The notes under the pieces were generated by a model that was not told the DNA's origin, made no database searches, and saw only the letters and a program-made list of their open reading frames with translations. 64,000 bases of DNA. It comes from Modestobacter sp. VKM Ac-2985. Lineage in GTDB: Bacteria; Actinomycetota; Actinomycetes; Mycobacteriales; Geodermatophilaceae. How positions within the stretch are numbered: position 1 is the first letter of the stretch; every line of letters starts with the position of its first letter. The position numbers were made by a program, and so were the translations under genes. This document shows, in pieces, positions 1-64,000 of this stretch. Where the stretch lies: positions 1,145,613 through 1,209,612 of the forward strand of contig NZ_JAPVBI010000001.1 in NCBI RefSeq assembly GCF_026967925.1. Direction: 5' to 3'.

Positions 1-1
1 C

Positions 2-436
2 GCCGGGGCAGGGCCGGCCAGCGTCGACCTCCCGCTGGCCGACCTGGTCGCCGCCGTGCTGGGCCGGGCCGGCGTCGACGCGGTGCCGATCTCCTCGCCC
101 CGGTCCTACGACCTCGGCCGGGTGGCCGGGGTGGGGCTGGCCGTCACCGACGCGGTCGCGCTGCCGGACGGGCGGGTGCTGCTCTCCGCGGCCGCCGAGG
201 ACACCCCGAACGCGGTCGACGACGGGCCGGTGGTCGCCGCCGCCCTCGCGCTGGTCGACGGCGGGATCGTGCTCGACATCGCCGCGGTGCCCGAGGTCGA
301 CGGCCGCGTGCACAAGGTGGAGGGGCTGGCATTGCGCGGGGTCGAGGACGCCCGGGTGTGCCTGCTGGGCGTCGTGGACGACGACGACCCGGCGGCGCCG
401 TCGGTGCAGCTGGAGCTGCTGGTCGAGTTCACCTGA
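2..436 (+). CDS. C-terminal part of a conserved hypothetical protein (5' end outside window)
   Basis: The reading frame is open from base 2 and ends at TGA 434-436, so only the last 144 residues are present. The visible part contains the run DLGRVAGVGLAVTDAVALP followed by LPDGRVLLSAAAEDT and a DDGPV segment. This resembles the last blades of an actinobacterial beta-propeller-like family of unknown function (DUF6910/DUF6929-like). That family name is from memory and uncertain. No catalytic motif, signal peptide or membrane segment is visible. Its 3' end overlaps the convergent membrane-protein gene by 8 bases, so the two transcripts meet head-on. Function unknown. Confidence 0.7.
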   Translation, partial: AGAGPASVDLPLADLVAAVLGRAGVDAVPISSPRSYDLGRVAGVGLAVTDAVALPDGRVLLSAAAEDTPNAVDDGPVVAAALALVDGGIVLDIAAVPEVDGRVHKVEGLALRGVEDARVCLLGVVDDDDPAAPSVQLELLVEFT

Positions 437-1127
437 TCCCCCTGGGCTGCGGCACGGCCTCGTCGGCTCCCGCCTCGCGGCGTCCTTCGAGGAAGTAGGC
501 ACCCAGCGCGCCGGCCAGTGTGGCGAACACCGCGACCGAGTAGACGGCCAGGGCCACCTCGAGGAAACGGGCGAGACCGTGGTCGGTGTCGAGCACCTGC
601 CCGGTGATCGTCGCCAGCGCGGCGTCGTGCAGGGCCGGGCCGTAGGTGTCGTAGGCGCCCACCACGTAGAGCAGCTGGCTGCTGGCGAGGACGACGACGC
701 CGGTCACCGCGGTGAGCCAGCCGATCCGGTTCGTGAGCAGCCGGCCGGCCGACCGGGAGCCGCGGACGGCGGCAGAGAGCACGCCGCCGATGCGGGCGGT
801 CCGCAGCAGGGTGAGGGCGCGGGCGAAGCGGAGGAACGGCAGGACCAGGAAGATCAGCTGCCACCAGTTGCGCAGCCAGAAGCGCCGCTGGCTGGGTGCC
901 CGGACCGCGCGGAAGACGAACTCGGCCACGAAGACCGCCCAGCAGATCCAGCCCAGGACGGTCAGCGTCGTGACCAGCCAGGGCTCCCGGGCCAGGGCCT
1001 GGCCCAGGACGATCAGCACGAACACCAGGCCGAGCGCGCCCATCGGCCGGTCGAGCCGGGTGGCCAGGCCCTCGGTCTCGACCGTCGGGTCGGGGGTGGG
1101 CCGGTGGGTCGTGCCCTCGTCGCGCAT
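429..1127 (-). CDS. Voltage-gated-ion-channel-like membrane protein with degenerate pore
   Basis: A 232-residue protein with about six hydrophobic segments: one near 30-46, one near 54-72, a stretch near 85-110, one near 138-155 and one near 185-212. There is a basic S4-like run (LRFARALTLLRTARIG) and a pore-like loop before the last helix, which is the layout of the 6-TM ion-channel superfamily. The loop reads ATITGQVLDTDHG, so the potassium filter TVGYGD is not conserved. Ion selectivity therefore cannot be stated, and the protein may be a non-conducting relative. It starts 9 bp after the small gene at 1137-1400 and is probably co-transcribed with it. No strong Shine-Dalgarno sequence is seen. 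Confidence 0.75.
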   Translation of the reverse strand: MRDEGTTHRPTPDPTVETEGLATRLDRPMGALGLVFVLIVLGQALAREPWLVTTLTVLGWICWAVFVAEFVFRAVRAPSQRRFWLRNWWQLIFLVLPFLRFARALTLLRTARIGGVLSAAVRGSRSAGRLLTNRIGWLTAVTGVVVLASSQLLYVVGAYDTYGPALHDAALATITGQVLDTDHGLARFLEVALAVYSVAVFATLAGALGAYFLEGRREAGADEAVPQPRGIR

Positions 1128-1136
1128 GGGACGTGC

Positions 1137-1400
1137 CTACCCGGCGGATCCCGGCGGCCGCACGTCGGTGTCCGGCACCCCCACCGCATCCGGGGAACGG
1201 GGCCGCTTGACCCCCTCGACGAGGAGCACCCGCTCACGTGGCAGCACGTAGCCGTCGCGGTCGGACTCCTGGACGAACAACCAGCCGGGGGTGAAGACGA
1301 CGGCGGCGTCCTGCACGGTGTCCGGGTCGCCGTCCCGGTTCAGCACGTGCAGCCGGCTCACCAGGTAGGTCTTGCCCTCGTCGAACTTCGCAGTCGCCAT
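1137..1400 (-). CDS. Small conserved hypothetical protein
   Basis: An 87-residue soluble protein starting ATG at 1400 (MATAKFDEGKTYLVSRLHVL). The N-terminal 60 residues look like a compact beta-rich domain; the last 20 are Pro/Gly-rich and probably disordered. I do not recognise a family. Codon use matches the surrounding genes, and the ion-channel-like gene follows after 9 bp, so the two probably form an operon. The gene begins 42 bp downstream of the tRNA-Leu encoded on the same strand. Confidence 0.6.
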   Translation of the reverse strand: MATAKFDEGKTYLVSRLHVLNRDGDPDTVQDAAVVFTPGWLFVQESDRDGYVLPRERVLLVEGVKRPRSPDAVGVPDTDVRPPGSAG

Positions 1401-1445
1401 GACGCCTCAACGCAGCGCCAGCACGTGGTGTCCCCACCCGGCTGG

Positions 1446-1526
1446 TGCGGGAGGCGGGATTCGAACCCGCACGCCCGAAGGCACCAGATCCTAAGTCTGG
1501 CGTGGCTGCCGTTACACCACTCCCGC
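1446..1526 (-). tRNA. tRNA-Leu (anticodon UAG)
   Basis: Read on the minus strand, this stretch has a 7-bp acceptor stem (GCGGGAG with CTCCCGC), a D-arm, an anticodon arm CCAGA/TCTGG around loop CTTAGGA (anticodon TAG, decoding CUA), a long class II variable arm closed over a TTCG tetraloop, and a T-arm with GGTTCGAATC. The encoded CCA lies at 1443-1445 after discriminator A. The long variable arm fits leucine, and UAG fixes the isoacceptor. Confidence 0.95.
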
Positions 1527-1589
1527 GTCGGAGGGAGTGTAGGAGCCTCCGTTCGGCCGGGACGGATGCCATCTGGCAGGCTGTCGCCC

Positions 1590-1895
1590 GTGCCGAGGAC
1601 CCCTGAGCAGATCCAGCAGGAGATCGACGCCGCCCGCGAGTCGCTGGGGGCCACCCTGGACGAACTGGCGTTCCGCACGAACCCGCAGCGTCTGGCCGAC
1701 CAGGGCAAGGCGAAGGTGCAGGAGTTCCTGCAGAGCCCGCCCGGGATCGCGCTCGTCAGCGTGGTCGGCCTGACCGTCACCTTCGTCGTGACCCGGAAGG
1801 TGGTCCGCCGCGTCCGGGGCACCGACCGCCGCCGGGTCGAGCCGGTGGTCACCTACCGCCGCGAGCCCGTGGTCACCTACCGCAAGGTGCGCTGA
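1590..1895 (+). CDS. DUF3618 domain-containing small membrane protein
   Basis: The product is 101 residues and starts PRTPEQIQQEIDAARESLGA after the initiator, which is the hallmark opening of DUF3618 proteins. An amphipathic N-terminal helix is followed by one membrane segment (GIALVSVVGLTVTFVVTRKV) and a basic tail with two copies of EPVVTYR. I chose GTG 1590 because family members begin at this motif; ATG 1566 in the same frame would add eight residues. The role of the family is unknown. It often travels with phage-holin-like and DUF-type envelope proteins, but no such partner is adjacent here. Confidence 0.75.
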   Translation: MPRTPEQIQQEIDAARESLGATLDELAFRTNPQRLADQGKAKVQEFLQSPPGIALVSVVGLTVTFVVTRKVVRRVRGTDRRRVEPVVTYRREPVVTYRKVR

Positions 1896-1923
1896 CCCGG
1901 GGAGCGCCACCCGGCCTCGGCCG

Positions 1924-2442
1924 GTGAGGCGCACACTCGACGGCGTGTACCCACCGCCGCGTGACCCCGTCGGACCCGGCCAGGAGTCGGTCTGGAGCTA
2001 CCCGCGCCCGCCCTCGGCCGAGGTGACCGGACGCCGCCTCGAGCTGACCCTCGGCGGGCGGGTCATCGCCCGCACCGGCCGCGCCGTGCGGGTCTGCGAG
2101 ACCAGCCACCCGCCGGTCTTCTACGTGCCGCGCGACGACGTCGAGGCCGGCGTCCTGGAACGGGGCGCCGGTCAGTCGTGGTGCGAGTTCAAGGGCATGG
2201 CCACCTACTGGGACGCCGTCGTCGACGGGGTGCGGCACGCCTCCATCGCCTGGTCCTACGAGCAGCCCACCGCCGGCTACGAGCAGCTGCGCGGCGCGCT
2301 CGCCTTCTACCCGAGCCGGCTGGACGGCGCGACGGTCGACGGTGAGCCGGTGCGCGCCCAGGCCGGCGACTTCTACGGCGGCTGGATCACCGACGAGGTG
2401 GTCGGCCCGTTCAAGGGCGAGCCCGGCACGCGCGGCTGGTGA
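1924..2442 (+). CDS. DUF427 domain-containing protein
   Basis: A 172-residue soluble protein with a DUF427 domain over most of its length. It has the beta-rich core RRLELTLGGRVIARTGRAVR, then TSHPPVFYVPRDDV, the conserved SWCEFKGMATYWDAV block and a C-terminal FYPSRLD...GDFYGGW. Family members are small, one- or two-domain beta proteins of unknown biochemical role. The start could be GTG 1924 or GTG 1945; family proteins usually begin shortly before YPRPP, which favours 1945, and no clear Shine-Dalgarno sequence decides. It ends 5 bp before the csoR operator, so it is a separate unit from the copper operon. Confidence 0.75.
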   Translation: MRRTLDGVYPPPRDPVGPGQESVWSYPRPPSAEVTGRRLELTLGGRVIARTGRAVRVCETSHPPVFYVPRDDVEAGVLERGAGQSWCEFKGMATYWDAVVDGVRHASIAWSYEQPTAGYEQLRGALAFYPSRLDGATVDGEPVRAQAGDFYGGWITDEVVGPFKGEPGTRGW

Positions 2443-2447
2443 ACCCC

Positions 2448-2466
2448 TACCCCCCAGGGGTATAGT
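2448..2466 (+). promoter_or_regulatory. CsoR operator overlapping the -10 of a leaderless copper promoter
   Basis: TACCCC at 2448-2453 and GGGGTA at 2457-2462 form a perfect 6-bp inverted repeat with a 3-nt spacer, matching the known CsoR operator style. TATAGT at 2461-2466 is a good -10 hexamer that shares TA with the operator. Seven bases separate it from ATG 2474, so transcription should begin at or next to the start codon. Repressor binding would cover the -10, and copper would release it. Confidence 0.85.
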
Positions 2467-2473
2467 GGTGGGC

Positions 2474-2767
2474 ATGACGGGCTACGACGGCAACAAGGAG
2501 CAGGTGCTCGCGCGCCTCAAGCGCGTCGAGGGCCAGGTCCGCGGCATCGCGCGGATGGTCGAGGACGACACGTACTGCATCGACGTCCTCACCCAGGTCT
2601 CCGCCGCGACCAAGGCGCTGCAGGCGGTCGCCATCGGCCTGCTCGACGACCACCTGGCGCACTGCGTGCGGGAGGCCGTCGCCAGCAGCGCCGAGGACGA
2701 CGGCGCCGCCGCCGACGCCAAGATCGCCGAGGCCTCCGCGGCCATCGCCCGGCTCGTCCGTTCCTGA
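2474..2767 (+). CDS. csoR: CsoR-type copper-sensing transcriptional repressor
   Basis: A 97-residue all-helical protein of the CsoR/RcnR (DUF156) family. The signature [20 protein letters not shown] is present, followed by the copper ligand set: Cys in TYCIDVL, then His and Cys in DDHLAHCV (C-H-C). That pattern fits Cu(I) sensing rather than nickel (RcnR) or persulfide sensing. The C-terminal tail is alanine-rich and probably flexible. ATG 2474 is chosen because the operator and -10 place the transcript start there; no Shine-Dalgarno sequence is present or needed. copZ and copA follow closely, so CsoR likely represses its own operon. Confidence 0.92.
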
Positions 2768-2793
2768 CCCGACCTCCCGAGGAGAGAACCACC

Positions 2794-3000
2794 GTGCAGA
2801 CCCTGGACTTCACCGTCACCGGCATGACCTGCCAGCACTGCGTCGCCTCCGTCACCGAGGAGGTCACCGAGCTCTCCGGCGTGCAGGAGGTCGACGTCGA
2901 CCTGGCCACCGGCCGGCTGCACGTCGTCGGCGACGTGACCGCCGACCAGGTGCAGGCCGCCGTGGCCGAAGCGGGCGACTACACCGCCCAGCCGGCATGA
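2794..3000 (+). CDS. copZ: CopZ-like copper chaperone (HMA domain)
   Basis: A 68-residue single heavy-metal-associated domain with the metal loop GMTCQHC near residues 10-16 and a beta-alpha-beta-beta-alpha-beta pattern. It should carry Cu(I) in the cytosol and hand it to CopA. The GTG start at 2794 follows a strong GAGGAGAG ribosome site. Its stop overlaps the ATG of copA (ATGA), giving translational coupling, so chaperone and pump are made together under CsoR. Confidence 0.92.
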
Positions 3001-5264
3001 GCGCCGGGCCCCAGGCGGAGCCGTCGGCAGCCGGGGCCCCGGCCGCGGAGGACGAGGTCCGCCTCGACATCACCGGGATGACCTGCGCGAGCTGCGCGAA
3101 CCGGATCGAGCGCAAGCTCAACAAGCTCGACGGCGTGCAGGCCAGCGTCAACTACGCCACCGAGGCCGCGACCGTCTGGTTCGACCCGACGCGGGTCGAC
3201 CCCGACCAGCTGGTGGCCACCGTGGCGGCCGCCGGCTACTCCGCCGCGCTGCCGGCTCCGCCGGTCACCGAGGACGACGACGCCGAGGTCGAGGCGGCCC
3301 GGTCGCCGGAGTCCGTGCTGCGGCAGCGGCTGCTGGTCAGCGCCGCACTCACCCTGCCGGTCCTGGTGCTGTCCATGGTGCCTCCGCTGCAGTTCGACAA
3401 CTGGCAGTGGCTGGCGCTCACCCTGGCCAGTCCGGTCGCAGTCTGGGGAGCCTGGCCGTTCCACCGCGCCGCGGTGGTCAACGCCCGGCACGGCGCCAGC
3501 ACCATGGACACCCTGGTCTCGATCGGCATCTCCGCCGCCTACCTGTGGTCGCTGTGGGCGTTGTTCTTCGGCGACGCCGGGATGCCCGGCATGCGGATGG
3601 AGTTCACGCTCCTCCCCGAGCGCGGCGCCGGCGCGCACGAGATCTACCTCGAGGTCGCCGCGGCGGTCACCGTCTTCCTGCTGGCCGGCCGCTGGGCCGA
3701 GGCCCGCGCCAAGCGCCGGTCCGGCGCCGCGCTCACCGCGCTGCTCGAGCTGGGGGCCAAGGACGCCGCCGTGCTGGAGGACGGGCGCGAGGTGCGGGTG
3801 CCGATCGACCAGCTCGCCGTGGGGATGCGGTTCGTCGTCCGGCCGGGGGAGAAGGTCGCCACCGACGGCGTCGTCGTCAGCGGCAGCTCCGCGGTCGACC
3901 TGTCCATGCTGACCGGGGAGAGCGTGCCGGTCGAGGTCTCCGCCGGGGACCGGGTCACCGGGGCGACGGTCAACGTCGGCGGCCGGCTGGTCGTCGAGGC
4001 GACCCGGGTGGGCACCGACACGACGCTGGCCCAGCTCGGCCGGCTGGTCACCCAGGCGCAGAGCGGCAAGGCGCCGGTGCAGCGGCTGGCCGACCGGGTC
4101 TCGGCGGTCTTCGTGCCCGTCGTCCTGCTCATCGCGGTGGCCACCCTGGTCACCTGGCTGGTCGTGACCGGCGACGTGACGGCGGCCTTCACCGCCGCGG
4201 TCGCCGTGCTCGTCATCGCCTGCCCCTGCGCCCTGGGCCTGGCCACGCCCACCGCGCTGCTGGTCGGCACCGGTCGCGGTGCCCAGCTCGGCGTGCTGAT
4301 CAAGGGCCCGGAGGTGCTGGAGAGCACCCGCCGGGTCGACACCGTGCTGCTGGACAAGACCGGGACCGTCACCACCGGGCAGATGAGCCTGGTGGAGGTG
4401 GCCGGGCCCCCGGAGACGCTGCGGCTGGCGGCTGCGGTGGAGGCCGGGTCGGAGCACCCGATCGCCCGGGCGATCGTCGCTGCCGCCGGTGAGCTCCCCG
4501 AGGTCGAGGGCTTCGCCAGCGAGCAGGGGATCGGCGTGCAGGGCCGGGTCGAGGGCCGGGACGTCGTCGTCGGGCGGACCTCGGCGATGCCGGGCCCGGT
4601 GCCGGCCGAGCTGGCCCGGGTCGTCGAGCGCGCCGAGCAGGCCGGGCAGACCGCCGTCCTGGTCGCCGTGGACGGCGCGGTGACCGGGGTCTGCGTCGTC
4701 GCGGACACCGTCAAGCCCACCAGCGCGGCGGCGATCGTGCGGCTGCGGGAACTGGGGCTGGCGCCGGTGCTGCTGACCGGTGACAACGCCGGTGCCGCCG
4801 CGGCGGTGGCCCGCTCGGTCGGGCTGGACCCCGACCGCGGTGAGGTGGTCGCCGGGGTGCTGCCCGCGGGCAAGGTCGACGTCGTCCGGGAACTGCAGGC
4901 CCAGGGCCGGGTGGTGGCGATGGTCGGGGACGGCGTGAACGACGCCCCCGCGCTGGCCCAGGCCGACCTCGGGCTGGCGATGGGCTCGGGCACCGACGTC
5001 GCGATCGAGGCCAGCGACCTGACGCTGGTGCGCGCCGACCTGGACGCCGCGGTCGACGCCGTCCGGCTCTCCCGGCGGACCCTCGCGGTGATCAAGGGCA
5101 ACCTGTTCTGGGCGTTCGCCTACAACGTCGCGCTGGTGCCGCTGGCCGCTCTGGGGTTCCTCAACCCGCTGCTGGCCGGGCTGGCGATGGCGGCGTCCTC
5201 GGTGCTGGTGGTCACCAACAGCCTGCGGCTGCGGGCCTTCCGGTCCAGCGCGCCGGCGGCCTGA
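2997..5264 (+). CDS. copA: Copper-translocating P1B-type ATPase
   Basis: A 755-residue pump. One N-terminal HMA domain carries GMTCASC (Cys30 and Cys33). About eight membrane helices follow, with the Cu(I) site CPC in [14 protein letters not shown] near residue 408, the actuator loop MLTGES, the phosphorylation site DKTGTVTTG near residue 453, the SEHPIARA nucleotide-binding motif and the hinge [16 protein letters not shown]. All catalytic landmarks of a P1B-1 exporter are intact. It exports Cu(I) from the cytoplasm. It overlaps copZ by 4 bp, and a GC palindrome lies exactly at its stop. Confidence 0.93.
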
Positions 5265-5279
5265 GGCCGCCGGCGGCCT
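5264..5279. terminator. GC palindrome at the end of copA
   Basis: AGGCCGCC is followed directly by GGCGGCCT: a perfect 16-nt palindrome starting on the last base of the copA stop codon. There is no T-tract. It sits between convergent copA and the TetR gene ending at 5295 and probably serves both. Confidence 0.45.
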
Positions 5280-5294
5280 GGACCGGGTGCCGGT

Positions 5295-5915
5295 TCAGGC
5301 CGCGCGGCGGGCCTGGACCAGCGGCAGGACGACGTCGGTGAGCACCTCGTCGGCGAACTCGGCCGGCACCGGCCCCCCGCCGAACAGCCAGCGCTGCAGG
5401 ATCGGCGAGCTCGCCGTCGAGGCCACCGCGCTGCCCAGCACCGTCGGCTGGACCTCGCCGCGGGCCTCGGCCCGCTCCCACACTGCCCGGAACGTCGAGC
5501 TCCAGACCTCCATCGGGCCCTGGTGGAAGGCCTCGCGGAGCTCCGGCTCGTGCGGCAGGGCCGACAGCAGCGACAGGGTGGCCGCACCGAGCGGACCGTT
5601 GACCGCATCGACCAGCCAGCGCAGCAGCAGCCGGAGGTCGCCCTCCAGCGACCCGGTGTCGGGCGGCTCGATCGACTTCTGGCTCAGCTCGGCCACCGCA
5701 TCGGCGACCAGGTCGGACTTGGTCCGCCACCGCCGGTAGATCGTGGCCTTGCCGACACCGGCGGCCGAGGCGACCGCGTCCATGGTCAGGGCCCCGTAGC
5801 CGGACTCGGCCAGCACCTGGAGGATCGCCGCCCGGATGGCCCCGTCGCGGGAGGGGTCTCGGGGCCGGCCGCCGCGACCGGAGGGTGCACCATCGGCGGG
5901 AGTAAGGGGAGGCAC
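5295..5915 (-). CDS. TetR/AcrR-family transcriptional regulator
   Basis: A 206-residue regulator with a basic N-terminal tail (RGGRPRDPSRDGAIRAAIL), a TetR helix-turn-helix at about 45-70 (LTMDAVASAAGVGKATIYRR) and a C-terminal ligand-binding domain typical of TetR members with a WLFGGGPVP end. It is divergent from the EAL gene at 6035, with about 120 bp between them. A good leaderless -10 (TAGTGT) sits 7 nt upstream of GTG 5915. Ligand and targets cannot be deduced. The divergent EAL gene is the natural first candidate, and autoregulation is likely. Confidence 0.88.
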   Translation of the reverse strand: MPPLTPADGAPSGRGGRPRDPSRDGAIRAAILQVLAESGYGALTMDAVASAAGVGKATIYRRWRTKSDLVADAVAELSQKSIEPPDTGSLEGDLRLLLRWLVDAVNGPLGAATLSLLSALPHEPELREAFHQGPMEVWSSTFRAVWERAEARGEVQPTVLGSAVASTASSPILQRWLFGGGPVPAEFADEVLTDVVLPLVQARRAA

Positions 5916-5922
5916 ACCTGGG

Positions 5923-5928
5923 ACACTA
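5923..5928 (-). promoter_or_regulatory. -10 element of a leaderless TetR promoter
   Basis: On the minus strand TAGTGT lies 7 nt before GTG 5915, the correct distance for transcription to begin on the start codon. There is no Shine-Dalgarno sequence before the gene, which agrees with a leaderless message. Confidence 0.5.
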
Positions 5929-6034
5929 GCCGAGTTGATCTTCGGCGGCCTGTGACGTCGGGCAACCCGGACGCGCCGCCACCTGGTCCGCGCGCCTGCG
6001 TGTTCGCAGGGTCACCGTCGGTCATCCTACAGCG

Positions 6035-7114
6035 GTGAACGGGCCTGCGGACGTCGTCCGTCCCTCCTGGGAGACCCCCCAGCGCGCTCGCCGGCTGTTG
6101 CTGGCCAGCACGCTCAGCCACGTGCTGCCCAGCATCTCCCGGATCGCCGGGGCGATGGGGCTGCGGATCGGCACTGCTCCCGGTCTCCTGGACATCGTCG
6201 ACGACGAGGGCGGCCGACGGGTCGACCGGCTGCTCCAGCGGCTGGCCCGGGAGCTCACCGCCGCGGAGACCGAGGCCGTCCGGGTGACCACCGACCCGCC
6301 CAGCGACGGCGTCGCCCTGGCGACCCGGCTGCTCACCGCGCCCACGCTCGCCGTCGAGCTGGCCCGCCGCGGGGTGACCGTGGAGATGGCGCTGCTCACC
6401 GACGCCGAGCTGTGGCCGGTCTACCAGCCGATCATGTCCCTCACCACCGGCGGCATGGTCGGCCACGAGGCGCTGCTGCGCGGCCGGGTCGACGGACGCG
6501 AGGTCGGCGGCGGCGACCTGTTCTTCCTCGCCGAACGAGCTGGCTGGCTGCGCCGGCTGGACCGGGTGGCCCGCGAGGCCGCCATCCGCGGCGCGGCCGG
6601 GTGGCTGGGCAGCGCCGACCTCTACGTGAACTCCGACCCGGCGGCCGTCCACCGGCCCTCGGTCTGCCTGGCCAGCACCGAGCGGGCGGTGCACGACAGC
6701 GGCATCGACCCACGGCAGCTGGTCTTCGAGGTGGTCGCCTCGCACGCGGTGATCGACCACGAGCACCTGCTCTCGGTGCTGGAGCACCACCGGTCGCTGG
6801 GCTGGCGGGTCGCGCTGGACGACGTCGGCGTCGGCTGGTCGAGCCTGGCGCTGGTGAGCGTGGTCCGCCCCGACGTCGTCAAGCTCAGCAAGACCCTGGT
6901 GTCCCGGTTGCACGAACCCGGTGCCAACGCCATCGCCCGGGCCCTCACCGAGCTGACCCACCTGCAGGGCGGGGTGGTGGTCGCCGAGGGGATCGAGTCC
7001 GAGCGGATCGCCGACCAGGCGCGCGCGGTGGGGGCCGACCTCGGGCAGGGCTGGCTGTTCGGCCGGCCCGTGCGCCCGGAGCCCGAGGCCGAGCCGGAGC
7101 TCGCCTTCGCCTGA
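6035..7114 (+). CDS. EAL-domain protein with partly degenerate catalytic motifs
   Basis: A 359-residue protein. Residues 1-120 are an unrecognised helical region; residues about 125-350 are an EAL (c-di-GMP phosphodiesterase) domain. Visible features are GHEALLRGR (EAL at 145-147), the metal Asn in YVNSDP, both Asp residues of LDDVGVGWSS, the Lys of VKLSKTLV, AEGIES and GQGWLFGRP. However, the expected ETE segment reads FEVVASH, and the Asp of KID is Ser. This protein may bind c-di-GMP rather than cleave it. It starts GTG 6035 and is divergent from the TetR gene. Confidence 0.82.
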   Translation: MNGPADVVRPSWETPQRARRLLLASTLSHVLPSISRIAGAMGLRIGTAPGLLDIVDDEGGRRVDRLLQRLARELTAAETEAVRVTTDPPSDGVALATRLLTAPTLAVELARRGVTVEMALLTDAELWPVYQPIMSLTTGGMVGHEALLRGRVDGREVGGGDLFFLAERAGWLRRLDRVAREAAIRGAAGWLGSADLYVNSDPAAVHRPSVCLASTERAVHDSGIDPRQLVFEVVASHAVIDHEHLLSVLEHHRSLGWRVALDDVGVGWSSLALVSVVRPDVVKLSKTLVSRLHEPGANAIARALTELTHLQGGVVVAEGIESERIADQARAVGADLGQGWLFGRPVRPEPEAEPELAFA

Positions 7115-7159
7115 TCGGCCCCCTCGTCGTCCGCCCATGACCAGGTGACCTGGTCGTAT

Positions 7160-7197
7160 GGGGACCTACCTGACGGCCGGCCGTCAGGTAGGTCCCC
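7160..7197. terminator. Perfect 38-nt palindrome between convergent genes
   Basis: GGGGACCTACCTGACGG at 7160-7176 is mirrored exactly by its reverse complement at 7181-7197 around CCGG, which is itself palindromic, so all 38 bases are self-complementary. The flanks repeat a related element: GACCAGGTGACCTGGTC upstream (about 7139-7155) and GACCAGGTCACCTG downstream (about 7202-7215). The location between the ends of the EAL gene (+) and the phosphatase (-) suggests a bidirectional terminator. Confidence 0.7.
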
Positions 7198-7247
7198 CCG
7201 GGACCAGGTCACCTGATCCCGGGGGGCGTGCGGGCGCGGGCGGCGGA

Positions 7248-7847
7248 TCAGGGGCAGCCGGCGTTCCAGCTGGTCAGTGCGGGCCACTCGTGCTCGAACC
7301 CGAGCGTGCCGTACCGGCCGGTGGCGAGCGGGAACAGCGCGCCCTGCTCCGGGCCGAACCCGATCCAGCGGGCAGCGAGGACCCGGAGCACGTGGCCGTG
7401 CGCCACCAGAGCGACATCGCCGTCGGCCAGCAGCGGGCGGGCCTTCTCCAGCACCCGGTCGACCCGCTCGGCCACCTGCGCCAGCGTCTCGCCCGGGGAG
7501 TCGCCGGGCACCGTGCCGTCGTGCCACAGCGACCAGGACCGGCCGACCCGCTCGCTGATCTCCGGCGTCGTCAGCCCCTCCCAGCCGCCGTAGTCCACCT
7601 CGACGAGGTCGGGCTCCAGCCGGGCGTCGATGCCGCCCTCGAACAGCCCGGCGAGCTCGGCGGTGTGCCGGGCCCGGACCAGCGGGCTGACGAAGGCGTG
7701 CGTGATCTCCCGCTGCTCGAGCACCGAGTGCAGCCGCCGACCGTCGTCCTCGCCGTTCGGCAACAGCGGCAGGTCGGTCAGGCCGGTGTGCTGCCCGCTC
7801 GCGCTCCACTCGGTCTGTCCGTGCCGGACGACCACCAGCTCACCCAC
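7248..7847 (-). CDS. Histidine phosphatase family protein (phosphoglycerate-mutase-like)
   Basis: A 199-residue enzyme of the branch-1 histidine phosphatase superfamily. The catalytic RHGQTEWS stands at residues 8-15 (nucleophilic His9). VSPLVRARHT carries the second Arg, an acid/base Glu lies in the EVDYGGWEG region, and the second His is in LVAHGHVLRV. The GTG start at 7847 is fixed by GGGGAAGGAAC just upstream. It removes phosphate from small molecules or sugar phosphates; the substrate cannot be read off. The stop of the decayed MFS gene overlaps its first codons, so the two were probably once one operon. Confidence 0.88.
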   Translation of the reverse strand: MGELVVVRHGQTEWSASGQHTGLTDLPLLPNGEDDGRRLHSVLEQREITHAFVSPLVRARHTAELAGLFEGGIDARLEPDLVEVDYGGWEGLTTPEISERVGRSWSLWHDGTVPGDSPGETLAQVAERVDRVLEKARPLLADGDVALVAHGHVLRVLAARWIGFGPEQGALFPLATGRYGTLGFEHEWPALTSWNAGCP

Positions 7848-8150
7848 GGTGTTCCTTCCCCGCGGGGACCGGTGCCGGCCCCGCCTCGGTTGCTCTCTCG
7901 GTCCGGCCACCGGCGGATGCCGTGCCGGCCACTGCCCTGACGATGACGGAGCCCAGGATGGCCAGCAGCGGCGCGCGCCAGCCACCGCTGCGTTCGTGCA
8001 CCGTGCTCAGCACCAGGGGCCCCGTCGCCGCGGCGACGTGGCCACCACCTTGCACCATCGCCGAGAGCCGGCGGTTCTCGGTCGGTCCCGGGACGGCGCA
8101 CGATCGCGAGGGAACAGTGCGGAGCTGGCCCCGGCGGCCGCGCAGGACAT
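7840..8150 (-). pseudogene. Decayed 3' end of a CynX/NimT-like MFS transporter
   Basis: On the minus strand, one frame from about 8090 to 7840 reads ENRRLSAMVQGGGHVAAA, TGPLVLSTVHERSGGW, RAPLLAILGSVIV, then a basic tail and TGA at 7840-7842. This matches the end of CynX/NimT-type MFS carriers (AMVQ-G-AA-GPL, then GGW-APL). The expected preceding segment, CSLAIVRRPGTD, lies in a different frame at about 8115-8080, and SCAAAGASSALFP before it is in a third. At least two frameshifts therefore break it, and no upstream transporter helices survive. Homology is from recognition only. Confidence 0.6.
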
Positions 8151-8443
8151 GCCGTGCACGCGGGGCGGGCCGGGCGACCTGCTGGCGCAGCGCGGCGGTC
8201 CAAACGCGGCCAGCAGGAGGAGCGGCAGCCTCGTCGTCCGGGCTGGCCGTCGCTGCACCAGCCCACCTCGTTGCGCCGGGCCACCGTCCTCCAGTCGCGG
8301 GTGCCGGTCGTCGCCGGGGGACGGCGGGTGGGGCCGGTCACAGTCGGCGGAGTCGGGAAGGGTCGACGAACGGGACACCTTGTGCACAACACGACCCGCT
8401 GGCACGGCCGCGGGCACCGGACACCCGATGCGCAGGAGGACCC
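8151..8443. other. Non-coding stretch upstream of the aldo/keto reductase
   Basis: About 290 bases with no convincing gene on either strand. Part may be further eroded transporter sequence: a hydrophobic LPLLLLAAFG run appears on the minus strand near 8235. The promoter of the reductase should lie near its 3' end, but I cannot pick hexamers with confidence. A strong AGGAGGA ribosome site precedes ATG 8444. Confidence 0.4.
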
Positions 8444-9298
8444 ATGACCACCGCCACCACCCCGCAGACCTTCGACCTCGGTGGGGACCTGACCGTCCAC
8501 CGCCTCGGCTACGGCGCCATGCAGCTCACCGGCCCCGGTGTCTGGGACGAGCCGGCCGACCGGCCCGGCGCGATCAAGGTCGTGCAGGCCGCGATCGAGG
8601 CGGGGGTCGACTTCATCGACACCGCCGACTCCTACGGCCCGCAGGTCAGCGAGCAGATCATCGCCGAGGCGGCGTTCCCCTACCCCGACGGCCTGGTCAT
8701 CGGCACGAAGGCCGGCCTGACCCGGACCGGGCCCGGCGTGTGGCCGATCTGCGGGCGCCCCGAGTACCTCACCCAGCAGGTCGAGCTCTCGCTGCGCAAC
8801 CTGAAGGTCGACCGGATCGACCTGATCCAGCTGCACCGCATCGACCCGCAGGTGCCGCTCGCCGACCAGCTCGGCGCCTTCGCCGACCTCAAGGAGCAGG
8901 GCAAGGTGCGCCACATCGGCGTCTCCGAGGTCTCCGTCGAGGAGCTGGAGGCCGCCCGCGCGATCACCGAGATCGTCAGCGTGCAGAACCTCTACAACCT
9001 GACCAACCGGCAGTCCCAGGACGTGCTGGACTACGCGGAGGCCGAGGGCATCGCCTTCATCCCGTGGTTCCCCATCGCCACCGGCGACCTGGCCAAGCCG
9101 GACAGCCCGGTCGCGGCCGTGGCCAAGGAGCTCGACGCCACCCCGTCGCAGGTCGCGCTGGCCTGGCTGCTGCAGAAGTCCCCGGTGATCCTGCCGATCC
9201 CGGGCACCAAGTCGATCGACCACCTGACCGAGAACCTCGGCGCCGCGCAGCTCACGCTCTCCGCCGACGAGATGGCCCGGCTCGACGCCCTCGCGTAG
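8444..9298 (+). CDS. Aldo/keto reductase
   Basis: A 284-residue TIM-barrel NADPH-dependent reductase. The N-terminal LGYGAMQLTGPGVWDEP, the catalytic Asp/Tyr pair in DFIDTADSYGP, the active-site His in LIQLHRID and the cofactor-binding IPGTKSIDHLTENL are all present. The catalytic Lys region is the segment LVIGTKAG. It should reduce aldehydes or ketones; the substrate is unknown. The pattern resembles actinobacterial oxidoreductases of the pyridoxal-reductase/YajO side of the family. ATG 8444 follows AGGAGGA. It forms its own unit, closed by the hairpin at 9320-9362. Confidence 0.9.
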   Translation: MTTATTPQTFDLGGDLTVHRLGYGAMQLTGPGVWDEPADRPGAIKVVQAAIEAGVDFIDTADSYGPQVSEQIIAEAAFPYPDGLVIGTKAGLTRTGPGVWPICGRPEYLTQQVELSLRNLKVDRIDLIQLHRIDPQVPLADQLGAFADLKEQGKVRHIGVSEVSVEELEAARAITEIVSVQNLYNLTNRQSQDVLDYAEAEGIAFIPWFPIATGDLAKPDSPVAAVAKELDATPSQVALAWLLQKSPVILPIPGTKSIDHLTENLGAAQLTLSADEMARLDALA

Positions 9299-9319
9299 TG
9301 CTCGCCGAGGACGACGGTG

Positions 9320-9362
9320 TGCTGGACCCCCGGTCGCGTTCCTGGCGGCCGGGGGTCCAGCA
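9320..9362. terminator. 14-bp hairpin abutting the next start codon
   Basis: TGCTGGACCCCCGG at 9320-9333 pairs with CCGGGGGTCCAGCA at 9349-9362 around a 15-nt loop. It should end the reductase transcript. Its right arm stops only 7 nt before the ATG of the acyl-CoA dehydrogenase gene, so no room is left for a ribosome binding site. Confidence 0.65.
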
Positions 9363-9369
9363 TGTCGGC

Positions 9370-10524
9370 ATGGACAACGATGTCTTCCGCCAGGTCAAGG
9401 ACGCCGTCCGGCAGTTGGTCCGGGAGGTGGTCGTCCCTCGCGAGGAGGAGATCGACCTCGATGACCGGATCCCCGACGAGCTGCGCAGCGCCGCCGCCGA
9501 GATGGGGCTCTTCGGCTACGCGCTGCCCGAGGAGCACGGCGGCCTCGGCGTCACCATGAGCGAGGACGTCCAGCTGGCCTTCGAGTTCGGCTACACGACG
9601 CCGGCGTTCCGGTCGCTGTTCGGCACCAACAACGGCATCGCCGGGCAGGTGATCGCCAAGTTCGGCAGCGAGGAGCAGCAGAAGACGTACCTGCCGCGGC
9701 TGGCGGCGGGTGAGCTGATCGGCTCCTTCGCGCTCACCGAGGCCGAGGCCGGCTCCGATCCGGCCGGCCTGCGCACCACCGCCCGCCGGGACGGCGACGG
9801 GTGGGTGATCAGCGGCGGGAAGCGCTACATCACCAACGCGCCGATCGCCGACCTCTTCGTCGTCTTCGCCCGCACCGACCCGGCGGAGCGCGGTGGCCGG
9901 GGCATCTCCACCTTCGTCGTGGACGCCACCGCCCCCGGGGTCACGGTCGGGCCGAAGGACAAGAAGATGGGGCAGTCCGGCGCCTGGACCGCCGAGGTCT
10001 TCTTCGACGACGCCCGGGTCGACGCCGGGGCGCTGATCGGTGAGGAGGGCCGCGGCTACGCCAAGGCGCTGACCGTGCTGTCCCGCGGGCGGCTGCACAT
10101 CGCCGCGCTGTGCGTGGGGATGGCGCAGCGGGTGCTCGACGAGTCCGTCGCCTACGCCGCCACCGCGAAGCAGGGTGGGGCGCCGATCGGCCGGTTCCAG
10201 CTGGTGCAGGCGATGCTCGCGGACATGCACACCGAGCTGCTGGCCGCCCGCAGCATGGTGGTCGACGTGGCCGCCCGGTACGACTCGGGCGAGGACACCT
10301 CGGTCGGCCCCTCCGCCGCGAAGCTGTTCTGCAGCGAGATGGTCGGCCGGGCCACCGACCGTGCGGTGCAGGTGCACGGCGGGCTGGGCTACCTGCGCAG
10401 CACCCCGGTCGAGCGCTTCTACCGCGACGCCCGGCTCTACCGGCTGTACGAGGGCACCAGCGAGGTCCAGAAGGTGATCATCGGGAACGCGCTGCTCCGC
10501 GCCGCCGGCATGCCCCGGAGCTGA
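9370..10524 (+). CDS. Acyl-CoA dehydrogenase
   Basis: A 384-residue flavoenzyme of the acyl-CoA dehydrogenase family. The first signature is in FALTEAEAGSDPAGLRTTA, the substrate/FAD region is KRYITNAPIAD, and the second signature is QVHGGLGYLRSTPVERFYRD with the following RLYRLYEGTSEVQK. The catalytic base expected near the C-terminal Tyr-Glu-Gly-Thr motif is present (YEGTSE). It oxidises an acyl-CoA to the enoyl-CoA with electrons passing to ETF; chain length cannot be told. ATG 9370 is used, although the hairpin just before it leaves no Shine-Dalgarno sequence. Confidence 0.9.
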   Translation: MDNDVFRQVKDAVRQLVREVVVPREEEIDLDDRIPDELRSAAAEMGLFGYALPEEHGGLGVTMSEDVQLAFEFGYTTPAFRSLFGTNNGIAGQVIAKFGSEEQQKTYLPRLAAGELIGSFALTEAEAGSDPAGLRTTARRDGDGWVISGGKRYITNAPIADLFVVFARTDPAERGGRGISTFVVDATAPGVTVGPKDKKMGQSGAWTAEVFFDDARVDAGALIGEEGRGYAKALTVLSRGRLHIAALCVGMAQRVLDESVAYAATAKQGGAPIGRFQLVQAMLADMHTELLAARSMVVDVAARYDSGEDTSVGPSAAKLFCSEMVGRATDRAVQVHGGLGYLRSTPVERFYRDARLYRLYEGTSEVQKVIIGNALLRAAGMPRS

Positions 10525-10540
10525 GCGCCCCCGCTCACCA

Positions 10541-10600
10541 GGCATAGGAGGCTTTTCACCCGGTTTGCACGCGCAGACTGGGTGAAAAGCCTCCTATGCC
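10541..10600. terminator. 21-bp inverted repeat between convergent genes
   Basis: GGCATAGGAGGCTTTTCACC plus C at 10541-10561 pairs perfectly with the segment at 10580-10600 around an 18-nt loop. The arms are far less GC-rich than the surroundings (CTTTTC/GAAAAG). It lies between the acyl-CoA dehydrogenase and the oppositely oriented epimerase gene and probably terminates both. Confidence 0.7.
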
Positions 10601-10618
10601 CATGACGGGGGGCGGCGG

Positions 10619-11698
10619 CTACGCGGGGGTGTGCTCGGGGCCGGTGCCGGCGTGCAGCAGCGGGCCGGTGTGGCCCTGGCCCTTGCTGAGTGCGGCCACG
10701 AACTCGCGCAGCAGGTCGCCGCCGCGGTGCCGGGCGACCCACTCCAGCTCGGTACGGGCGCGCGTGGTGTCCAGCGGCGGCACGCCCAGCCCCAGGTCCA
10801 GCCAGCCGGGCTCGATCTGCAGCAGACGGGCGAGGAACGCCGCCTGCATGCCGGTGCGCAGCACCGGGGCGGGCACCGGCACCCGCCGCACGCCCAGGGC
10901 GCCGGCCAGCCCGTCGGCGTCGAAGTTGGGCGGGGCGGAGAGGTTGAACGCCCCGGGCGCCCGGCGGTCGAGGATCCGGGCGATCGCGTCGGCGACGTCG
11001 TCGGCGTGCACGAAGCCGAGGTGCAGGGAGCTCGGCAACGGCAGGGGGAGCAGCTTGGCCACCGCCCCGGGCAGGGCTCGCGCGGCCGGGAAGAAGACGG
11101 GGCCGAGGAAGTACCGGCCGATCTCACTGGCCGCATCGGGCTGCAGCACCAGTGTCGGGCGGGTCACCGACACGGTCGTGTCGGGGTGCGCGGCGTCGAA
11201 GTCCTGCACGAACTGCTCGCACTGCACCTTCTGCCGGCTGTACTGGGAGCTGGGGACGCCGGTGGCGGGCCAGTCCTCGCGCACCGGGTGCGTCTGCGGG
11301 CCCGCGGCGTAGGTGCCGATCGAGGACATGTGCACCACGTGCCGGACGCCGGCGGCACCGGCGGCGGAGAGCACCCGGCGGGTGCCCTCGACGTTCACCG
11401 CGTGCAGCACGTCGGGCTCCCGGTCCGGGATCAGCGCCCAGGCCAGGTGGACGACGGCGTCGACGCCGTCCAGGAACTCGGCCAGCACCGCCTCGCTGTC
11501 CGCGGAGCCCAGGTCGGCGCGGAACCACCGCACCCCGGCGTAGGGCTCCTCCTCCGGTGGACGGCGGCGGGCCAGCCCCCGCACCTCGGCCACCCCACTG
11601 TCGGCGAGGGCGCGCAGCACCGCCGTCCCCACGTTGCCGCTCGCGCCGGTGATCGCCACGGTCATGCCCGGGAGGAGTCCGCTGTTCAGCTCAGCCAT
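10619..11698 (-). CDS. NAD-dependent epimerase/dehydratase (extended SDR)
   Basis: A 359-residue extended short-chain dehydrogenase. The nucleotide site is TGASGNVG near residues 17-24, the active-site Ser lies in VVHMSSIGTY, and the YxxxK pair is in SQYSRQKVQCE. The C-terminal substrate domain has FVHADDVADAIARIL, as in nucleoside-sugar or NAD-epimerase relatives. Substrate unknown. The start could be ATG 11698 or the internal ATG at 11665 (MTVAITGASG), which has a better-placed ribosome site; I kept the longer form. The MFS transporter upstream on the same strand ends 53 bp away. Confidence 0.85.
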   Translation of the reverse strand: MAELNSGLLPGMTVAITGASGNVGTAVLRALADSGVAEVRGLARRRPPEEEPYAGVRWFRADLGSADSEAVLAEFLDGVDAVVHLAWALIPDREPDVLHAVNVEGTRRVLSAAGAAGVRHVVHMSSIGTYAAGPQTHPVREDWPATGVPSSQYSRQKVQCEQFVQDFDAAHPDTTVSVTRPTLVLQPDAASEIGRYFLGPVFFPAARALPGAVAKLLPLPLPSSLHLGFVHADDVADAIARILDRRAPGAFNLSAPPNFDADGLAGALGVRRVPVPAPVLRTGMQAAFLARLLQIEPGWLDLGLGVPPLDTTRARTELEWVARHRGGDLLREFVAALSKGQGHTGPLLHAGTGPEHTPA

Positions 11699-11751
11699 GC
11701 TCTCGGCGCTACCCTTACCACCCCGCCGTCACCCGTCACCTGCCCGGACGA

Positions 11752-13122
11752 TCAGTGCTGCGCGACCTCGGCTGCCCGATCGTCCAGCGCCATCCCGCGC
11801 AGCTCCGGCAGTCCCCAGGTCGCGACCGCGGCCATCAGGAAGAACGCGGCGAACGTGCCGAACACCAGACCGGTCCCGCCGGCGGCGAGCAGCGGCGGGA
11901 CGCTCAGCGGCGCGGCGATCGAGGCGATCCGGCCGAACCCGGCCGCAGCTCCGGCGCCGGTGGCCCGCAGGGCGGTCGGGTAGACCTCCGGGGTGATTGC
12001 GTACAGGGCTCCCCAGGCACCCAGGTTGAAGAAGGACAGCACCATCCCGGTGACCAGCACGGCGGTCTCCCCGGCCGCTCCGGCGAACAGCCCCGCGCCG
12101 ACCGCGGACCCGACCAGGAAGGCGGCCAGCGTGGGCCGGCGTCCCCACCGTTCGATGAGGAACGCGGCGACGGCATAGCCGGGGAGTTGCGCCAGCGTGA
12201 TCAGCAGGGTGAACCCGAAGGACCGGACCAGCGAGAACCCGGACTCGACCAGCAGGGTGGGCAGCCAGATGAAGGCGCCGTAGTAGGCGAAGTTGATCCC
12301 GAACCAGACCGTCCACAGCGCGGCGGTGCGCCGCCGGGTGCCGGCAGCCCACAGCGCCCGGGGCCCGGGCGGGGTGCTCGGTGCGGGCACCGGCGAGGGC
12401 ACCGCCGCGACGCCGGCCGACCGCTCGAAGCGACGCACGGCCGCCTCGGCCTCCGCTTCCCGGCCACGCAGCTCCAGGAACCGGACCGACTCCGGCAGCC
12501 CCCGCCGGACGACGATGGCGTACAGGGCGGGGGCCGCCCCGAGCGCGAACGCCCAGCGCCAGCCGGCGTCGCTGCGCGGCACCACGAAGTAGCCGATCAG
12601 GGCGGCGAGCAGCCAGCCGACCGCCCAGAACGCCTCCAGGGCCACGACCACCCGGCCGCGCACCCGCGTCGGCGCGAACTCGCTGACCAGGGTGGACGCC
12701 ACCGGCAGCTCGGCACCCAGCCCGAGGCCGATGAGGAAGCGGAACACCAGCAGCGCACCGACCGACCAGGCCAGCGCGGCCGCTCCGGTCGCCAGACCGA
12801 AGACCAGCAGGGTCAGCGCGAACACCTGGCGCCGTCCGATCCGGTCGGCGAGCAGTCCGCCCAGCGTGGCGCCCAGCGCCATCCCGACGAAGCCGATCGA
12901 GCCGATCCAGGACAGCTCGGTCGGAGTGAGGGACCACTGCACGGCCAGCGCTGCCATCACGAAGGAGATGAGGCCGACGTCCATCGCGTCCAGGGCCCAG
13001 CCGATGCCGGACCCGACGACGAGCTTGCGGTGCTCCCGGGTGACGGGGAGCCGGTCCAGCCGCTCGGCCCGGGTGAGGGAGGACGCGGTCGACGTGTGCT
13101 CGGTCCGGTGATCGGCACTCAT
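11752..13122 (-). CDS. MFS transporter, sugar/aromatic-acid porter type
   Basis: A 456-residue, 12-helix major facilitator. The loop 2-3 signature is GGLLADRIGRRQVFAL, with RFLIGLGLGAELPVA, an acidic loop between helices 6 and 7 (residues about 205-250) and a repeat signature IERWGRRPTLAAF in the second half. The N-terminal GIGWALDAMDVGLISFV, with Asp in helix 1, is typical of organic-acid/H+ and synaptic-vesicle-2-like porters. It probably imports an organic acid with protons; the solute is unknown. ATG 13122 gives a short hydrophilic N-terminus of usual length. The epimerase gene lies downstream. Confidence 0.85.
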   Translation of the reverse strand: MSADHRTEHTSTASSLTRAERLDRLPVTREHRKLVVGSGIGWALDAMDVGLISFVMAALAVQWSLTPTELSWIGSIGFVGMALGATLGGLLADRIGRRQVFALTLLVFGLATGAAALAWSVGALLVFRFLIGLGLGAELPVASTLVSEFAPTRVRGRVVVALEAFWAVGWLLAALIGYFVVPRSDAGWRWAFALGAAPALYAIVVRRGLPESVRFLELRGREAEAEAAVRRFERSAGVAAVPSPVPAPSTPPGPRALWAAGTRRRTAALWTVWFGINFAYYGAFIWLPTLLVESGFSLVRSFGFTLLITLAQLPGYAVAAFLIERWGRRPTLAAFLVGSAVGAGLFAGAAGETAVLVTGMVLSFFNLGAWGALYAITPEVYPTALRATGAGAAAGFGRIASIAAPLSVPPLLAAGGTGLVFGTFAAFFLMAAVATWGLPELRGMALDDRAAEVAQH

Positions 13123-13175
13123 CCCCGACGCCTACCCCCGGGGTGCAGCGGTCTAGTCACGGCTCCCGGCAGGTG

Positions 13176-14009
13176 TCAGCCGGCCGTGCGCACGTGCGCG
13201 GTGATCAGCTCCGCCGTCCGTTCGGCGGCCAGCTCGGGGATCCAGTGGTCGACGTCCTCGAGCACCTCCAGGGCGTACGCGGCGGTGACGAACGCAGCGG
13301 TCGCCTCGGTCGCGGCGCGGCCCAGGTAGGGGTCCTGGGCGCCCCAGACGTGCAGCGTGGGCACGCTCACCGGGCCCACCGGTGCACCGCCGGCGAGGGG
13401 CAGCGCGCGGTACCAGTTCAGCGCCGCGGTGAGCGCGCCCGGCTGGCGCATCCGGGCCACGTAGCGGTCGACCAGGTCGGCCGGCAGTCCGCCCTGGCCG
13501 AGCGTCCGGCGCAGCAGCGCACCCCGGCCGGCCAGCAGGGTGGCCTCCGGGACGGCGGGCAGCTGGAAGAACCCGACGTAGGCGGACCGCACCGCCTGGT
13601 CGCTGTGCCCCAGGGCCTGCGTCATCGCCGCCGGGTGCGGCACCGACAGGGCGGTCAGCGTGCGCACCCGCCAGGGGTGCCAGGCCGCCAGCGCCCACGC
13701 CGCGATCCCGCCCCAGTCGTGGCCGACGACGTGCACGCTGGGGAGGCCGGCGGCGTCCAGCAGCGCCAGCACGTCGTCGACGACCGCCCGCAGCCGGTAG
13801 GCCGCGCGCCCCGTGGGCCGGGCGCCGGGGGAGTACCCGCGCTGGTCGGGGGCGAGCGTGCGCAGCCCGGCCTGGTGCAGCGCCGGGCTCAGCCGGTCGA
13901 AGGCGCCGGCGTCCTGCGGGAAGCCGTGCAGCAGGACGACGGGCTCGCCGTCGGCCGGCCCGGAGTCGCGGACGTCGAAGACCAGGTCGCCGTGCCGGAA
14001 GGTGTCCAT
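13176..14009 (-). CDS. Alpha/beta hydrolase, epoxide-hydrolase/haloalkane-dehalogenase type
   Basis: A 277-residue alpha/beta hydrolase. The oxyanion motif VVLLHGFPQ stands near residue 25. The nucleophile elbow is GHDWGG near residue 97, with Asp rather than Ser as nucleophile, as in epoxide hydrolases and haloalkane dehalogenases. The C-terminal catalytic His is in DVDHWIPELAAE. A cap region lies between. It should hydrolyse an epoxide or related ester intermediate through an alkyl-enzyme. ATG 14009. The PPC-domain gene lies 49 bp upstream on the same strand, so co-transcription is possible. Confidence 0.87.
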   Translation of the reverse strand: MDTFRHGDLVFDVRDSGPADGEPVVLLHGFPQDAGAFDRLSPALHQAGLRTLAPDQRGYSPGARPTGRAAYRLRAVVDDVLALLDAAGLPSVHVVGHDWGGIAAWALAAWHPWRVRTLTALSVPHPAAMTQALGHSDQAVRSAYVGFFQLPAVPEATLLAGRGALLRRTLGQGGLPADLVDRYVARMRQPGALTAALNWYRALPLAGGAPVGPVSVPTLHVWGAQDPYLGRAATEATAAFVTAAYALEVLEDVDHWIPELAAERTAELITAHVRTAG

Positions 14010-14058
14010 GACCGGCTCACTGCCCGCTCCGCCCGGGGTGCACGCGCCGAACAGCTCG

Positions 14059-14502
14059 TCAGGAGGCGTCCGGGTCGATCAGTGCCAGGCCTGAGCCTGG
14101 GTCGTGCCGGCGTTGCAGGTGCTGGGCGCCGGTCGTGACGACCACCTCGAGGGTCGGGCGGGTCACCGCGCGGAGCAGGTGCCCGCCGACGGTCGACCCG
14201 TCCCGGCGGCCGCACACGACGTGCGCGTGCACCTGCCAGCCGCCCTCACCGTCCCGGGTGATGTCGCCGGCCAGGGTGAGCACCTCGACCTGGTCGGACA
14301 CCGGGATCTCGGCGTACTCCTGCTCGTCGAGATCGTAGAAGCCGAGCGTCGCCGAGGAGAAGGCGCCGATGCCGGTGAAGGAGCTGCCCGGCAGGTCGTT
14401 CTCCTCGGCCCAGCCGGCGAGCCCGGCCACGACCTCGTCGTCGGTGGCGAAGACGACGGCGTGCTGCCGTGGCGGGCCGTCGGTGAGCAGTCGTGTCCGC
14501 AC
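14059..14502 (-). CDS. PPC/DUF296 domain protein
   Basis: A 147-residue protein made up of one PPC (DUF296) domain: a beta-rich trimer-forming fold with GSSFTGIGAFSSATLGFYD, the central LTLAGDITRDGEGGW and the conserved HAHVVCGRRDGSTVGGHLL, which carries the conserved His residues and GGH. Bacterial single-domain members are often called DNA-binding proteins by analogy with plant AT-hook proteins, but no AT-hook is present and a DNA role is unproven. It begins GTG 14502, 6 bp after the small ferritin-like gene, so the two form an operon. Confidence 0.85.
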   Translation of the reverse strand: MRTRLLTDGPPRQHAVVFATDDEVVAGLAGWAEENDLPGSSFTGIGAFSSATLGFYDLDEQEYAEIPVSDQVEVLTLAGDITRDGEGGWQVHAHVVCGRRDGSTVGGHLLRAVTRPTLEVVVTTGAQHLQRRHDPGSGLALIDPDAS

Positions 14503-14508
14503 GTGGCG

Positions 14509-14739
14509 TCAGCCGCCCAGCCGGGCACGCAGCATGGCCTTGCCCTGCTCGCCACCCTTGCGGCTCTCGTGCTGCGCCTTGCGGAAGAACTCCGCCAGCT
14601 CGGAGTCGCCGGCGCGTTCGGCATCCTGGACGTAGGTCTCCAGGCGCAGCGCGTTGTCCAGGCTGGCCTGGGTGAACCAGAGCAGGTTGTAGTCCTCGTC
14701 AGCGGTGCCGGTGACGTTGCCGGTCTCGTGGGTGCTCAT
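14509..14739 (-). CDS. Small ferritin-like helical protein
   Basis: A 76-residue protein starting ATG 14739 behind a GGAGGG ribosome site. Its sequence (NLLWFTQASLDNALRLETYV, then DAERAGDSELAEFFRKAQ) predicts two long amphipathic helices with spaced Glu and His (HESRKGGEQ). This looks like half of a four-helix ferritin-like bundle and could dimerise around metal. That is inference. It lies first in an operon with the PPC protein. It faces the stress-type promoter of the ThDP operon and has its own GGGTAG element upstream. Confidence 0.65.
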   Translation of the reverse strand: MSTHETGNVTGTADEDYNLLWFTQASLDNALRLETYVQDAERAGDSELAEFFRKAQHESRKGGEQGKAMLRARLGG

Positions 14740-14781
14740 GGCGTGGCCCTCCGTTCCGTGTGTGATCTGGACCACTCATCC

Positions 14782-14807
14782 CTACCCCGAGATCTCCGCA
14801 CGAACAA
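14782..14807 (-). promoter_or_regulatory. Possible SigB/SigF-like promoter for the ferritin-like gene
   Basis: On the minus strand GGGTAG (14787-14782) stands 15 nt after TGTT (14807-14803 region, within GTTGTT). The -10 matches the actinobacterial stress-sigma GGGTA; the -35 is only partly like GTTT. The start codon lies about 43 nt downstream. Confidence 0.4.
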
Positions 14808-14842
14808 CTGACCGCGGTCGGCCCGATGTCGGGTCCGTCGTC

Positions 14843-14867
14843 GTTTTCTGTCCCGGGTCAGGGGTAC
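14843..14867 (+). promoter_or_regulatory. SigB/SigF-type general-stress promoter
   Basis: GTTT at 14843-14846 and GGGTAC at 14862-14867, separated by exactly 15 nt, match the actinobacterial SigB/SigF consensus GTTT-N14-16-GGGTAT almost perfectly. Transcription should begin near 14874, giving a short leader with a GGCGGAGGA site and a second GAGGGG site before ATG 14909. This puts the ThDP/FeS/enolase operon under stress or stationary-phase control. Confidence 0.7.
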
Positions 14868-14908
14868 GCGGGCGGAGGACGATGAAGTCGACGCGAGGGG
14901 ATCTCGCC

Positions 14909-16696
14909 ATGAGTCGCACTGTCGCTGACGTCCTGCTGGAACGACTGCACGAGTGGGACGTGGACAAGGTCTTCGCCTACCCGGGGGACGGGATCAACGG
15001 GATCCTGGCGTCGTTCGGGAAGCAGGACCACCTGCAGTTCATCCAGTCCCGGCACGAGGAGATGTCCGCCTTCGAGGCGGTCGGGTACGCCAAGTTCACC
15101 GGTCGCGTCGGGGTCTGCCTGGCCACCTCCGGCCCGGGCGCCATCCACCTGCTCAACGGCCTCTACGACGCCAAGCTCGACCACGTGCCGGTCGTCGCGA
15201 TCGTCGGGCAGACCGACCGCAGCGCCATGGGCGGCTCCTACCAGCAGGAGGTCGACCTGCTGTCGCTGTTCAAGGACGTCGCCCACCACTACGTGCACGT
15301 GGTCAACGTCCCCGAGCAGCTGCCCAACGTCCTGGACCGGGCCATGCGGATCGCAGCCGCCGAGCACGCGCCGACGGCGATCATCATCCCGGCGGACGTG
15401 CAGGAGCTGGACTACAGCCCGCCGACGCACGAGCACAAGATGGTGCCCTCGGCCGGCGTGCACACCTCCACGCCGCAGGTGACCCCCGACGACCCCTCGA
15501 TCCGCGCCGCCGCCGACCTGCTGAACGCAGGCGAGAAGGTGGCGATGCTCGTCGGGCAGGGTGCCCGGGGCGCCCGCGCCGAGGTGATCGAGGTCGCCGA
15601 CCTGCTGGGCGCCGGCGTGGCCAAGGCGCTGCTGGGCAAGGACGTGCTCCCCGACGACCTGCCGTTCGTCACCGGGGCGATCGGGCTGCTGGGCACCCGC
15701 CCGACCTGGGACATGATGAAGGACTGCGACACCCTGCTGACGGTGGGCTCGAACCTGCCCTACAGCGAGTTCTTCCCCGAGTACGACCAGGCCCGCGGCG
15801 TGCAGATCGACCACGATGCCAAGTACATCGGGATGCGCTACCCCTACGAGCTCAACCTCGTCGGCGACGCGGCGGCCACGCTGCGGGCGCTGATCCCGCT
15901 GCTGCAGCGCAAGCAGGACCGGTCCTGGCGAGAGGGCATCGAGGACGGCGTCCGGCGGTGGTGGGAGACCATCCACATGCGGGCGATGACCGACGCCGAC
16001 CCGGTCAACCCGATGCGGCTGTTCTGGGAGCTGAACGACCGGCTGCCCGGCAACGCGATCCTCACCGCGGACTCCGGCTCGGCGGCGAACTGGTACGCCC
16101 GGCACGTGCGCTTCGGTCCGGACAACCGGGGGTCGCTCTCCGGCACCCTGGCCACCATGGGGCCGGCCGTGCCCTACGGCATCGGCGCCAAGTTCGGGAA
16201 CCCCGACCGGCCGGTCATCGCCTTCGCCGGTGACGGCGCGATGCAGATGAACGGCATGGCCGAGCTCCTCACGATCGCCCGCTACTGGCACGAGTGGACC
16301 GACCCGCGGCTGGTCGTGGCGGTGCTGCACAACAACGACCTCAACCAGGTGACCTGGGAGATGCGGGCCATGGGCGGCGAGCCGAAGCTGGCGGAGTCCC
16401 AGACCCTCCCGGACGTCTCCTACGCGGCCTTCGCCGCCGGGCTGGGGTTCGAGGCCATCACCGTCGACGACCCCGACCAGATCGGTCCCGCCTGGGACCG
16501 GGCGCTGGCCGTCGGGAAGCCGGCGGTGATCGACGTGCTGTGCGACGGGGACGTCCCCCCGATCCCGCCGCACGCGACGCTCGAGCAGATGACCGAGACC
16601 GCCAAGTCGCTGTTCAAGGGCGACGAGAACGCCTGGGGAGTGGTCAAGCAGGGCGCCAAGACCAAGATCCAGGAGTTCCTGCCGCACCGGAGCTGA
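14909..16696 (+). CDS. Thiamine-diphosphate-requiring enzyme (pyruvate oxidase-like)
   Basis: A 595-residue three-domain ThDP enzyme. The catalytic Glu is in QSRHEEMSAFEAVGYAKFTG near residue 50, the middle domain (about 190-330) has the usual Rossmann-like fold, and the ThDP/Mg site is GDGAMQMNGMAELLT running to LHNNDLN. Overall it resembles PoxB-type pyruvate:quinone oxidoreductase and related acetolactate-synthase-like proteins. The substrate is probably a 2-oxo acid. ATG 14909 follows GAGGGG; ATG 14882 in frame is less likely. The Fe-S dehydrogenase follows after 3 nt, so its electrons or substrate may be shared with that enzyme. Confidence 0.88.
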   Translation: MSRTVADVLLERLHEWDVDKVFAYPGDGINGILASFGKQDHLQFIQSRHEEMSAFEAVGYAKFTGRVGVCLATSGPGAIHLLNGLYDAKLDHVPVVAIVGQTDRSAMGGSYQQEVDLLSLFKDVAHHYVHVVNVPEQLPNVLDRAMRIAAAEHAPTAIIIPADVQELDYSPPTHEHKMVPSAGVHTSTPQVTPDDPSIRAAADLLNAGEKVAMLVGQGARGARAEVIEVADLLGAGVAKALLGKDVLPDDLPFVTGAIGLLGTRPTWDMMKDCDTLLTVGSNLPYSEFFPEYDQARGVQIDHDAKYIGMRYPYELNLVGDAAATLRALIPLLQRKQDRSWREGIEDGVRRWWETIHMRAMTDADPVNPMRLFWELNDRLPGNAILTADSGSAANWYARHVRFGPDNRGSLSGTLATMGPAVPYGIGAKFGNPDRPVIAFAGDGAMQMNGMAELLTIARYWHEWTDPRLVVAVLHNNDLNQVTWEMRAMGGEPKLAESQTLPDVSYAAFAAGLGFEAITVDDPDQIGPAWDRALAVGKPAVIDVLCDGDVPPIPPHATLEQMTETAKSLFKGDENAWGVVKQGAKTKIQEFLPHRS

Positions 16697-16699
16697 GCC

Positions 16700-19600
16700 G
16701 TGGCCACCACCGATCTCCCCGATCCGCGCACCGTGTGGCCGAGCCCGGCCGGTCGGCAGGACGTCGACGTCGCCGCCCTCGAGGCGGAGCTGTCCCGCCG
16801 GGTCGACGGCGAGGTGCGGTTCGACGCCGGCACCCGGGGCGCCTACTCCACGGACGCGTCGAACTACCGCGTCCCGCCGCTGGGCGTGGTCGAGCCCCGC
16901 ACGGTGGAGGACGCCGTCGAGGCGGCGGCGGTCTGCCGCGAGCACCGGGTCCCGCTGCTGTCCCGCGGCGGCGGGACCAGCCTGTCCGGCCAGACCACGA
17001 ACGCCGCCGTCGTCCTGGACTGGAGCCGGCACTGCAACCGGCTGGAGTCGCTGGACGTCGACCGCCGGACCTGCATCGTGGAGCCGGGCATGGTGCTCGA
17101 CCACCTCGACGGCCGGCTGGCCGAGCACGGGCTGACCTGGGGGCCGCAGCCGGCGACCCACTGGACCTGCACGGTCGGCGGGATGCTCGGGAACAACGCG
17201 TGCGGGTCGTCGGCGCAGGTCTACGGCAAGGCCGTGGACAGGGTGTCCCGGCTGGAGGTGCTGCTGGCCGACGGCACCCGGATGTGGGTGGGCCCCACGT
17301 CGGACGAGGAGTACGCCCATGTCGTCGAGGCCGGCGGGCGCCCGGCCGAGGTGTACCGGGGTCTCCGCGAGCTGCGGGACGAGCACCTGGCCCGGATCCG
17401 GACCGGCTTCCCGCAGATCCCGCGGCGGGTGTCGGGCTACAACCTGGACTCGCTGCTGCCGGAGAACGGCTTCGACCTGGCCCGGGCGCTGGTCGGCAGC
17501 GAGGGCACGCTGGTGACCGTCCTGCGCGCGGAGTTGCAGCTCGCCGAGCTGCCCGGGCACCGGCGGCTGGCCGTGCTCGGGTACCCGGACGTGGTGACCG
17601 CCGGCCGGGAGGTCACCCGGGTGCTGCCCTGGCGGCCGCACCGGCTGGAGGGCGTCGACGACGTCCTCCGCCGGAACCAGGCCGAGGAGGGCATGAACCC
17701 GCGGGCGCTGGAGAAGCTGCCCGAGGGGGACGGCTGGCTGCTCGTCGAGCTCGCCGACGACGATCCCGACGAGCTCGGCCGGCGGATGGACGGCCTGGTC
17801 GCCGACGTCTGCGCGGCGCCGGAACCGCCGTCGGTCCTGGTGCTCGACGACCCTGCGGAGCAGGCCGACCTCTGGGCGTTCCGGGAGGCCGGGCTCGGCG
17901 CCACGGCGCACCCGCCGAGCGGGCGCGACACCTGGCCCGGCTGGGAGGACTCCGCGGTGGCGCCGGAGGACCTGGGGCCCTACCTGGAGGAGCTGCGGGA
18001 CCTGCTGGACCGGCACGGGCTGACCCCGGCGTCTACGTACGGGCACTTCGGGCACGGCTGCGTGCACCTGCGCATCCCCTTCGAGCTCGGTTCCCCCGGC
18101 GGCGCCGCGGGCTACCGGGCCTTCCTGGAGGAGGCCGCCGACCTGGTCAGCCGGTACGGCGGCTCGCTGTCCGGCGAGCACGGCGACGGGCAGGTCCGGG
18201 GTGAGCTGCTCGACCGGATGTTCCCCCCGGAGCTGATCGGGGCGTTCGAGCAGATGAAGCAGCTGTTCGACCCGGAGAACCGGATGAACCCGGGCAAGGT
18301 CGTCCGCTCCCGGCCGCTGGACGCGGACCTGCGGCTCATCCCCGCCTTCCCCGCCTGGGAGCCGGAGGTCACCTTCGGCTACCCCGAGGACGGCGGCTCC
18401 TTCGCGCAGGCCTCAGCCCGCTGCGTCGGCGTCGGCAAGTGCCGGGCCCAGCTGGGCGAGGGGGCCGAGGGCGCGGTGATGTGCCCGAGCTACCAGGTCA
18501 CCGGCGACGAGGTGCACTCCACCCGGGGTCGGGCCCGGCTGCTGTTCGAGATGCTCCGCGGCGACGTCATCCGGGACCGGTGGCGCTCGACCGCCGTCCG
18601 GGACGCGCTGGACCTCTGCCTGGCCTGCAAGGGCTGCACGAGCGACTGCCCGGTCGACGTCGACATGGCGACCTACAAGGCGGAGTTCCTGTCCCACCAC
18701 TACGCCGGCCGGGTGCGTCCGCGCACCCACTACTCGCTGGGTTGGCTGCCGCTGGTGGCCCGCGTCGCGGCGCTGGCTCCCGGGCTGGTGAACGTCGCGA
18801 CCCAGACCACGGGGCTGCGCCGGCTGGCGCAGGCCGCCGGCGGGCTCACCCCCGAGCGGGAGCTGCCGCTGTTCGCGCACGAGCGGTTCACCCACTGGTA
18901 CCGGGAGCGCGGACCGCGCGGGGACGGCCGGCGCGGTGAGGTGCTGCTGTGGCCGGACACCTTCACCGAGTTCTTCCACCCGGCCATCGGCCGGGCGGCG
19001 GTCACGGTGCTGGAGGACGCCGGCTTCCGGGTGCGGCTGCCCGAGCAGGAGCTCTGCTGCGGCCTGACCTGGATCTCCACCGGCCAGCTGGGCGTGGCCG
19101 CCCGGGTGCTGCGGCGCACGGCGCAGGCGCTCGGCCCCGCGGTGCGGGACGGGGTGCCGGTGGTCGGGCTGGAGCCCAGCTGCACCGCGGTGTTCCGGGC
19201 CGACGCCCCCGAGCTCCTCCCCGACGACGACGACGTGCGCCGGCTCGCCGAGAACACCCGGACCCTCGCCGAGCTGCTCGCCGAGCGGGCCCCGGACTGG
19301 GCCCCGCCGGCGGCCGAGCGGGCGGCGATGGTGCAGACCCACTGCCACCAGCACTCGATCATGGGGTTCGACGCGGATCGCGAACTGCTGGCCAAGGCCG
19401 GCTTCGACGCCGACGTGCTGGACTCCGGGTGCTGCGGGCTCGCCGGGAACTTCGGGTTCGAGCAGGGCCACCACGAGGTCTCGATGGCGTGCGGTGAGCA
19501 GGTGCTGCTGCCGGCCGTGCGCGACGGCGACCCCCGGGCGGTGGTGCTGGCGGACGGCTTCAGCTGCCGCACCCAGATCGAGCAGGGCGACACCGGACGG

Positions 19601-19789
19601 CGCGCGGTGCACTCCGCCGAAGCGCTGGCCGGCCTGGTCGAGGGGGCGCAGCTGGCCGAGCACCCCGAGCAGGTGCTGGCCGACCGCCCGCGGCCGCCCG
19701 GCCGGACCGCCCAGGGCGCGGTCCTGGCCGCCGCGGCCGGCGTGGGGTTGGCCGCGGCGGCCACCGGACTGCGCCGGGTGCGCGGCTGA
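16700..19789 (+). CDS. FAD-linked and Fe-S dehydrogenase fusion (GlcD-GlpC/D-lactate-dehydrogenase type)
   Basis: A 1029-residue fusion. Residues about 45-260 are a PCMH FAD-binding domain (LLSRGGGTSLSGQTTNA, then TVGGMLGNNACGSSAQVYGK). About 270-530 is the FAD-oxidase C-terminal domain with YGHFGHGCVHLRI. Two Cys clusters for 4Fe-4S centres follow (CVGVGKC...CPSY and CLACKGCTSDCPVD), then two CCG domains (ELCCGLTW and DSGCCGLAG). It should oxidise a 2-hydroxy acid such as D-lactate or glycolate and pass electrons to the membrane pool. A hydrophobic tail (VLAAAAGVGLAAAATGL) may anchor it. GTG 16700 lies 3 nt after the ThDP gene. Confidence 0.9.
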   Translation: MATTDLPDPRTVWPSPAGRQDVDVAALEAELSRRVDGEVRFDAGTRGAYSTDASNYRVPPLGVVEPRTVEDAVEAAAVCREHRVPLLSRGGGTSLSGQTTNAAVVLDWSRHCNRLESLDVDRRTCIVEPGMVLDHLDGRLAEHGLTWGPQPATHWTCTVGGMLGNNACGSSAQVYGKAVDRVSRLEVLLADGTRMWVGPTSDEEYAHVVEAGGRPAEVYRGLRELRDEHLARIRTGFPQIPRRVSGYNLDSLLPENGFDLARALVGSEGTLVTVLRAELQLAELPGHRRLAVLGYPDVVTAGREVTRVLPWRPHRLEGVDDVLRRNQAEEGMNPRALEKLPEGDGWLLVELADDDPDELGRRMDGLVADVCAAPEPPSVLVLDDPAEQADLWAFREAGLGATAHPPSGRDTWPGWEDSAVAPEDLGPYLEELRDLLDRHGLTPASTYGHFGHGCVHLRIPFELGSPGGAAGYRAFLEEAADLVSRYGGSLSGEHGDGQVRGELLDRMFPPELIGAFEQMKQLFDPENRMNPGKVVRSRPLDADLRLIPAFPAWEPEVTFGYPEDGGSFAQASARCVGVGKCRAQLGEGAEGAVMCPSYQVTGDEVHSTRGRARLLFEMLRGDVIRDRWRSTAVRDALDLCLACKGCTSDCPVDVDMATYKAEFLSHHYAGRVRPRTHYSLGWLPLVARVAALAPGLVNVATQTTGLRRLAQAAGGLTPERELPLFAHERFTHWYRERGPRGDGRRGEVLLWPDTFTEFFHPAIGRAAVTVLEDAGFRVRLPEQELCCGLTWISTGQLGVAARVLRRTAQALGPAVRDGVPVVGLEPSCTAVFRADAPELLPDDDDVRRLAENTRTLAELLAERAPDWAPPAAERAAMVQTHCHQHSIMGFDADRELLAKAGFDADVLDSGCCGLAGNFGFEQGHHEVSMACGEQVLLPAVRDGDPRAVVLADGFSCRTQIEQGDTGRRAVHSAEALAGLVEGAQLAEHPEQVLADRPRPPGRTAQGAVLAAAAGVGLAAAATGLRRVRG

Positions 19790-20919
19790 TGCCCGCGCGA
19801 CCGGGGGAGCGCGGGACGCCGTCGGACCCGCGGGTCGACGGCCTGGAGGTCGCCGTCTACCGGCTGCCGACGGACCGCCCGGAGGCGGACGGGACCCTCA
19901 GCTGGGACGCCACCACCGCCGTCGTGGTGCACGCCTCCGGTGGCGGCGGCACCGGGGTCGGCTGGACCTATGCCGACGACTCGGCCGCGGCGGTGGTCCG
20001 CAGCCTGCTGGCCGAGGTGGTGCTCGGCTGCCCGGTGCTCGACCCGCCGGCCGCGGCGTTCGACATGGCGCGGGCGGTCCGCAACGCCGGCGCGCCGGGC
20101 CTGGTGGCGATGGCGATCTCGGCGGTGGACGTCGCCCTGTGGGACCTGAAGGCGCGGCTGCTCGACGTCCCGCTCGCGGGCTTGCTGGGTGCGGTGCGCC
20201 CGGACGCCGCCGTCTACGCCAGCGGCGGCTTCACCAGCTACGACGACGCCGCCACCCGCGAGCAGCTCCGCGGCTGGCTGGACCGCGGCCACGACCAGGG
20301 GAAGATCAAGATCGGGGAGTCGTGGGGGACGGCGGTGCCACGGGACCTCGCCCGCACCCGGCTGGCCCGCGAGGTGCTGGGGGACGACGTCGCCCTGCTC
20401 GTCGACGCCAACGGTGGCTACACGGCGAAGCAGGCGGTCCGGGTCGGCCGGGAGCTCGACGACCTCGGCGTCGTCTGGTTCGAGGAGCCGGTCTCCTCCG
20501 ACGACCTGGCCGGGCTGCGGCTGGTCCGCGAGAGCCTGGACTGCGACGTCGCCGCCGGGGAGTACGGCGCCCGGCTGCCCGACTTCGCCGCCCTCTGCGG
20601 TGCCGGTGCGGTCGACTGCCTGCAGGTGGACGCCAGCCGGTGCGGCGGGGTGACCGAGTGGCTCCGGGCCTGCGCGGTGGCCGCCGGGCACCAGCTGGAG
20701 GTCTCCTCGCACTGCGTGCCCGCCCTGCACGTGCACCTGGGACAGGCGACGCCGAACCTGCGGCACCTGGAGTGGTTCCACGACCACGAGCGGTTCGAGC
20801 GACGGCTCTTCGACGGCGTCGTCGAGCCGGTGCGCGGTCGCGTCCGGCCGCCGGTTGACGCCCCCGGGCTGGGGCTCTCGCTGCGCACCGAGGACGTCGA
20901 GGACCTCCGCATCGGCTGA
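19789..20919 (+). CDS. Enolase-superfamily enzyme (mandelate racemase/muconate lactonizing group)
   Basis: A 376-residue enzyme. An N-terminal capping domain (to about 125) is followed by a TIM barrel. Its KxK acid/base pair is in GKIKIGES, and the three metal ligands are in LLVDANGGY (Asp), VWFEEPVS (Glu) and AAGEYGAR (Glu). A His in SSHCVPALHVHL could be the opposite-face base. It abstracts the alpha-proton of a carboxylate; dehydration of a sugar acid or racemisation are the likely options, not distinguishable here. ATG 19789 overlaps the preceding stop by one base, so it is coupled to the FAD/Fe-S gene. Confidence 0.87.
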   Translation: MPARPGERGTPSDPRVDGLEVAVYRLPTDRPEADGTLSWDATTAVVVHASGGGGTGVGWTYADDSAAAVVRSLLAEVVLGCPVLDPPAAAFDMARAVRNAGAPGLVAMAISAVDVALWDLKARLLDVPLAGLLGAVRPDAAVYASGGFTSYDDAATREQLRGWLDRGHDQGKIKIGESWGTAVPRDLARTRLAREVLGDDVALLVDANGGYTAKQAVRVGRELDDLGVVWFEEPVSSDDLAGLRLVRESLDCDVAAGEYGARLPDFAALCGAGAVDCLQVDASRCGGVTEWLRACAVAAGHQLEVSSHCVPALHVHLGQATPNLRHLEWFHDHERFERRLFDGVVEPVRGRVRPPVDAPGLGLSLRTEDVEDLRIG

Positions 20920-20932
20920 CCGGTGCGGTCCG

Positions 20933-20955
20933 GCGCCCGCGGACCTCGCGGGCGC
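20933..20955. terminator. Hairpin after the ThDP/FeS/enolase operon
   Basis: GCGCCCGCG (20933-20941) pairs with CGCGGGCGC (20947-20955) around a 5-nt loop, 14 nt after the enolase-type stop. There is no T-tract, as is usual in this GC-rich genome. Confidence 0.55.
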
Positions 20956-20984
20956 GTCATCCGAGGAACGAGGAGGAACGACCG

Positions 20985-21371
20985 ATGCAGGAACACGAGT
21001 TCGTCTCCGCCGTGCAGGAGTCCGCCGGCATCCCCGACCACGAGCACGCCCGGCAGGCGGTCCGGGCCACCCTCATGGTGCTGGGCCAGCGGTTGTCCAC
21101 CGAGGCGACCGACCTGGCGGCGCAGCTGCCGGGGGAGCTGGCCGGCGCCGTCCCGACCGACGGGTCGGCCGAGCGCTTCGACCTGGCGGAGTTCTACCGC
21201 CGGGTGGCCGACGCCGAGGGGCGGGGCTGCACGCCCGAGCAGGCGCGCCAGCACGCGCGCGCGGTCACCGCGGCCCTCCGGGAGGCGGTGGGGGCCGAGT
21301 ACCTGCACGTGCTGGACCAGCTGCCCGCCGACTACGGCGACCTGATGCACACCGAGAACGCCCAGCACTGA
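20985..21371 (+). CDS. DUF2267 domain-containing protein
   Basis: A 128-residue helical protein with the DUF2267 pattern: HEFVSAVQESAGI, then ATLMVLGQRLSTEATDLAAQLP, FDLAEFYRRVADAEG and a final Ala/Arg-rich repeat of the same helical unit (REAVGAEYLHVLDQLPADYG). Two half-repeats are visible, at about 1-62 and 63-128. Function is unknown; the family is common next to stress and phosphate-type genes. ATG 20985 follows an excellent GAGGAGGAA site. It lies 65 bp after the enolase gene, beyond a hairpin, so it may be partly separate. Confidence 0.85.
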   Translation: MQEHEFVSAVQESAGIPDHEHARQAVRATLMVLGQRLSTEATDLAAQLPGELAGAVPTDGSAERFDLAEFYRRVADAEGRGCTPEQARQHARAVTAALREAVGAEYLHVLDQLPADYGDLMHTENAQH

Positions 21372-21410
21372 CCCGGCGGCCCGCCGGCGGTCCGGCTCAA
21401 CGCCCGCGGC

Positions 21411-24020
21411 TCACGTCGCGGTGACGGGGGCCGGCGCCGGCTCGGGCAGGACGTGGGCGAAGACCGACGTCGGCTCCCCGGCCTGGTCGTGGACCACCGA
21501 GACACGCACCAGCACCGGCACCTCGCTGCCGTCGGCGTGCCGGAAGCGGGTGGAGAGCTCGGTGACGCCGATGAACTCGGTGAACAGCGCGTCGACCGCT
21601 GCCCGGCCGTCCGCGGAGGTCAGGTCCTGGACGCGGCAGGCGGGGAGCGCCTCGGTCGTCGTGCCCAGCAGCGCCGCGAAGGACTTGTTCACCCGCACCA
21701 GCGAGCCGTCCATCCGGGTCAGCGTCATCCCGATCGGGGCGTCGTCGAAGGCGTGCCGCAACATCAGCTCGCTGTCGGCCAGGTCCCGCCGGGCCTCGAC
21801 GGTGGCGGTGACGTCCCGGGAGACCGACAGCACCTCCCGGACCGTGCCGTCATCGGCGGCCAGCCGCCGGGTGTCGCTCTCCAGCCAGCGGACGCTGCCG
21901 TCCCGGTGCAGCACCCGGTGCACGCCCGTGCCGGTGGTGAACCGGGCAGCGAGTTCGGCGTCCGCGCTGACCCGGGCGACGTCCTCGGGGTGCATGAAGT
22001 CGGCCACGGACATGCCCACCATCTCCTGCGGCAGCCAGCCGAGGATCGGCCCGCTGCTGGCCGAGGCGTAGGTGATGACCCGCTCCGGCGTGGTCACCAG
22101 GACGAGCTCGTCGCTGCCGCCCAGCGGCAGCACGGCGTCCGTGGCCAGCGGCTCCGCCCGCGCGCGGGCGGTGAGCAGCGCGGCGAGCCGGGGCGACGCC
22201 GGCTCCGGGCGGCCGAACAGCCAGCCCTGCGCCGAGTCGCACCCCATCGAGATCAGCTGCTGTGCCTGCTCGGCGGTCTCCACGCCCTCGGCGCAGACCC
22301 GGCGGCCCAGGCTGTGTGCCGCCTCGATGACCAGCCGGACCAGCACGGCGTCGGCGGTGTCACTGGCGACCCGCTCGATGAAGGAGCGGTCGATCTTGAC
22401 CAGGTGCACCGGCAGCGCGCGCAGCAGGGTCAGCGCGGAGTGCCCGGCGCCGAAGTCGTCCAGCGCCAGCCGCACGCCGAGGTCACGCACCTGGGTGAGC
22501 CGCGCCGCGGTGGCGGTGAGGTCGGTGATCGCCGCGGTCTCGGTGATCTCCAGGCACAACCGGTCCGGAGCCAGCCCGCTGTCGTTCAGCGCCTGCGTCA
22601 CGTCGTCGATGAAGCCCCGCTGGGCCAGCTGCACCGGGGAGACGTTGACGGCCACGGTCGGGGGGACTCCGGAGGGCCCGGCCGGCCACCCGGCGGCCTC
22701 GCGGCAGGCCGTCTGCAGGACCCACCGCCCGAGGTCGACGACCAGGCCGGTCTGCTCGGCGAGCGGGATGAACTGGTCCGGGGCCACCCGGCCGAGCTCG
22801 TCGTCCTCCCAGCGGGCCAGCGCCTCCACCCCGGTCACCTGGCCGGACGGCAGCGTGACGACGGGCTGGTAGTGCAGCGAGAGCGACCGGGACTCGATCG
22901 CCAGCCGCAGCCGCCGCTCCATCCGGTGTCGAGCACGCACCGCATCGGTCGTCTCGGCGTCCTCCAGCAGCTCCGTGCCGAAGTGCGCGACCCGGCCACG
23001 GCCCAGTGACTTCGCCCGGAGCAACGCCAGGTCCGCCCGGTGCAGCAGCTCGTCCGGCGAGTGCACCTCCGCCGTGCAGCCGGCCACCCCGACGCTCGCC
23101 CCGAGGCTGACCAGCTGCTCGGCGTCCCGGTCGGCGCTCCGCGGGGAGACGACGAACGGCGCTGCCGCGGTGAGCACGATCCGCTCCGCGAGCGCGGTGC
23201 TCTGCGCGGTGGTCAGCGGCGGCGTCAGCAGCGCGAACTCATCGCCGTTGAGCCGGACCACCAGGTCCTCGCTGCGGGCCACGGTGCGCAACCGTTGCGC
23301 GAAGTCGGTCAGCACGTCGTCCCCGGCCGCGTGGCCGAGGTGGTCGTTGATGTCCTTGAACCGGTCCAGGTCGATGACGAACAGGACAGCCGAGGACCCC
23401 GGGCAGACCGCCTGCCGCAGCCGCTCGAGCAGGAACAGCCGGTTCGGCAGCCCGGTGAGCGGGTCGTGCAGGGCCTGGTAGGCGTACTCCTGCGCGAGCT
23501 GCTCGAACACGGCGGTCACCGGTGCGACGCCCAGCCGGCCGTCGGGCCAGGAGACGAGCACACCGTCGAGCAGGTCCTCACCTGCGGCGCGCCGGTGGAT
23601 GACGGCGGCGGCCGCGCGGGCGACCGGGCAGTCGGCGGGGTACCGCAGCGTGTCCGGCGGTGCGGCGTCCCGGACCCGGCGCCGTTGCTGGAGCAGCCGG
23701 CCGTAGCCCAGCCGGCCGGTCATGGACAGCTCGAACCAGGAGCGGCTGACCAGCACCGGTTCGCCGGGCCCGTCGACGACGACCCAGCGGAGGGCGGCAT
23801 CGCGGCGGAAGAGCGCGTCGACCGAGGACATGGTGGCGCCCTCCGGCACCCGGTGGACGGGCTGCGCGAGCTCGCGGAGGGTCCCGCCGGCATCGACACG
23901 GCCCAGGTCCGCGGAGAGCGCGACCTTCAGGGCCACGTCGGGGACGGAGACGTCGGGGAGGGCGACGTCGGGGAGGGCGACGTCGGGGAGGGCGGCGATC
24001 GGTGCCGTGGTGCTGCTCAT
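21411..24020 (-). CDS. CBS-like/GGDEF/EAL/PAS/PAS c-di-GMP signalling protein
   Basis: An 869-residue cytosolic protein. A short repeat-bearing N-terminus precedes a CBS-like pair (about 45-185). A GGDEF domain (about 190-350) has HDPLTGLPNR and RLNGDEFALL, with Asn at the first Gly. A complete EAL domain follows (about 370-620) with GVEALARW, CLEITETAAI, LDDFGAGHSAL, VKIDRSFI, AEGVETA and QGWLFG. Two PAS domains end it (LGWLPQEMVG..., then LLGTTTEALP...). The EAL half should be active. PAS after EAL is an unusual order. ATG 24020 follows GAGAGGA and is preferred over the in-frame ATG 51 nt upstream. It is divergent from idi. Confidence 0.88.
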   Translation of the reverse strand: MSSTTAPIAALPDVALPDVALPDVSVPDVALKVALSADLGRVDAGGTLRELAQPVHRVPEGATMSSVDALFRRDAALRWVVVDGPGEPVLVSRSWFELSMTGRLGYGRLLQQRRRVRDAAPPDTLRYPADCPVARAAAAVIHRRAAGEDLLDGVLVSWPDGRLGVAPVTAVFEQLAQEYAYQALHDPLTGLPNRLFLLERLRQAVCPGSSAVLFVIDLDRFKDINDHLGHAAGDDVLTDFAQRLRTVARSEDLVVRLNGDEFALLTPPLTTAQSTALAERIVLTAAAPFVVSPRSADRDAEQLVSLGASVGVAGCTAEVHSPDELLHRADLALLRAKSLGRGRVAHFGTELLEDAETTDAVRARHRMERRLRLAIESRSLSLHYQPVVTLPSGQVTGVEALARWEDDELGRVAPDQFIPLAEQTGLVVDLGRWVLQTACREAAGWPAGPSGVPPTVAVNVSPVQLAQRGFIDDVTQALNDSGLAPDRLCLEITETAAITDLTATAARLTQVRDLGVRLALDDFGAGHSALTLLRALPVHLVKIDRSFIERVASDTADAVLVRLVIEAAHSLGRRVCAEGVETAEQAQQLISMGCDSAQGWLFGRPEPASPRLAALLTARARAEPLATDAVLPLGGSDELVLVTTPERVITYASASSGPILGWLPQEMVGMSVADFMHPEDVARVSADAELAARFTTGTGVHRVLHRDGSVRWLESDTRRLAADDGTVREVLSVSRDVTATVEARRDLADSELMLRHAFDDAPIGMTLTRMDGSLVRVNKSFAALLGTTTEALPACRVQDLTSADGRAAVDALFTEFIGVTELSTRFRHADGSEVPVLVRVSVVHDQAGEPTSVFAHVLPEPAPAPVTAT
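23949..23993. repeat. Three perfect 15-bp tandem repeats in the GGDEF/EAL gene
   Basis: GACGTCGGGGAGGGC occurs three times in a row (23949, 23964, 23979), preceded by two degraded copies. On the coding strand it spells (ALPDV) repeats at residues 8-27, probably a length-variable linker at the N-terminus. Confidence 0.85.
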
Positions 24021-24169
24021 CCGTGGTGGTCCTCTCAGGTCGCCTGCCGTGGTGACGCGGCTAGTGTGCAAACGATTGCGCAGCGTGACGATGCCGACTC
24101 ACCCGTCCGAGGCGGTCCCGATCGGAACCCGTACGCGCGCACTGCGCGTCCGTCGGGGACGATGGAGGC

Positions 24170-24721
24170 GTGGTGGCATCCCCGACGGCAGAGCTGATCG
24201 TGCTGGTCGACGAGGACGGGGAGGAGATCGGCACCATGCCCAAGCCCCTCGTGCACACCGGCGAGACGCCGCTGCACCGCGCGTTCTCCGCCTACCTCTT
24301 CGCTGACGACGGCCGGTTGCTGGTGACCCGGCGTGCACAGGACAAGGCCACCTTCCCCGGGATGTGGACCAACACCGTCTGCGGGCACCCGGGGCCGGGC
24401 GAGGGCGACCTGCAGGCGATCGCCCGGCGCGCCCGGTACGAACTCGGGATCGACGTCACCGACCTGCGGCCGGCGCTGCCCTCCTACCGCTACCGGGCCG
24501 AGTTCCGGGGCGTCGTGGAGAACGAGATCTGCCCGGTCTACCTCGGCCGGTTCGCCGGCACGCCGGCGCCCGAACCCACCGAGGTGGGGGAGTGGGAGGT
24601 GGTCGACTGGGCCACCTTCCGCGCCCGGCAGGAGACCCAGCAGTACGACGCGTGGTCGCCCTGGTGCCGGGAGCAGGCCCGGCTCATCGAGGCCGCCGGC
24701 CTCGTCCCCGCCGCCGGGTGA
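24170..24721 (+). CDS. idi: Isopentenyl-diphosphate delta-isomerase, type 1
   Basis: A 183-residue Nudix-fold isomerase that interconverts IPP and DMAPP in isoprenoid synthesis. The active-site Cys is in WTNTVCGHPGPGE near residue 67, the metal-binding His/Glu set surrounds it (HRAFSAYLF for the first His), and the second catalytic Glu is in VVENEICPVY. Length is normal for bacterial Idi. The first codon is GTG 24170; GTG 24173 is next. GACGAT at 24158-24163 could be a -10 for a leaderless message. It is divergent from the GGDEF/EAL gene and appears monocistronic. Carotenoid and quinone supply is a plausible role. Confidence 0.93.
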   Translation: MVASPTAELIVLVDEDGEEIGTMPKPLVHTGETPLHRAFSAYLFADDGRLLVTRRAQDKATFPGMWTNTVCGHPGPGEGDLQAIARRARYELGIDVTDLRPALPSYRYRAEFRGVVENEICPVYLGRFAGTPAPEPTEVGEWEVVDWATFRARQETQQYDAWSPWCREQARLIEAAGLVPAAG

Positions 24722-24736
24722 TCAGGAGGCGGTGCC

Positions 24737-25756
24737 TCAGCACGCGTTGACGACCAGGCGCACGGTGCAGCCGTCGCCGGACTCGTCGGCCGGCGTCGCG
24801 GTCAGGCTGTCGACCGAACGGCGGGCCAGCCACAGGCCCATCCCGCCGACCGCCATGTCCCCGTGCGCCGGGCCGTAGCCCACCAGCGGGTCGTCGAAGG
24901 CGGTGCCCCGGTCGGTGACGGCGCACAGCAGCCGTTCCGGGGTGCACCACAGCCGCACGTCGACCGGGGGGACGCCGTGCTCGGAGGCGTTGGCGGTGAT
25001 CTCGTCGATGGCCAGCACGAAGTCCTGGGCGGCGTCCGCGGACAGGGAGCTGTCGGCCAGCACCTCGTGCAGCGCCCGGCGCAGGGCCCGCATGTCGTCG
25101 AGGTCGACCATGGTCAGCGTCGGCTCGGTCTCCTCCAGCGGGTCGGGGACCGTGGCCCGCTGGACCTCGCGGAGCAGCTCGTCGGGTGCCCGGAAGGCCG
25201 GGCTGCGGACGACGCCGTGCTCGGTCAGCAGCCAGGGGTGGGTGGCCGCGGCGACGGCGTCGACGTCCGGACCGCCCTCGACGGTCGGGCCCAGCAGGCA
25301 CACGTGGTCGACCGGCCGCTCGGCGAGCACGTGGTTCAGCAGCGCCTCCGTCTGCACCCACACCGCCGGGTCGGCGTCGGGACCGCCCGGCCCGGTCACC
25401 AGGTGCAGCCGGCGACCGACGCCGGGCGCCCGTTCGTCGACCAGTCCGGCGATCGCGGCGAGCACGGTCGGCGGCCGGTCGTCGATCCGCTGGGTCGGTG
25501 CGACGTGCACGTCACCCGCCCCACGCAGGGCCTCCACCAGGGCGTTCGCCACGGCCTCGGGGCAGGCGACCACCACCGGCTCGCCTGCGGACAGCGCCTC
25601 CCGGAGCACGTGGCCGACCACCCCGGTCAGGTCCTGGCCCGGCCGGAGCACGTGCCCGACGTGCCGGTACCCCTGCTGCTGGACCTCCTGCTGGACCTCC
25701 TGCTGTACGACCCGCGGGTGCGGGGACGTCTGGTGCTCCTCGTCGCGCTGCGTCAC
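24737..25756 (-). CDS. MEDS-domain sensor fused to an anti-sigma-type HATPase
   Basis: A 339-residue protein. After a Gln-rich start encoded by 12-bp tandem repeats (QQEVQQEVQQ), residues about 25-195 look like a MEDS (DcmR-type sensory) domain: GYRHVGHVLRPGQDLTGVVG and PVVVACPEAVANALVEAL. The C-terminal 130 residues are a GHKL ATPase of the RsbW/HATPase_c_2 kind, with N-box AIDEITANASEHG and AVTDRGTAFDDP. It likely phosphorylates or sequesters a partner in a sigma-factor switch in response to a small ligand. GTG 25756 follows GAGGAGGTGG. It is divergent from the folate-enzyme operon. Confidence 0.8.
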   Translation of the reverse strand: MTQRDEEHQTSPHPRVVQQEVQQEVQQQGYRHVGHVLRPGQDLTGVVGHVLREALSAGEPVVVACPEAVANALVEALRGAGDVHVAPTQRIDDRPPTVLAAIAGLVDERAPGVGRRLHLVTGPGGPDADPAVWVQTEALLNHVLAERPVDHVCLLGPTVEGGPDVDAVAAATHPWLLTEHGVVRSPAFRAPDELLREVQRATVPDPLEETEPTLTMVDLDDMRALRRALHEVLADSSLSADAAQDFVLAIDEITANASEHGVPPVDVRLWCTPERLLCAVTDRGTAFDDPLVGYGPAHGDMAVGGMGLWLARRSVDSLTATPADESGDGCTVRLVVNAC

Positions 25757-25837
25757 GGGACCACCTCCTCGTCGTCTTCTCCGACTCAGTGGCCAGTGCC
25801 CGAGGATGGTGATCGGGACACATCGCCGCGTGGCGTG

Positions 25838-26929
25838 ATGCCAGCGGCCGCTCGGGGTTTCGACCGGTGCCCGCCGGGTCAGCGACCAGGAGTGGGTGCA
25901 GCGGAACAGACGGGCACCGCCGAGGAGCGGCCCGGCTGCCCCAAGCGGATGGTCTTCGGGCCGTGCGGCGGGGTGCGGGACGACGGGAGCTGCGAGGTGG
26001 CGGCGCACCCGTGCGTCTTCCTCGAGCCGCCGCTGCCGCGCTGGACCGCCCCGGCCCCGCCGGCCCCGCTGCGTCCTGCGAGGGGCTTGCTGGCGCGGGC
26101 CCGGACCGGGCCGGTGGTCCTCACCGACCTGACCGTGCGCGCGTTCGACCCGGCCTCGGTGCGGGCGGTCGTGGCCGCGCTGGCCCCGGTCAGTGACGGC
26201 CTGCTCATCGGGGAGCACCAGAACCGGCCCGACCTGCCACCCACGCTGATGGCGCAGGAGGTGCTGGCCGCCGGCGGCCGGCCGTGGACGACGCTGGCCT
26301 GCCGCGACCGCAACCGGGTCGTGCTGGAGCAGGAGCTGGCCGGCCTGGCCGCGGTGGGGGTCGACGGGGTGCTGTGCGTGACCGGCGACGGCCGGGGCCC
26401 GGGTGTGCGGCCCGGCGTCAGCTCCGTGTTCGACCTGGACGGGACCCGGCTCGCTGCCCTGGCCACCGCGGCCGGGCTGATCGCGGCGGTGCCCGAGTCG
26501 CCGGACGCGCCGCCGGTGCCGCTGCGCCCGCAGCGGGTGGCCGAGAAGGAACGCGCCGGAGCCCGGCTGTGCGTGCTCAACCACGTGGCCGGCCCGGCCC
26601 GGCTCGCAGCCTTCACCGCGGCCGCGCGGGCGGCCGGGGCGACCCTGCCGTTCGTCGCGTCGGTCGCCGTCTACACCGACGAGCGCTCGGCGCGCGTGCT
26701 GCAGGCCTTCCCCGGCCTGCACCTCGACGACACGGCGGTCGAGCGGGTGCTCACCGCACCCGACCCGATGGCCGCCGGCATCGATGCCGCGGTCCGGGAG
26801 GCCCGCACGCTGCTCGCCGTGCCGGGGGTGGTGGGGGTCAACCTGTCCGGGCTGGCATCGGCCGGTGGGCCGGCCGACGCCGCCGCAGTCAAGGCCGAGG
26901 TGGCCACCAGGATCCGGGAGGGCGCGTGA
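25838..26929 (+). CDS. MetV-MetF-type methylenetetrahydrofolate reductase-like fusion
   Basis: A 363-residue protein. Residues about 33-65 carry the MTHFR C-terminal/MetV-type Cys motif (GCPKRMVFGPCGGVRDDG, then SCEVAAHPC). A MetF-like TIM barrel follows (about 95-360) with ACRDRNRVVLEQEL and VLCVTGDGRG, the folate/FAD signature. In the usual fused or split systems the Cys-rich domain comes after MetF; here it is in front. It should act on methyl- or methylene-tetrahydrofolate. The start is uncertain: ATG 25838 or GTG 25892. It overlaps the methyltransferase gene by 4 bp. Confidence 0.75.
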   Translation: MPAAARGFDRCPPGQRPGVGAAEQTGTAEERPGCPKRMVFGPCGGVRDDGSCEVAAHPCVFLEPPLPRWTAPAPPAPLRPARGLLARARTGPVVLTDLTVRAFDPASVRAVVAALAPVSDGLLIGEHQNRPDLPPTLMAQEVLAAGGRPWTTLACRDRNRVVLEQELAGLAAVGVDGVLCVTGDGRGPGVRPGVSSVFDLDGTRLAALATAAGLIAAVPESPDAPPVPLRPQRVAEKERAGARLCVLNHVAGPARLAAFTAAARAAGATLPFVASVAVYTDERSARVLQAFPGLHLDDTAVERVLTAPDPMAAGIDAAVREARTLLAVPGVVGVNLSGLASAGGPADAAAVKAEVATRIREGA

Positions 26930-27690
26930 GCGAGATCGCCAGCGAGGCGATGGAGTCGGAGTTCGGCACGGTGGCCGGGTGGACCGAGGAGGCCGTGCGG
27001 GCCCTCGGCCCGGAGCACGCCGTGCCGGCCGGTTGCCGGGGCAGTGGCAGCGAGGGAGCGCTGCGCTGGCTGGCCGACGCGCTGGCCCTCCGCCCCGCGG
27101 ACCGGGTGCTCGACGCCGGCGCCGGGGTCGGCGGTCCGGCCGGCTGGCTGGCCGCCGACCGGGGCGTGCGGGCGGTCTGCGCCGAGCCGATGGCCGAGGC
27201 GGTGCACGCCAGCCGCACGCTGTTCGGGCTGCCCTCGGTGGTGGCGCTGTCGCAGGCGCTGCCGTTCACCGATGCCTCCTTCGACGCGGCCTGGAGCCTG
27301 GGCGTGCTGTGCACGACCCAGGAGAAGCCCGTGATGCTCGCCGAGCTGGCCCGCGTGCTGGCGCCCGGCGGCCGGCTCGGCCTGTTGGTGTTCGTGGCGG
27401 AGGCACCGCTGCCGCCGCCCCTGCCGGAGGGCAACAGCTTCCCGAGCCCGGCGGAGGTCGACGCCCTCCTGGCCCGGGCCGGCTTCTCGGTCACCGGCCG
27501 CGCCGACGCCGACCTGGCCGACAGCCCTCCGGAGTGGCAGCAGCGGGCCGACGCGGTCGACGCCGAGGTGCAGCGCCGGCACGGGGACGACCCGGCGTGG
27601 GCGCAGGCGCAGGAGCAGTCCCGCCGGGTGGGCCGGCTGTTGGGCTCGGGCGCACTGCGCCCCCGGCTGCTCACCGCCGTCCGCGCCTGA
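26926..27690 (+). CDS. SAM-dependent class I methyltransferase
   Basis: A 254-residue methyltransferase of the type 11 (UbiE-like) fold. Motif I is VLDAGAGVGGPAGWLA at about residues 62-77, the acidic residue after strand 2 is in VCAEPMAEAV, and LPFTDASFDAAWSLGVL plus LARVLAPGGRLGLLVF give the later motifs. The gene starts at GTG 26926 inside the preceding stop (GTGA), so it is coupled to the MetF-like gene. The substrate is unknown. Pairing with a folate enzyme and a flavin oxidoreductase hints at one-carbon or demethylation chemistry. Confidence 0.85.
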   Translation: MSEIASEAMESEFGTVAGWTEEAVRALGPEHAVPAGCRGSGSEGALRWLADALALRPADRVLDAGAGVGGPAGWLAADRGVRAVCAEPMAEAVHASRTLFGLPSVVALSQALPFTDASFDAAWSLGVLCTTQEKPVMLAELARVLAPGGRLGLLVFVAEAPLPPPLPEGNSFPSPAEVDALLARAGFSVTGRADADLADSPPEWQQRADAVDAEVQRRHGDDPAWAQAQEQSRRVGRLLGSGALRPRLLTAVRA

Positions 27691-27734
27691 TCACCGCTGG
27701 GCACAGGCGCGGGGGCCGCGGTGTTGCAGGGGGC

Positions 27735-28784
27735 GTGCACAGCGACGTCGTGGTGATCGGAGCCGGTCAGGCCGGGTTGTCGGCGGCGTACGCGCTGCAG
27801 CGGGCGGGCGCGGACTCCGCCGTCCTGGACGGGGACGCCGGGCCGGGCGGCGCCTGGCAGCACCGCTGGCCCTCGCTGCGGCTGGACGCGGCCCACCGGA
27901 TCCACCCGCTGCCCGGCCTGGCCCTGCCGGACGCCGACCCCGCGGCGCCGGCCAGTCAGGTGGTCGCCGACTACTTCGCCGACTACGAGCGTCGCTTCGA
28001 CCTGCCCGTGCACCGGCCGGTCGGCGTCCGTTCCGTCCGGCGCACCCCGGGTGGCTTCGCGCTGGACACCAGCGCGGGGGAGTGGACGGCGCGTGGGCTG
28101 GTCAACGCCACCGGCACCTGGACCCGGCCGTTCTGGCCGGCCTACCCCGGCCGGGAGCTCTTCGACGGCCGGCAACTGCACGCCGCCGAGTACCGCGGCG
28201 CGGAGGAGTTCCGCGGCCGGCACGTGGTCGTCGTCGGCGGCGGGACGTCCGCGGTGCAGCAGCTGGTCGAGATCAGTGCGGTCACCAGCACCACCTGGGT
28301 GACTCGGCGCGAGCCGGTCTGGCGCACCGGTGGGTTCGACGAGGACGCCGGCCGGGCCGCGGTGGCGCTGGTCGAGGAACGGGTGCGCGCGGGTCTGCCC
28401 CCGGGCAGCGTGGTCGGCGTGACCGGGCTGGTCGAGACCCCGGCGGTGCTCGCCGCCCGGGCCCGGGGTGTGCTGGACCGGCTGCCGGTGTTCGACCGGC
28501 TCACCGCCGACGGGGTGGTCTGGGACGGCGACCCGGGCCGGTTCGTGCCGGCGGACGTCGTGCTGTGGGCGACCGGGTTCCGGCCGGCGCTGGAGCACCT
28601 GGCGCCGCTGCGCCTGCGGACGCCCGGCGGGGGCATCGCGATGGACGGCACCCGCGTGGTCGCCGAACCGCGGCTGCACCTGGTGGGCTACGGGCCCTCG
28701 GCGAGCACGATCGGGGCCAACCGGGCCGGCCCGCGCGCCGCGCGGGAACTGCTCCGGACGCTGCGGGACGACATCGCGGCATGA
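27735..28784 (+). CDS. FAD-dependent NAD(P)/flavin oxidoreductase (flavin-monooxygenase-like)
   Basis: A 349-residue two-dinucleotide flavoprotein. The FAD site is VVVIGAGQAGLSAAYALQ at residues about 5-22. GPGGAWQHRWPSLRL follows, then the NADPH site VVVVGGGTSAVQQLVE near residue 165 and a C-terminal DVVLWATGFRPALEHL. The layout is that of flavin-containing monooxygenases and thioredoxin-reductase-like oxidases, although the FMO fingerprint FxGxxxHxxxY is not clearly present. GTG 27735 follows AGGGGG. It lies 44 bp after the methyltransferase gene, probably in the same operon. Substrate unknown. Confidence 0.85.
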   Translation: MHSDVVVIGAGQAGLSAAYALQRAGADSAVLDGDAGPGGAWQHRWPSLRLDAAHRIHPLPGLALPDADPAAPASQVVADYFADYERRFDLPVHRPVGVRSVRRTPGGFALDTSAGEWTARGLVNATGTWTRPFWPAYPGRELFDGRQLHAAEYRGAEEFRGRHVVVVGGGTSAVQQLVEISAVTSTTWVTRREPVWRTGGFDEDAGRAAVALVEERVRAGLPPGSVVGVTGLVETPAVLAARARGVLDRLPVFDRLTADGVVWDGDPGRFVPADVVLWATGFRPALEHLAPLRLRTPGGGIAMDGTRVVAEPRLHLVGYGPSASTIGANRAGPRAARELLRTLRDDIAA

Positions 28785-28830
28785 ACAGATCCTGCTGAAG
28801 GAGGCGGGTCGGCTCGTCACCCATTGGGGC

Positions 28831-28864
28831 TACAGTGAGTGATCGACCGACTACGTTTGCGTAG
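28831..28864 (+). promoter_or_regulatory. Putative promoter and leader hairpin of the DUF3494-sortase operon
   Basis: TACAGT at 28831-28836 is a good -10 hexamer. Downstream, CTACG-TTTG-CGTAG (28851-28864) forms a small hairpin, and a second one, CCGACG-CCCG-CGTCGG, lies near 28930-28945. A leader of about 120 nt would carry both. No clear -35 is seen. Confidence 0.4.
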
Positions 28865-28962
28865 GGTCGGGGTCGAGGGCATCCCGAGCACCGGCATCCA
28901 CGTCGATGACGTCTTCAGCGCACTGCTAGTCCGACGCCCGCGTCGGAGACAGGAGCGCCGAC

Positions 28963-30009
28963 GTGGCGTCGGTCCCCAGCACGCTCCCCAGCCCCACCCG
29001 CCGGACACGTCGTGACCGGCTCCGGTCGCCCGGCGCCCGCCGCACCACCCTCTGTGGCGTCGCGGTGGTGGCCGCCTCGGCCCTCGTCCTCACCACCGCC
29101 GGCAGTGCGCAGGCGGCGCCCGCGGCGACCGCCGTGCCGCTGGGCACCGCGGAGCCGTTCGCCGTGCTGTCCGGGTCGTCGTTCTCGAACACCGGCCCCA
29201 CCGTGATCGCCGGGGACATCGGCGCATCCGACCCCTCGATGGTCGGCACCACCTCGATCACGCTCACCGGCACCAACCACGGCAACGACGGCGTCACCGC
29301 CAGTGCGAACGCCGCGCTGACCAACGCCCTGGTGTCGGCCGCCGGTCAGGGGCCCGGGGACACCATCTCGGCCGATCTGGCCGGACAGACGCTCACCCCG
29401 GGCATCTACACCTCACCGTCCGCGCTCAGCATCGCCGGCCCCGTGCCGCTGGTCCTGGACGGTCAGGGTGACCCCAACGCGGTCTTCCTCTTCCAGGCGG
29501 GTTCCACGCTCATCACCCAGCCGGGCACCTCGGTCAGCCTCATCAACGGGGCGACCGCGTGCAACGTGTTCTGGCAGGTCAGCAGCTCGACCACGCTGGG
29601 CGTGAACTCGGTCTTCCGCGGCGTCGTCCTGACCCTGACGGACACCACGATGGACACCGGGGCCACGCTGGAGGGCTCGGTGCTCTCCAGCGGCGCAGTC
29701 ACCCTGGACAGCAACACGATCATCCGGCCGGCCTGCGCGACGCCGCCCTCGACACCCCCGACGACGGCACCCCCGACGACGGCGCCCCCGACGACGGCGC
29801 CCCCGACGACGGCACCGCCCACGACGACACCTCCGACGGCGTCGGCGTCCCCCACTGCGGCCGCCGACACGACCGGGGCCGAGGACGACGCCGACACCGG
29901 GGACGAGGACGAGACGACCTACGGCCAGGTCGGTCGCGTCCCGGTCGGCTCGGTCGACACCGGTGACGGCAGCACCGCAGACGTCCCCCTGGCGCGGCCG
30001 ACCCGGTGA
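28963..30009 (+). CDS. Secreted DUF3494 (ice-binding-type) protein with Pro/Thr stalk
   Basis: A 348-residue exported protein. A long basic N-region precedes the hydrophobic core GVAVVAASALVLTTAGSAQA, with cleavage after AQA at about residue 46. Residues about 55-255 are a DUF3494 beta-solenoid domain (FAVLSGSSFSNTGPTVIAGD through VLSSGAVTLDSNTIIRPAC), the fold of ice-binding and related adhesin-like proteins. A PTTAPPTTAPP stalk and an acidic region follow. The C-terminus VPVGSVDTGDGSTADVPLAR lacks LPXTG and a membrane helix. GTG 28963 is used; the class F sortase overlaps by 4 bp. An adhesive or antifreeze role is possible. Confidence 0.85.
   Translation: MASVPSTLPSPTRRTRRDRLRSPGARRTTLCGVAVVAASALVLTTAGSAQAAPAATAVPLGTAEPFAVLSGSSFSNTGPTVIAGDIGASDPSMVGTTSITLTGTNHGNDGVTASANAALTNALVSAAGQGPGDTISADLAGQTLTPGIYTSPSALSIAGPVPLVLDGQGDPNAVFLFQAGSTLITQPGTSVSLINGATACNVFWQVSSSTTLGVNSVFRGVVLTLTDTTMDTGATLEGSVLSSGAVTLDSNTIIRPACATPPSTPPTTAPPTTAPPTTAPPTTAPPTTTPPTASASPTAAADTTGAEDDADTGDEDETTYGQVGRVPVGSVDTGDGSTADVPLARPTR
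29761..29835. repeat. 15-bp tandem repeats encoding the PTTAP stalk
   Basis: Five units of the form ACGACGGCACCCCCG lie end to end; the second and third differ from the first at one base, and the last two are degraded. They encode repeated T-T-A-P-P pentapeptides, a flexible cell-wall-spanning stalk whose length may vary between strains. Confidence 0.85.
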
Positions 30010-30638
30010 CGGCTCCCGGACGGCGTCACTCGTGGCCGACCCGGGCACTGCTCGCCGTCGTCCTGACCGCCCTGGCGGTCACCACCAGCGGCTGTGCCGG
30101 CTCCGCGCCGGTCGCCGCGCCGGCAACGACGAGCACCGTGGCACCGGACGCCGTCGCGCCGGCCGCCGTGCTGCCCGCCGTGCTGGCCGCGTCCCGGCCG
30201 GTGCGGGTGCAGATCCCGGCCATCGGCGTCGACTCCGACCTGATGGACCTCGGACTGCAGCCCGACGGCACGCTCGAGGTGCCGCCGTCCGGCTTCCCGG
30301 CCGGTTGGTTCACCGACGCGCCCACCCCGGGAGAGCGCGGTCCGGCCGTCATCGCCGGGCACGTCGACTGGGCGGGCGCCCCGGGGGTCTTCGCCGAGCT
30401 CCGCGACGTGGTGGTCGGTGACGAGGTCACCGTGCAGCGGGAGGACGGCAGCACCGCGCTGTTCCGGGTCACCGAGGTCGGGCAGTACCCGAAGGACGCC
30501 TTCCCGACTGCTGCGGTCTACGCAGACCTGGACCACGCGGGGCTGCGCCTCATCACCTGCGGCGGCGAGTTCGACCCCGCCGCGCACAGCTACCTGGACA
30601 ACACCGTCGTCTTCGCCGACCTGGTGCTGCCGGCCTGA
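30006..30638 (+). CDS. Class F sortase
   Basis: A 210-residue secreted transpeptidase. The N-terminal membrane segment (ALLAVVLTALAVTTSGC) has a lipobox-like end, so membrane anchoring by helix or lipid is possible. The sortase barrel (about 65-208) has the catalytic His in VIAGHVDWAG, the Cys in LRLITCGGEFD and a C-terminal SYLDNTVVFADLV; the usual Arg position is not obvious to me. Class F sortases are the actinobacterial type, often next to single substrates. GTG 30006 lies within the stop of the DUF3494 gene (GTGA), so that protein is the expected substrate. Confidence 0.88.
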   Translation: MTAPGRRHSWPTRALLAVVLTALAVTTSGCAGSAPVAAPATTSTVAPDAVAPAAVLPAVLAASRPVRVQIPAIGVDSDLMDLGLQPDGTLEVPPSGFPAGWFTDAPTPGERGPAVIAGHVDWAGAPGVFAELRDVVVGDEVTVQREDGSTALFRVTEVGQYPKDAFPTAAVYADLDHAGLRLITCGGEFDPAAHSYLDNTVVFADLVLPA

Positions 30639-30674
30639 CCCCGGAGTCCGCCGACGCCCGGCGCCGGACGGGAG

Positions 30675-33062
30675 TCAGGCGCGGCGGTCCTGCTCCTTCA
30701 GCCGCACGGTGACCAGCGCGACGTCGTCCTCGGCGCGCTCGGGCAGCATCCGGGCCAGCAACTGGTCGGCCAGCTCGTCGACCGGCTCCTGCCAGACCCG
30801 GCCGAACTCCTCCCGCAGCCGTTCCACCCCGGTGTCGAAGAGCTGGTCGCGGCGCTCGACCAGCCCGTCGGTGTAGAGCAGCACGGTCGAGCCGCGGGGG
30901 ATGGTCAGCACGTGGTCGCGGCGCGCAGCCGTGGGGTCGACGCCCAGCAGCATGTCGGCACGCGCGCCGTCGAGGACCTCGACCTGCCCGTCCGGGCCGG
31001 CGACCACCGGCGGCAGGTGACCGGCGTTGGCCCAGCGCAGCCGGGTGACCCCGCGCCCGAGCTCCTCCGCCGTCTGCTCCAGGCGGGCGACGAGCACCGA
31101 CGCCATCGTCTTCAGCTCGAGACCGGACATGGCCCGGTCCAGCCGCTGGAGCACCCCGGCGGGGCTGTCGTCGCTGTCGTAGGTGATGCCGCGCAGGAGC
31201 CCGCGCAGCTGCCCCATGCAGGCCGCGGCCTCCGTGTCGTGCCCGACGACGTCCCCGATGACCAGCATCGTCGCGCCGTCGGGCTGCTGGAAGACGTCGT
31301 ACCAGTCGCCGCCGACCTGGGCCTCCCGCGCCGCCGGCACGTAGCGCACCGCGAAGTCCAGGTCGTCGCGCTCCGGTGGTGCCGACAGCAGGCTGCGCTG
31401 CAGGGTCAGGGCGGTACGGGCCACCCGCCGGGAGCGGGCGTAGAGCGCCTCCAGCAGGTTGTTGCGCAGCTCGCCGGCCTCGGCCAGCTCGGCCGGGCTC
31501 CATGCCTCCGAGCGGTTGCGCACCGTCTCCCGCCACCGGTCGAAGGACTTGCGCGGGGAGAGCCGGATGGAGTCGCCCTCCCGCTCGGCGATCGCCTTGT
31601 TGTGCGGGTCGCCGCCCCAGTCGACCGAGTGCACCTGCTCGCTGCGGGTCCAGATGACGTACTGCCCCTCGGGCAGCGGCAGCGCCAGCACCCCGCAGGC
31701 CAGCTCCGCGGGGACACCCAGCTGCGGTGCGACCAGGGGCAGTCGATCGGTGCTCACGACGTCGTCGGGCTGCTGACCGGCCCAGCGGGCCACCGCGCCG
31801 GCCACCTCCGGGGGAAGGGGGACACCGGCGCCGCCGGTGTGCCCCTGCAGGCTCACCACCACCGAGGAGGCCGGGACGACGTCGAGCAGGCCCGGGCGGC
31901 CGAGCACCGTCTCCGACAGCGGCCGGTCCTCGTCCAGCGCCGCGGCGGTCAGCCAGGCCATCGTCGACCGGACCCGCAGCGCCCGGCGGTGCTCCTCGTC
32001 CTCGGCGCGGTCGACCAGCCGCAGCGACAGCGTGGAGCCGAGGAACTCCGCGGCCGCGCGGGTGGCGTACGGCGGGGCGTGCGTGCCGGTGTAGTGGTGG
32101 CAGGCGATGAGGCCCCAGAGCTTCTCCCCGCGGAGCAGGGAGATCGACATCGAGGAGCGGACGCCCATGTTCTGCAGGTACTCGCAGTGGATGGGCGAGA
32201 CGCTGCGCAGCGTGGAGTAGGTGAGGTCCAGGGGCCGGCCGGTCGCGGGCAGGTCGACCGGCTCCAGCGGCGACGGCGTGTAGCTGACGTCGGAGATCAG
32301 CCGGATCCAGTTCTTCTCGTACAGCGCCCGCGCCTGGGCGGGGACGTCCGAGGCCGGGTAGTGCAGCCCGAGGAAGGAGTTCAGCTCGGGCAGCTTCGCC
32401 TCCGCGACGACCTCGCCGTTGTAGTCGGCGTCGTAGCGGTAGACCATCACCCGGTCGAACCCGGTGAGCGCCCGGACCGCCTCGGCGGTGATGTCGTAGA
32501 GGGCCTGGAGTGAACCGGCCCGGTTCAGGTCGGCGATCGTCCCGCGCACCGCCTGGTAGGTGTTCGGGAAGGAGAACGGCCGCGGCCCGTAGGCGGGCTC
32601 GAGCTCGACGATCAGCGTGCTGGCCGAGGGGGTCACGACCTGGCCGTCGACCGGTGAGGTGCCCACGGGGGTCGGCAGCGTGCTGCCGTCGGGGGCGTGG
32701 TTGGACCGGTGCAGGATCGCGTCGACCGGAGAGGGCGTGCCGTCGCAGTCCAGGATCAGCTCGACCGGGTTGCGCTCGCGCAGGTCGCCGAAGGCGCTGG
32801 CCGATCGGGCGATCGCCCCGGCCGGCACCGACCCGACCACGTCGGCGAGCGGACGGCCCAGTGCCTCGTCCCAGGCCGTGCCGACGACGTCGGCCAGGTT
32901 GCGGGACACCTGGCGGACCACCATGTCCGGCTCGCTGACCGCCAGCAGCACCCCCCGCGGCTGGATGCTGCCGGGCACGTGGATCGGCTCGCGCTCGCAG
33001 TTGCTCAGGTCGACCGGCTCGCCGGGCGCCAGCCAGGGGCCCGCCTGCAGTTGATCCGTCAC
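30675..33062 (-). CDS. Bacteriophytochrome with PP2C (SpoIIE) phosphatase output
   Basis: A 795-residue photoreceptor. The biliverdin-attaching Cys22 is in SNCEREPIHVPGSIQPRG. A PAS domain, a GAF domain with YPASDVPAQARALY (the DIP motif, Val for Ile) and SPIHCEYLQNMGVRSSMS (pyrrole-water His), and a PHY domain with the tongue motif LSPRKSFDRW follow. The last 240 residues are a SpoIIE-type PP2C phosphatase (GGDWYDVF, VIGDVVGHD, WANAGHLPP, LLYTDGLVE, DDVALVTV) with its metal Asp residues. Red/far-red light should set phosphatase activity on an anti-sigma-factor antagonist. GTG 33062 is the start. Confidence 0.93.
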   Translation of the reverse strand: MTDQLQAGPWLAPGEPVDLSNCEREPIHVPGSIQPRGVLLAVSEPDMVVRQVSRNLADVVGTAWDEALGRPLADVVGSVPAGAIARSASAFGDLRERNPVELILDCDGTPSPVDAILHRSNHAPDGSTLPTPVGTSPVDGQVVTPSASTLIVELEPAYGPRPFSFPNTYQAVRGTIADLNRAGSLQALYDITAEAVRALTGFDRVMVYRYDADYNGEVVAEAKLPELNSFLGLHYPASDVPAQARALYEKNWIRLISDVSYTPSPLEPVDLPATGRPLDLTYSTLRSVSPIHCEYLQNMGVRSSMSISLLRGEKLWGLIACHHYTGTHAPPYATRAAAEFLGSTLSLRLVDRAEDEEHRRALRVRSTMAWLTAAALDEDRPLSETVLGRPGLLDVVPASSVVVSLQGHTGGAGVPLPPEVAGAVARWAGQQPDDVVSTDRLPLVAPQLGVPAELACGVLALPLPEGQYVIWTRSEQVHSVDWGGDPHNKAIAEREGDSIRLSPRKSFDRWRETVRNRSEAWSPAELAEAGELRNNLLEALYARSRRVARTALTLQRSLLSAPPERDDLDFAVRYVPAAREAQVGGDWYDVFQQPDGATMLVIGDVVGHDTEAAACMGQLRGLLRGITYDSDDSPAGVLQRLDRAMSGLELKTMASVLVARLEQTAEELGRGVTRLRWANAGHLPPVVAGPDGQVEVLDGARADMLLGVDPTAARRDHVLTIPRGSTVLLYTDGLVERRDQLFDTGVERLREEFGRVWQEPVDELADQLLARMLPERAEDDVALVTVRLKEQDRRA

Positions 33063-33231
33063 GCAGTGGCCCCGTTCATCGCCGCAGTGGAGGCCCGCCG
33101 CTGTTCGACGGGGTGGTGACCGGCCGTCCCGGAGGGCGGGCGACGGAACCCGTCGGCGTTCGCGGCCACCCGGTCCCCGTCGGTCATGGCGTCGTTCCCA
33201 TGCCGGGTGGACGCTCGTCGTGCACAGTTCA

Positions 33232-34434
33232 TCAGTCAGCCGAGCTTAGGTCACCGGTGCGGTCGGCGAGTTCCGGAACCCGGTTCGCCGACGTGAGCCG
33301 CGCCGCACGGACGCCCAGGTGCAGCAGCAGCCGGTCGGCCCCGTCGGCGAGGTCCAGCCCGGTGAGCTCGGCGATCCGGCCGAGCCGGTAGTAGAGCGTC
33401 TGCCGGTGGATGCACAGCTGGGCCGCCGCCCGCTGCGGGCTGCCGGCGCAGTCCAGCCACGCCTCGGCGGTGCCGGTGAGCACCGGGTCGGCGAGCAGCC
33501 GCGCCAGCGACGGGTCCGGCCCGGGCAACGCAGCGACCTGGCGCCACGCGCCGAGCTCGGACCAGGACGCCGCCGGGGCCAGCCGGGGGTCGACGGCGGC
33601 GACCCGGGCCGCGGTCTGCGCCTCGTGCCACTGGGCGGGGAGCTCCAGGCAGCCGCGCCGGGGAGCGGCGACGCCGGCCGTGCTGCCCGCCGGGAGCCGG
33701 GCGAGGGCGGCTGCGCTCAGCGCCCCGGCCGGACGGGTGTCGCCGTCCCCGGACAGGGGCAGCAGCACCGCGGCCGCGACGGCGTCGGTGCGCGCGGGGA
33801 GCACGGCGGTGACCGCGCCGGCGCCGGGCGGCGTCCAGTCGGTGGGCAGGCCGCCGGCGGCCGGGCGCAACGCCACCAGCGTCACCGTCGTCCGGTCGCC
33901 CCCCAGGGCGTCGGTCAGCTCCCGCACCGCCCGTCCGGCCGCGGCACCGGTGAGCACGGCACGCAGCGCGGCGGACAGGTCGGCGGTGCCGGGCCGGCCC
34001 TCCGCGAGCAGCCGGCCCGCCTCGGCGGCCAGCGCCACCGCCTCGGCCAGGCCGGGGGCGGCCGGGTCGCCGACGTCGGTCCGGCCCTCGTCGAGCAGCC
34101 AGAGGTAGCCCTGCAGCCGCCCGCTGGCGCGCACCGGCAGGCACAGCCGGGTGAGGATGCCGGCCGCCGGGTCGGCCGGCACCCGCAGCGGGTCGGTGGC
34201 GTCGGCGATGCCGAACTCCTCGAACCGGCGGCGCACCTCCGGCGTCGAGCCCCTGCCCAGGATGGAGCGCGCCCGGACGGCGTCCATCGTGCTGCCCGCG
34301 TCCCCGCCGTCGTCGCCCCCCGGCTCGCCGTGCGCGCAGAACGCGAGCATCGTGAAGTCGCGGTCCTCCAGCGTCGCCGGGGCGGCGAGCAGCCGGGAGA
34401 CCTCGTCCACCAGGTCCTGCAGGTCGTCACGCAC
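33232..34434 (-). CDS. PucR-family regulator, probable PutR of proline catabolism
   Basis: A 400-residue regulator. The N-terminal 150 residues are a GAF-like region (ILTRLCLPVRASGRLQGYLW), the middle is a degenerate GGDEF-like domain (CdaR type), and the C-terminal 60 residues are the PucR helix-turn-helix (AGSPQRAAAQLCIHRQTLYY, then RLGRIAELTGLDL). It is divergent from proline dehydrogenase with a 173-bp gap, the arrangement of actinobacterial PutR activators. The start codon is GTG 34434. I infer that it responds to proline and activates the putA-like/pruA operon. Confidence 0.85.
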   Translation of the reverse strand: MRDDLQDLVDEVSRLLAAPATLEDRDFTMLAFCAHGEPGGDDGGDAGSTMDAVRARSILGRGSTPEVRRRFEEFGIADATDPLRVPADPAAGILTRLCLPVRASGRLQGYLWLLDEGRTDVGDPAAPGLAEAVALAAEAGRLLAEGRPGTADLSAALRAVLTGAAAGRAVRELTDALGGDRTTVTLVALRPAAGGLPTDWTPPGAGAVTAVLPARTDAVAAAVLLPLSGDGDTRPAGALSAAALARLPAGSTAGVAAPRRGCLELPAQWHEAQTAARVAAVDPRLAPAASWSELGAWRQVAALPGPDPSLARLLADPVLTGTAEAWLDCAGSPQRAAAQLCIHRQTLYYRLGRIAELTGLDLADGADRLLLHLGVRAARLTSANRVPELADRTGDLSSAD

Positions 34435-34525
34435 CGGGAGTTCCTCTCACCGTTTCAGACGATCGTACGAGGGTGTCCCGGCGAGTCCGGACATCTGTCG
34501 ATGGTGCTCAGCGGGTCGCCGTCCC

Positions 34526-34531
34526 TAGCGT
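34526..34531 (+). promoter_or_regulatory. Putative -10 of the proline-catabolism promoter
   Basis: TAGCGT at 34526-34531 is the best -10 in the gap between putR-like and proline dehydrogenase genes. It would give a leader of about 70 nt with CGGAGG before GTG 34608. Upstream, GTCCGGAC (near 34481-34488) and CGATCGTACG (near 34459) are candidate regulator sites. Confidence 0.4.
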
Positions 34532-34607
34532 TCGGAGCACCGCACCACCACGCGAGACACCACCACACGAGTCATCGCCCGCCCCACCACCCCGACGGAG
34601 GCCCCCC

Positions 34608-35540
34608 GTGCTCACCCAGAAGGCACTCCTCGCCGCCGCCCGCCGCCCAGGGCTGCGCAAGGTGGTCACCGGCACGCCAGTCACCCGCCGGGTGGTCGAG
34701 CGCTTCGTCGCCGGGGAGACCCTGCCCGAGGCGATCGAGGTCGTGCAGGCGCTGACCGTGGACGGCCTCGCGGTCACCCTCGACCACCTGGGTGAGGACG
34801 TGACCGACCGCAGCGAGGCCCAGCGCACCCGGGACGCCTACCTGGCCGCGCTCGAGGCGCTGGCGCCGCTGGACCTGGGCCGGGCCGCCGAGGTCTCGGT
34901 GAAGCTCTCCGCGTTCGGCCAGGCGCTCCCCGTCGGCGGCGACGACCTGGCGCTGGAGCTGGTGCGCCCGGTCGTGGAGCTGGCGACCTCGCTGGGCACG
35001 ACCGTCACCCTGGACATGGAGGAGTCGCACACCGTCGACTCCACCCTCGGCGTCCTGGCCGAGCTGCGCCGCGACCACCCCGGCACCGGTGCGGTGCTCC
35101 AGGCGATGTTGCGCCGCACCGAGGACGACGCCCGTGCCCTCGCCGTCCCCGGGTCGCGGGTGCGGCTGGTCAAGGGCGCCTACCACGAGCCGGCGTCGGT
35201 CGCCCACCAGGACAGGGCCGCCGTCGACGCCGCCTACGGCCGCTGCCTGGAGACGCTGGTCCGCGGGCCTGGGTACCCGATGGTCGGCACGCACGACCCG
35301 CGGTTCGTCCAGCAGACGCTCGACCTGGTCGCCGAGACGGGCCGGCCGGCCGACAGCTACGAGTTCCAGCTGCTCTACGGGATCCGCCCCGACGAGCAGA
35401 CCCGGCTGGCCGCCGAGGGGCACACCGTCCGGGCCTACGTCCCCTACGGCGCCGACTGGTACGGCTACTTCATGCGCCGGCTGGCCGAGCGCCCCGCCAA
35501 CCTCCAGTTCTTCCTCCGTTCCCTCGCCACCAAGTCCTGA
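34608..35540 (+). CDS. Proline dehydrogenase (monofunctional)
   Basis: A 310-residue FAD-dependent TIM-barrel enzyme oxidising L-proline to pyrroline-5-carboxylate, feeding electrons to quinone. The barrel begins around residue 40. Landmarks are VSVKLSAFGQ, TLDMEESHTVDSTL (FAD and substrate), VRLVKGAYHEP, MVGTHDPRF, the YEFQLLYGIR motif and the C-terminal YGADWYGYFMRRLAERPAN with the substrate-binding Arg pair. Length fits the short actinobacterial/PutB class rather than bifunctional PutA. GTG 34608 has CGGAGG upstream. pruA follows after 54 bp containing a strong palindrome. Confidence 0.93.
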   Translation: MLTQKALLAAARRPGLRKVVTGTPVTRRVVERFVAGETLPEAIEVVQALTVDGLAVTLDHLGEDVTDRSEAQRTRDAYLAALEALAPLDLGRAAEVSVKLSAFGQALPVGGDDLALELVRPVVELATSLGTTVTLDMEESHTVDSTLGVLAELRRDHPGTGAVLQAMLRRTEDDARALAVPGSRVRLVKGAYHEPASVAHQDRAAVDAAYGRCLETLVRGPGYPMVGTHDPRFVQQTLDLVAETGRPADSYEFQLLYGIRPDEQTRLAAEGHTVRAYVPYGADWYGYFMRRLAERPANLQFFLRSLATKS

Positions 35541-35548
35541 TCCCCGTC

Positions 35549-35574
35549 AGGGCAGAAATGGCCATTTCTGCCCT
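35549..35574. terminator. Perfect 26-nt palindrome between proline dehydrogenase and pruA
   Basis: AGGGCAGAAATGG is followed at once by its exact reverse complement. It lies 8 nt after the stop of proline dehydrogenase and 20 nt before ATG of pruA. The same 24-nt core plus TCGT recurs at 59696. It may partly terminate, stabilise the upstream mRNA end, or bind a protein. Confidence 0.7.
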
Positions 35575-35594
35575 CGTCTCCTGAGGAGCTCCCC

Positions 35595-37220
35595 ATGGAC
35601 GCCGTCACCCAGGTCCCCGCGCCGCTCAACGAGCCGGTGCGCGACTACGCCCCCGGATCCCCCGAGCGGGCCGCGCTGCAGCAGCGGCTCACCGAGCTCG
35701 CCGCCTCGCCGGTCGAGCTGACCGCCACCCTCGGCGGGACCCAGCGGATGGCCGGGGGAGCCGCGTTCGACGTCGTCGCCCCCCATCGGCACGCCCAGGT
35801 GCTCGGCACCTCGGCCGCCGCCACCGCCGCCGACGCCCAGGAGGCGGTGCGCTGCGCCAAGGACGCCGCACCCGGCTGGTCGGAGCTGTCCTTCGACGAC
35901 CGGGCGGCGGTCTTCCTCCGCGCCGCCGACCTGCTGGCCGGGCCGTGGCGGCAGACGCTCAACGCCGCGACGATGCTCGGGCAGAGCAAGACCGCCTACC
36001 AGGCCGAGATCGACGCCGCCTGCGAGCTGATCGACTTCTGGCGCTACAACGTGCACTTCGCCCGGGAGATCCTCGCCGAGCAGCCGGTGTCGGGCCCGGG
36101 GGTGTGGAACCGCGTCGACCACCGCCCGCTGGAGGGCTTCGTCTACGCGGTCACCCCGTTCAACTTCACCGCCATCGCCGGCAACCTGCCCACCGCGCCC
36201 GCCCTGATGGGCAACACGGTCATCTGGAAGCCGGCCCCCACCCAGCAGTTCGCTGCGCACTTCCTCATGCGGCTGCTCGAGGCCGCCGGCCTGCCGCCGG
36301 GTGTGATCAACATGCTGCCGGGTGACGGGGTCGCCGTCTCCGACGTCGTGCTCGCCGACCGCGACCTGGCCGGCATCCACTTCACCGGCTCGACCCCGGT
36401 GTTCCAGCACCTGTGGCGGACCGTGGGGGAGAACATCACCGGCTACCGCGGCTACCCGCGGCTGGTGGGGGAGACCGGCGGCAAGGACTTCATCGTCGCG
36501 CACCCCTCCGCCGACCCCGACGTGCTGCGCACCGCGATGATCCGCGGCTCCTTCGAGTACCAGGGGCAGAAGTGCTCGGCGGCCTCGCGGGCCTACGTGC
36601 CGCGCAGCCTCTGGGGCCAGATCCGCGACGACCTGATCGGCACCGTCGAGGAGCTCCCGATGGGCGACGTCACCGACTTCTCGAACTTCATGGGCGCGGT
36701 CATCGACCGCAAGTCCTTCACCAAGCTGTCGAAGGTCCTGGAGAGCGCGAAGGACGACGACGCGCTCACCGTGGTCGCCGGCGGCACCGCCGACGACAGC
36801 GAGGGCTTCTTCGTCCGGCCCACCGTCATCGAGGGCACCGACCCGGGGCACGAGGTCTTCACCACCGAGTACTTCGGCCCCGTGCTGGCGGTGCACGTCT
36901 ACGACGACGCCGACTACGACCGGGTGCTGACCCAGATGGAGTCCGCGGCGCCCTACGCGCTGACCGGTGCCGTCATCGCCCAGGACCGGACGGCGATCGA
37001 CCACGCGCGCCGGTTCCTCCGGCACGCCGCCGGCAACTTCTACGTCAACGACAAGCCGACCGGCGCCGTCGTCGGCCAGCAGCCCTTCGGTGGCGGCCGC
37101 GGCTCGGGCACGAACGACAAGGCGGGAGCGAAGCAGAACCTGCAGCGCTGGACCAGCACCCGCGCGCTGAAGGAGACGTTCGTCCCCGCGACCGACCACC
37201 GCTACCCGCACATGGGGTGA
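35595..37220 (+). CDS. pruA: L-glutamate gamma-semialdehyde (P5C) dehydrogenase
   Basis: A 541-residue aldehyde dehydrogenase of the P5C branch, making glutamate from glutamate semialdehyde with NAD+. It has the cofactor region VTPFNFTAIAGNLPTAPALM, the catalytic Glu region LVGETGGKDFIVAH, the catalytic Cys in FEYQGQKCSAASRAYVP, TEYFGPVLAVHVY and the anchor loop QPFGGGRGSGTNDKAG. ATG 35595 follows a CTGAGGAGC site. It completes proline degradation with the upstream proline dehydrogenase and ends in a strong hairpin at 37231. Confidence 0.95.
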   Translation: MDAVTQVPAPLNEPVRDYAPGSPERAALQQRLTELAASPVELTATLGGTQRMAGGAAFDVVAPHRHAQVLGTSAAATAADAQEAVRCAKDAAPGWSELSFDDRAAVFLRAADLLAGPWRQTLNAATMLGQSKTAYQAEIDAACELIDFWRYNVHFAREILAEQPVSGPGVWNRVDHRPLEGFVYAVTPFNFTAIAGNLPTAPALMGNTVIWKPAPTQQFAAHFLMRLLEAAGLPPGVINMLPGDGVAVSDVVLADRDLAGIHFTGSTPVFQHLWRTVGENITGYRGYPRLVGETGGKDFIVAHPSADPDVLRTAMIRGSFEYQGQKCSAASRAYVPRSLWGQIRDDLIGTVEELPMGDVTDFSNFMGAVIDRKSFTKLSKVLESAKDDDALTVVAGGTADDSEGFFVRPTVIEGTDPGHEVFTTEYFGPVLAVHVYDDADYDRVLTQMESAAPYALTGAVIAQDRTAIDHARRFLRHAAGNFYVNDKPTGAVVGQQPFGGGRGSGTNDKAGAKQNLQRWTSTRALKETFVPATDHRYPHMG

Positions 37221-37230
37221 GTCACCGGCC

Positions 37231-37267
37231 GACCTCGGTGAGTGGCTGCCGGCCACTCACCGAGGTC
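37231..37267. terminator. 16-bp hairpin between pruA and gluconokinase
   Basis: GACCTCGGTGAGTGGC at 37231-37246 pairs perfectly with GCCACTCACCGAGGTC at 37252-37267 around 5 nt. It is placed between convergent genes ending at 37220 and 37275, so it probably stops both. Confidence 0.75.
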
Positions 37268-37274
37268 GCGGTGC

Positions 37275-37826
37275 TCAGCCGGGGAGCTGGATCTTGCGCT
37301 CGTCGCACAGCTCGGCGAGCAGGTCGCCCACGGTCTCCTCGACCGAGCCCTCGCCGGGGACGACCGCGCCCGGCTCGTCCTCGCCCAGCGGCTCCAGGGT
37401 GTCCAGCTGGCTGCGCAGCAGGGACGGCGGCATGTAGTGGCCCTGCCGCTTGGCCAGCCGCTCGGTGAGGGTCTCCTCCGAGGTGTTCGCGTGCGCGAAC
37501 CACACCGAGGGGTTGCCCTCGCACAGCAGGTCGCGGTAGCTGCGCTTGAGCGCCGAGCAGGTGAGGATGAACGACGTCCCGGCGGCTTCGTGCTCGCCGA
37601 TCAGCTCGGCCATCCGGCGCAGCCACGGCCAGCGGTCCTCGTCGTCCAGCGGGGTGCCACTGCGCATCTTCTCGACGTTCTCCGGTGGGTGCAGGTCGTC
37701 GCCCTCGATGAACTCCCACTGCAGGCGGCGGGCGAGCTCGTTCGCGACGGTCGACTTGCCGGAGCCGGAGACCCCCATGACGACGATCGAGGTGGTCGCC
37801 GGGATGCTGTCCGTGGTGGTTTCCAT
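37275..37826 (-). CDS. gntK: Gluconokinase
   Basis: A 183-residue P-loop kinase. VMGVSGSGKSTVANELA at residues 16-32 is the Walker A, EFIEGDDLHPPENVEKMRSG and LDDEDRWPWL are the gluconate-binding landmarks, and ILTCSALKRSYRDLL is the second conserved block. It phosphorylates D-gluconate to 6-phosphogluconate for the pentose-phosphate pathway. ATG 37826 is the family start. CAATAC about 9 nt upstream is a possible -10 for a leaderless transcript. It is divergent from an MFS transporter only 56 bp away, but that carrier is not of the GntP kind. Confidence 0.93.
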   Translation of the reverse strand: METTTDSIPATTSIVVMGVSGSGKSTVANELARRLQWEFIEGDDLHPPENVEKMRSGTPLDDEDRWPWLRRMAELIGEHEAAGTSFILTCSALKRSYRDLLCEGNPSVWFAHANTSEETLTERLAKRQGHYMPPSLLRSQLDTLEPLGEDEPGAVVPGEGSVEETVGDLLAELCDERKIQLPG

Positions 37827-37882
37827 GCCCCGACCGTATTGAGTCGAGGGAGGAGTTGGGAACCGGGACGGGGGCACGGGGC

Positions 37883-39058
37883 GTGACGACGACGGAGCGA
37901 CGGAGTTCGCTGTGGCGACTCCCGGCCGTCCGCTCCCTGGTCGCGCTCAACGCGCTCGGGTTCCTCAGCTACTCGCTGTTGCTCTCGGCGCTGCCCGCGC
38001 ACGCCGCCGCGCTGGGCGCCGGGCTCACCGCCGCCGGGGCGGTGACCACGGTGTTCCTGGTGGCCACGGTGCTCGCCCAGATGGTGGTGCCGGCGCTGGT
38101 CGCCCGGCTGGGCATCGGCCCGGTGCTGGCCGGGGGTCTGGTCGCCCTGGGGGCACCGTCCCCGCTGTACCTGCTGGCCGACGACGTGCGCTGGTTCGCC
38201 GTCGTCTCGGTGGTGCGCGGTCTGGGGTTCGCGGTGCTCACCGTGCTCGGCTCCACCATCGCGGCCCAGGCGGTGCCACCAGCGCGGCGCGGTGAGTCGA
38301 TCGGCATCTACGGGCTGGCGATCTCGGTGCCGACGCTCGCCGCGGTGCCGGGCGGGACGGCGCTCACCCTGGCCGGCCACTTCCCGTGGGTCGCCGCGAT
38401 GGCCGCGGCACCGGTGCTCGCGCTGGTGTTCGTGCCGGGGCTGGTGCGGGCCCTCGGCCCGCCGGAGGTGCCCACCCCGGGTGGGTCGCGGGCGGCGGTG
38501 TGGGCCGCGGCCGCGCCGTCGCTGATGCTGCTGGTGGTGACCCTGGCCGGCGGCGGGCTGGTGACCTTCCTGCCGATCGAGCTGCCCGACGGCGCGCTGG
38601 CGGTGGTCGCGCTGCTGGTGTTCGGGGTGAGCACCGCCCTGTGCCGCTGGGGTGCCGGGCTGCTCGTCGACCGGCTGGGTGCGCGGGTCCTGCTGCCGGC
38701 CACGCTGGCCAGTGGGGTCGCCGGGATGCTGCTGGTCGCGCTGGGGCTCCGGGCGGCGGGCGCCGGCGGGGCCGCGGCCGTGCTGACCGGGGCCTTCGCG
38801 CTGGGCGTCGCCTACGGCGCGGTGCAGAACCTGACCCTGGTGATCGCCCTGGCCCGGGCCGGCGCCGGGCAGACCACGACGGTCAGCGCCGTGTGGAACG
38901 CCTGCTACGACACCGGCACCGCGATCGGTGCGCTGGCCGTCGGGGCGGTCGCCGCCCAGGTCGGCCTGCCGCTCAGCTACGTGTTCGTGGCGGTGCTGCT
39001 CGCCCTGGCACTCCCGCTGGCGGTCACGCTGCCCCGGGCGCTGCGCGCCGCACGCTGA
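37883..39058 (+). CDS. MFS transporter
   Basis: A 391-residue, about 12-helix major facilitator (SLLLSALPAHAAALGAGLTA in helix 1; RGLGFAVLTVLGSTIAAQ; GAGLLVDRLGARVLLPATL as the second-half loop signature). The start is GTG 37883; TTG 37856 in frame would add nine residues. It resembles drug- and metabolite-exporter carriers. The substrate cannot be predicted. It is divergent from gluconokinase and faces a short hypothetical gene that ends 1 bp beyond its stop. Confidence 0.85.
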   Translation: MTTTERRSSLWRLPAVRSLVALNALGFLSYSLLLSALPAHAAALGAGLTAAGAVTTVFLVATVLAQMVVPALVARLGIGPVLAGGLVALGAPSPLYLLADDVRWFAVVSVVRGLGFAVLTVLGSTIAAQAVPPARRGESIGIYGLAISVPTLAAVPGGTALTLAGHFPWVAAMAAAPVLALVFVPGLVRALGPPEVPTPGGSRAAVWAAAAPSLMLLVVTLAGGGLVTFLPIELPDGALAVVALLVFGVSTALCRWGAGLLVDRLGARVLLPATLASGVAGMLLVALGLRAAGAGGAAAVLTGAFALGVAYGAVQNLTLVIALARAGAGQTTTVSAVWNACYDTGTAIGALAVGAVAAQVGLPLSYVFVAVLLALALPLAVTLPRALRAAR

Positions 39059-39059
39059 G

Positions 39060-39455
39060 TCAGCCGGTGGAGGCCTGGCCGCCCAGCCGCTGTCGGGCCG
39101 CCTCGGCCAGCTGCGTCACCGTCTGCACCTCCGCGGCGGCCTCCCGCAGCCAGGTGCGCAGCCCGTCGACGTCGAACCGGTTGCGGTCGCGCAGCTGGCC
39201 GAGCAGCACCTGCCGGGCGCTGGCCTGGGCGCGCATCGCCGTGGGCAGCGTGCGCCCGGTGCGGCGGGCCCGGGTGGTGAGACTCGCGCCGAGGAAGACC
39301 AGCTCGCGGACGTCGGTCAGGCCGGCCAGGAGCGCCTCGGCGTCCTCGGGCCGGTCGTCGGCCAGCAGCTGCAGGTACTCGTCGGCACGGCGGGCGCCGG
39401 TGTCGGCGGGGGACTCGGACGGTGCGGTCACCCCTCCACTGTCCCTGGGCGTCAC
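39060..39455 (-). CDS. Hypothetical helical protein coupled to enoyl-CoA hydratase
   Basis: A 131-residue, mostly helical soluble protein (RRADEYLQLLADDRPEDAEA, then GLTDVRELVFLGASLTTRAR; C-terminal AAAEVQTVTQLAEAARQRLG). I do not recognise a family. GTG 39455 overlaps the stop of the hydratase gene (GTGA); a second GTG at 39431 directly follows GGAGGG and is an alternative start giving 123 residues. Translational coupling suggests joint expression with the hydratase, but nothing else indicates its role. Confidence 0.6.
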   Translation of the reverse strand: MTPRDSGGVTAPSESPADTGARRADEYLQLLADDRPEDAEALLAGLTDVRELVFLGASLTTRARRTGRTLPTAMRAQASARQVLLGQLRDRNRFDVDGLRTWLREAAAEVQTVTQLAEAARQRLGGQASTG

Positions 39456-40246
39456 CGTCCTGACCACTGCGGGGGGCGCTTGTCCAGGTAGGCGGCGATC
39501 CCCTCGCGCCGGTCCTCGCTCAGGTAGGGGTTCGGGCCGACGTCCAGCCGCAGCGCCGCTGCCAGCGGGAGCTCGAGCCCCTTGACCGCGGTCTCCTTCA
39601 TCCGGCGCACCGACAGGGGGGCGTTGGCGGCGATCCGCTCGGCGAGGGCCAGGGCGGCGGGCAGCACCTCCTCGACCGGGACGACGCGGTTGACCAGCCC
39701 CCACCGGGCCGCGTCCTCGCTGGTCACGTACTCGCCGGTGAAGAGCATCTCCAGCGCGATGCCGGTCGGGATCCGCTTGGGCAGCACCACGGACCCGTAG
39801 TTGGCACCCATCCCGATCGTCGCCTCCGGCAGGCCGAGCTTGATCCCGGGTGCGGCGATCCGGATGTCACAGGCCAGCGCGAGCTCGAACCCGCCGGCGA
39901 CCGCGTGCCCGCCGAGCGCGGCGATCACCGGTACGTAGGTCTCGCCCAGCACCTCGAACAGGGCGCGGCCGGGGCGGTTCATCGGCGGCCGGAAGGGCTC
40001 ACCGCGCTGGTCGCGCTCCCGGATCTCCTTGAGGTCGAAGCCGGCGCAGAACGCCGGGCCGTTGCCGGTGAGCACGACGGCGCGGACGTCGGCGTCCTCG
40101 GCGCAGGCGAGCAGCTCGTCGACCAGGTCGACCTGCAGCGCCGTGGACAGCGCGTTGCGCCGCTCGGGGCGGTCGAGGGTCAGCACGCGGACGTGCCCCC
40201 GGGTCTCGGTGACCAGTCCGGACTCGCGGCGCTGCGGTTCGCTCAT
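39452..40246 (-). CDS. Enoyl-CoA hydratase/isomerase family protein
   Basis: A 264-residue crotonase-fold protein. VLTGNGPAFCAGFDLKEI gives the first oxyanion-hole region, and ALGGHAVAGGFELALACDIR with GLPEATIGMGANYGSVVLPK gives the second. The usual catalytic Glu pair is only partly matched: one Glu in FELALACD, another in GLPEATIG. It probably hydrates an enoyl-CoA or acts on a related acyl-CoA. ATG 40246 follows GGAGG. The downstream hypothetical gene overlaps its stop. No other beta-oxidation gene is adjacent. Confidence 0.85.
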   Translation of the reverse strand: MSEPQRRESGLVTETRGHVRVLTLDRPERRNALSTALQVDLVDELLACAEDADVRAVVLTGNGPAFCAGFDLKEIRERDQRGEPFRPPMNRPGRALFEVLGETYVPVIAALGGHAVAGGFELALACDIRIAAPGIKLGLPEATIGMGANYGSVVLPKRIPTGIALEMLFTGEYVTSEDAARWGLVNRVVPVEEVLPAALALAERIAANAPLSVRRMKETAVKGLELPLAAALRLDVGPNPYLSEDRREGIAAYLDKRPPQWSGR

Positions 40247-40278
40247 GGCCGCGATCCTCCCGCGCCGGGCCCGGCCGG

Positions 40279-41004
40279 TCAGGCGGAGGGCAGCTCCCCG
40301 GTCTGCACCAGGTGATCGGCGATGTCGCGGACCTTCGTGTTGCTCTCCATCGACAGCTTGGCCAGGACGGAGAACGCCCGGTCGGCCGGCCACTTGTGCC
40401 GTTCCATCAGGATGCCCTTGGCCTGGTCGATGACCGCCCGCGAGTCCAGGGCGGCGCGGAGGTGCTCGGCGCGTTCGACGGCGGTCTCGTAGAGGTACAT
40501 GTTCGACACCGGGACGACGGCGTAGGCGGCGAAGCGAGCGGCCAGCTCCCGGGACCGCCGGTCGAGGGGCGCAGCAGTGCGGGCGTAGACGTTCAGGCCG
40601 CCGCAGATCAGCTCCTGCGGGGGCAGCGGGAAGGACAGCATGCTCCGGCAGCCGCGCTGGGCGGCCAGCTTCGGGAAGCGGCCCCAGCGCTCGTCGGTGC
40701 CGGTGTCGACGACCTCGACCAGCCGTCCGGTGGTGGCGGCCTCCATGCAGGGACCTGCGTCCTGCGCGTACTGGGCCTGGTCCAGCTGGCGGGCGAGCGG
40801 GTGGCTCGCGGCGGGGGTGGCGGGCCGGCCGTCCCCGATGATGGTCACCGAGGTGACCGGTTCGCCGGGGAGGACCTGCGCGGCCAGGTCGGTGACCTTC
40901 TGCAGCACCGACTCCAGCGAGTGCTCGGCGAAGGACATCCGGCCCAGCTCGTCGAACGCGCGCTGGACGACGTCGGCGTCGGGATCGGGGGTGGGGCGAG
41001 TCAC
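40279..41004 (-). CDS. GAF-ANTAR domain transcription antitermination regulator
   Basis: A 241-residue protein. A GAF domain covers about 15-165 (SVLQKVTDLAAQVLPGEPVT; the GPCMEAATTG segment; LNVYARTAAPLDRRS). A C-terminal ANTAR domain covers about 175-235 (LRAALDSRAVIDQAKGILME, then the RAFSVLAKLSMESNTKVRDI helix). ANTAR proteins bind paired RNA hairpins and prevent termination. The GAF part is the signal input; ligand unknown. GTG 41004. It faces a close paralogue at 41332 across a 326-bp gap, suggesting duplication by inversion. Confidence 0.9.
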   Translation of the reverse strand: MTRPTPDPDADVVQRAFDELGRMSFAEHSLESVLQKVTDLAAQVLPGEPVTSVTIIGDGRPATPAASHPLARQLDQAQYAQDAGPCMEAATTGRLVEVVDTGTDERWGRFPKLAAQRGCRSMLSFPLPPQELICGGLNVYARTAAPLDRRSRELAARFAAYAVVPVSNMYLYETAVERAEHLRAALDSRAVIDQAKGILMERHKWPADRAFSVLAKLSMESNTKVRDIADHLVQTGELPSA

Positions 41005-41331
41005 GGTGGTACTCCGGCGTCAGATGTGCACCGGACGTCGCTCGTGCCGGCGGTGAAGGGCCCCGGGTCTCTCGGGGCTCAACTGTCGTGGGGTGCGAGA
41101 CCCCATGCCGCACGCCGGCTGTGTGACGGTGTGGCGGGAGGAGCATAGCCAGCCGCGACAACGGCCCAGGTGGAGCGCCCTGAACGGTGTTCACGGCAGG
41201 TACCGTGGACACCGGCGCCCGGGTGAGCCCAGGCGCCGGTGCGTCAGACAGCGGCGTGCACGCGAGCGGGGCCTCAGCGCGGGGTCCTTGCCGAGGGGCC
41301 ATCCCCGGTGCTCTACAGACCGGAGTCTGAC
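41005..41331. other. Intergenic region between the divergent ANTAR genes, with a dyad
   Basis: No gene is seen. GGTGTTCACGG (41186-41196) and CCGTGGACACC (41203-41213) form a near-perfect dyad (one mismatch) with a 6-nt spacer, lying about 120 nt upstream of the plus-strand gene. It could be an operator. The two ANTAR promoters must be here, but I cannot assign hexamers safely. Confidence 0.4.
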
Positions 41332-42069
41332 GTGCCCACCTATGACGGACACCTGACCCGGGACGCCACCGAGGCGCTCGAGCGCCTGGGCAGCCTGGCT
41401 CTGCGTGACCACTCGATGGAGTCGGTGCTGCAGACCGTCGCCGACCTGGTCAAGCAGGTGCTGCCCGGTGAGATCGAGGCCTCGATCTCGCTCCTGGCCA
41501 ACGACCGGGCGACGACGACGGTCTACACCGGCAAGCTCGCACTGGACCTCGACGAGAGCCAGTACGGCCGCGGCCACGGCCCCTGCCTGCACGCTGCCTC
41601 GACCGGCGAGCTGGTGGAGATCCACGACGCGCGCACCGAGGAACGGTGGCCCGAGTACAGCCGGGTCGCCTGGGAACGGGGCAGCGGCAGCTCGCTGTCG
41701 GTGCCGTTGCCGCTCCAGGACCAGATGTCGGGCGCCCTGAACATCTACGCCCGGGAGGTGCACGGCTTCGACGAGGAGTCGCGGTCCGCCGCCCAGCGGT
41801 TCGCGCCGTACGCGGCCGTCGCCGTGTCGAACATGCACGCCTACCAGAGCGCCCGGCACATGGCCGAGAACCTGCAGGTCGCCCTGGAGTCCCGAGCAGT
41901 GATCGACCAGGCCAAGGGCATCCTGATGGAGCGGCACAAGCTGACCGCCGACCAGGCCTTCCAGGCGATGGCGGCGGTCTCCATGCGGCGCAACCGCAAG
42001 GTGCGCGAGATCGCCGAGACGTTGGTCCGGACGGGGGAGTTCCGACCCGACGCCCCGATGGCCGGCTGA
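41332..42069 (+). CDS. GAF-ANTAR domain transcription antitermination regulator (paralogue)
   Basis: A 245-residue protein, closely similar to the one at 40279. Shared features are SVLQTVADLVKQVLPGEIEA, QYGRGHGPCLHAASTGELVE, ALNIYAREVHGFDEESR and the ANTAR block VALESRAVIDQAKGILMERHKL. It should sense a signal through GAF and bind nascent RNA as an antiterminator. The GTG start at 41332 follows CGGAG at good spacing; GTG 41308 is the next option upstream. A hairpin at 42158 may end its transcript. The pair may form heterodimers. Confidence 0.9.
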   Translation: MPTYDGHLTRDATEALERLGSLALRDHSMESVLQTVADLVKQVLPGEIEASISLLANDRATTTVYTGKLALDLDESQYGRGHGPCLHAASTGELVEIHDARTEERWPEYSRVAWERGSGSSLSVPLPLQDQMSGALNIYAREVHGFDEESRSAAQRFAPYAAVAVSNMHAYQSARHMAENLQVALESRAVIDQAKGILMERHKLTADQAFQAMAAVSMRRNRKVREIAETLVRTGEFRPDAPMAG

Positions 42070-42157
42070 GCGACTGCCGTCGTCGTTCGGTTGAGCCGGA
42101 CCGGGGACGGGCAGAACGGAGCAGGGGCGTCTGCGTGCCGGCACACAGAGGACCCCA

Positions 42158-42189
42158 GGTTCGGTGGTCGAGACCACGGCCACCGAGCC
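42158..42189 (+). terminator. Hairpin downstream of the ANTAR gene
   Basis: GGTTCGGTGG (42158-42167) pairs with CCACCGAGCC (42180-42189) with one G-U pair and a 12-nt loop, about 90 nt after the ANTAR stop. Apart from this and the next hairpin, the 42070-42386 gap holds nothing I can recognise. Confidence 0.4.
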
Positions 42190-42347
42190 GCCCATCCGCG
42201 GACGGCGCCCGGCCCGAACACCTCCCGGTCGCGTCGTCCCCCTGACCCCGGGCCGGCGTGGCCGCTCGGCAGGGGCGACGCCAGGGCGGCCGACCGCCGC
42301 GCACCGGCGCTGGTGGTGCCCCGCCGGGGGAGGCCCGGGAACGACGA

Positions 42348-42377
42348 AGCGGCCCCGTCCCGGAGGACGGAGCCGCT
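42348..42377 (-). terminator. Terminator of tRNA-Lys
   Basis: AGCGGCCCCGTCC (42348-42360) and GGACGGAGCCGCT (42365-42377) form a 13-bp stem with one wobble pair and a 4-nt loop, beginning 10 nt beyond the tRNA CCA end in its direction of transcription. Confidence 0.6.
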
Positions 42378-42389
42378 GGTCGATCCTGG

Positions 42390-42462
<73 letters not shown>

Positions 42463-42662
42463 GTGTCGCTCGACGTGGTCGGGCAACAGGAGAGGACTCT
42501 ACACGCCGATCGGCCTCCACCGTCTGGTGGGGCAGGGTCATCCGCGTCACGTGTTGCGGCAGACAACGAACTGTCAGCTCGGGCATGGACACTGGGCGAC
42601 GGTGCACGACGCCCGCCGGGAGGGTCCCGGTCGGCGCGCACCGGAAGTGGGGGCAGGTCTTC

Positions 42663-43865
42663 GTGGGTTCTCTGCAGGCGAGACGGATCGCGGCACTGCT
42701 CATCGCGGCGTTGCTCGCCGTGCTGGCGGGTTGTTCGGGGTCGTCGTCCGAGAGCTCCCCGGACGAGGAGGCAGCGGCACCGACCGTGGCTGCCGCGTCG
42801 GTGTCGGTGGACCTGGCCGACGGCGCCGTCGACGTCGCACCGACCGCCCCGCTGCAGGTCACGGTCACCGGCGGCGAGCTGGGGGAGGTCACGGTCGCCG
42901 ACGACGCCGGTGCCGAGGTCGCGGGCAGCGTCGAACCCGAGCCGGCCGACCCGTCGACCGTCGTCTGGACGCCGGAGACCGAGCTGGACTACGGCACGAG
43001 CTACACGGTGACCGCGACCGCCGCCAACGCCTCCGCCGAGGAGACGACCACGACGTCGTCCTTCACCACGGTGACCCCGGAGACGCTGTCCACCCCGGGC
43101 ATCGGCCCGCTGGACGGCACCACCGTGGGGGTCGGCATGCCGATCCGGGTGTTCTTCGACGAGCCGGTCGCCGACCAGGCCGAGGTGGAGCGCCACCTGC
43201 TGGTCACCAGCAGCACGCCCACCGACGGGGTGTGGAACTGGGTGCGCGATGACGAGGTGCACTTCCGGCCCTCCACCTACTGGCCGGCCGACACCGAGGT
43301 GACCCTGGAGGCCGACCTCTACGGGGTCGACTTCGGCGAGGGCGTCTGGGGTGAGAAGGACCGCACCATCTCCTTCAGCGTGGGCGAGCGGCACGTCTCC
43401 GTCGCCGACGCCGCGGCCCACACCCTGACCGTCCAGGACGGTGACCAGCTCGTGCAGACCTTCCCGATGAGCGCCGGCGACGCAGAGAACCCGACGCACA
43501 ACGGTGCGCACGTCGTCCTGGAGAAGTTCGCCGACATCACCATGGACTCCTCCACGTTCGGCCTGGCCGTCGACGCACCCGGCGGCTACCGCACCGACGT
43601 CCAGTACGCGACGCGCATCTCCAACAACGGCGAGTTCGTGCACGCCGCCCCGTGGTCGCTGGCCGACCAGGGCTCGCGGAACGTGAGCCACGGCTGCATC
43701 AACCTGGCCACCGAGAACGCGAAGTGGTTCTACGACTTCTCCCAGCCCGGGGACGTCGTCGAGGTCGTCAACTCGATCGGCGGCACCCTCACCGTCGCCG
43801 ACGGCGACATCTACGACTGGGCCATCCCGTGGGAGGAGTGGACGGCCGGCAGCGCGCTGTCCTGA
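42663..43865 (+). CDS. L,D-transpeptidase lipoprotein (LdtMt2-like)
   Basis: A 400-residue exported enzyme. The signal peptide has RR, a hydrophobic core IAALLIAALLAVL and lipobox LAGC, giving a lipid-anchored protein. Two Ig-like domains (about 45-150 and 150-255) precede the YkuD catalytic domain (about 260-385), whose active site is SHGCINLATENAKWF with the nucleophilic Cys and HGxxN context. It makes 3-3 peptidoglycan crosslinks, as in mycobacterial Ldts. GTG 42663 has GGGGGCAGG upstream and places the signal peptide correctly; ATG 42585 would add 26 residues ahead of it. Confidence 0.92.
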   Translation: MGSLQARRIAALLIAALLAVLAGCSGSSSESSPDEEAAAPTVAAASVSVDLADGAVDVAPTAPLQVTVTGGELGEVTVADDAGAEVAGSVEPEPADPSTVVWTPETELDYGTSYTVTATAANASAEETTTTSSFTTVTPETLSTPGIGPLDGTTVGVGMPIRVFFDEPVADQAEVERHLLVTSSTPTDGVWNWVRDDEVHFRPSTYWPADTEVTLEADLYGVDFGEGVWGEKDRTISFSVGERHVSVADAAAHTLTVQDGDQLVQTFPMSAGDAENPTHNGAHVVLEKFADITMDSSTFGLAVDAPGGYRTDVQYATRISNNGEFVHAAPWSLADQGSRNVSHGCINLATENAKWFYDFSQPGDVVEVVNSIGGTLTVADGDIYDWAIPWEEWTAGSALS

Positions 43866-43876
43866 CCTGAGCCGGG

Positions 43877-44419
43877 TCAGCGCCACACGTCGTGCTCCGG
43901 CTCCTCCGCCCGACCTGCCGTCAGGGCGACGACCACCGACTCCGCGGCCCGGTAGACCGTCAGCGCGACCGCGATCACCACCGCCGGCGGGACGACGATC
44001 GGTGTGGCCAGCACCGACAGGGCCAGCACCCGCGGGGCGTCGAGCCACCAGCCCGCCCGGCGCACCGGGTCGGCCAGGGCGCCCCAGCGAACGCCGCACC
44101 ACATCAGCCACCGGCGCAGCGGCGGCACCCCGAGCTCGCGCATCACCCGCCGGAACACCCCGTCGGCGTCCCGGGCCGAGAGCACCCCGGTGGGCACCCC
44201 GACGTCGGTCAGCCAGTCGTGCAGGACGGCGGCTGGGGTGTACCGACCCGAGCGTGGGAAGAGCCACACCACGATGCGGGGCACCGAGGCGAAGTCGGTC
44301 CGGAAGCCGGGCGGGACGACGAAGGTGTCCTGGTCACCGCGGTAGACCAGCGGCGCCAGCACCTCCCACGAGGTGTCGGTGGCCCGGCGCACGGTCAGGG
44401 CGAGGGAGTCGAAGGGCAC
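43877..44419 (-). CDS. DUF1353 domain-containing protein
   Basis: A 180-residue protein. The N-terminal 110 residues match the DUF1353 family: VYRGDQDTFVVPPGFRTDFA, SVPRIVVWLFPRSGRYTPAA, VLHDWLTD and FRRVMRELG. The conserved His-Asp pair in VLHDWL suggests a phage- or peptidase-related fold, but function is unproven. A hydrophobic stretch near 133-155 (LALSVLATPIVVPPAVVIAV) could anchor it to the membrane. GTG 44419 follows GGGGGAAG. It converges on the L,D-transpeptidase gene 11 bp away. Confidence 0.8.
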   Translation of the reverse strand: MPFDSLALTVRRATDTSWEVLAPLVYRGDQDTFVVPPGFRTDFASVPRIVVWLFPRSGRYTPAAVLHDWLTDVGVPTGVLSARDADGVFRRVMRELGVPPLRRWLMWCGVRWGALADPVRRAGWWLDAPRVLALSVLATPIVVPPAVVIAVALTVYRAAESVVVALTAGRAEEPEHDVWR

Positions 44420-44554
44420 CGCCGCAGCTTCCCCCCGCTCGCCGTCCCCGACACCCGCCCACGCTGGTCCCGGCCGAGGCGGGTGATGAGGTGACCGGGT
44501 GAGCGCAGTGTGGGGCAGGCGAGGCGGTCCGGCGATGCACGGCAGGGAGGCCCG

Positions 44555-44911
44555 GTGAACCGGTGGCTGTGGCTGGCCGGGGCCATCCTCGTCGAGGTCG
44601 CCGCCACGCTGTCCCTGCGGGCAGCCGTCGAGCAGGCGGCCTGGTACCTGCCCGTGGTCGTCGGCTACGTCGCCTCGTTCATCCTCCTGGCCGGCACGCT
44701 GCGCCGGGGGATGGCCATCGGCGTCGCCTACGGCATCTGGGCTGCCAGTGGGGTCGTGCTCACGGCCGTCGCCGCCGCCTTCCTGTTCGGTGAGGCGCTG
44801 ACCCCGCTGATGGGCCTCGGCTTCGTGGTCATCGTCGCCGGGGTCCTGCTGGTGGAGCTCGGGTCGCACCGCGCCGAGCGCGCCCTCGCGGGGCCGGGGG
44901 AGGGTCGGTGA
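44555..44911 (+). CDS. SMR-family multidrug efflux subunit (first of a pair)
   Basis: A 118-residue, four-helix small multidrug resistance protein. The membrane-embedded Glu of helix 1 is in LWLAGAILVEVAATLSLRAA. GMAIGVAYGIWAASGVVLTA gives the helix 3 region, and FVVIVAGVLLVELGSH gives helix 4. The start is GTG 44555 behind GGGAGG; an upstream ATG in frame would add a non-family extension. It overlaps the second SMR gene by 4 bp, so the products probably form a heterodimeric drug/H+ antiporter of the EbrAB/YkkCD kind. The substrate is unknown. Confidence 0.88.
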   Translation: MNRWLWLAGAILVEVAATLSLRAAVEQAAWYLPVVVGYVASFILLAGTLRRGMAIGVAYGIWAASGVVLTAVAAAFLFGEALTPLMGLGFVVIVAGVLLVELGSHRAERALAGPGEGR

Positions 44912-45228
44912 CCTGGGTCTTCCTCGCCGCCGCGATCGCCTGTGAAGTCGCTGCCACCATGTCGTTGCGCGCCTCGGAGGGCTTGCGCGACAAGCGCTGG
45001 GCCCCGCTGATCGTCCTGGGTTACCTGGCCTGCTTCACCTTCCTCACCCTCGCGCTGCGGGAAGGGCTGGCCATCGGGGTCGCCTACGGCATCTGGGCCG
45101 CCAGCGGCGTTGCCCTGACCGCGGTGATCGCGCACCTGCTCTTCCGTGACCCGCTCACCCGGACGATGGGCGCCGGGATCGCGCTCATCGCGGTGGGGGT
45201 GCTGCTCGTGGAGCTGGGAGCGCACTGA
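44908..45228 (+). CDS. SMR-family multidrug efflux subunit (second of a pair)
   Basis: A 106-residue partner of the preceding gene. It has the helix 1 Glu in VFLAAAIACEVAATMSLRAS, the same GLAIGVAYGIWAASGVALTA block and a C-terminal GIALIAVGVLLVELGAH. GTG 44908 sits inside the upstream stop (GTGA). The short difference in loop charges between the two proteins is what would be expected for opposite membrane topologies in a heterodimer; that is inference. A separate promoter for the metal sensor follows directly after its stop. Confidence 0.88.
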   Translation: MTWVFLAAAIACEVAATMSLRASEGLRDKRWAPLIVLGYLACFTFLTLALREGLAIGVAYGIWAASGVALTAVIAHLLFRDPLTRTMGAGIALIAVGVLLVELGAH

Positions 45229-45242
45229 AGGTCGCCTCTCGC

Positions 45243-45248
45243 TATCAT
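45243..45248 (+). promoter_or_regulatory. -10 element of a leaderless promoter for the metal-sensor operon
   Basis: TATCAT at 45243-45248 is a strong -10, 6 nt before GTG 45255, so the transcript should start on or next to the start codon. The -35 would lie within the end of the SMR gene. An ArsR-type dimer bound here would block initiation. Confidence 0.65.
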
Positions 45249-45254
45249 CGCCGC

Positions 45255-45652
45255 GTGGCGATGGGAGACGGGGGCGACGCAGCCGTGCTGACGCCGGCGG
45301 GTGGGCCGGCTCCTCCGGTCGACGAGGCCGCGGCGTTGACCGTGGCGGCGTGCATGTTCCGCAGCCTGGGCGACCCGACCCGGCTGGCGATCGTGCGGCA
45401 CCTGACCCTCGGCGAGCACAAGGTCGTGACGCTGACCGAACACCTGGGCCTGGCGCAGTCCACCGTGTCGGCGCACCTGTCCTGCCTGCGCGACTGCGGG
45501 CTGGTCACCTCCCGGCCACAGGGGCGGGCCTCGATGTGGTCGCTGACGACCGCCCCGGAGCTGCTGGCGCTGCTGGCCGCCGCCGAGGGGCTGCTCGCCG
45601 CCACCGGCGATGCGGTCGCGCTGTGCCCCACCTACGGCGAGAGCGGTCGGGC

Positions 45653-45656
<4 letters not shown>
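45255..45656 (+). CDS. ArsR/SmtB-family metal sensor, CmtR-like
   Basis: A 133-residue winged-helix repressor. The helix-turn-helix segment is VTLTEHLGLAQSTVSAHLSC. The metal site pattern is Cys in HLSCLRDCGLV (C-x3-C in the recognition helix) plus a C-terminal Cys in VALCPTYGE, the ligand set of mycobacterial CmtR for Cd(II)/Pb(II). An aminoterminal extension of about 30 residues is unusual. The start may be GTG 45255 or ATG 45261. It overlaps the cation-exporter gene by 4 bp, so it most likely represses that operon until metal binds. Confidence 0.87.
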
Positions 45657-46318
<662 letters not shown>

Positions 46319-46376
46319 CGAGATGCACGCCGGCTGACCTCCGCCCCGGCTCCTCGGGCACGCGCGGCTGCCGGGC

Positions 46377-46868
46377 TCAGGTCGGCTTGATCAGGCAGGC
46401 CCAGATGAACTTGCAGTCTGCCTCGTAGTGGACCCCGTGGTCTGCGGTGAGATCAGCGATCACGTAGAGGCCGTAGCCGCCTTGCCCTGCGGGGCGTTCC
46501 CTGGCCGGTGTCGGTGGTCGCTCCGGAGCACCGTCGCTGACGATGACGATCCACCGGCCCTCGTCGTCACCGATGTGCAGGCGGGAGGGTGGTGACCCGT
46601 GGCGCAACGCGTTGGACGTCAGTTCGTCGATGACCAGGACGGCCCGCTCGACGGCGTCCTCGGCCGCGGCGTCCACGCCCTCGGCCGGCCCTGGGTCCAG
46701 CGACGAGAGCAGGAACGCCGTGACCTGCCTGCGCACCCTGCTCAGGTCGCGGAGCGAAGCCAGTTGCAGGGAGAGGCGGGTGTCCGCTCCGGCCGGGACG
46801 GGGCTGTCCTCTCGCCAGGAGGCCAGCGCCTCGGCGTACTCGGCCGGAGTCTGCGTGGGGCCGCTCAC
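46377..46868 (-). CDS. RsbW-like anti-sigma serine kinase (HATPase)
   Basis: A 163-residue GHKL ATPase. The N-box is ERAVLVIDELTSNALRHGSP, followed by IVIVSDGAPERPPTP and the G-box GQGGYGLYVIADLT; the C-terminal DHGVHYEADCKFIWACLI closes the fold. Such single-domain kinases bind or phosphorylate anti-sigma antagonists or sigma factors. GTG 46868 overlaps the stop of the upstream phosphatase gene (GTGA). The two therefore act as opposing members of one partner-switching unit. Confidence 0.87.
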   Translation of the reverse strand: MSGPTQTPAEYAEALASWREDSPVPAGADTRLSLQLASLRDLSRVRRQVTAFLLSSLDPGPAEGVDAAAEDAVERAVLVIDELTSNALRHGSPPSRLHIGDDEGRWIVIVSDGAPERPPTPARERPAGQGGYGLYVIADLTADHGVHYEADCKFIWACLIKPT

Positions 46869-48709
46869 GGTTCCCTCCTGTGCTGGCGCGGGACGGTGCC
46901 CCGGTGCAGCCGGACGGCGACCAGCGCGACGTCGTCCGCGGGGCGGTCGTCGACCAGCTGCCCGAGCAGCTGGTCGCACAGCTCGTCGAGCGGCAGGTGC
47001 GCCAGTTCACCGGCCAGGCGGTGGAGTCGGCACACCCCGGTGTCGATGTCGCTGCCGGGACGTTCGACCAGGCCGTCGGTGTACAGCAGCACCGTGGCTC
47101 CGGGCGGGAGCTCGACGACGACCTGGCTGCGGGAGCTGGCGCGGTCGACGCCCAGCATGAGGCGGCCCGAGGTCTCGGGCACGTCGATCAGCGCACCGGT
47201 GGCGTCCAGGACCATCGGCCTCGGGTGCCCGGCGCTGGCCCAGCACAGCCGGGCGACCCCGCGGGTGACCTCCTCCGCGGTCTGCTCCAGCCGCCCCAAC
47301 CCGACGGTGGCGTACGTGTGCAGGCCGAGCTGCGCGACCGCGGCGTCCAGGGAGTCGAGCACCTGCGCCGGTCCCGCCTCGCCGGTGAGCGCGATCCCGC
47401 GGAGCAGGCTGCGCAGCTGTCCCATGGTCGCCGCGGCAGTGATGTCGTGGCCGACGACGTCACCGATGACCAGGTCCACCGCCCCGTCGGCCTGCAGGAA
47501 GGCGTCGTACCAGTCCCCGCCCACCTGTCCGGCATCGGTGGCCGGCAGGTAGCGGACCGCGACCTGGCAGTGGTCGGGCAGGACGGGCTCGCTGAGCATG
47601 CTGCGCTGGAGCTCTTCGGCGAGCTGGCGGCTGCGCTCCGCCGAGCGTCGCTCGACGGCCAGTCGCTGCAGCCGGTCCAGGGCCTGCGCACACTGGGACG
47701 CGAAGGCACGTACCAGCTCGACCTCCTCGGGTGAGGCGGTCCGCTCCACCGCGCGGCCGGCGGCCAGCGACCCCAGCAACCGGCCGGCGGAGGACAGCGG
47801 GACGGTGGTCCAGGACCGAGGCCCGGTGACCTCCAACGCCTGCCGCACGTCGAGCGGCCAGGCGCTGGCGTCGGCCAGGTCCGCGTGGGACACGGGCTCA
47901 CCGGTGCGGGCCACCTCTGCGGCGGGCAGCCGGCTGTCCAGGTCGATCGAGGCGAACCGCAGCTGCGCCCCCGCACCCAGTGACGGCATCAGCATGAGGT
48001 GGACGACGTCGTGCTCGTCGTCGCGCAACGCGATCGCGCCGCTGTCCGCGCCGATCGCGGCCAGGCCCGCGCCGGTCAGGGAGCCGGTGACCTCCTCGAC
48101 CGTCTCCGCGCTCGCCAGCCGGAGCACCACCTGCGCCATCGCGGTCAGCCGGCTGGTCGCCGCCTCCCGTGCCGCCAGCGCCGCCTGCAGCTCCTGCGTG
48201 CGGGCGAACAGGTCCGCCTCCAGCCCGTCGAGCCGGGCCCAGCTGCCGTCCTCCCTGCCTTCGCTGATCCGTTCCCGTTCGGCGAGGTACTCCGAGACGT
48301 CCTCCACCCGCTGGAGCACCAGACGGGTCTGGCCGGCCGCGTCCAGGACCGGTGCACTGATCAACGACCAGGCGCGCGGAACCGGGCGCCCTGTGCTCCG
48401 GTCGACCACGTGGTACCGGAACAGCGGCATGTGGTCGGGGACGCCGTTGTCCCGGGCGCGCTCGAACGAGGTCTGCAGCGGGTTGACGCCGTCGGCGTCC
48501 AGCGTGTCCGGGGCCGGGGGGAACGCGTCGAAGACGTAGCGGCCGATCAGCTCCTCGCGGGTGCGGCCCAGCAGCGTCAGGTACGCCGGATTCGCCTCCA
48601 CGATGACCAGGTCGGTGTCCATGACCAGGTACGCGGTGGGGAGCGCGGTGAAGATCGCGGCGAAGTCCTCAGCCGTGACGCGATCTCGGTCACTCGCGCC
48701 CGAACCCAT
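46865..48709 (-). CDS. PAS-GAF-PP2C (RsbU-like) phosphatase
   Basis: A 614-residue signalling protein. A PAS domain (about 15-145; LVIVEANPAYLTLLGRTREE), a coiled-coil linker (EADLFARTQELQAALAAREA), a GAF domain (about 200-355) and a SpoIIE/PP2C phosphatase (about 375-605; VGGDWYDAF, VIGDVVGHDI, WASAGHPRP, LLYTDGLVE, DDVALVAV) are visible. It should dephosphorylate an antagonist protein in a stress-sigma switch. ATG 48709 follows GGGGGGACAG; an upstream ATG at 48784 is possible. It is coupled to the anti-sigma kinase downstream. Confidence 0.9.
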   Translation of the reverse strand: MGSGASDRDRVTAEDFAAIFTALPTAYLVMDTDLVIVEANPAYLTLLGRTREELIGRYVFDAFPPAPDTLDADGVNPLQTSFERARDNGVPDHMPLFRYHVVDRSTGRPVPRAWSLISAPVLDAAGQTRLVLQRVEDVSEYLAERERISEGREDGSWARLDGLEADLFARTQELQAALAAREAATSRLTAMAQVVLRLASAETVEEVTGSLTGAGLAAIGADSGAIALRDDEHDVVHLMLMPSLGAGAQLRFASIDLDSRLPAAEVARTGEPVSHADLADASAWPLDVRQALEVTGPRSWTTVPLSSAGRLLGSLAAGRAVERTASPEEVELVRAFASQCAQALDRLQRLAVERRSAERSRQLAEELQRSMLSEPVLPDHCQVAVRYLPATDAGQVGGDWYDAFLQADGAVDLVIGDVVGHDITAAATMGQLRSLLRGIALTGEAGPAQVLDSLDAAVAQLGLHTYATVGLGRLEQTAEEVTRGVARLCWASAGHPRPMVLDATGALIDVPETSGRLMLGVDRASSRSQVVVELPPGATVLLYTDGLVERPGSDIDTGVCRLHRLAGELAHLPLDELCDQLLGQLVDDRPADDVALVAVRLHRGTVPRQHRREP

Positions 48710-48858
48710 CTGTCCCCCCACCGAACGCAGTCTCCGGGAAGGGTGCAGCACCTGCGCCCGGCTGGACGATCCATCATGAGGCATCTGCCTCCCCCGGGCG
48801 GCCGGCCACCCCCCGGAGGTGGTCCGCGGGGCGTGGTCGAGGGCCCTCCGCCGGTGCG

Positions 48859-48883
48859 ACCGACCGTCTCCCGGACGGTCGGT
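48859..48883 (-). terminator. 10-bp hairpin after the DUF2306 gene
   Basis: ACCGACCGTC (48859-48868) and GACGGTCGGT (48874-48883) pair perfectly around TCCCG, ending 1 nt from the DUF2306 stop. It should end the two-component/DUF2306 transcript and separates it from the phosphatase gene. Confidence 0.65.
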
Positions 48884-48884
48884 G

Positions 48885-49580
48885 TCAGTGGATCTCCCCG
48901 GCCGGCGCGGCGCGGGGCCCGACGACCGGGACCGGCCGCGGCCGGTTCGCCCGACGGCGGATCAGCCACTCGGCGACGCCCAGGTTGAGCAGCCAGCCGG
49001 CGCCCATGGCCAGGGCCTCGGCGGTCGGCCCCGGCTCGCCGGCGACGAGGAACACGGCGGCGGCGGTGAACACCTGCGTCCCCGCGCCGACGCCGAGGGC
49101 GTAGCTGCGCAACATCCAGGCCCGGTGCCGCGGGACGTCCCGGCGCAGGACGGCGGCGATGCCGAGCCCGAGGGCGGCGGCCATCCCGATCCCCGCCGCG
49201 GCACGGAAGGCGGTCAGCAGCCCGGCGTCGGCCTCGGTGATCGTCAGCGTCAGCCACAGCCCGGTGAGCGCGGTGGCGAGGCCGGCGGGGGCCGCCAGTC
49301 GTCCCGTCGTGCGGTGCCAGCGGGGCCGCGGACCGCGGGTGCCGGGGACGAACTGGACGGCGCCGACGACGGTGAAGAGGAGCGCGCTGACGATGTGCAG
49401 CACCAGGGGTGTCGGCGTGGCCGCGGAGTGCGGCGCCTCGGGCAGGACCGCCGCTCCGCCGGAGAGCTCGACGAGGCGGGCGCCGCCGGCGGCGAGCGGC
49501 ACCAGGGCCAGGGCGATGAGCCCGGCGGGGACCAGCCACTGCCGCCGCGGGCGGGGTGTCGTACGGACTGCTGTCGTCAT
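48885..49580 (-). CDS. DUF2306 membrane protein
   Basis: A 231-residue membrane protein with about six helices (AGLIALALVPLAAGGARLVE; LHIVSALLFTVVGAVQFVPG; AAGLATALTGLWLTLTITEA; GMAAALGLGIAAVLRRDVPR; HRAWMLRSYALGVGAGTQVF; a last one near 195). The conserved His and HRxWMxRSYA features are those of the DUF2306 family. Function unknown; a quinone- or haem-binding role is only guessed from the conserved His. ATG 49580. The two-component genes are upstream on the same strand, separated by 88 bp with two hairpins. Confidence 0.82.
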   Translation of the reverse strand: MTTAVRTTPRPRRQWLVPAGLIALALVPLAAGGARLVELSGGAAVLPEAPHSAATPTPLVLHIVSALLFTVVGAVQFVPGTRGPRPRWHRTTGRLAAPAGLATALTGLWLTLTITEADAGLLTAFRAAAGIGMAAALGLGIAAVLRRDVPRHRAWMLRSYALGVGAGTQVFTAAAVFLVAGEPGPTAEALAMGAGWLLNLGVAEWLIRRRANRPRPVPVVGPRAAPAGEIH

Positions 49581-49594
49581 GCACCGGATCGTCG

Positions 49595-49638
49595 TGACCG
49601 CGGGGCCCGCGGTCATCGCCGGAAGGACCGGTTCCGGC
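49595..49638. repeat. Two adjacent inverted repeats upstream of the DUF2306 gene
   Basis: TGACCGCGGG-G-CCCGCGGTCA (49595-49615) is a perfect 21-nt palindrome, and GCCGGAA/TTCCGGC (49618-49638) with a 7-nt spacer lies next to it. They sit between the response regulator and DUF2306 genes. They could terminate the regulator transcript or bind the response regulator. Confidence 0.55.
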
Positions 49639-49668
49639 GTCGTACTTCCGGTGGATGGCCCGGGCGGG

Positions 49669-50340
49669 CTACCGGCCCGGGGCGCGTGGCGGGACGCGGT
49701 GCGTCTCGTGGGCCCAGATGGCGATCTCCACGCGGTTCCGTACGCCGAGCTTGGCCATGAGGCTGCCGACGTGCGTCTTCACCGTGCTCAGCGTGATGTG
49801 CAGCTCGCGGGCGATCTGGTCGTTCGACCGGCCTCGCGCGACGGCGGAGAGGACCTCCTCCTCACGGTCGGTGAGCCGGTCGAGGGGCTGAGCCGGGGGC
49901 GGGGCGGGCCCGGACCCGGCGAAGGCGTCGAGCAGCCGGCCGGTCACGCTGGGCGCGATCAGGGCGTCGCCCCGGGCGGCGGCGTGCACCGCCTGGGCGA
50001 GCAGGTCCGGGCCGGCGTCCTTGAGCAGGAAGCCCCGGGCCCCGGCACGCAGCGCGGCGTACACGTGCTCGTCCAGGTCGAAGGTGGTGATCACCACGAC
50101 GGGGACCGGGTCGGCGACGTCCGGCCCGGCGAGCCGGCGGGTGGCCTCCAGTCCGTCCGTGCCGGGCATGCGGATGTCGAGCAGGCAGACGTCGGGACGC
50201 ACCCGCCGGGCCAGCTCGACGGCCGCCTCGCCGTCCGCGGCCTCGCCCACGACCTCGATCCCGGGCTGGGCGTCGAGGATCATCCGCAGCCCGGTGCGCA
50301 CGATCTCCTGGTCGTCCGCGACCACCACCCGCACGGTCAT
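49669..50340 (-). CDS. NarL/FixJ-family response regulator
   Basis: A 223-residue regulator. The receiver domain (1-120) has the acidic pair in VVVADDQEIV, phospho-acceptor Asp in VCLLDIRMPG (about residue 54) and Lys in FLLKDAGPD. The C-terminal LuxR-type helix-turn-helix (about 155-215) has LTDREEEVLSAVARGRSNDQ and STVKTHVGSLMAKLGVRNR. It overlaps the histidine-kinase stop by 4 bp (ATGA), and DUF2306 follows. Likely regulated targets are its own operon and the downstream membrane gene. Confidence 0.92.
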   Translation of the reverse strand: MTVRVVVADDQEIVRTGLRMILDAQPGIEVVGEAADGEAAVELARRVRPDVCLLDIRMPGTDGLEATRRLAGPDVADPVPVVVITTFDLDEHVYAALRAGARGFLLKDAGPDLLAQAVHAAARGDALIAPSVTGRLLDAFAGSGPAPPPAQPLDRLTDREEEVLSAVARGRSNDQIARELHITLSTVKTHVGSLMAKLGVRNRVEIAIWAHETHRVPPRAPGR

Positions 50341-51467
50341 GCCGGTCCCCGGCGGGGGAGCGTCGCGGCGACCGTCCAGCCGCGCTCGGGCCCCGGCCCG
50401 GCCTCGAAGGTGCCGCCGAGCAGGTGGACCCGCTCGGCCATGCCACGGAGGCCGAAGCCGGTCCCGCCGGCGTGGGCGGGGCCGCCCTCGCCGTCGTCGT
50501 CGACCCGCAGGCGCACCCACGCACCGTCGACGACCACCCGCACGTCGACCCTGGTGGCGCACCGGGCGTGCCGCCGGGCGTTGGTGATCGACTCCTGCGC
50601 CAGTCGGTGGACCGCCGTCGCCACCGACGGGGAGACACCGGTGACCTCGCCGACGACCTGCACTGCGACGTCCGGCCCGTCGGGACCGCGCCAGGCCAGC
50701 GCCTGCAGGTCCGGGAGCCCGGGGGTCGGCGACAGCGTCGCGGGCTCGTCGTGGCGCAGCACGCGGACCATGCTGCGCATCTCGGTGAGCGTGCGCGCCG
50801 CCTCCGCCTCGATCAACCGCAGCGCCTCGGTGGCGGCATCCGGACGCGCGGCCGACGTGGCCAGCCCGGCCTGGGCGCGGATCGCGATGGCCGACACGTG
50901 GTGCGCCACGGTGTCGTGCAGGTCGCGGGCCAGGTCCTCCCGCTCCCGCGCGGCGACCTGGTCGAGCTCGCGGGCCCGGGCCCGGGCCCGGTAGCGGGCG
51001 GCCGCGCCCAGGGCGAGGGACGACAGCAGGACCGCCGCGCCGCCGAGGGCGTCACCGGGCGACGCCGAGCCCACGACCGCCGAGGAGGCGGCGCTCCCCA
51101 GGAGGACCACCAGCCCGTCGAGCGCCTCACGCCCCGAGCCCCACCGCAGCAGGGCGTAGGGCAGGACCAGCGTGACCGCGGCGGAGTACAGGCCCTCGTC
51201 GTCACCGGTCAGGACGGCGAGGAGGTGGAGGCACCCGAGGACGACGGCGAGGACGAGGAGCGGCCGCGCCCGGCGCCACGCCAGGAGCGGGACGAGCGCG
51301 CAGAGGACGGCGACCTGCAGCCAGCGGAACGGCAGGTCGGGCCGCAGGACGCCTTCGAGCACGGCCGAGGACGCCGCCAGGGCCACCAGCACCCAGTCCG
51401 GCCAGGCCCGGTCGGGTGGGTCCGGGGGTCTGGGCTCGTTCCAGAGCGAGCTCAGCGGCGCGTGCAC
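50337..51467 (-). CDS. NarL-type sensor histidine kinase
   Basis: A 376-residue membrane kinase. About five to six N-terminal helices (residues about 25-165, few periplasmic residues) are followed by HisKA_3 with the phospho-His in LARDLHDTVAHHVSAIAI and a GHKL ATPase with AQESITNARRHA, VDDDGEGGP and GTGFGLRGMAERV. There is no extended sensor domain, so it probably senses a membrane or envelope cue. GTG 51467. It is divergent from the TVP38-type gene with a 148-bp gap and coupled to the response regulator. Confidence 0.9.
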   Translation of the reverse strand: MHAPLSSLWNEPRPPDPPDRAWPDWVLVALAASSAVLEGVLRPDLPFRWLQVAVLCALVPLLAWRRARPLLVLAVVLGCLHLLAVLTGDDEGLYSAAVTLVLPYALLRWGSGREALDGLVVLLGSAASSAVVGSASPGDALGGAAVLLSSLALGAAARYRARARARELDQVAAREREDLARDLHDTVAHHVSAIAIRAQAGLATSAARPDAATEALRLIEAEAARTLTEMRSMVRVLRHDEPATLSPTPGLPDLQALAWRGPDGPDVAVQVVGEVTGVSPSVATAVHRLAQESITNARRHARCATRVDVRVVVDGAWVRLRVDDDGEGGPAHAGGTGFGLRGMAERVHLLGGTFEAGPGPERGWTVAATLPRRGPA

Positions 51468-51615
51468 CGGCTCACCGTACGAGTCCGGAGGCCGTGCGGT
51501 GATCAGCCGGAAGTACGAGACCAGCGACCTGATCGGGCCGCCGGTGGGGTGGACGACGGACCCCGGTCGCAGGTGAGCGAGCCCCCCGGCTCCGCGGAGC
51601 GTCAGGTCGTGTCTG

Positions 51616-52353
51616 ATGGTCCCTGTGTCCGCCGGCCAGCGCCCCCCGGGAGCCTGGCCTCGCCGGGGGGTGCGCGCCCGGCGGTCGACGTGGGTGCGGC
51701 TGACCGTGCTGGTGCTCCTGGTCGTGCTCGCCGTGGTCGTCGCGGTCGTCGTCGGGGTGCCGGACGCGCAGCAGGTGCGGGCCGATGTCGCCGCGGTGGG
51801 GCCGGCCGCTCCTGTCCTCTTCGTCCTCGTCTATGCGGTGGCCAGCCTCGCCCCGGTGCCCAAGAACGTGTTCAGCGTGGCGGCCGGCCTGCTCTTCGGC
51901 TTCGTCGAGGGCACCGGCATCGTCCTGCTGGCCGCGCTGTCGGGAGCCCTCGCCGCGTTCGCGCTGGGTCGTGCGCTCGGTCGGGAGGCGGTCGAACGGA
52001 TGACCGGCGGCCGGGTGGCCCGGGTCGATGCGCTCCTCGGCCGGCACGGGCTGCTGGCCGTGCTGGGCGTGCGGCTGGTGCCGGTGCTGCCCTTCACCGC
52101 GATCAACTACGCGGCCGGGCTGACCGCCGTCCGTCTCCGCGACTACGTCCTCGGCACCGCGGTGGGCATCGTCCCGGGCACCGTCGCCCACGTCGCCCTC
52201 GGCGCGTACGGGACGTCCCCGGGGTCGTGGCCGTTCGTGGTCGCCGTCCTGGTCCTGGTCGCCCTGACCGCAGGTGGCGCGGCCGTGGCCCACCGCCGGC
52301 GCCGCCGCACCAGGACGCCGGAGCCCGATGGCCCCGGACCCGCCGGCAGCTGA
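51616..52353 (+). CDS. TVP38/TMEM64-family (DedA-like) membrane protein
   Basis: A 245-residue membrane protein. After a basic N-terminus there is a first helix (LTVLVLLVVLAVVVAVVVG) and then the SNARE-assoc (DedA superfamily) core: ASLAPVPKNVFSVAAGLLFG, EGTGIVLLAALSGALAAFAL, the conserved R in LGVRLVPVLPFTAINYAAG and a GIVPGTVAHVALGAYG loop. Related proteins are lipid scramblase-like or membrane-stress proteins. Ends in a basic tail. GTG/ATG choice: ATG 51616 is used. It faces the histidine kinase divergently, and a strong hairpin follows at 52461. Confidence 0.87.
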   Translation: MVPVSAGQRPPGAWPRRGVRARRSTWVRLTVLVLLVVLAVVVAVVVGVPDAQQVRADVAAVGPAAPVLFVLVYAVASLAPVPKNVFSVAAGLLFGFVEGTGIVLLAALSGALAAFALGRALGREAVERMTGGRVARVDALLGRHGLLAVLGVRLVPVLPFTAINYAAGLTAVRLRDYVLGTAVGIVPGTVAHVALGAYGTSPGSWPFVVAVLVLVALTAGGAAVAHRRRRRTRTPEPDGPGPAGS

Positions 52354-52460
52354 GGGCGAAGCTGCCGCGATGCCCTCGAACGTGCCCGTGAACGGCGGTG
52401 GGCCCACGTGCGGGCGCAGGCCGGCATGGTCGGGCCCGGGAGCCGGCCGGTGCAACGGAC

Positions 52461-52492
52461 GAGGCCCTGGTCAGCGAGCTGACCAGGGCCTC
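52461..52492. terminator. Strong hairpin shared by TVP38-type gene and tRNA-His
   Basis: GAGGCCCTGGTCAGC (52461-52475) pairs perfectly with GCTGACCAGGGCCTC (52478-52492). It lies 4 nt beyond the CCA end of tRNA-His on one side and about 110 nt after the TVP38-type stop on the other, so it should terminate both converging transcripts. Confidence 0.75.
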
Positions 52493-52498
52493 GGGTGG

Positions 52499-52571
52499 GG
52501 TGAGTGACGGGACTTGAACCCGCGACATCCAGGATCACAACCTGGCGCTCTACCAGCTGAGCTACACCCAC
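52499..52571 (-). tRNA. tRNA-His (anticodon GUG)
   Basis: On the minus strand the acceptor stem begins with the extra G(-1) typical of tRNA-His and pairs with C73. The D-arm is AGCTCAGCTGGTAGAGC, the anticodon arm is CCAGG/CCTGG around loop TTGTGAT (anticodon GTG), and the T-arm carries GGGTTCAAGTCCC. CCA is encoded at 52496-52498. Confidence 0.95.
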
Positions 52572-52633
52572 CATGTACACCGGGCGGCTGGCGAGAGCCG
52601 GCCCGGTGGACGAGCACACGATACCGGAGGCGC

Positions 52634-53314
52634 TCAGCTCTCCGACGAGGCCGGGGTCGGGGCCGGCTCGGCGTCGTCGGCGCCGGCCGCCAGCAGCGGC
52701 GCGAAGGCCGTCACGACGTCGGTGGCCGCCGCCTGGGCCTGGTCGCTGCTGGGGCCGGGCTCCGGCACGAAGAGGGTCTGCCGGTAGTAGGCCAGCTCCC
52801 GGATCGACTCCAGGATGTCAGCCAGCGCCCGATGGGCCAGGCCCTTGGGCGGCTGGGCGAAGTAGACCCGGGGGAACCAGCGCCGGGACAGCTCCTTGAT
52901 CGAGGAGACGTCGATCATCCGGTAGTGCAGGTGGTCGTCGAGCTCGGGCATGTCCCGCGCCAGGAAGCCACGGTCGGTGCCGATCGAGTTGCCGCACAGC
53001 GGCGCGGTGCGGCGTTCGGGCACGAACCGCTTCACGTAGGCGAGCACGAGGGCCTGGGCCTCCTCGAGGCTGACCGTCGAGGCGCGCACCTCCTCGGTGA
53101 GCCCGGACTTGGCGTGCATCTCGGTGACCACGTCGGCCATCCCGGCCAGGTCGGCGTCCTCGGCGTGGATGATCACGTCCAGGCCGGGGTCGAGCACGTT
53201 GAGCTGGGAGTCGGTCACCACCACCGCGACCTCGATGAGCTTGTCGCCGACCAGGTCGAGCCCGGTCATCTCACAGTCGATCCAGACCAGGTTGTTCGCT
53301 GCGCTGTCCACCAC
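52634..53314 (-). CDS. orn: Oligoribonuclease
   Basis: A 226-residue DEDDh 3'-5' exonuclease that degrades short RNAs and pGpG, the product of EAL phosphodiesterases. Exo I is [13 protein letters not shown] with Asp and Glu, Exo II contains [20 protein letters not shown], and Exo III has [14 protein letters not shown] with the His and Asp. The C-terminal tail after about residue 180 is an Ala/Pro-rich extension of the usual enzyme. The start is GTG 53314 or GTG 53311. It lies alone behind tRNA-His. Two EAL proteins in the window would supply pGpG. Confidence 0.95.
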
Positions 53315-53453
53315 GGCCGCGACCCTACGCACCGCTGCGGCAGCCCACCGGCCACACCCGCCCCAGGGCTCGCGGCCCGCTGTGGGGACGGGCCTTCCGG
53401 GCCTCTCGCGTGGCTACAGTCCGGGCTCCTGCACCGACCTCGCGGAGCCGCTC

Positions 53454-54677
53454 GTGTCCTCCAGCACCTCCCGCACGTCGCCGTCCCGGCCGTCGGTGCC
53501 CGCACCGGCCTCCCCGGGCGACGCGTTCCGGCACCCGGTCGCGCTCCTCCGCTGGCTCTGGCAGGACCACATGACCCCGGGCCGTCCCGGCCGGCCCACC
53601 AGCCCGGACGAGCTGCGCTGGATCTACCTGACCTGGCTGGGTGCCTTCGCGCTGAAGATGCTCGGCTCCTCCTGGGACGTCTCCTGGCACTTCAAGTGGC
53701 TGCGCGACGACCTGGCCCCGCCGCACCTGCTCAACTCGGCCGGCACCGCCCTCGTCGTCGCCCTCGTGGTCTTCCACAGCTACAGCGGCCGCGGCGTCGA
53801 CCGGCGTGCGCTGCGGCTCATGCAGGCCGGCATCGGCACCTTCCTGGTCGCCATCCCGATCGACGTCGTCAACCACCGCGTCAACGGGCTGGACATCACC
53901 AGCTGGAGCCCCAGTCACGCGCTGCTCTACCTGGGGACGGCGATCATGCTCGCCGGCGCCATCCGGGGCTGGTGGCTCTACGCAGCGCCCGGCCGGCTGC
54001 GCGACCTGGTGTCGCTGGGGCTGTGGCTGTTCTTCCTGGAGAACGTGATGTTCCCCAACCAGCACCAGGAGCACGGCGTGCTGTCCCTGGCCGCCTACCG
54101 GGCCGGCCGGACCACCGCCGAACCGCAGCTGCTGGACTTCGCCGCCGCGCAGGGGCAGACGCCCGTCCAGTTCATGCTGCCCGTCCCTGCCTGGGTGCAT
54201 CCCGCCTGGCTGGTCTGCGCCGGGCTGCTCGCCCTGGTGATGGCCCGCCGGGCCGTCGGCCTGCGCTGGACGGCGACCGTCCTGGCCGGGGCCTACCTCG
54301 TCTACCGGGCGGTGACCGGGCTGCTGCTGGACGCCACCGGCTTCCCGCCCTCGGTCCTGCCGCTGATGCTGCTCGCCGGTGCGGTCCTCGTCGACCTGGC
54401 CGTGCTCGCCCGGGTGCCGGGCTGGCTGGCCGGCCTGGCCGTCGCCGGAGGAGCGGCCGTCGGGGCCTTCGTCCAGTCCGCGCTCGACGTGATCCCGCCG
54501 TGGGACTGGTCGGCGCTGCCGATGGTGGCGGTCGGCCTGGCCGTGCTGTGGGGTGGGCTGGACCTGGTCACCCGGAGCCGCCGGTTCGCCCGGTGGCAGG
54601 CGCCGGTGGAGCTGGGTGGTCCGGCGGTCGGGGACACGCCGGTCGGCGCAACGGCGGGCGGCGCGTCCTCGCGCTGA
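53454..54677 (+). CDS. Multi-spanning membrane protein of unknown function
   Basis: A 407-residue protein with about nine to ten helices after a hydrophilic 45-residue start. Recognisable blocks are LRWIYLTWLGAFALKMLGSS, WDVSWHFKWLRDDLAPPHLL, RLMQAGIGTFLVAIPIDVVN and VMFPNQHQEHGVLSLAAY, the last rich in His and suggestive of a metal or haem site. Conserved His appear near WHF, HRVNG, SHALL and HQEHG. I do not recognise a family. GTG 53454 is preferred. TACAGT near 53415 may be its -10. Divergent from orn. Confidence 0.65.
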   Translation: MSSSTSRTSPSRPSVPAPASPGDAFRHPVALLRWLWQDHMTPGRPGRPTSPDELRWIYLTWLGAFALKMLGSSWDVSWHFKWLRDDLAPPHLLNSAGTALVVALVVFHSYSGRGVDRRALRLMQAGIGTFLVAIPIDVVNHRVNGLDITSWSPSHALLYLGTAIMLAGAIRGWWLYAAPGRLRDLVSLGLWLFFLENVMFPNQHQEHGVLSLAAYRAGRTTAEPQLLDFAAAQGQTPVQFMLPVPAWVHPAWLVCAGLLALVMARRAVGLRWTATVLAGAYLVYRAVTGLLLDATGFPPSVLPLMLLAGAVLVDLAVLARVPGWLAGLAVAGGAAVGAFVQSALDVIPPWDWSALPMVAVGLAVLWGGLDLVTRSRRFARWQAPVELGGPAVGDTPVGATAGGASSR

Positions 54678-54795
54678 GCCCGGAACGGGCCCGGCGATGA
54701 CGTAACGTCGAACCGGTCCGCCGCCCAGTCGCCGCGGCGCCCACCGCGGTCGCTCCCGTCCTGCCGCCCCCACGCTGCCTGCCCCTGGAGAGTCC

Positions 54796-56556
54796 GTGCT
54801 GATCCTCACGCCGACGCCGCTGCAGACAGCGGCCGAGCGTGCGTTCTTCGCCGAACTCGCGGGCTGGGACACCGGCAGCGGCGTCCGGGGGGCCGTCATG
54901 GCCTCGCTCCCGGTCACCGAGGGCCCGATGCAGCGCCGGCAGTCCGACGCGGTGCTCTTCGTGCCCGAGGGCGTCGCCGTCGTCCGGGTCGTCGAGGTGG
55001 AGCGCCAGTCCGGTGTCGTCACCGCCGCCCCCGAGGGCGCCTGGACGATCGGGCCCGGCGACGGGCCCGGTGAGGTGCTCCAGCTGGCCGGTGGGGGGTC
55101 CAACCCGCTCGACGGTCTGATGCGGTCGGGGATGCACGCCGCGGTGACCCTGCGCAAGGCCGGGATCGAGCCCGGGCGGATCGCCCGGCTGACCGTGCTC
55201 ACCGGGTCGGTGACCGGGCTGCTGCCGGCCGACGGCGACCTGGGCGAGGGTGACCAGGTCGCCCTCCTGGAGCCCGGCTCGCTGCAGTTCGGCGTGGCCC
55301 GCGCGGCCCGGCACGCGGGTACGGACAACCCACGACTGTGGACGACGGCCGACGTCCGGGCCGGCATCGAGGCCCTCGGCATGGCGGGCCGGATCCCCAC
55401 GGTCGAGGAGCTCAACGGCGAGGGCTTCCCCTACTCGCCCTACGTGCTGCGCCGCCCGGACCTGCTGACCCCTGCCGCGCTCAACGCAGCACCCCGCCGG
55501 ACCACCGCCGCGGCACCGGCACCCGCGCCGCAGTCCAGGCGCGCCGGCGGCGAGGGTGGGCCGCTGGTCGACCCGGCGGCCGCTGCCCGGATCGCCGCCG
55601 CCGCGGTGCATGCGCAGGAGGCCGCCGAGCGGAGGGACGACGCGTCCGCCTCCGCCGCCGTCCCCGCCGCGGAGGCGGCACCGGTCCCCGACGCACCCCG
55701 GTCACCGGCCCGCCCCGGCGACACCATGGCCCTGGTCCACGAGCCGGGCGGCCGCCCAGCCGAGGACACCGGCGGCCTGGGCGGGCTCTTCGGCACCCCC
55801 GAGGCCGGCGCGGGACCTGCTGAACAGCGGCCGCGCGAGCTGCCACCGGAGCTCCGTCCCCGTCCGCAGGCCGGCCCCCTCCACCCGGCGTCGGGCAGCA
55901 CCGCGTCGACCGCCGGGGGCAGCTCGTCCCGCCGCCGCCAGCTCCTGCTCGTCGCGGCGGCGCTGGCGGTGGTGGCGCTGCTCACCGTCGTCGGTGTCCT
56001 GGCGCTCACCGACGACGACGGCGATGCGGGGACGACGACCGCGGGTGCGACCGCCGGCGCTGCGCCCACCACGTCGGCGCCCCCGGGCCCCGTCCTCGGC
56101 TCCACCGCGGTCGTCAACGGCACCACGTTCACGCTGCAGGCGGCCGAGGAGCACGGGACCTGCAACGGGCACGCCTACGACGCCGTCGCCGGGTTCTTCG
56201 CCAACGGCGACTGCACCGACCTGGACCGGGCGCTGTGGTCGGCAGAGGTCGACGGCCTGCCCGTGGTCGTCTCCGTGGCCCGGGTGACCATGCCCGACCC
56301 GGCCAGCGCCCAGGCGCTCCGGTCGCTGGCCGACACCGACGGCAGCGGCAACGTCAGCGACCTGCTGCGCGAGGGGGTGCGGTACGACGGGGCACCCGAG
56401 CGGCTGTCCAGCGCCCAGTACGCCAGCAGCCAGCAGGGCGCCACGGTCACCATCGTGGAGACCTCGTGGGCCGGGGCCCAGGCGGGCGCCACCTCGGGCC
56501 TGGACGCCCTGGCCAGCGCCGGGCTCTCGCTCCCCGGCGAGGGCGTCACCAACTGA
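54796..56556 (+). CDS. NERD-like/single-pass membrane protein with extracytoplasmic C-domain
   Basis: A 586-residue protein. Residues about 1-230 resemble a nuclease-related (NERD-like) module: RQSDAVLFVPEGVAVVRVVE follows an N-terminal alpha-beta part; the catalytic Asp/Glu/Lys set is only partly conserved. Residues 230-385 are a long Ala/Pro-rich linker. One membrane helix (LLLVAAALAVVALLTVVGVL, about 393-412) follows RRRQ. A 150-residue extracellular domain comes last, with a conserved-looking Cys pair (HGTCNGHAYD, NGDCTDLDR). The N-part should be cytosolic. Function unknown; GTG 54796. Confidence 0.6.
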   Translation: MLILTPTPLQTAAERAFFAELAGWDTGSGVRGAVMASLPVTEGPMQRRQSDAVLFVPEGVAVVRVVEVERQSGVVTAAPEGAWTIGPGDGPGEVLQLAGGGSNPLDGLMRSGMHAAVTLRKAGIEPGRIARLTVLTGSVTGLLPADGDLGEGDQVALLEPGSLQFGVARAARHAGTDNPRLWTTADVRAGIEALGMAGRIPTVEELNGEGFPYSPYVLRRPDLLTPAALNAAPRRTTAAAPAPAPQSRRAGGEGGPLVDPAAAARIAAAAVHAQEAAERRDDASASAAVPAAEAAPVPDAPRSPARPGDTMALVHEPGGRPAEDTGGLGGLFGTPEAGAGPAEQRPRELPPELRPRPQAGPLHPASGSTASTAGGSSSRRRQLLLVAAALAVVALLTVVGVLALTDDDGDAGTTTAGATAGAAPTTSAPPGPVLGSTAVVNGTTFTLQAAEEHGTCNGHAYDAVAGFFANGDCTDLDRALWSAEVDGLPVVVSVARVTMPDPASAQALRSLADTDGSGNVSDLLREGVRYDGAPERLSSAQYASSQQGATVTIVETSWAGAQAGATSGLDALASAGLSLPGEGVTN

Positions 56557-56566
56557 GGCAGCGCCG

Positions 56567-57163
56567 TCAGCTGATGGCGGCGGCCATGGCCATGCCGGCC
56601 AGCAGCCCGGCCATCGCCGGGCGGGTGACCCGGCCCGCGCTGTGCGGCGTGGAGTTGATCAGCCCGAACAGCGCGTGCGCCCGGGCCCGGCAGGCCGCGG
56701 TCGAGGCCGCGGGGTGGACCCGGGCGAGCACGGCGACCCACTCCTCGACGTAGCGCCGCTGCAGCTGTCGCACCTGGCGGGCGTCCCGGTCGGTCAGCGC
56801 GCCCAGGTCCCGGTCCTGCACCGTGATCAGCGCGGGGTTGTCCAGGGCGAAGTCGACCTGGAACTCGACCAGGGCGCGCAGCTGGTCGACCGGTGAGGCG
56901 CCGGCTGCCGCGATCCGCTCGGTGCCGCCGGCCAGCAGTCGCTCACTGATCCGCAGCAGCATCTCCGCCAGCATGGCGTCCTTGCTGGCGAAGTGCCGGT
57001 AGATCGCCGGGCCGGTCACGCCGACGGCGGCACCGACGTCGTCGACGCCGACCGAGCGCGAGCCGCGCTCGGCGAACAGCTGGGCGGCCGCGCGCAGGAT
57101 CTGCTCCCGGCGGGACGGGTTCGCCGCGTCGCTGTGCAGGGCGCTGTCCTGCTGGGACGTCAC
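56567..57163 (-). CDS. TetR-family regulator of the adjacent carboxylase genes
   Basis: A 198-residue repressor. The TetR helix-turn-helix (about residues 38-62) contains VDDVGAAVGVTGPAIYRHFA; the C-terminal ligand domain ends in GLLAGMAMAAAIS. GTG 57163 is used; a TAACCT -10 lies 6 nt upstream, so the message is probably leaderless. It is divergent from accD1, and the 63-bp gap carries two near-identical dyads that overlap both -10 boxes, which argues that it represses itself and accD1. An acyl-CoA ester from leucine breakdown is the likely inducer, by analogy. Confidence 0.88.
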   Translation of the reverse strand: MTSQQDSALHSDAANPSRREQILRAAAQLFAERGSRSVGVDDVGAAVGVTGPAIYRHFASKDAMLAEMLLRISERLLAGGTERIAAAGASPVDQLRALVEFQVDFALDNPALITVQDRDLGALTDRDARQVRQLQRRYVEEWVAVLARVHPAASTAACRARAHALFGLINSTPHSAGRVTRPAMAGLLAGMAMAAAIS

Positions 57164-57169
57164 GGCGTG

Positions 57170-57219
57170 AGGTTAATGGCCGTTCACCCTGGACCGGAAC
57201 TGTGAACCGTGGTTAACCT
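57170..57219. promoter_or_regulatory. Mirror-image leaderless promoters with paired TetR operators
   Basis: Minus strand: TAACCT (57175-57170) is 6 nt before GTG 57163. Plus strand: TAACCT (57214-57219) is 7 nt before GTG 57227. Two operator-like dyads lie between: GTTAATGGCCGTTCAC (57172-57187) and GTGAACC-GT-GGTTAAC (57202-57217), which are near reverse complements and 30 bp apart centre to centre. Each overlaps one -10 box. Confidence 0.75.
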
Positions 57220-57226
57220 CACTCCC

Positions 57227-58828
57227 GTGGACGCACCGGTGCTGCCCAGTGCCCCGTCGGCCGACCCGGCGGCGGCCGCCAACGCCGCGCACCACGCCGG
57301 CCTGGCCGCCGCGCTGGCCGCCCAGCTGGCCCGGGTGGCGCTCGGCGGGGGCGAGCGGGCCCGGCAACGGCACACCGACCGCGGCAAGCTGCTGCCCCGC
57401 GAGCGCGTCGACGCGCTGCTGGACCCGGGGAGCCCGTTCCTGGAGCTGTCGCCGCTGGCCGCGCACGGCTTGTACGACGACGAGGCGCCGGCCGCCGGGA
57501 TCATCACAGGGGTCGGCCGGGTGGCCGGGCGCGAGGTCGTCGTCGTCGCCAACGACGCCACCGTCAAGGGCGGCACCTACTACCCGATGACGGTGAAGAA
57601 GCACCTGCGGGCGCAGGAGGTGGCGAAGGAGAACCGGCTGCCCTGCGTCTACCTGGTCGACTCCGGCGGGGCCTTCCTGCCCCTGCAGGACGAGGTCTTC
57701 CCCGACCGCGAGCACTTCGGCCGGATCTTCTTCAACCAGGCGAACCTGTCCAAGGCGGGGATCCCGCAGATCGCCGCCGTCCTCGGCTCGTGCACCGCCG
57801 GCGGTGCCTACGTGCCGGCGATGAGCGACGAGGCGGTCATCGTCCGCGGCCAGGGCACGATCTTCCTGGGCGGCCCGCCGCTGGTGAAGGCCGCGACGGG
57901 GGAGGAGGTCAGCGCCGAGGACCTCGGCGGCGGCGACCTGCACTCCCGGGTCAGCGGCGTCACCGACCACCTCGCCGAGGACGACGCGCACGCGCTGCAG
58001 ATCGTCCGGCAGATCATCGGCACCCTGGGCCCGCGCGAGCCCCGGCCCTGGGACGTCGAACCGGTCGAGGAGCCCGTCCACCCGGCGGAGTCCCTCTACG
58101 ACGTCGTCCCGGTCGACACCCGCACGCCCTACGACGTCCGCGAGGTGATCGCCCGGCTGGTCGACGGCAGCCGGTTCGCCGAATTCAAGCCGCTGTACGG
58201 GTCGACCCTGGTCACCGGCTTCGCCCGGCTGCACGGGCACCCGGTGGGGATCATCGCCAACAACGGCGTGCTGTTCGCCGAGTCGGCGCTCAAGGGGGCG
58301 CACTTCATCGAGCTCTGCGACCGGCGGAAGACCCCGCTGCTGTTCCTGCAGAACATCTCCGGCTTCATGGTCGGCCGCGACTACGAGGCCGGCGGCATCG
58401 CCAAGCACGGCGCGAAGATGGTCACCGCCGTGGCCTGCGCGCGGGTGCCCAAGCTGACCGTCGTCATCGGCGGCTCGTTCGGCGCCGGCAACTACTCGAT
58501 GTGCGGCCGGGCGTACTCGCCGCGGTTCTTGTTCACCTGGCCCAACGCCCGCATCTCGGTGATGGGCGGGGAACAGGCGGCCAGCGTGCTGGCGCAGGTG
58601 CGCCGCGACCGGCTCGGGGACGACTGGAGTGCGGCGGACGAGGAGGCGTTCAAGGCGCCGATCCGCGCCCGGTACGAGGAGCAGGGCCACCCGTACCACG
58701 CCACGGCCCGGCTCTGGGACGACGGCGTGATCGACCCCGCCCAGACCCGCACCGTGCTCGGGCTCGCGCTCTCCGCGTGCGCCAACGCCCCCCTCGAGGA
58801 GGTCGGCTATGGCGTCTTCCGCATGTGA
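57227..58828 (+). CDS. accD1: Acyl-CoA carboxylase beta subunit (methylcrotonyl-CoA carboxylase type)
   Basis: A 533-residue carboxyltransferase. The N-half has [40 protein letters not shown] and [19 protein letters not shown]; the C-half has [40 protein letters not shown] and [20 protein letters not shown]. Together with biotin-carboxylated AccA1 it should carboxylate 3-methylcrotonyl-CoA (leucine breakdown), as for mycobacterial AccD1; propionyl-CoA or geranyl-CoA are alternatives. GTG 57227 fits the leaderless promoter. The ferritin gene separates it from accA1. Confidence 0.88.
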
Positions 58829-58840
58829 GCGGTCAACTCC

Positions 58841-58870
58841 GTCCCACCAAAATGGCCATTGTGGTGGGAC
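58841..58870. terminator. 30-nt near-perfect palindrome with AATGGCCATT core
   Basis: GTCCCACCAAAATGG and CCATTGTGGTGGGAC form a 15-bp dyad with a single mismatch. It lies between convergent accD1 and ferritin, 12 nt after the accD1 stop. The core AATGGCCATT is shared with the palindromes at 35549 and 59696. Confidence 0.7.
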
Positions 58871-58880
58871 GGGAGCGGGG

Positions 58881-59411
58881 TCAGCCGGCGGCGCCGGCGA
58901 TGGCGGGGGCCGTCGGGTCGGCGCCCTCGGGCTTGGTCTCGCGGAGCACGTAGTCCTCGATCTGCTCCACGTCGTGGGCCGAGCGACGGACGACGGCGAG
59001 CAGGTCGCTCATCTTGCTGACCTCCTCGACCTGCTCCTTGATGAACCACTGCATGAACTGGTCGGAGGCGAAGTCGTTGTGCTGCCGGGCGACCGCGGTG
59101 AGCTGGTTGATCTGCTCGGTGACCCGCTTCTCCTGCGCCAGGGCGAGGGCGACCGGCGCGACGACGTCGGCGAACTCGGTGATCGGGGCGGCGATGCCGG
59201 GGATCTTCACCGGGGCGTCCGCGTCGAGCAGGTAGCGCACCATCATCATCGCGTGGTCGCGCTCCTCGCCGGCCTGGTCGAAGAAGAGCTGCGCGGTCTG
59301 CGGCATGGTCAGCTCGTCGAAGTAGATGGCGCAGGCCACGTACTGCTGGTGGGCGGCGAACTCGTGGCCGATCTGGGCGTTGAGCAGGTCGATGAAGGCA
59401 TCGGCGGCCAT
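58881..59411 (-). CDS. Ferritin (BfrB-like iron storage protein)
   Basis: A 176-residue four-helix ferritin. The ferroxidase ligands appear as Glu in IGHEFAAHQQYVA, Glu and His in QAGEERDHAMMMVRYLLD, and Glu in FIKEQVEEV with Gln/Glu nearby. A C-terminal tail of about 20 residues (ETKPEGADPTAPAIAG) resembles that of mycobacterial BfrB. No haem-binding Met in the typical bacterioferritin place is evident, so I call it a ferritin. It oxidises and stores iron. ATG 59411 follows AGGAGT. It runs against accD1 and interrupts the carboxylase genes. Confidence 0.92.
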   Translation of the reverse strand: MAADAFIDLLNAQIGHEFAAHQQYVACAIYFDELTMPQTAQLFFDQAGEERDHAMMMVRYLLDADAPVKIPGIAAPITEFADVVAPVALALAQEKRVTEQINQLTAVARQHNDFASDQFMQWFIKEQVEEVSKMSDLLAVVRRSAHDVEQIEDYVLRETKPEGADPTAPAIAGAAG

Positions 59412-59497
59412 CGGGACTCCTGTAGGTCGCAAGGTGACGTCGCTGGAACGGTATCGGGCGACACGCCGCACCCGTGGACGGGTCGGGAAGGCCTGGC

Positions 59498-59503
59498 TAA
59501 CCT
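59498..59503 (+). promoter_or_regulatory. -10 element of a leaderless promoter for the 58-residue protein
   Basis: TAACCT at 59498-59503 lies 6 nt before GTG 59510. The hexamer is identical to the two in the accD1/TetR divergent region, with the same CTCAC flank (TAACCTCAC). Confidence 0.6.
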
Positions 59504-59509
59504 CACCGC

Positions 59510-59686
59510 GTGGGGAAGCCGGCGAAGATGCCCAAGAAGAAGTGCTGCGTCGACAAGCCACGGTGTGGCCGGTGCCCGCTGCGTGCGCTCGCCGAGGGCA
59601 CCCTCCCGCCTGGCTACACGGTCAAGAAGCGCCGGCTGGTCAAGGTCGGCGCCGACCTCTCGAAGGGCACCCGCAAGGCGGCCTGA
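59510..59686 (+). CDS. Small Cys-rich basic protein (58 residues)
   Basis: A GTG-started frame with a very basic N-terminus (KPAKMPKKKCCVDKPRCGRC) and four Cys in the pattern CC-x5-C-x2-C at about residues 12-22, followed by PLRALAEGTLPPGYTVKKRR and a basic tail. The Cys set looks like a small zinc or Fe-S knuckle. It is probably a conserved short actinobacterial protein of unknown role. The promoter TAACCT fits leaderless expression. It ends 10 nt before a strong palindrome. Confidence 0.7.
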   Translation: MGKPAKMPKKKCCVDKPRCGRCPLRALAEGTLPPGYTVKKRRLVKVGADLSKGTRKAA

Positions 59687-59695
59687 CCCCTCTCC

Positions 59696-59719
59696 GGGCA
59701 GAAATGGCCATTTCTGCCC
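59696..59719. terminator. Perfect 24-nt palindrome after the small Cys-rich gene
   Basis: GGGCAGAAATGG is followed directly by CCATTTCTGCCC, identical to the core at 35550-35573, and both copies continue with TCGT. It separates the small Cys-rich gene from accA1 (GTG 59739), 20 nt before that start. Confidence 0.75.
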
Positions 59720-59738
59720 TCGTGGGGGGTGGTGAGCC

Positions 59739-61729
<1,991 letters not shown>

Positions 61730-61733
<4 letters not shown>

Positions 61734-62890
61734 CCGTGCTGGACTACCGGCTCGACGAGGAGACCGAGGCGCTGCGGAAGGTGGTCCGCGAGTTCGCCGT
61801 GGAGGTCGTCGCACCGCAGATCGGCGGGTTCTACGAACGCGACGAGTTCCCCACCGACATCGTGCGGCAGATGGGCGAGCTGGGGCTGTTCGGCCTGCCG
61901 TTCCCCGAGGAGTACGGCGGTTCGGGCGGTGACTACTTCACCCTGTGCGTGGCGCTGGAGGAGCTGGCCCGCGTGGACAGCTCGGTGGCGATCACCCTGG
62001 AGGCCGGGGTGTCGCTGGGCGCCATGCCGATCTTCCGGTTCGGCACCGAGGAGCAGAAGCAGCAGTGGCTGCCCCGGCTGTGCGCCGGGGAGGCGCTCGG
62101 CGCCTTCGGGCTGACCGAGGCCGGTGGCGGATCGGACGCCGGGGCCACGAAGACCACCGCCCGGCTCGAGGACGGCGAGTGGGTGATCAACGGCTCGAAG
62201 GCGTTCATCACCAACTCCGGCACCGAGATCACCGACCTGGTCATCGTCACCGCGGTCACCGGCACGAAGCCTGACGGCGGCAAGGAGATCTCCGCGATCA
62301 TCGTGCCGTCGGGCACCCCGGGCCTCGCCGTCGGCAAGCGGTACGCGAAGGTCGGCTGGAATGCCTCGGACACCCGCGAGCTCTCCTTCAGCGACTGCCG
62401 GGTGCCCGCGGAGAACCTGGTGGGCGAGCAGGGGCGGGGGTACGCCCAGTTCCTCTCGATCCTGGACGAGGGCCGGATCGCGATCTCCGCGCTGGCCGTC
62501 GGGCTGGCCCAGGGGTGCGTCGACGAGTCGGTGAAGTACGCCGGGGAGCGCGAGGCGTTCGGGCAGCCGATCGGCCGCAACCAGGCGGTGCAGTTCATGA
62601 TCGCCGACATGGAGGTGCGAGCCTCGACCGCGCGGCTGGCCTACTACCGGGCGGCGGAGAAGATGCTGCGCGGCGAGCCGTTCAAGCGGGAGGCCTCGAT
62701 CGCCAAGCTGTACAGCTCGGAGATGGCGATGGAGAACGCCCGCTACGCCACCCAGGTGCACGGCGGGTACGGGTTCATGACCGAGTTCCCGGTCGGCCGG
62801 TTCTACCGCGACGCCAAGATCCTGGAGATCGGCGAGGGGACGTCCGAGGTGCAGCGGATGCTCATCGCCCGCTCCCTCGGCCTCGGCTGA
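61730..62890 (+). CDS. Acyl-CoA dehydrogenase (isovaleryl-/short-branched-chain type)
   Basis: A 386-residue flavoenzyme. The first signature is [40 protein letters not shown] surrounds the FAD region, and the second signature is [20 protein letters not shown] with [18 protein letters not shown]. The catalytic base near the C-terminal helix is not placed with certainty. It probably oxidises isovaleryl-CoA to 3-methylcrotonyl-CoA, as its partner FadE19 does in mycobacteria. The first codon is GTG 61730 within the accA1 stop; GTG 61736 is second. A toxin-antitoxin pair begins directly after. Confidence 0.87.
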
Positions 62891-62912
62891 GTAGTACAGT
62901 TTCTCGTACCAC
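62891..62912 (+). promoter_or_regulatory. yefM-yoeB promoter with operator-like dyad
   Basis: GTAGTAC (62891-62897) and GTACCAC (62906-62912) form a dyad with one mismatch. TACAGT (62895-62900) fits a -10 and would start transcription near 62907, inside the dyad. The YefM antitoxin and the YefM-YoeB complex normally bind such sites to repress their operon. It begins on the base after the dehydrogenase stop. Confidence 0.6.
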
Positions 62913-62929
62913 TTGCCGATGGAGGTCTC

Positions 62930-63175
62930 GTGTCCGTCACCGCCAGCGAAGCCCGCCAACGACTGTTCCCGCTCATCGAAGAGGTGAACGACGACCAGGT
63001 CGCGGTGGAGATCGTGTCGAAGAAGGGGACGGCGTTTCTCGTCTCCGCTGATGAGTACCACTCGTTGAAGGAGACGGTGCACCTCCTCCAGTCGCCGGAG
63101 AACGCGCGGCGCCTCCGGGAGAGCCTCGCCGAGGCGGCCGCCGGCCGAGTGGAGCCGCACGAGCTCATCCCGTGA
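62930..63175 (+). CDS. yefM: YefM-type antitoxin (Phd/YefM family)
   Basis: An 81-residue antitoxin. The N-terminal DNA-binding domain (SVTASEARQRLFPLIEEVND) is followed by QVAVEIVSKKGTAFLVSADE and a C-terminal helical, toxin-wrapping tail (LKETVHLLQSPENARRLRES). It neutralises YoeB and represses the operon. GTG 62930 has GGAGG at 62921-62925. Its stop overlaps the toxin start (GTGA), so both are made together. Confidence 0.93.
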   Translation: MSVTASEARQRLFPLIEEVNDDQVAVEIVSKKGTAFLVSADEYHSLKETVHLLQSPENARRLRESLAEAAAGRVEPHELIP

Positions 63176-63423
63176 GGATCGTCTTCACCACCCACGGATG
63201 GGAGGACCACACCAGCTGGGCGGGAGACCGGAAGGTGCTCATCCGCATCAACCGCCTCCTCTACGAGGCCACGCGAGATCCCGGCGCGGGGGCGGGCAAG
63301 CCCGAACGGCTCCGGGGAGATCTCTCCGGGTGCTGGTCGCGCCGGATCGATCAGCAGCACCGGCTCGTGTACACCGTTCAGGGCGAGGACCTCGTCGTCC
63401 TGCAGGCTCGCTATCACTACTGA
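63172..63423 (+). CDS. yoeB: YoeB-type mRNA-interferase toxin
   Basis: An 83-residue RelE-fold toxin that cleaves mRNA on the ribosome. Family landmarks are present: W in THGWEDHTSW, DRKVLIRINRLL, the GKPERLRGDLSGCWSRRIDQ core with the catalytic Arg, HRLVYTV, and the C-terminal QARYHY with the active-site His-Tyr pair. Length matches E. coli YoeB. GTG 63172 sits inside the antitoxin stop. The gene is intact, so a functional toxin-antitoxin module is likely. Confidence 0.93.
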   Translation: MRIVFTTHGWEDHTSWAGDRKVLIRINRLLYEATRDPGAGAGKPERLRGDLSGCWSRRIDQQHRLVYTVQGEDLVVLQARYHY

Positions 63424-63554
63424 CCCCGTGCGCCTGGACTGAGGGCATCACCGTTCCGGTACGTCCCGGGGCGGGAAGTTGATCTAGATGCTTCACGTCC
63501 GGCTGGTGCGGCGTACACAGCGCGGACACCAGCCGGCCACAGCCGCTCGACAGC

Positions 63555-63593
63555 GTGCCTGGGGGCAGTGGGACCACCCACCGCCCCCAGCAC
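63555..63593. repeat. Long hairpin in the leader of the phosphoesterase gene
   Basis: GTGCCTGGGGGCAGTGGG (63555-63572) pairs imperfectly with CCCACCGCCCCCAGCAC (63577-63593) around a 4-nt loop, about 18 nt before ATG 63612. It could terminate yoeB transcripts or act on translation of the downstream gene. The rest of 63424-63611 shows nothing I can name. Confidence 0.5.
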
Positions 63594-63611
63594 CGTCGAA
63601 GGGCACCTCCC

Positions 63612-64000
63612 ATGCACCTGCTCAGATCACGGCCCGCACCCCGCGGTGCCGCCCCCACCCGGAGGACGTGCCTGCAGGCCGTCGCCGGCGTCGGGGTGGC
63701 GGCCACGGTCGCCGGTCTCGCCACTGCCGGTGGCCTGGTCACCGCCGGCCCGGCGGCGGCCGCACCCGCCGATGCCGTTCCCGGGGCGGCTGCGGCCACC
63801 GAGCCGGCCTCCCGCTTCACCCTCGCCGTCCTGCCGGACACGCAGTTCTACTCCCGCTACGCCGAGTCGGAGTTCGAGCGGCCCGACCGGTACGGCGACG
63901 GCAACAACCCCTTCGCCGTCCAGACCGAGTGGCTGGCCGAGCACGCCGACGAGCTGCGCATCCCGTTCGTCACCCACCTCGGCGACGTCGTCGACCAGGT
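63612..64000 (+). CDS. Tat-exported metallophosphoesterase (5' part, cut by window end)
   Basis: The reading frame starts ATG 63612 and is open to the window end (129 complete codons). The N-terminus has a twin-arginine motif in PTRRTCLQAVAG followed by a hydrophobic stretch (GVGVAATVAGLATAGGLVTA) and AAA-type cleavage sites, so it should be Tat-exported. After about residue 65 the metallophosphoesterase domain begins (FTLAVLPDTQFYSRY), and THLGDVVDQ near the edge is the expected metal-binding GDxxD motif. The product is probably an extracellular phosphatase. Confidence 0.85.
   Translation, partial: MHLLRSRPAPRGAAPTRRTCLQAVAGVGVAATVAGLATAGGLVTAGPAAAAPADAVPGAAAATEPASRFTLAVLPDTQFYSRYAESEFERPDRYGDGNNPFAVQTEWLAEHADELRIPFVTHLGDVVDQ

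Follow-up and report, generated by a model that had tools for sequence, protein, structure and literature searches.

We describe a bacterial phytochrome joined directly to a PP2C phosphatase, encoded in a 64,000-nucleotide stretch of the genome of Modestobacter sp. VKM Ac-2985 (hereafter the window). The protein is predicted to bind biliverdin and to act as a red/far-red photoreceptor; its output is probably a light-regulated Ser/Thr phosphatase acting on a phosphorylated STAS-domain anti-sigma antagonist in a partner-switching pathway; a red-light-controlled transcription switch is its likely function. The gene and the parts discussed first are:

30675..33062, minus strand: bacteriophytochrome-PP2C fusion (PAS_2-GAF-PHY-SpoIIE), one open frame of 795 amino acids with a GTG start
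32997..32999, minus strand: codon of Cys22, the predicted biliverdin attachment site, conserved in 70/70 homologues (coordinates computed from the frame)
30678..31430, minus strand: PP2C output module with the end of the linker (residues 545–795), assigned from Pfam, the metal-site residues and the relative Rv1364c

Pfam profiles matched, in order, PAS_2 (residues 22–122, 71.5 bits), GAF (residues 185–343, 63.0 bits) and PHY (residues 372–543, 137.8 bits), all far above their cut-offs, followed by a complete SpoIIE/PP2C domain (residues 594–788, 136.3 bits against a cut-off of 25). The 795-residue protein lacks a histidine kinase domain, and the NCBIfam equivalog for BphP histidine kinases (NF041576) reached 318 bits against a cut-off of 1040, its match stopping at residue 545. 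By sequence, the closest solved structures to the whole fusion are bacteriophytochromes (6bap, E = 1e-109), while the PP2C part alone scored best with Rv1364c (3ke6, 1e-17). Matches in a fold search were dominated by the photosensory module and were uninformative on the PP2C part. A scan for promoters and terminators found nothing. The proposal of the initial annotation, that a phytochrome is wired directly to a PP2C domain, is thus borne out.

The residues expected of both modules were checked in an alignment of 70 proteins, comprising the query and 69 sequences from our genome collection. All of the following were present in 70/70: Cys22, Tyr208, Asp239/Pro241 of the D-I/V-P block in the GAF domain, Ser289/Pro290/His292/Tyr295 of the SPxH block, and Pro503/Arg504/Ser506/Phe507 of the PRxSF motif in the PHY tongue. 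The motifs picked out initially (Cys22, DVP, SPIHCEY and PRKSF) correspond to these conserved sites. The PP2C acidic residues Asp586, Asp589, Asp604, Asp732, Asp779 and Asp780 were likewise found in 70/70; from knowledge of the PP2C family, we take D586, D604, D732, D779 and D780 to be the metal-coordinating residues. All checked metal-site acidic residues being invariant, we rejected loss of catalytic residues, and the phosphatase domain looks intact, as first annotated. By its domains and motifs, the fusion is a predicted biliverdin-binding, photoconverting PAS-GAF-PHY bacteriophytochrome and, by its output domain and metal site, a SpoIIE/RsbU-type PPM (PP2C) phosphatase with predicted activity. 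At the end of the PAS domain lies a fast-evolving insert (residues 123–147; 32622–32696, minus strand) that varies in length even within the window protein's own family and is missing in other genera.

The same full-length fusion is intact in 17/18 good-quality Modestobacter genomes, and we therefore discarded the idea that it arose by chance or through a frameshift in the assembly. The exception (G020, apparently Modestobacter sp. DSM 44400; locus L078, contig C70) carries a copy in which a stop and a shift of frame break the gene at about residues 505–516, reflecting either decay or an assembly error. The nearest named homologues, with 95–96% protein identity, come from Modestobacter isolates. 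Modestobacter muralis has an apparent second phytochrome-PP2C copy, split over two contigs (L077, L101). Among 395 genomes sampled evenly across the class, full-length fusions were sporadic, numbering about 30, and an even sample of the phylum Actinomycetota yielded one fusion in another class (G053).

In the mechanism we propose, the early steps are established for the families concerned. Biliverdin would attach to Cys22, light would flip its D ring and the PHY tongue would then refold; the change would travel down a helix at residues 523–558 and alter the packing of the dimer's two PP2C domains, switching their activity. The substrate of the phosphatase would be a phosphorylated STAS protein whose gene lies elsewhere in the genome; once dephosphorylated, this protein would capture an RsbW-type kinase and so free a sigma factor. 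Light might switch the pathway either on or off.

Candidate partners of the phosphatase

The initial annotation named a sigma-factor switch as the probable output and two RsbW-type kinases of the window as natural partners. The relevant genes of the window are:

24737..25756, minus strand: MEDS-HATPase_c_2 protein, an RsbA-family anti-sigma protein and possible partner (RsbA-family score 193.4 bits against a cut-off of 210)
46377..46868, minus strand: RsbW-type ATPase directly behind another PP2C, probably the partner of that PP2C (46865–48709)
33232..34434, minus strand: PucR-type HTH regulator, a syntenic upstream neighbour and at most a possible member of the system (Pfam, neighbourhoods)

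Both kinase-like genes exist as claimed, but neither is convincingly tied to the phytochrome. The ATPase at 46377–46868 is most simply read as serving the PAS-GAF-PP2C protein encoded directly before it. The gene at 24737–25756 lies five genes and about 5 kb from the fusion, and genes like it are found close to the phytochrome, at a distance of two to seven genes, in just part of Modestobacter and in Klenkia and nowhere else; it may nonetheless be a partner. The window contains no STAS gene, the nearest lying about 60 kb from the fusion. With STAS genes missing there and one RsbW-type ATPase tied to the other PP2C, a dedicated phytochrome partner within the window is not supported. The window also encodes a GGDEF-EAL-PAS protein (21411–24020, minus strand).

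Related loci provide the main support for a partner-switching output. For fusions outside the bphO-type Geodermatophilaceae loci (named for the upstream bphO gene described below), neighbourhoods were read from our own gene calls and profiles, with 13 of the small STAS/RsbW proteins confirmed by Pfam. STAS and/or RsbW-type genes stand beside the fusion in at least seven genera, in varied orders and orientations. In Luteimicrobium xylanilyticum (L087), a STAS gene, an RsbW-type ATPase gene and the phytochrome-PP2C gene form one operon with a 4-bp overlap, and in Aeromicrobium-type genomes (L091, L153, L154) a STAS gene lies directly 3' of the fusion, again with a 4-bp overlap in the gene calls. 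Other arrangements comprise STAS and RsbW downstream of the fusion (L155), an adjoining STAS-RsbW-STAS set (L165, L166), converging STAS/RsbW genes (L169, L173) and, in another class, bphO upstream of the fusion with a divergent STAS-RsbW pair (L149). A Blastococcus genome (G771, Geodermatophilaceae) carries a bphO-type copy together with a second, divergent phytochrome-PP2C (L177) that has a STAS gene 10 bp upstream and a divergent RsbW gene. STAS or small RsbW genes occupied 18/178 slots up to two genes from a fusion, 1/80 slots four genes away and 0/172 slots at five genes or more (near versus far, Fisher p = 5e-6, with loci of the same genus not being independent). Many fusions elsewhere have neither STAS/RsbW nor heme oxygenase genes adjoining, and none of the Geodermatophilaceae bphO-type loci has a STAS gene beside the fusion. 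Of the possible outputs, a sigma-factor-type switch has the best support, because several other genera have STAS/RsbW genes adjoining related fusions; that part of the initial annotation stands on evidence from relatives rather than from the window. In Motilibacter (L174, L178), a neighbour of 742–746 amino acids that clusters with GGDEF-EAL proteins lies within about 100 bp behind the fusion on the same strand, which hints at a c-di-GMP link.

The window genome carries one phytochrome, 16 SpoIIE-domain hits, 11 STAS hits and one strong heme oxygenase. With 16 SpoIIE-domain hits, the partner may be shared. We tentatively entertain a variant of the main explanation in which the phosphatase feeds a hub common to other SpoIIE-domain proteins, light being one of many inputs to a general stress response. 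The surplus of SpoIIE over STAS hits favours such a hub, as does the PP2C domain of the fusion, which shares 61% identity with one resident PP2C and belongs to one clade with several such PP2Cs.

A target other than a STAS protein seems unlikely. The light-regulated phosphatase might act on another Ser/Thr phosphoprotein or regulate an ATPase domain directly, for example in c-di-GMP signalling, and the lack of a STAS gene near the window fusion, the GGDEF-EAL-like gene of Motilibacter and the fact that some resident PP2Cs closest to the PP2C of the fusion are fused to or beside HATPase genes, not STAS genes, would all suit it. Against it, STAS/RsbW genes recur as immediate neighbours in several genera in differing order and orientation, and the best-scoring solved relative of the PP2C by sequence, Rv1364c, is a phosphatase-kinase-STAS fusion (PMC12143880). 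We thus retain dephosphorylation of a STAS antagonist as the probable output.

Chromophore supply

In 55/60 Geodermatophilaceae loci, a gene encoding about 210 amino acids lies directly upstream of the phytochrome, mostly with a 4-bp overlap. Three members of this gene family scored 28.3, 22.9 and 16.4 bits with the Pfam heme oxygenase profile, just above or near the cut-off (the last from a Nocardioidaceae genome), and the product matches HemO and pa-HO in the PDB. These matches are weak but consistent, and we read the gene as a putative bphO. It is missing at five loci, those of the window and four close relatives, and two positions in the window genome bear on this:

33063..33231, no strand: 169-bp gap where relatives have bphO, with no remnant found
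C1:304355-304957: HmuO-type heme oxygenase of the window genome, the predicted biliverdin source

Whole-genome searches found no bphO in the window genome or in G002, G006, G017, G018 and G019. Exactly these six genomes encode an unlinked HmuO-type heme oxygenase (193–199 bits), which occurs in only 2/12 good genomes with bphO (Fisher p = 0.0015, although the phytochromes of these six genomes are the most alike and the six are probably one clade, so that a single evolutionary event may underlie the association). At least one heme oxygenase was present in 18/18 good Modestobacter genomes. Inspection by eye revealed no recognizable heme-uptake cluster around the HmuO-type gene of the window genome. 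The operonic bphO has been lost in the window's clade, and the unlinked HmuO-type enzyme most likely took over biliverdin supply.

The phytochrome of this clade is still under purifying selection, with dN/dS of 0.20–0.29 overall and 0.20–0.31 in the photosensor, the PP2C being similar. The Cys, GAF and tongue residues are kept in 5/5 members. Absence of bphO from the window genome and its close relatives might indicate that photoreceptor function was lost, leaving mainly apoprotein with a PP2C that is constitutive or senses something else; this we consider very improbable, given that Cys22 and every pocket residue are kept, that the photosensor is constrained as above and that a strong HmuO-type heme oxygenase, lacking in most bphO-bearing Modestobacter, is encoded in these genomes.

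Between the phytochrome gene and a flavoprotein gene lie two overlapping genes (28963–30638, plus strand), the first for an ice-binding-like protein (PF11999) and the second for a sortase. The bphO-less clade and L075 share this pair, which most relatives lack at the site.

Linker and history of the output domain

31389..31496, minus strand: predicted uninterrupted helix joining PHY to PP2C (residues 523–558), from an AlphaFold2 model and the near-constant PRxSF-to-GGDW spacing

In the AlphaFold2 model (a monomer with mean pLDDT of 79 and low confidence in the tongue, residues 478–506), helix 523–558 extends from PHY into the first part of the PP2C module. The distance from PRxSF to GGDW is 81 residues in 55/58 fusions; two others have 80, and L185 has 96. 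The linker shows a periodicity of about 3.6 residues per turn that is merely suggestive, with 154/5000 shuffles equally strong, and no clean heptad pattern was found in it; sequences of family f92 have prolines near position 542. Fixed spacing and the modelled helix would fit both the helical-linker mechanism of RsbU, where activation through a coiled-coil/helical linker has been shown and is proposed for other sensors (PMC12143880), and the constraint on linker length described for phytochrome-diguanylate cyclases (PMC9587094).

The two halves of the protein appear to have different histories. In a photosensor tree, all fusions but L185 form one group apart from the sampled histidine-kinase phytochromes (support 98/90), with the family of the window protein inside. 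The PP2C tree places the bphO-type phytochromes elsewhere, among ordinary PP2Cs from Geodermatophilaceae and other actinobacteria, and one common origin for the phytochrome PP2C domains as a whole was rejected (AU p = 0.018; 8e-12 with a broader outside PP2C set). In line with this, the PP2C domain of the fusion shares 58–61% identity with PP2Cs outside phytochromes, in its own genome and in others, but only 36–41% with the phytochrome PP2Cs of G407, G583 and G441. The domain trees give no direction of transfer. L185, with a linker 15 residues longer, falls outside the main fusion clade in both trees and is possibly an independent fusion, its long branch making the placement uncertain.

The bphO-type family thus appears to have exchanged its output domain without any change in the 81-residue spacing from tongue to active site. 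That constancy fits a linker constraint but is suggestive and not proof, because recombination inside the homologous domain would by itself keep the spacing. On balance, we lean towards a history in which a Geodermatophilaceae ancestor kept the photosensor and spacing and swapped the PP2C, by exchange or gene conversion with an ordinary resident type, which would connect light with another sigma-factor partner; at a later point, one Modestobacter clade swapped its operonic biliverdin enzyme for the unlinked HmuO-type one. If true, both chromophore supply and output would have been swapped naturally around an intact light switch, and the unchanged spacing would fit an exchangeable helical connector between sensors and PPM phosphatases. 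Because of the PP2C exchange, the partner suggested by other genera may not carry over to the bphO-type family.

Relation to known systems

The phytochrome-PP2C architecture is already known, and the window protein adds a member. SpoIIE/PPM is named among bacteriophytochrome outputs in a figure legend (Fig. 2) of a 2022 paper, which mentions light control of phosphatase activity in general terms (PMC9587094). The proteins of that category share the PAS-GAF-PHY module joined directly to a phosphatase domain and are listed there without being studied. The literature we searched, whose incomplete coverage may have missed earlier reports, held no functional study or characterized member of the phytochrome-SpoIIE/PPM class, and we saw no description there of the operon evidence, the heme oxygenase replacement or the PP2C exchange proposed here. 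Phytochrome outputs studied in the literature found are mainly kinases and cyclases. A phytochrome-PP2C linked to STAS/RsbW in other genera would be a directly testable means by which red light could reach a sigma-factor switch in soil and rock bacteria that do not photosynthesize. A natural fusion of this kind could also serve as a ready-made red-light phosphatase for optogenetics.

Among characterized proteins, Stigmatella aurantiaca BphP (6bap) has the same photosensory module, Cys, GAF and tongue motifs but a histidine kinase output; with a PP2C in its place, the window protein is not expected to use a response regulator. PadC, representing the phytochrome-activated diguanylate cyclases, combines the same photosensor with a length-constrained helical linker, its output making c-di-GMP. 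The sigma-B/sigma-F PPMs RsbU, RsbP and Rv1364c have in common with the window protein an intact metal site, a helical linker from a dimeric sensor and a probable STAS substrate. The input of the window protein is a phytochrome, in contrast to the RsbT-binding or PAS modules of RsbU and RsbP, and the fused kinase and STAS domains of Rv1364c (PMC12143880) are absent from it. Finally, YtvA with the stressosome, and the red-light effects of RsbP on sigma-B, likewise lead from light to a partner-switching sigma pathway (PMC3019169). Light enters those systems through LOV/stressosome or RsbP/Q, whereas in the window protein the predicted photoreceptor and phosphatase are one polypeptide.
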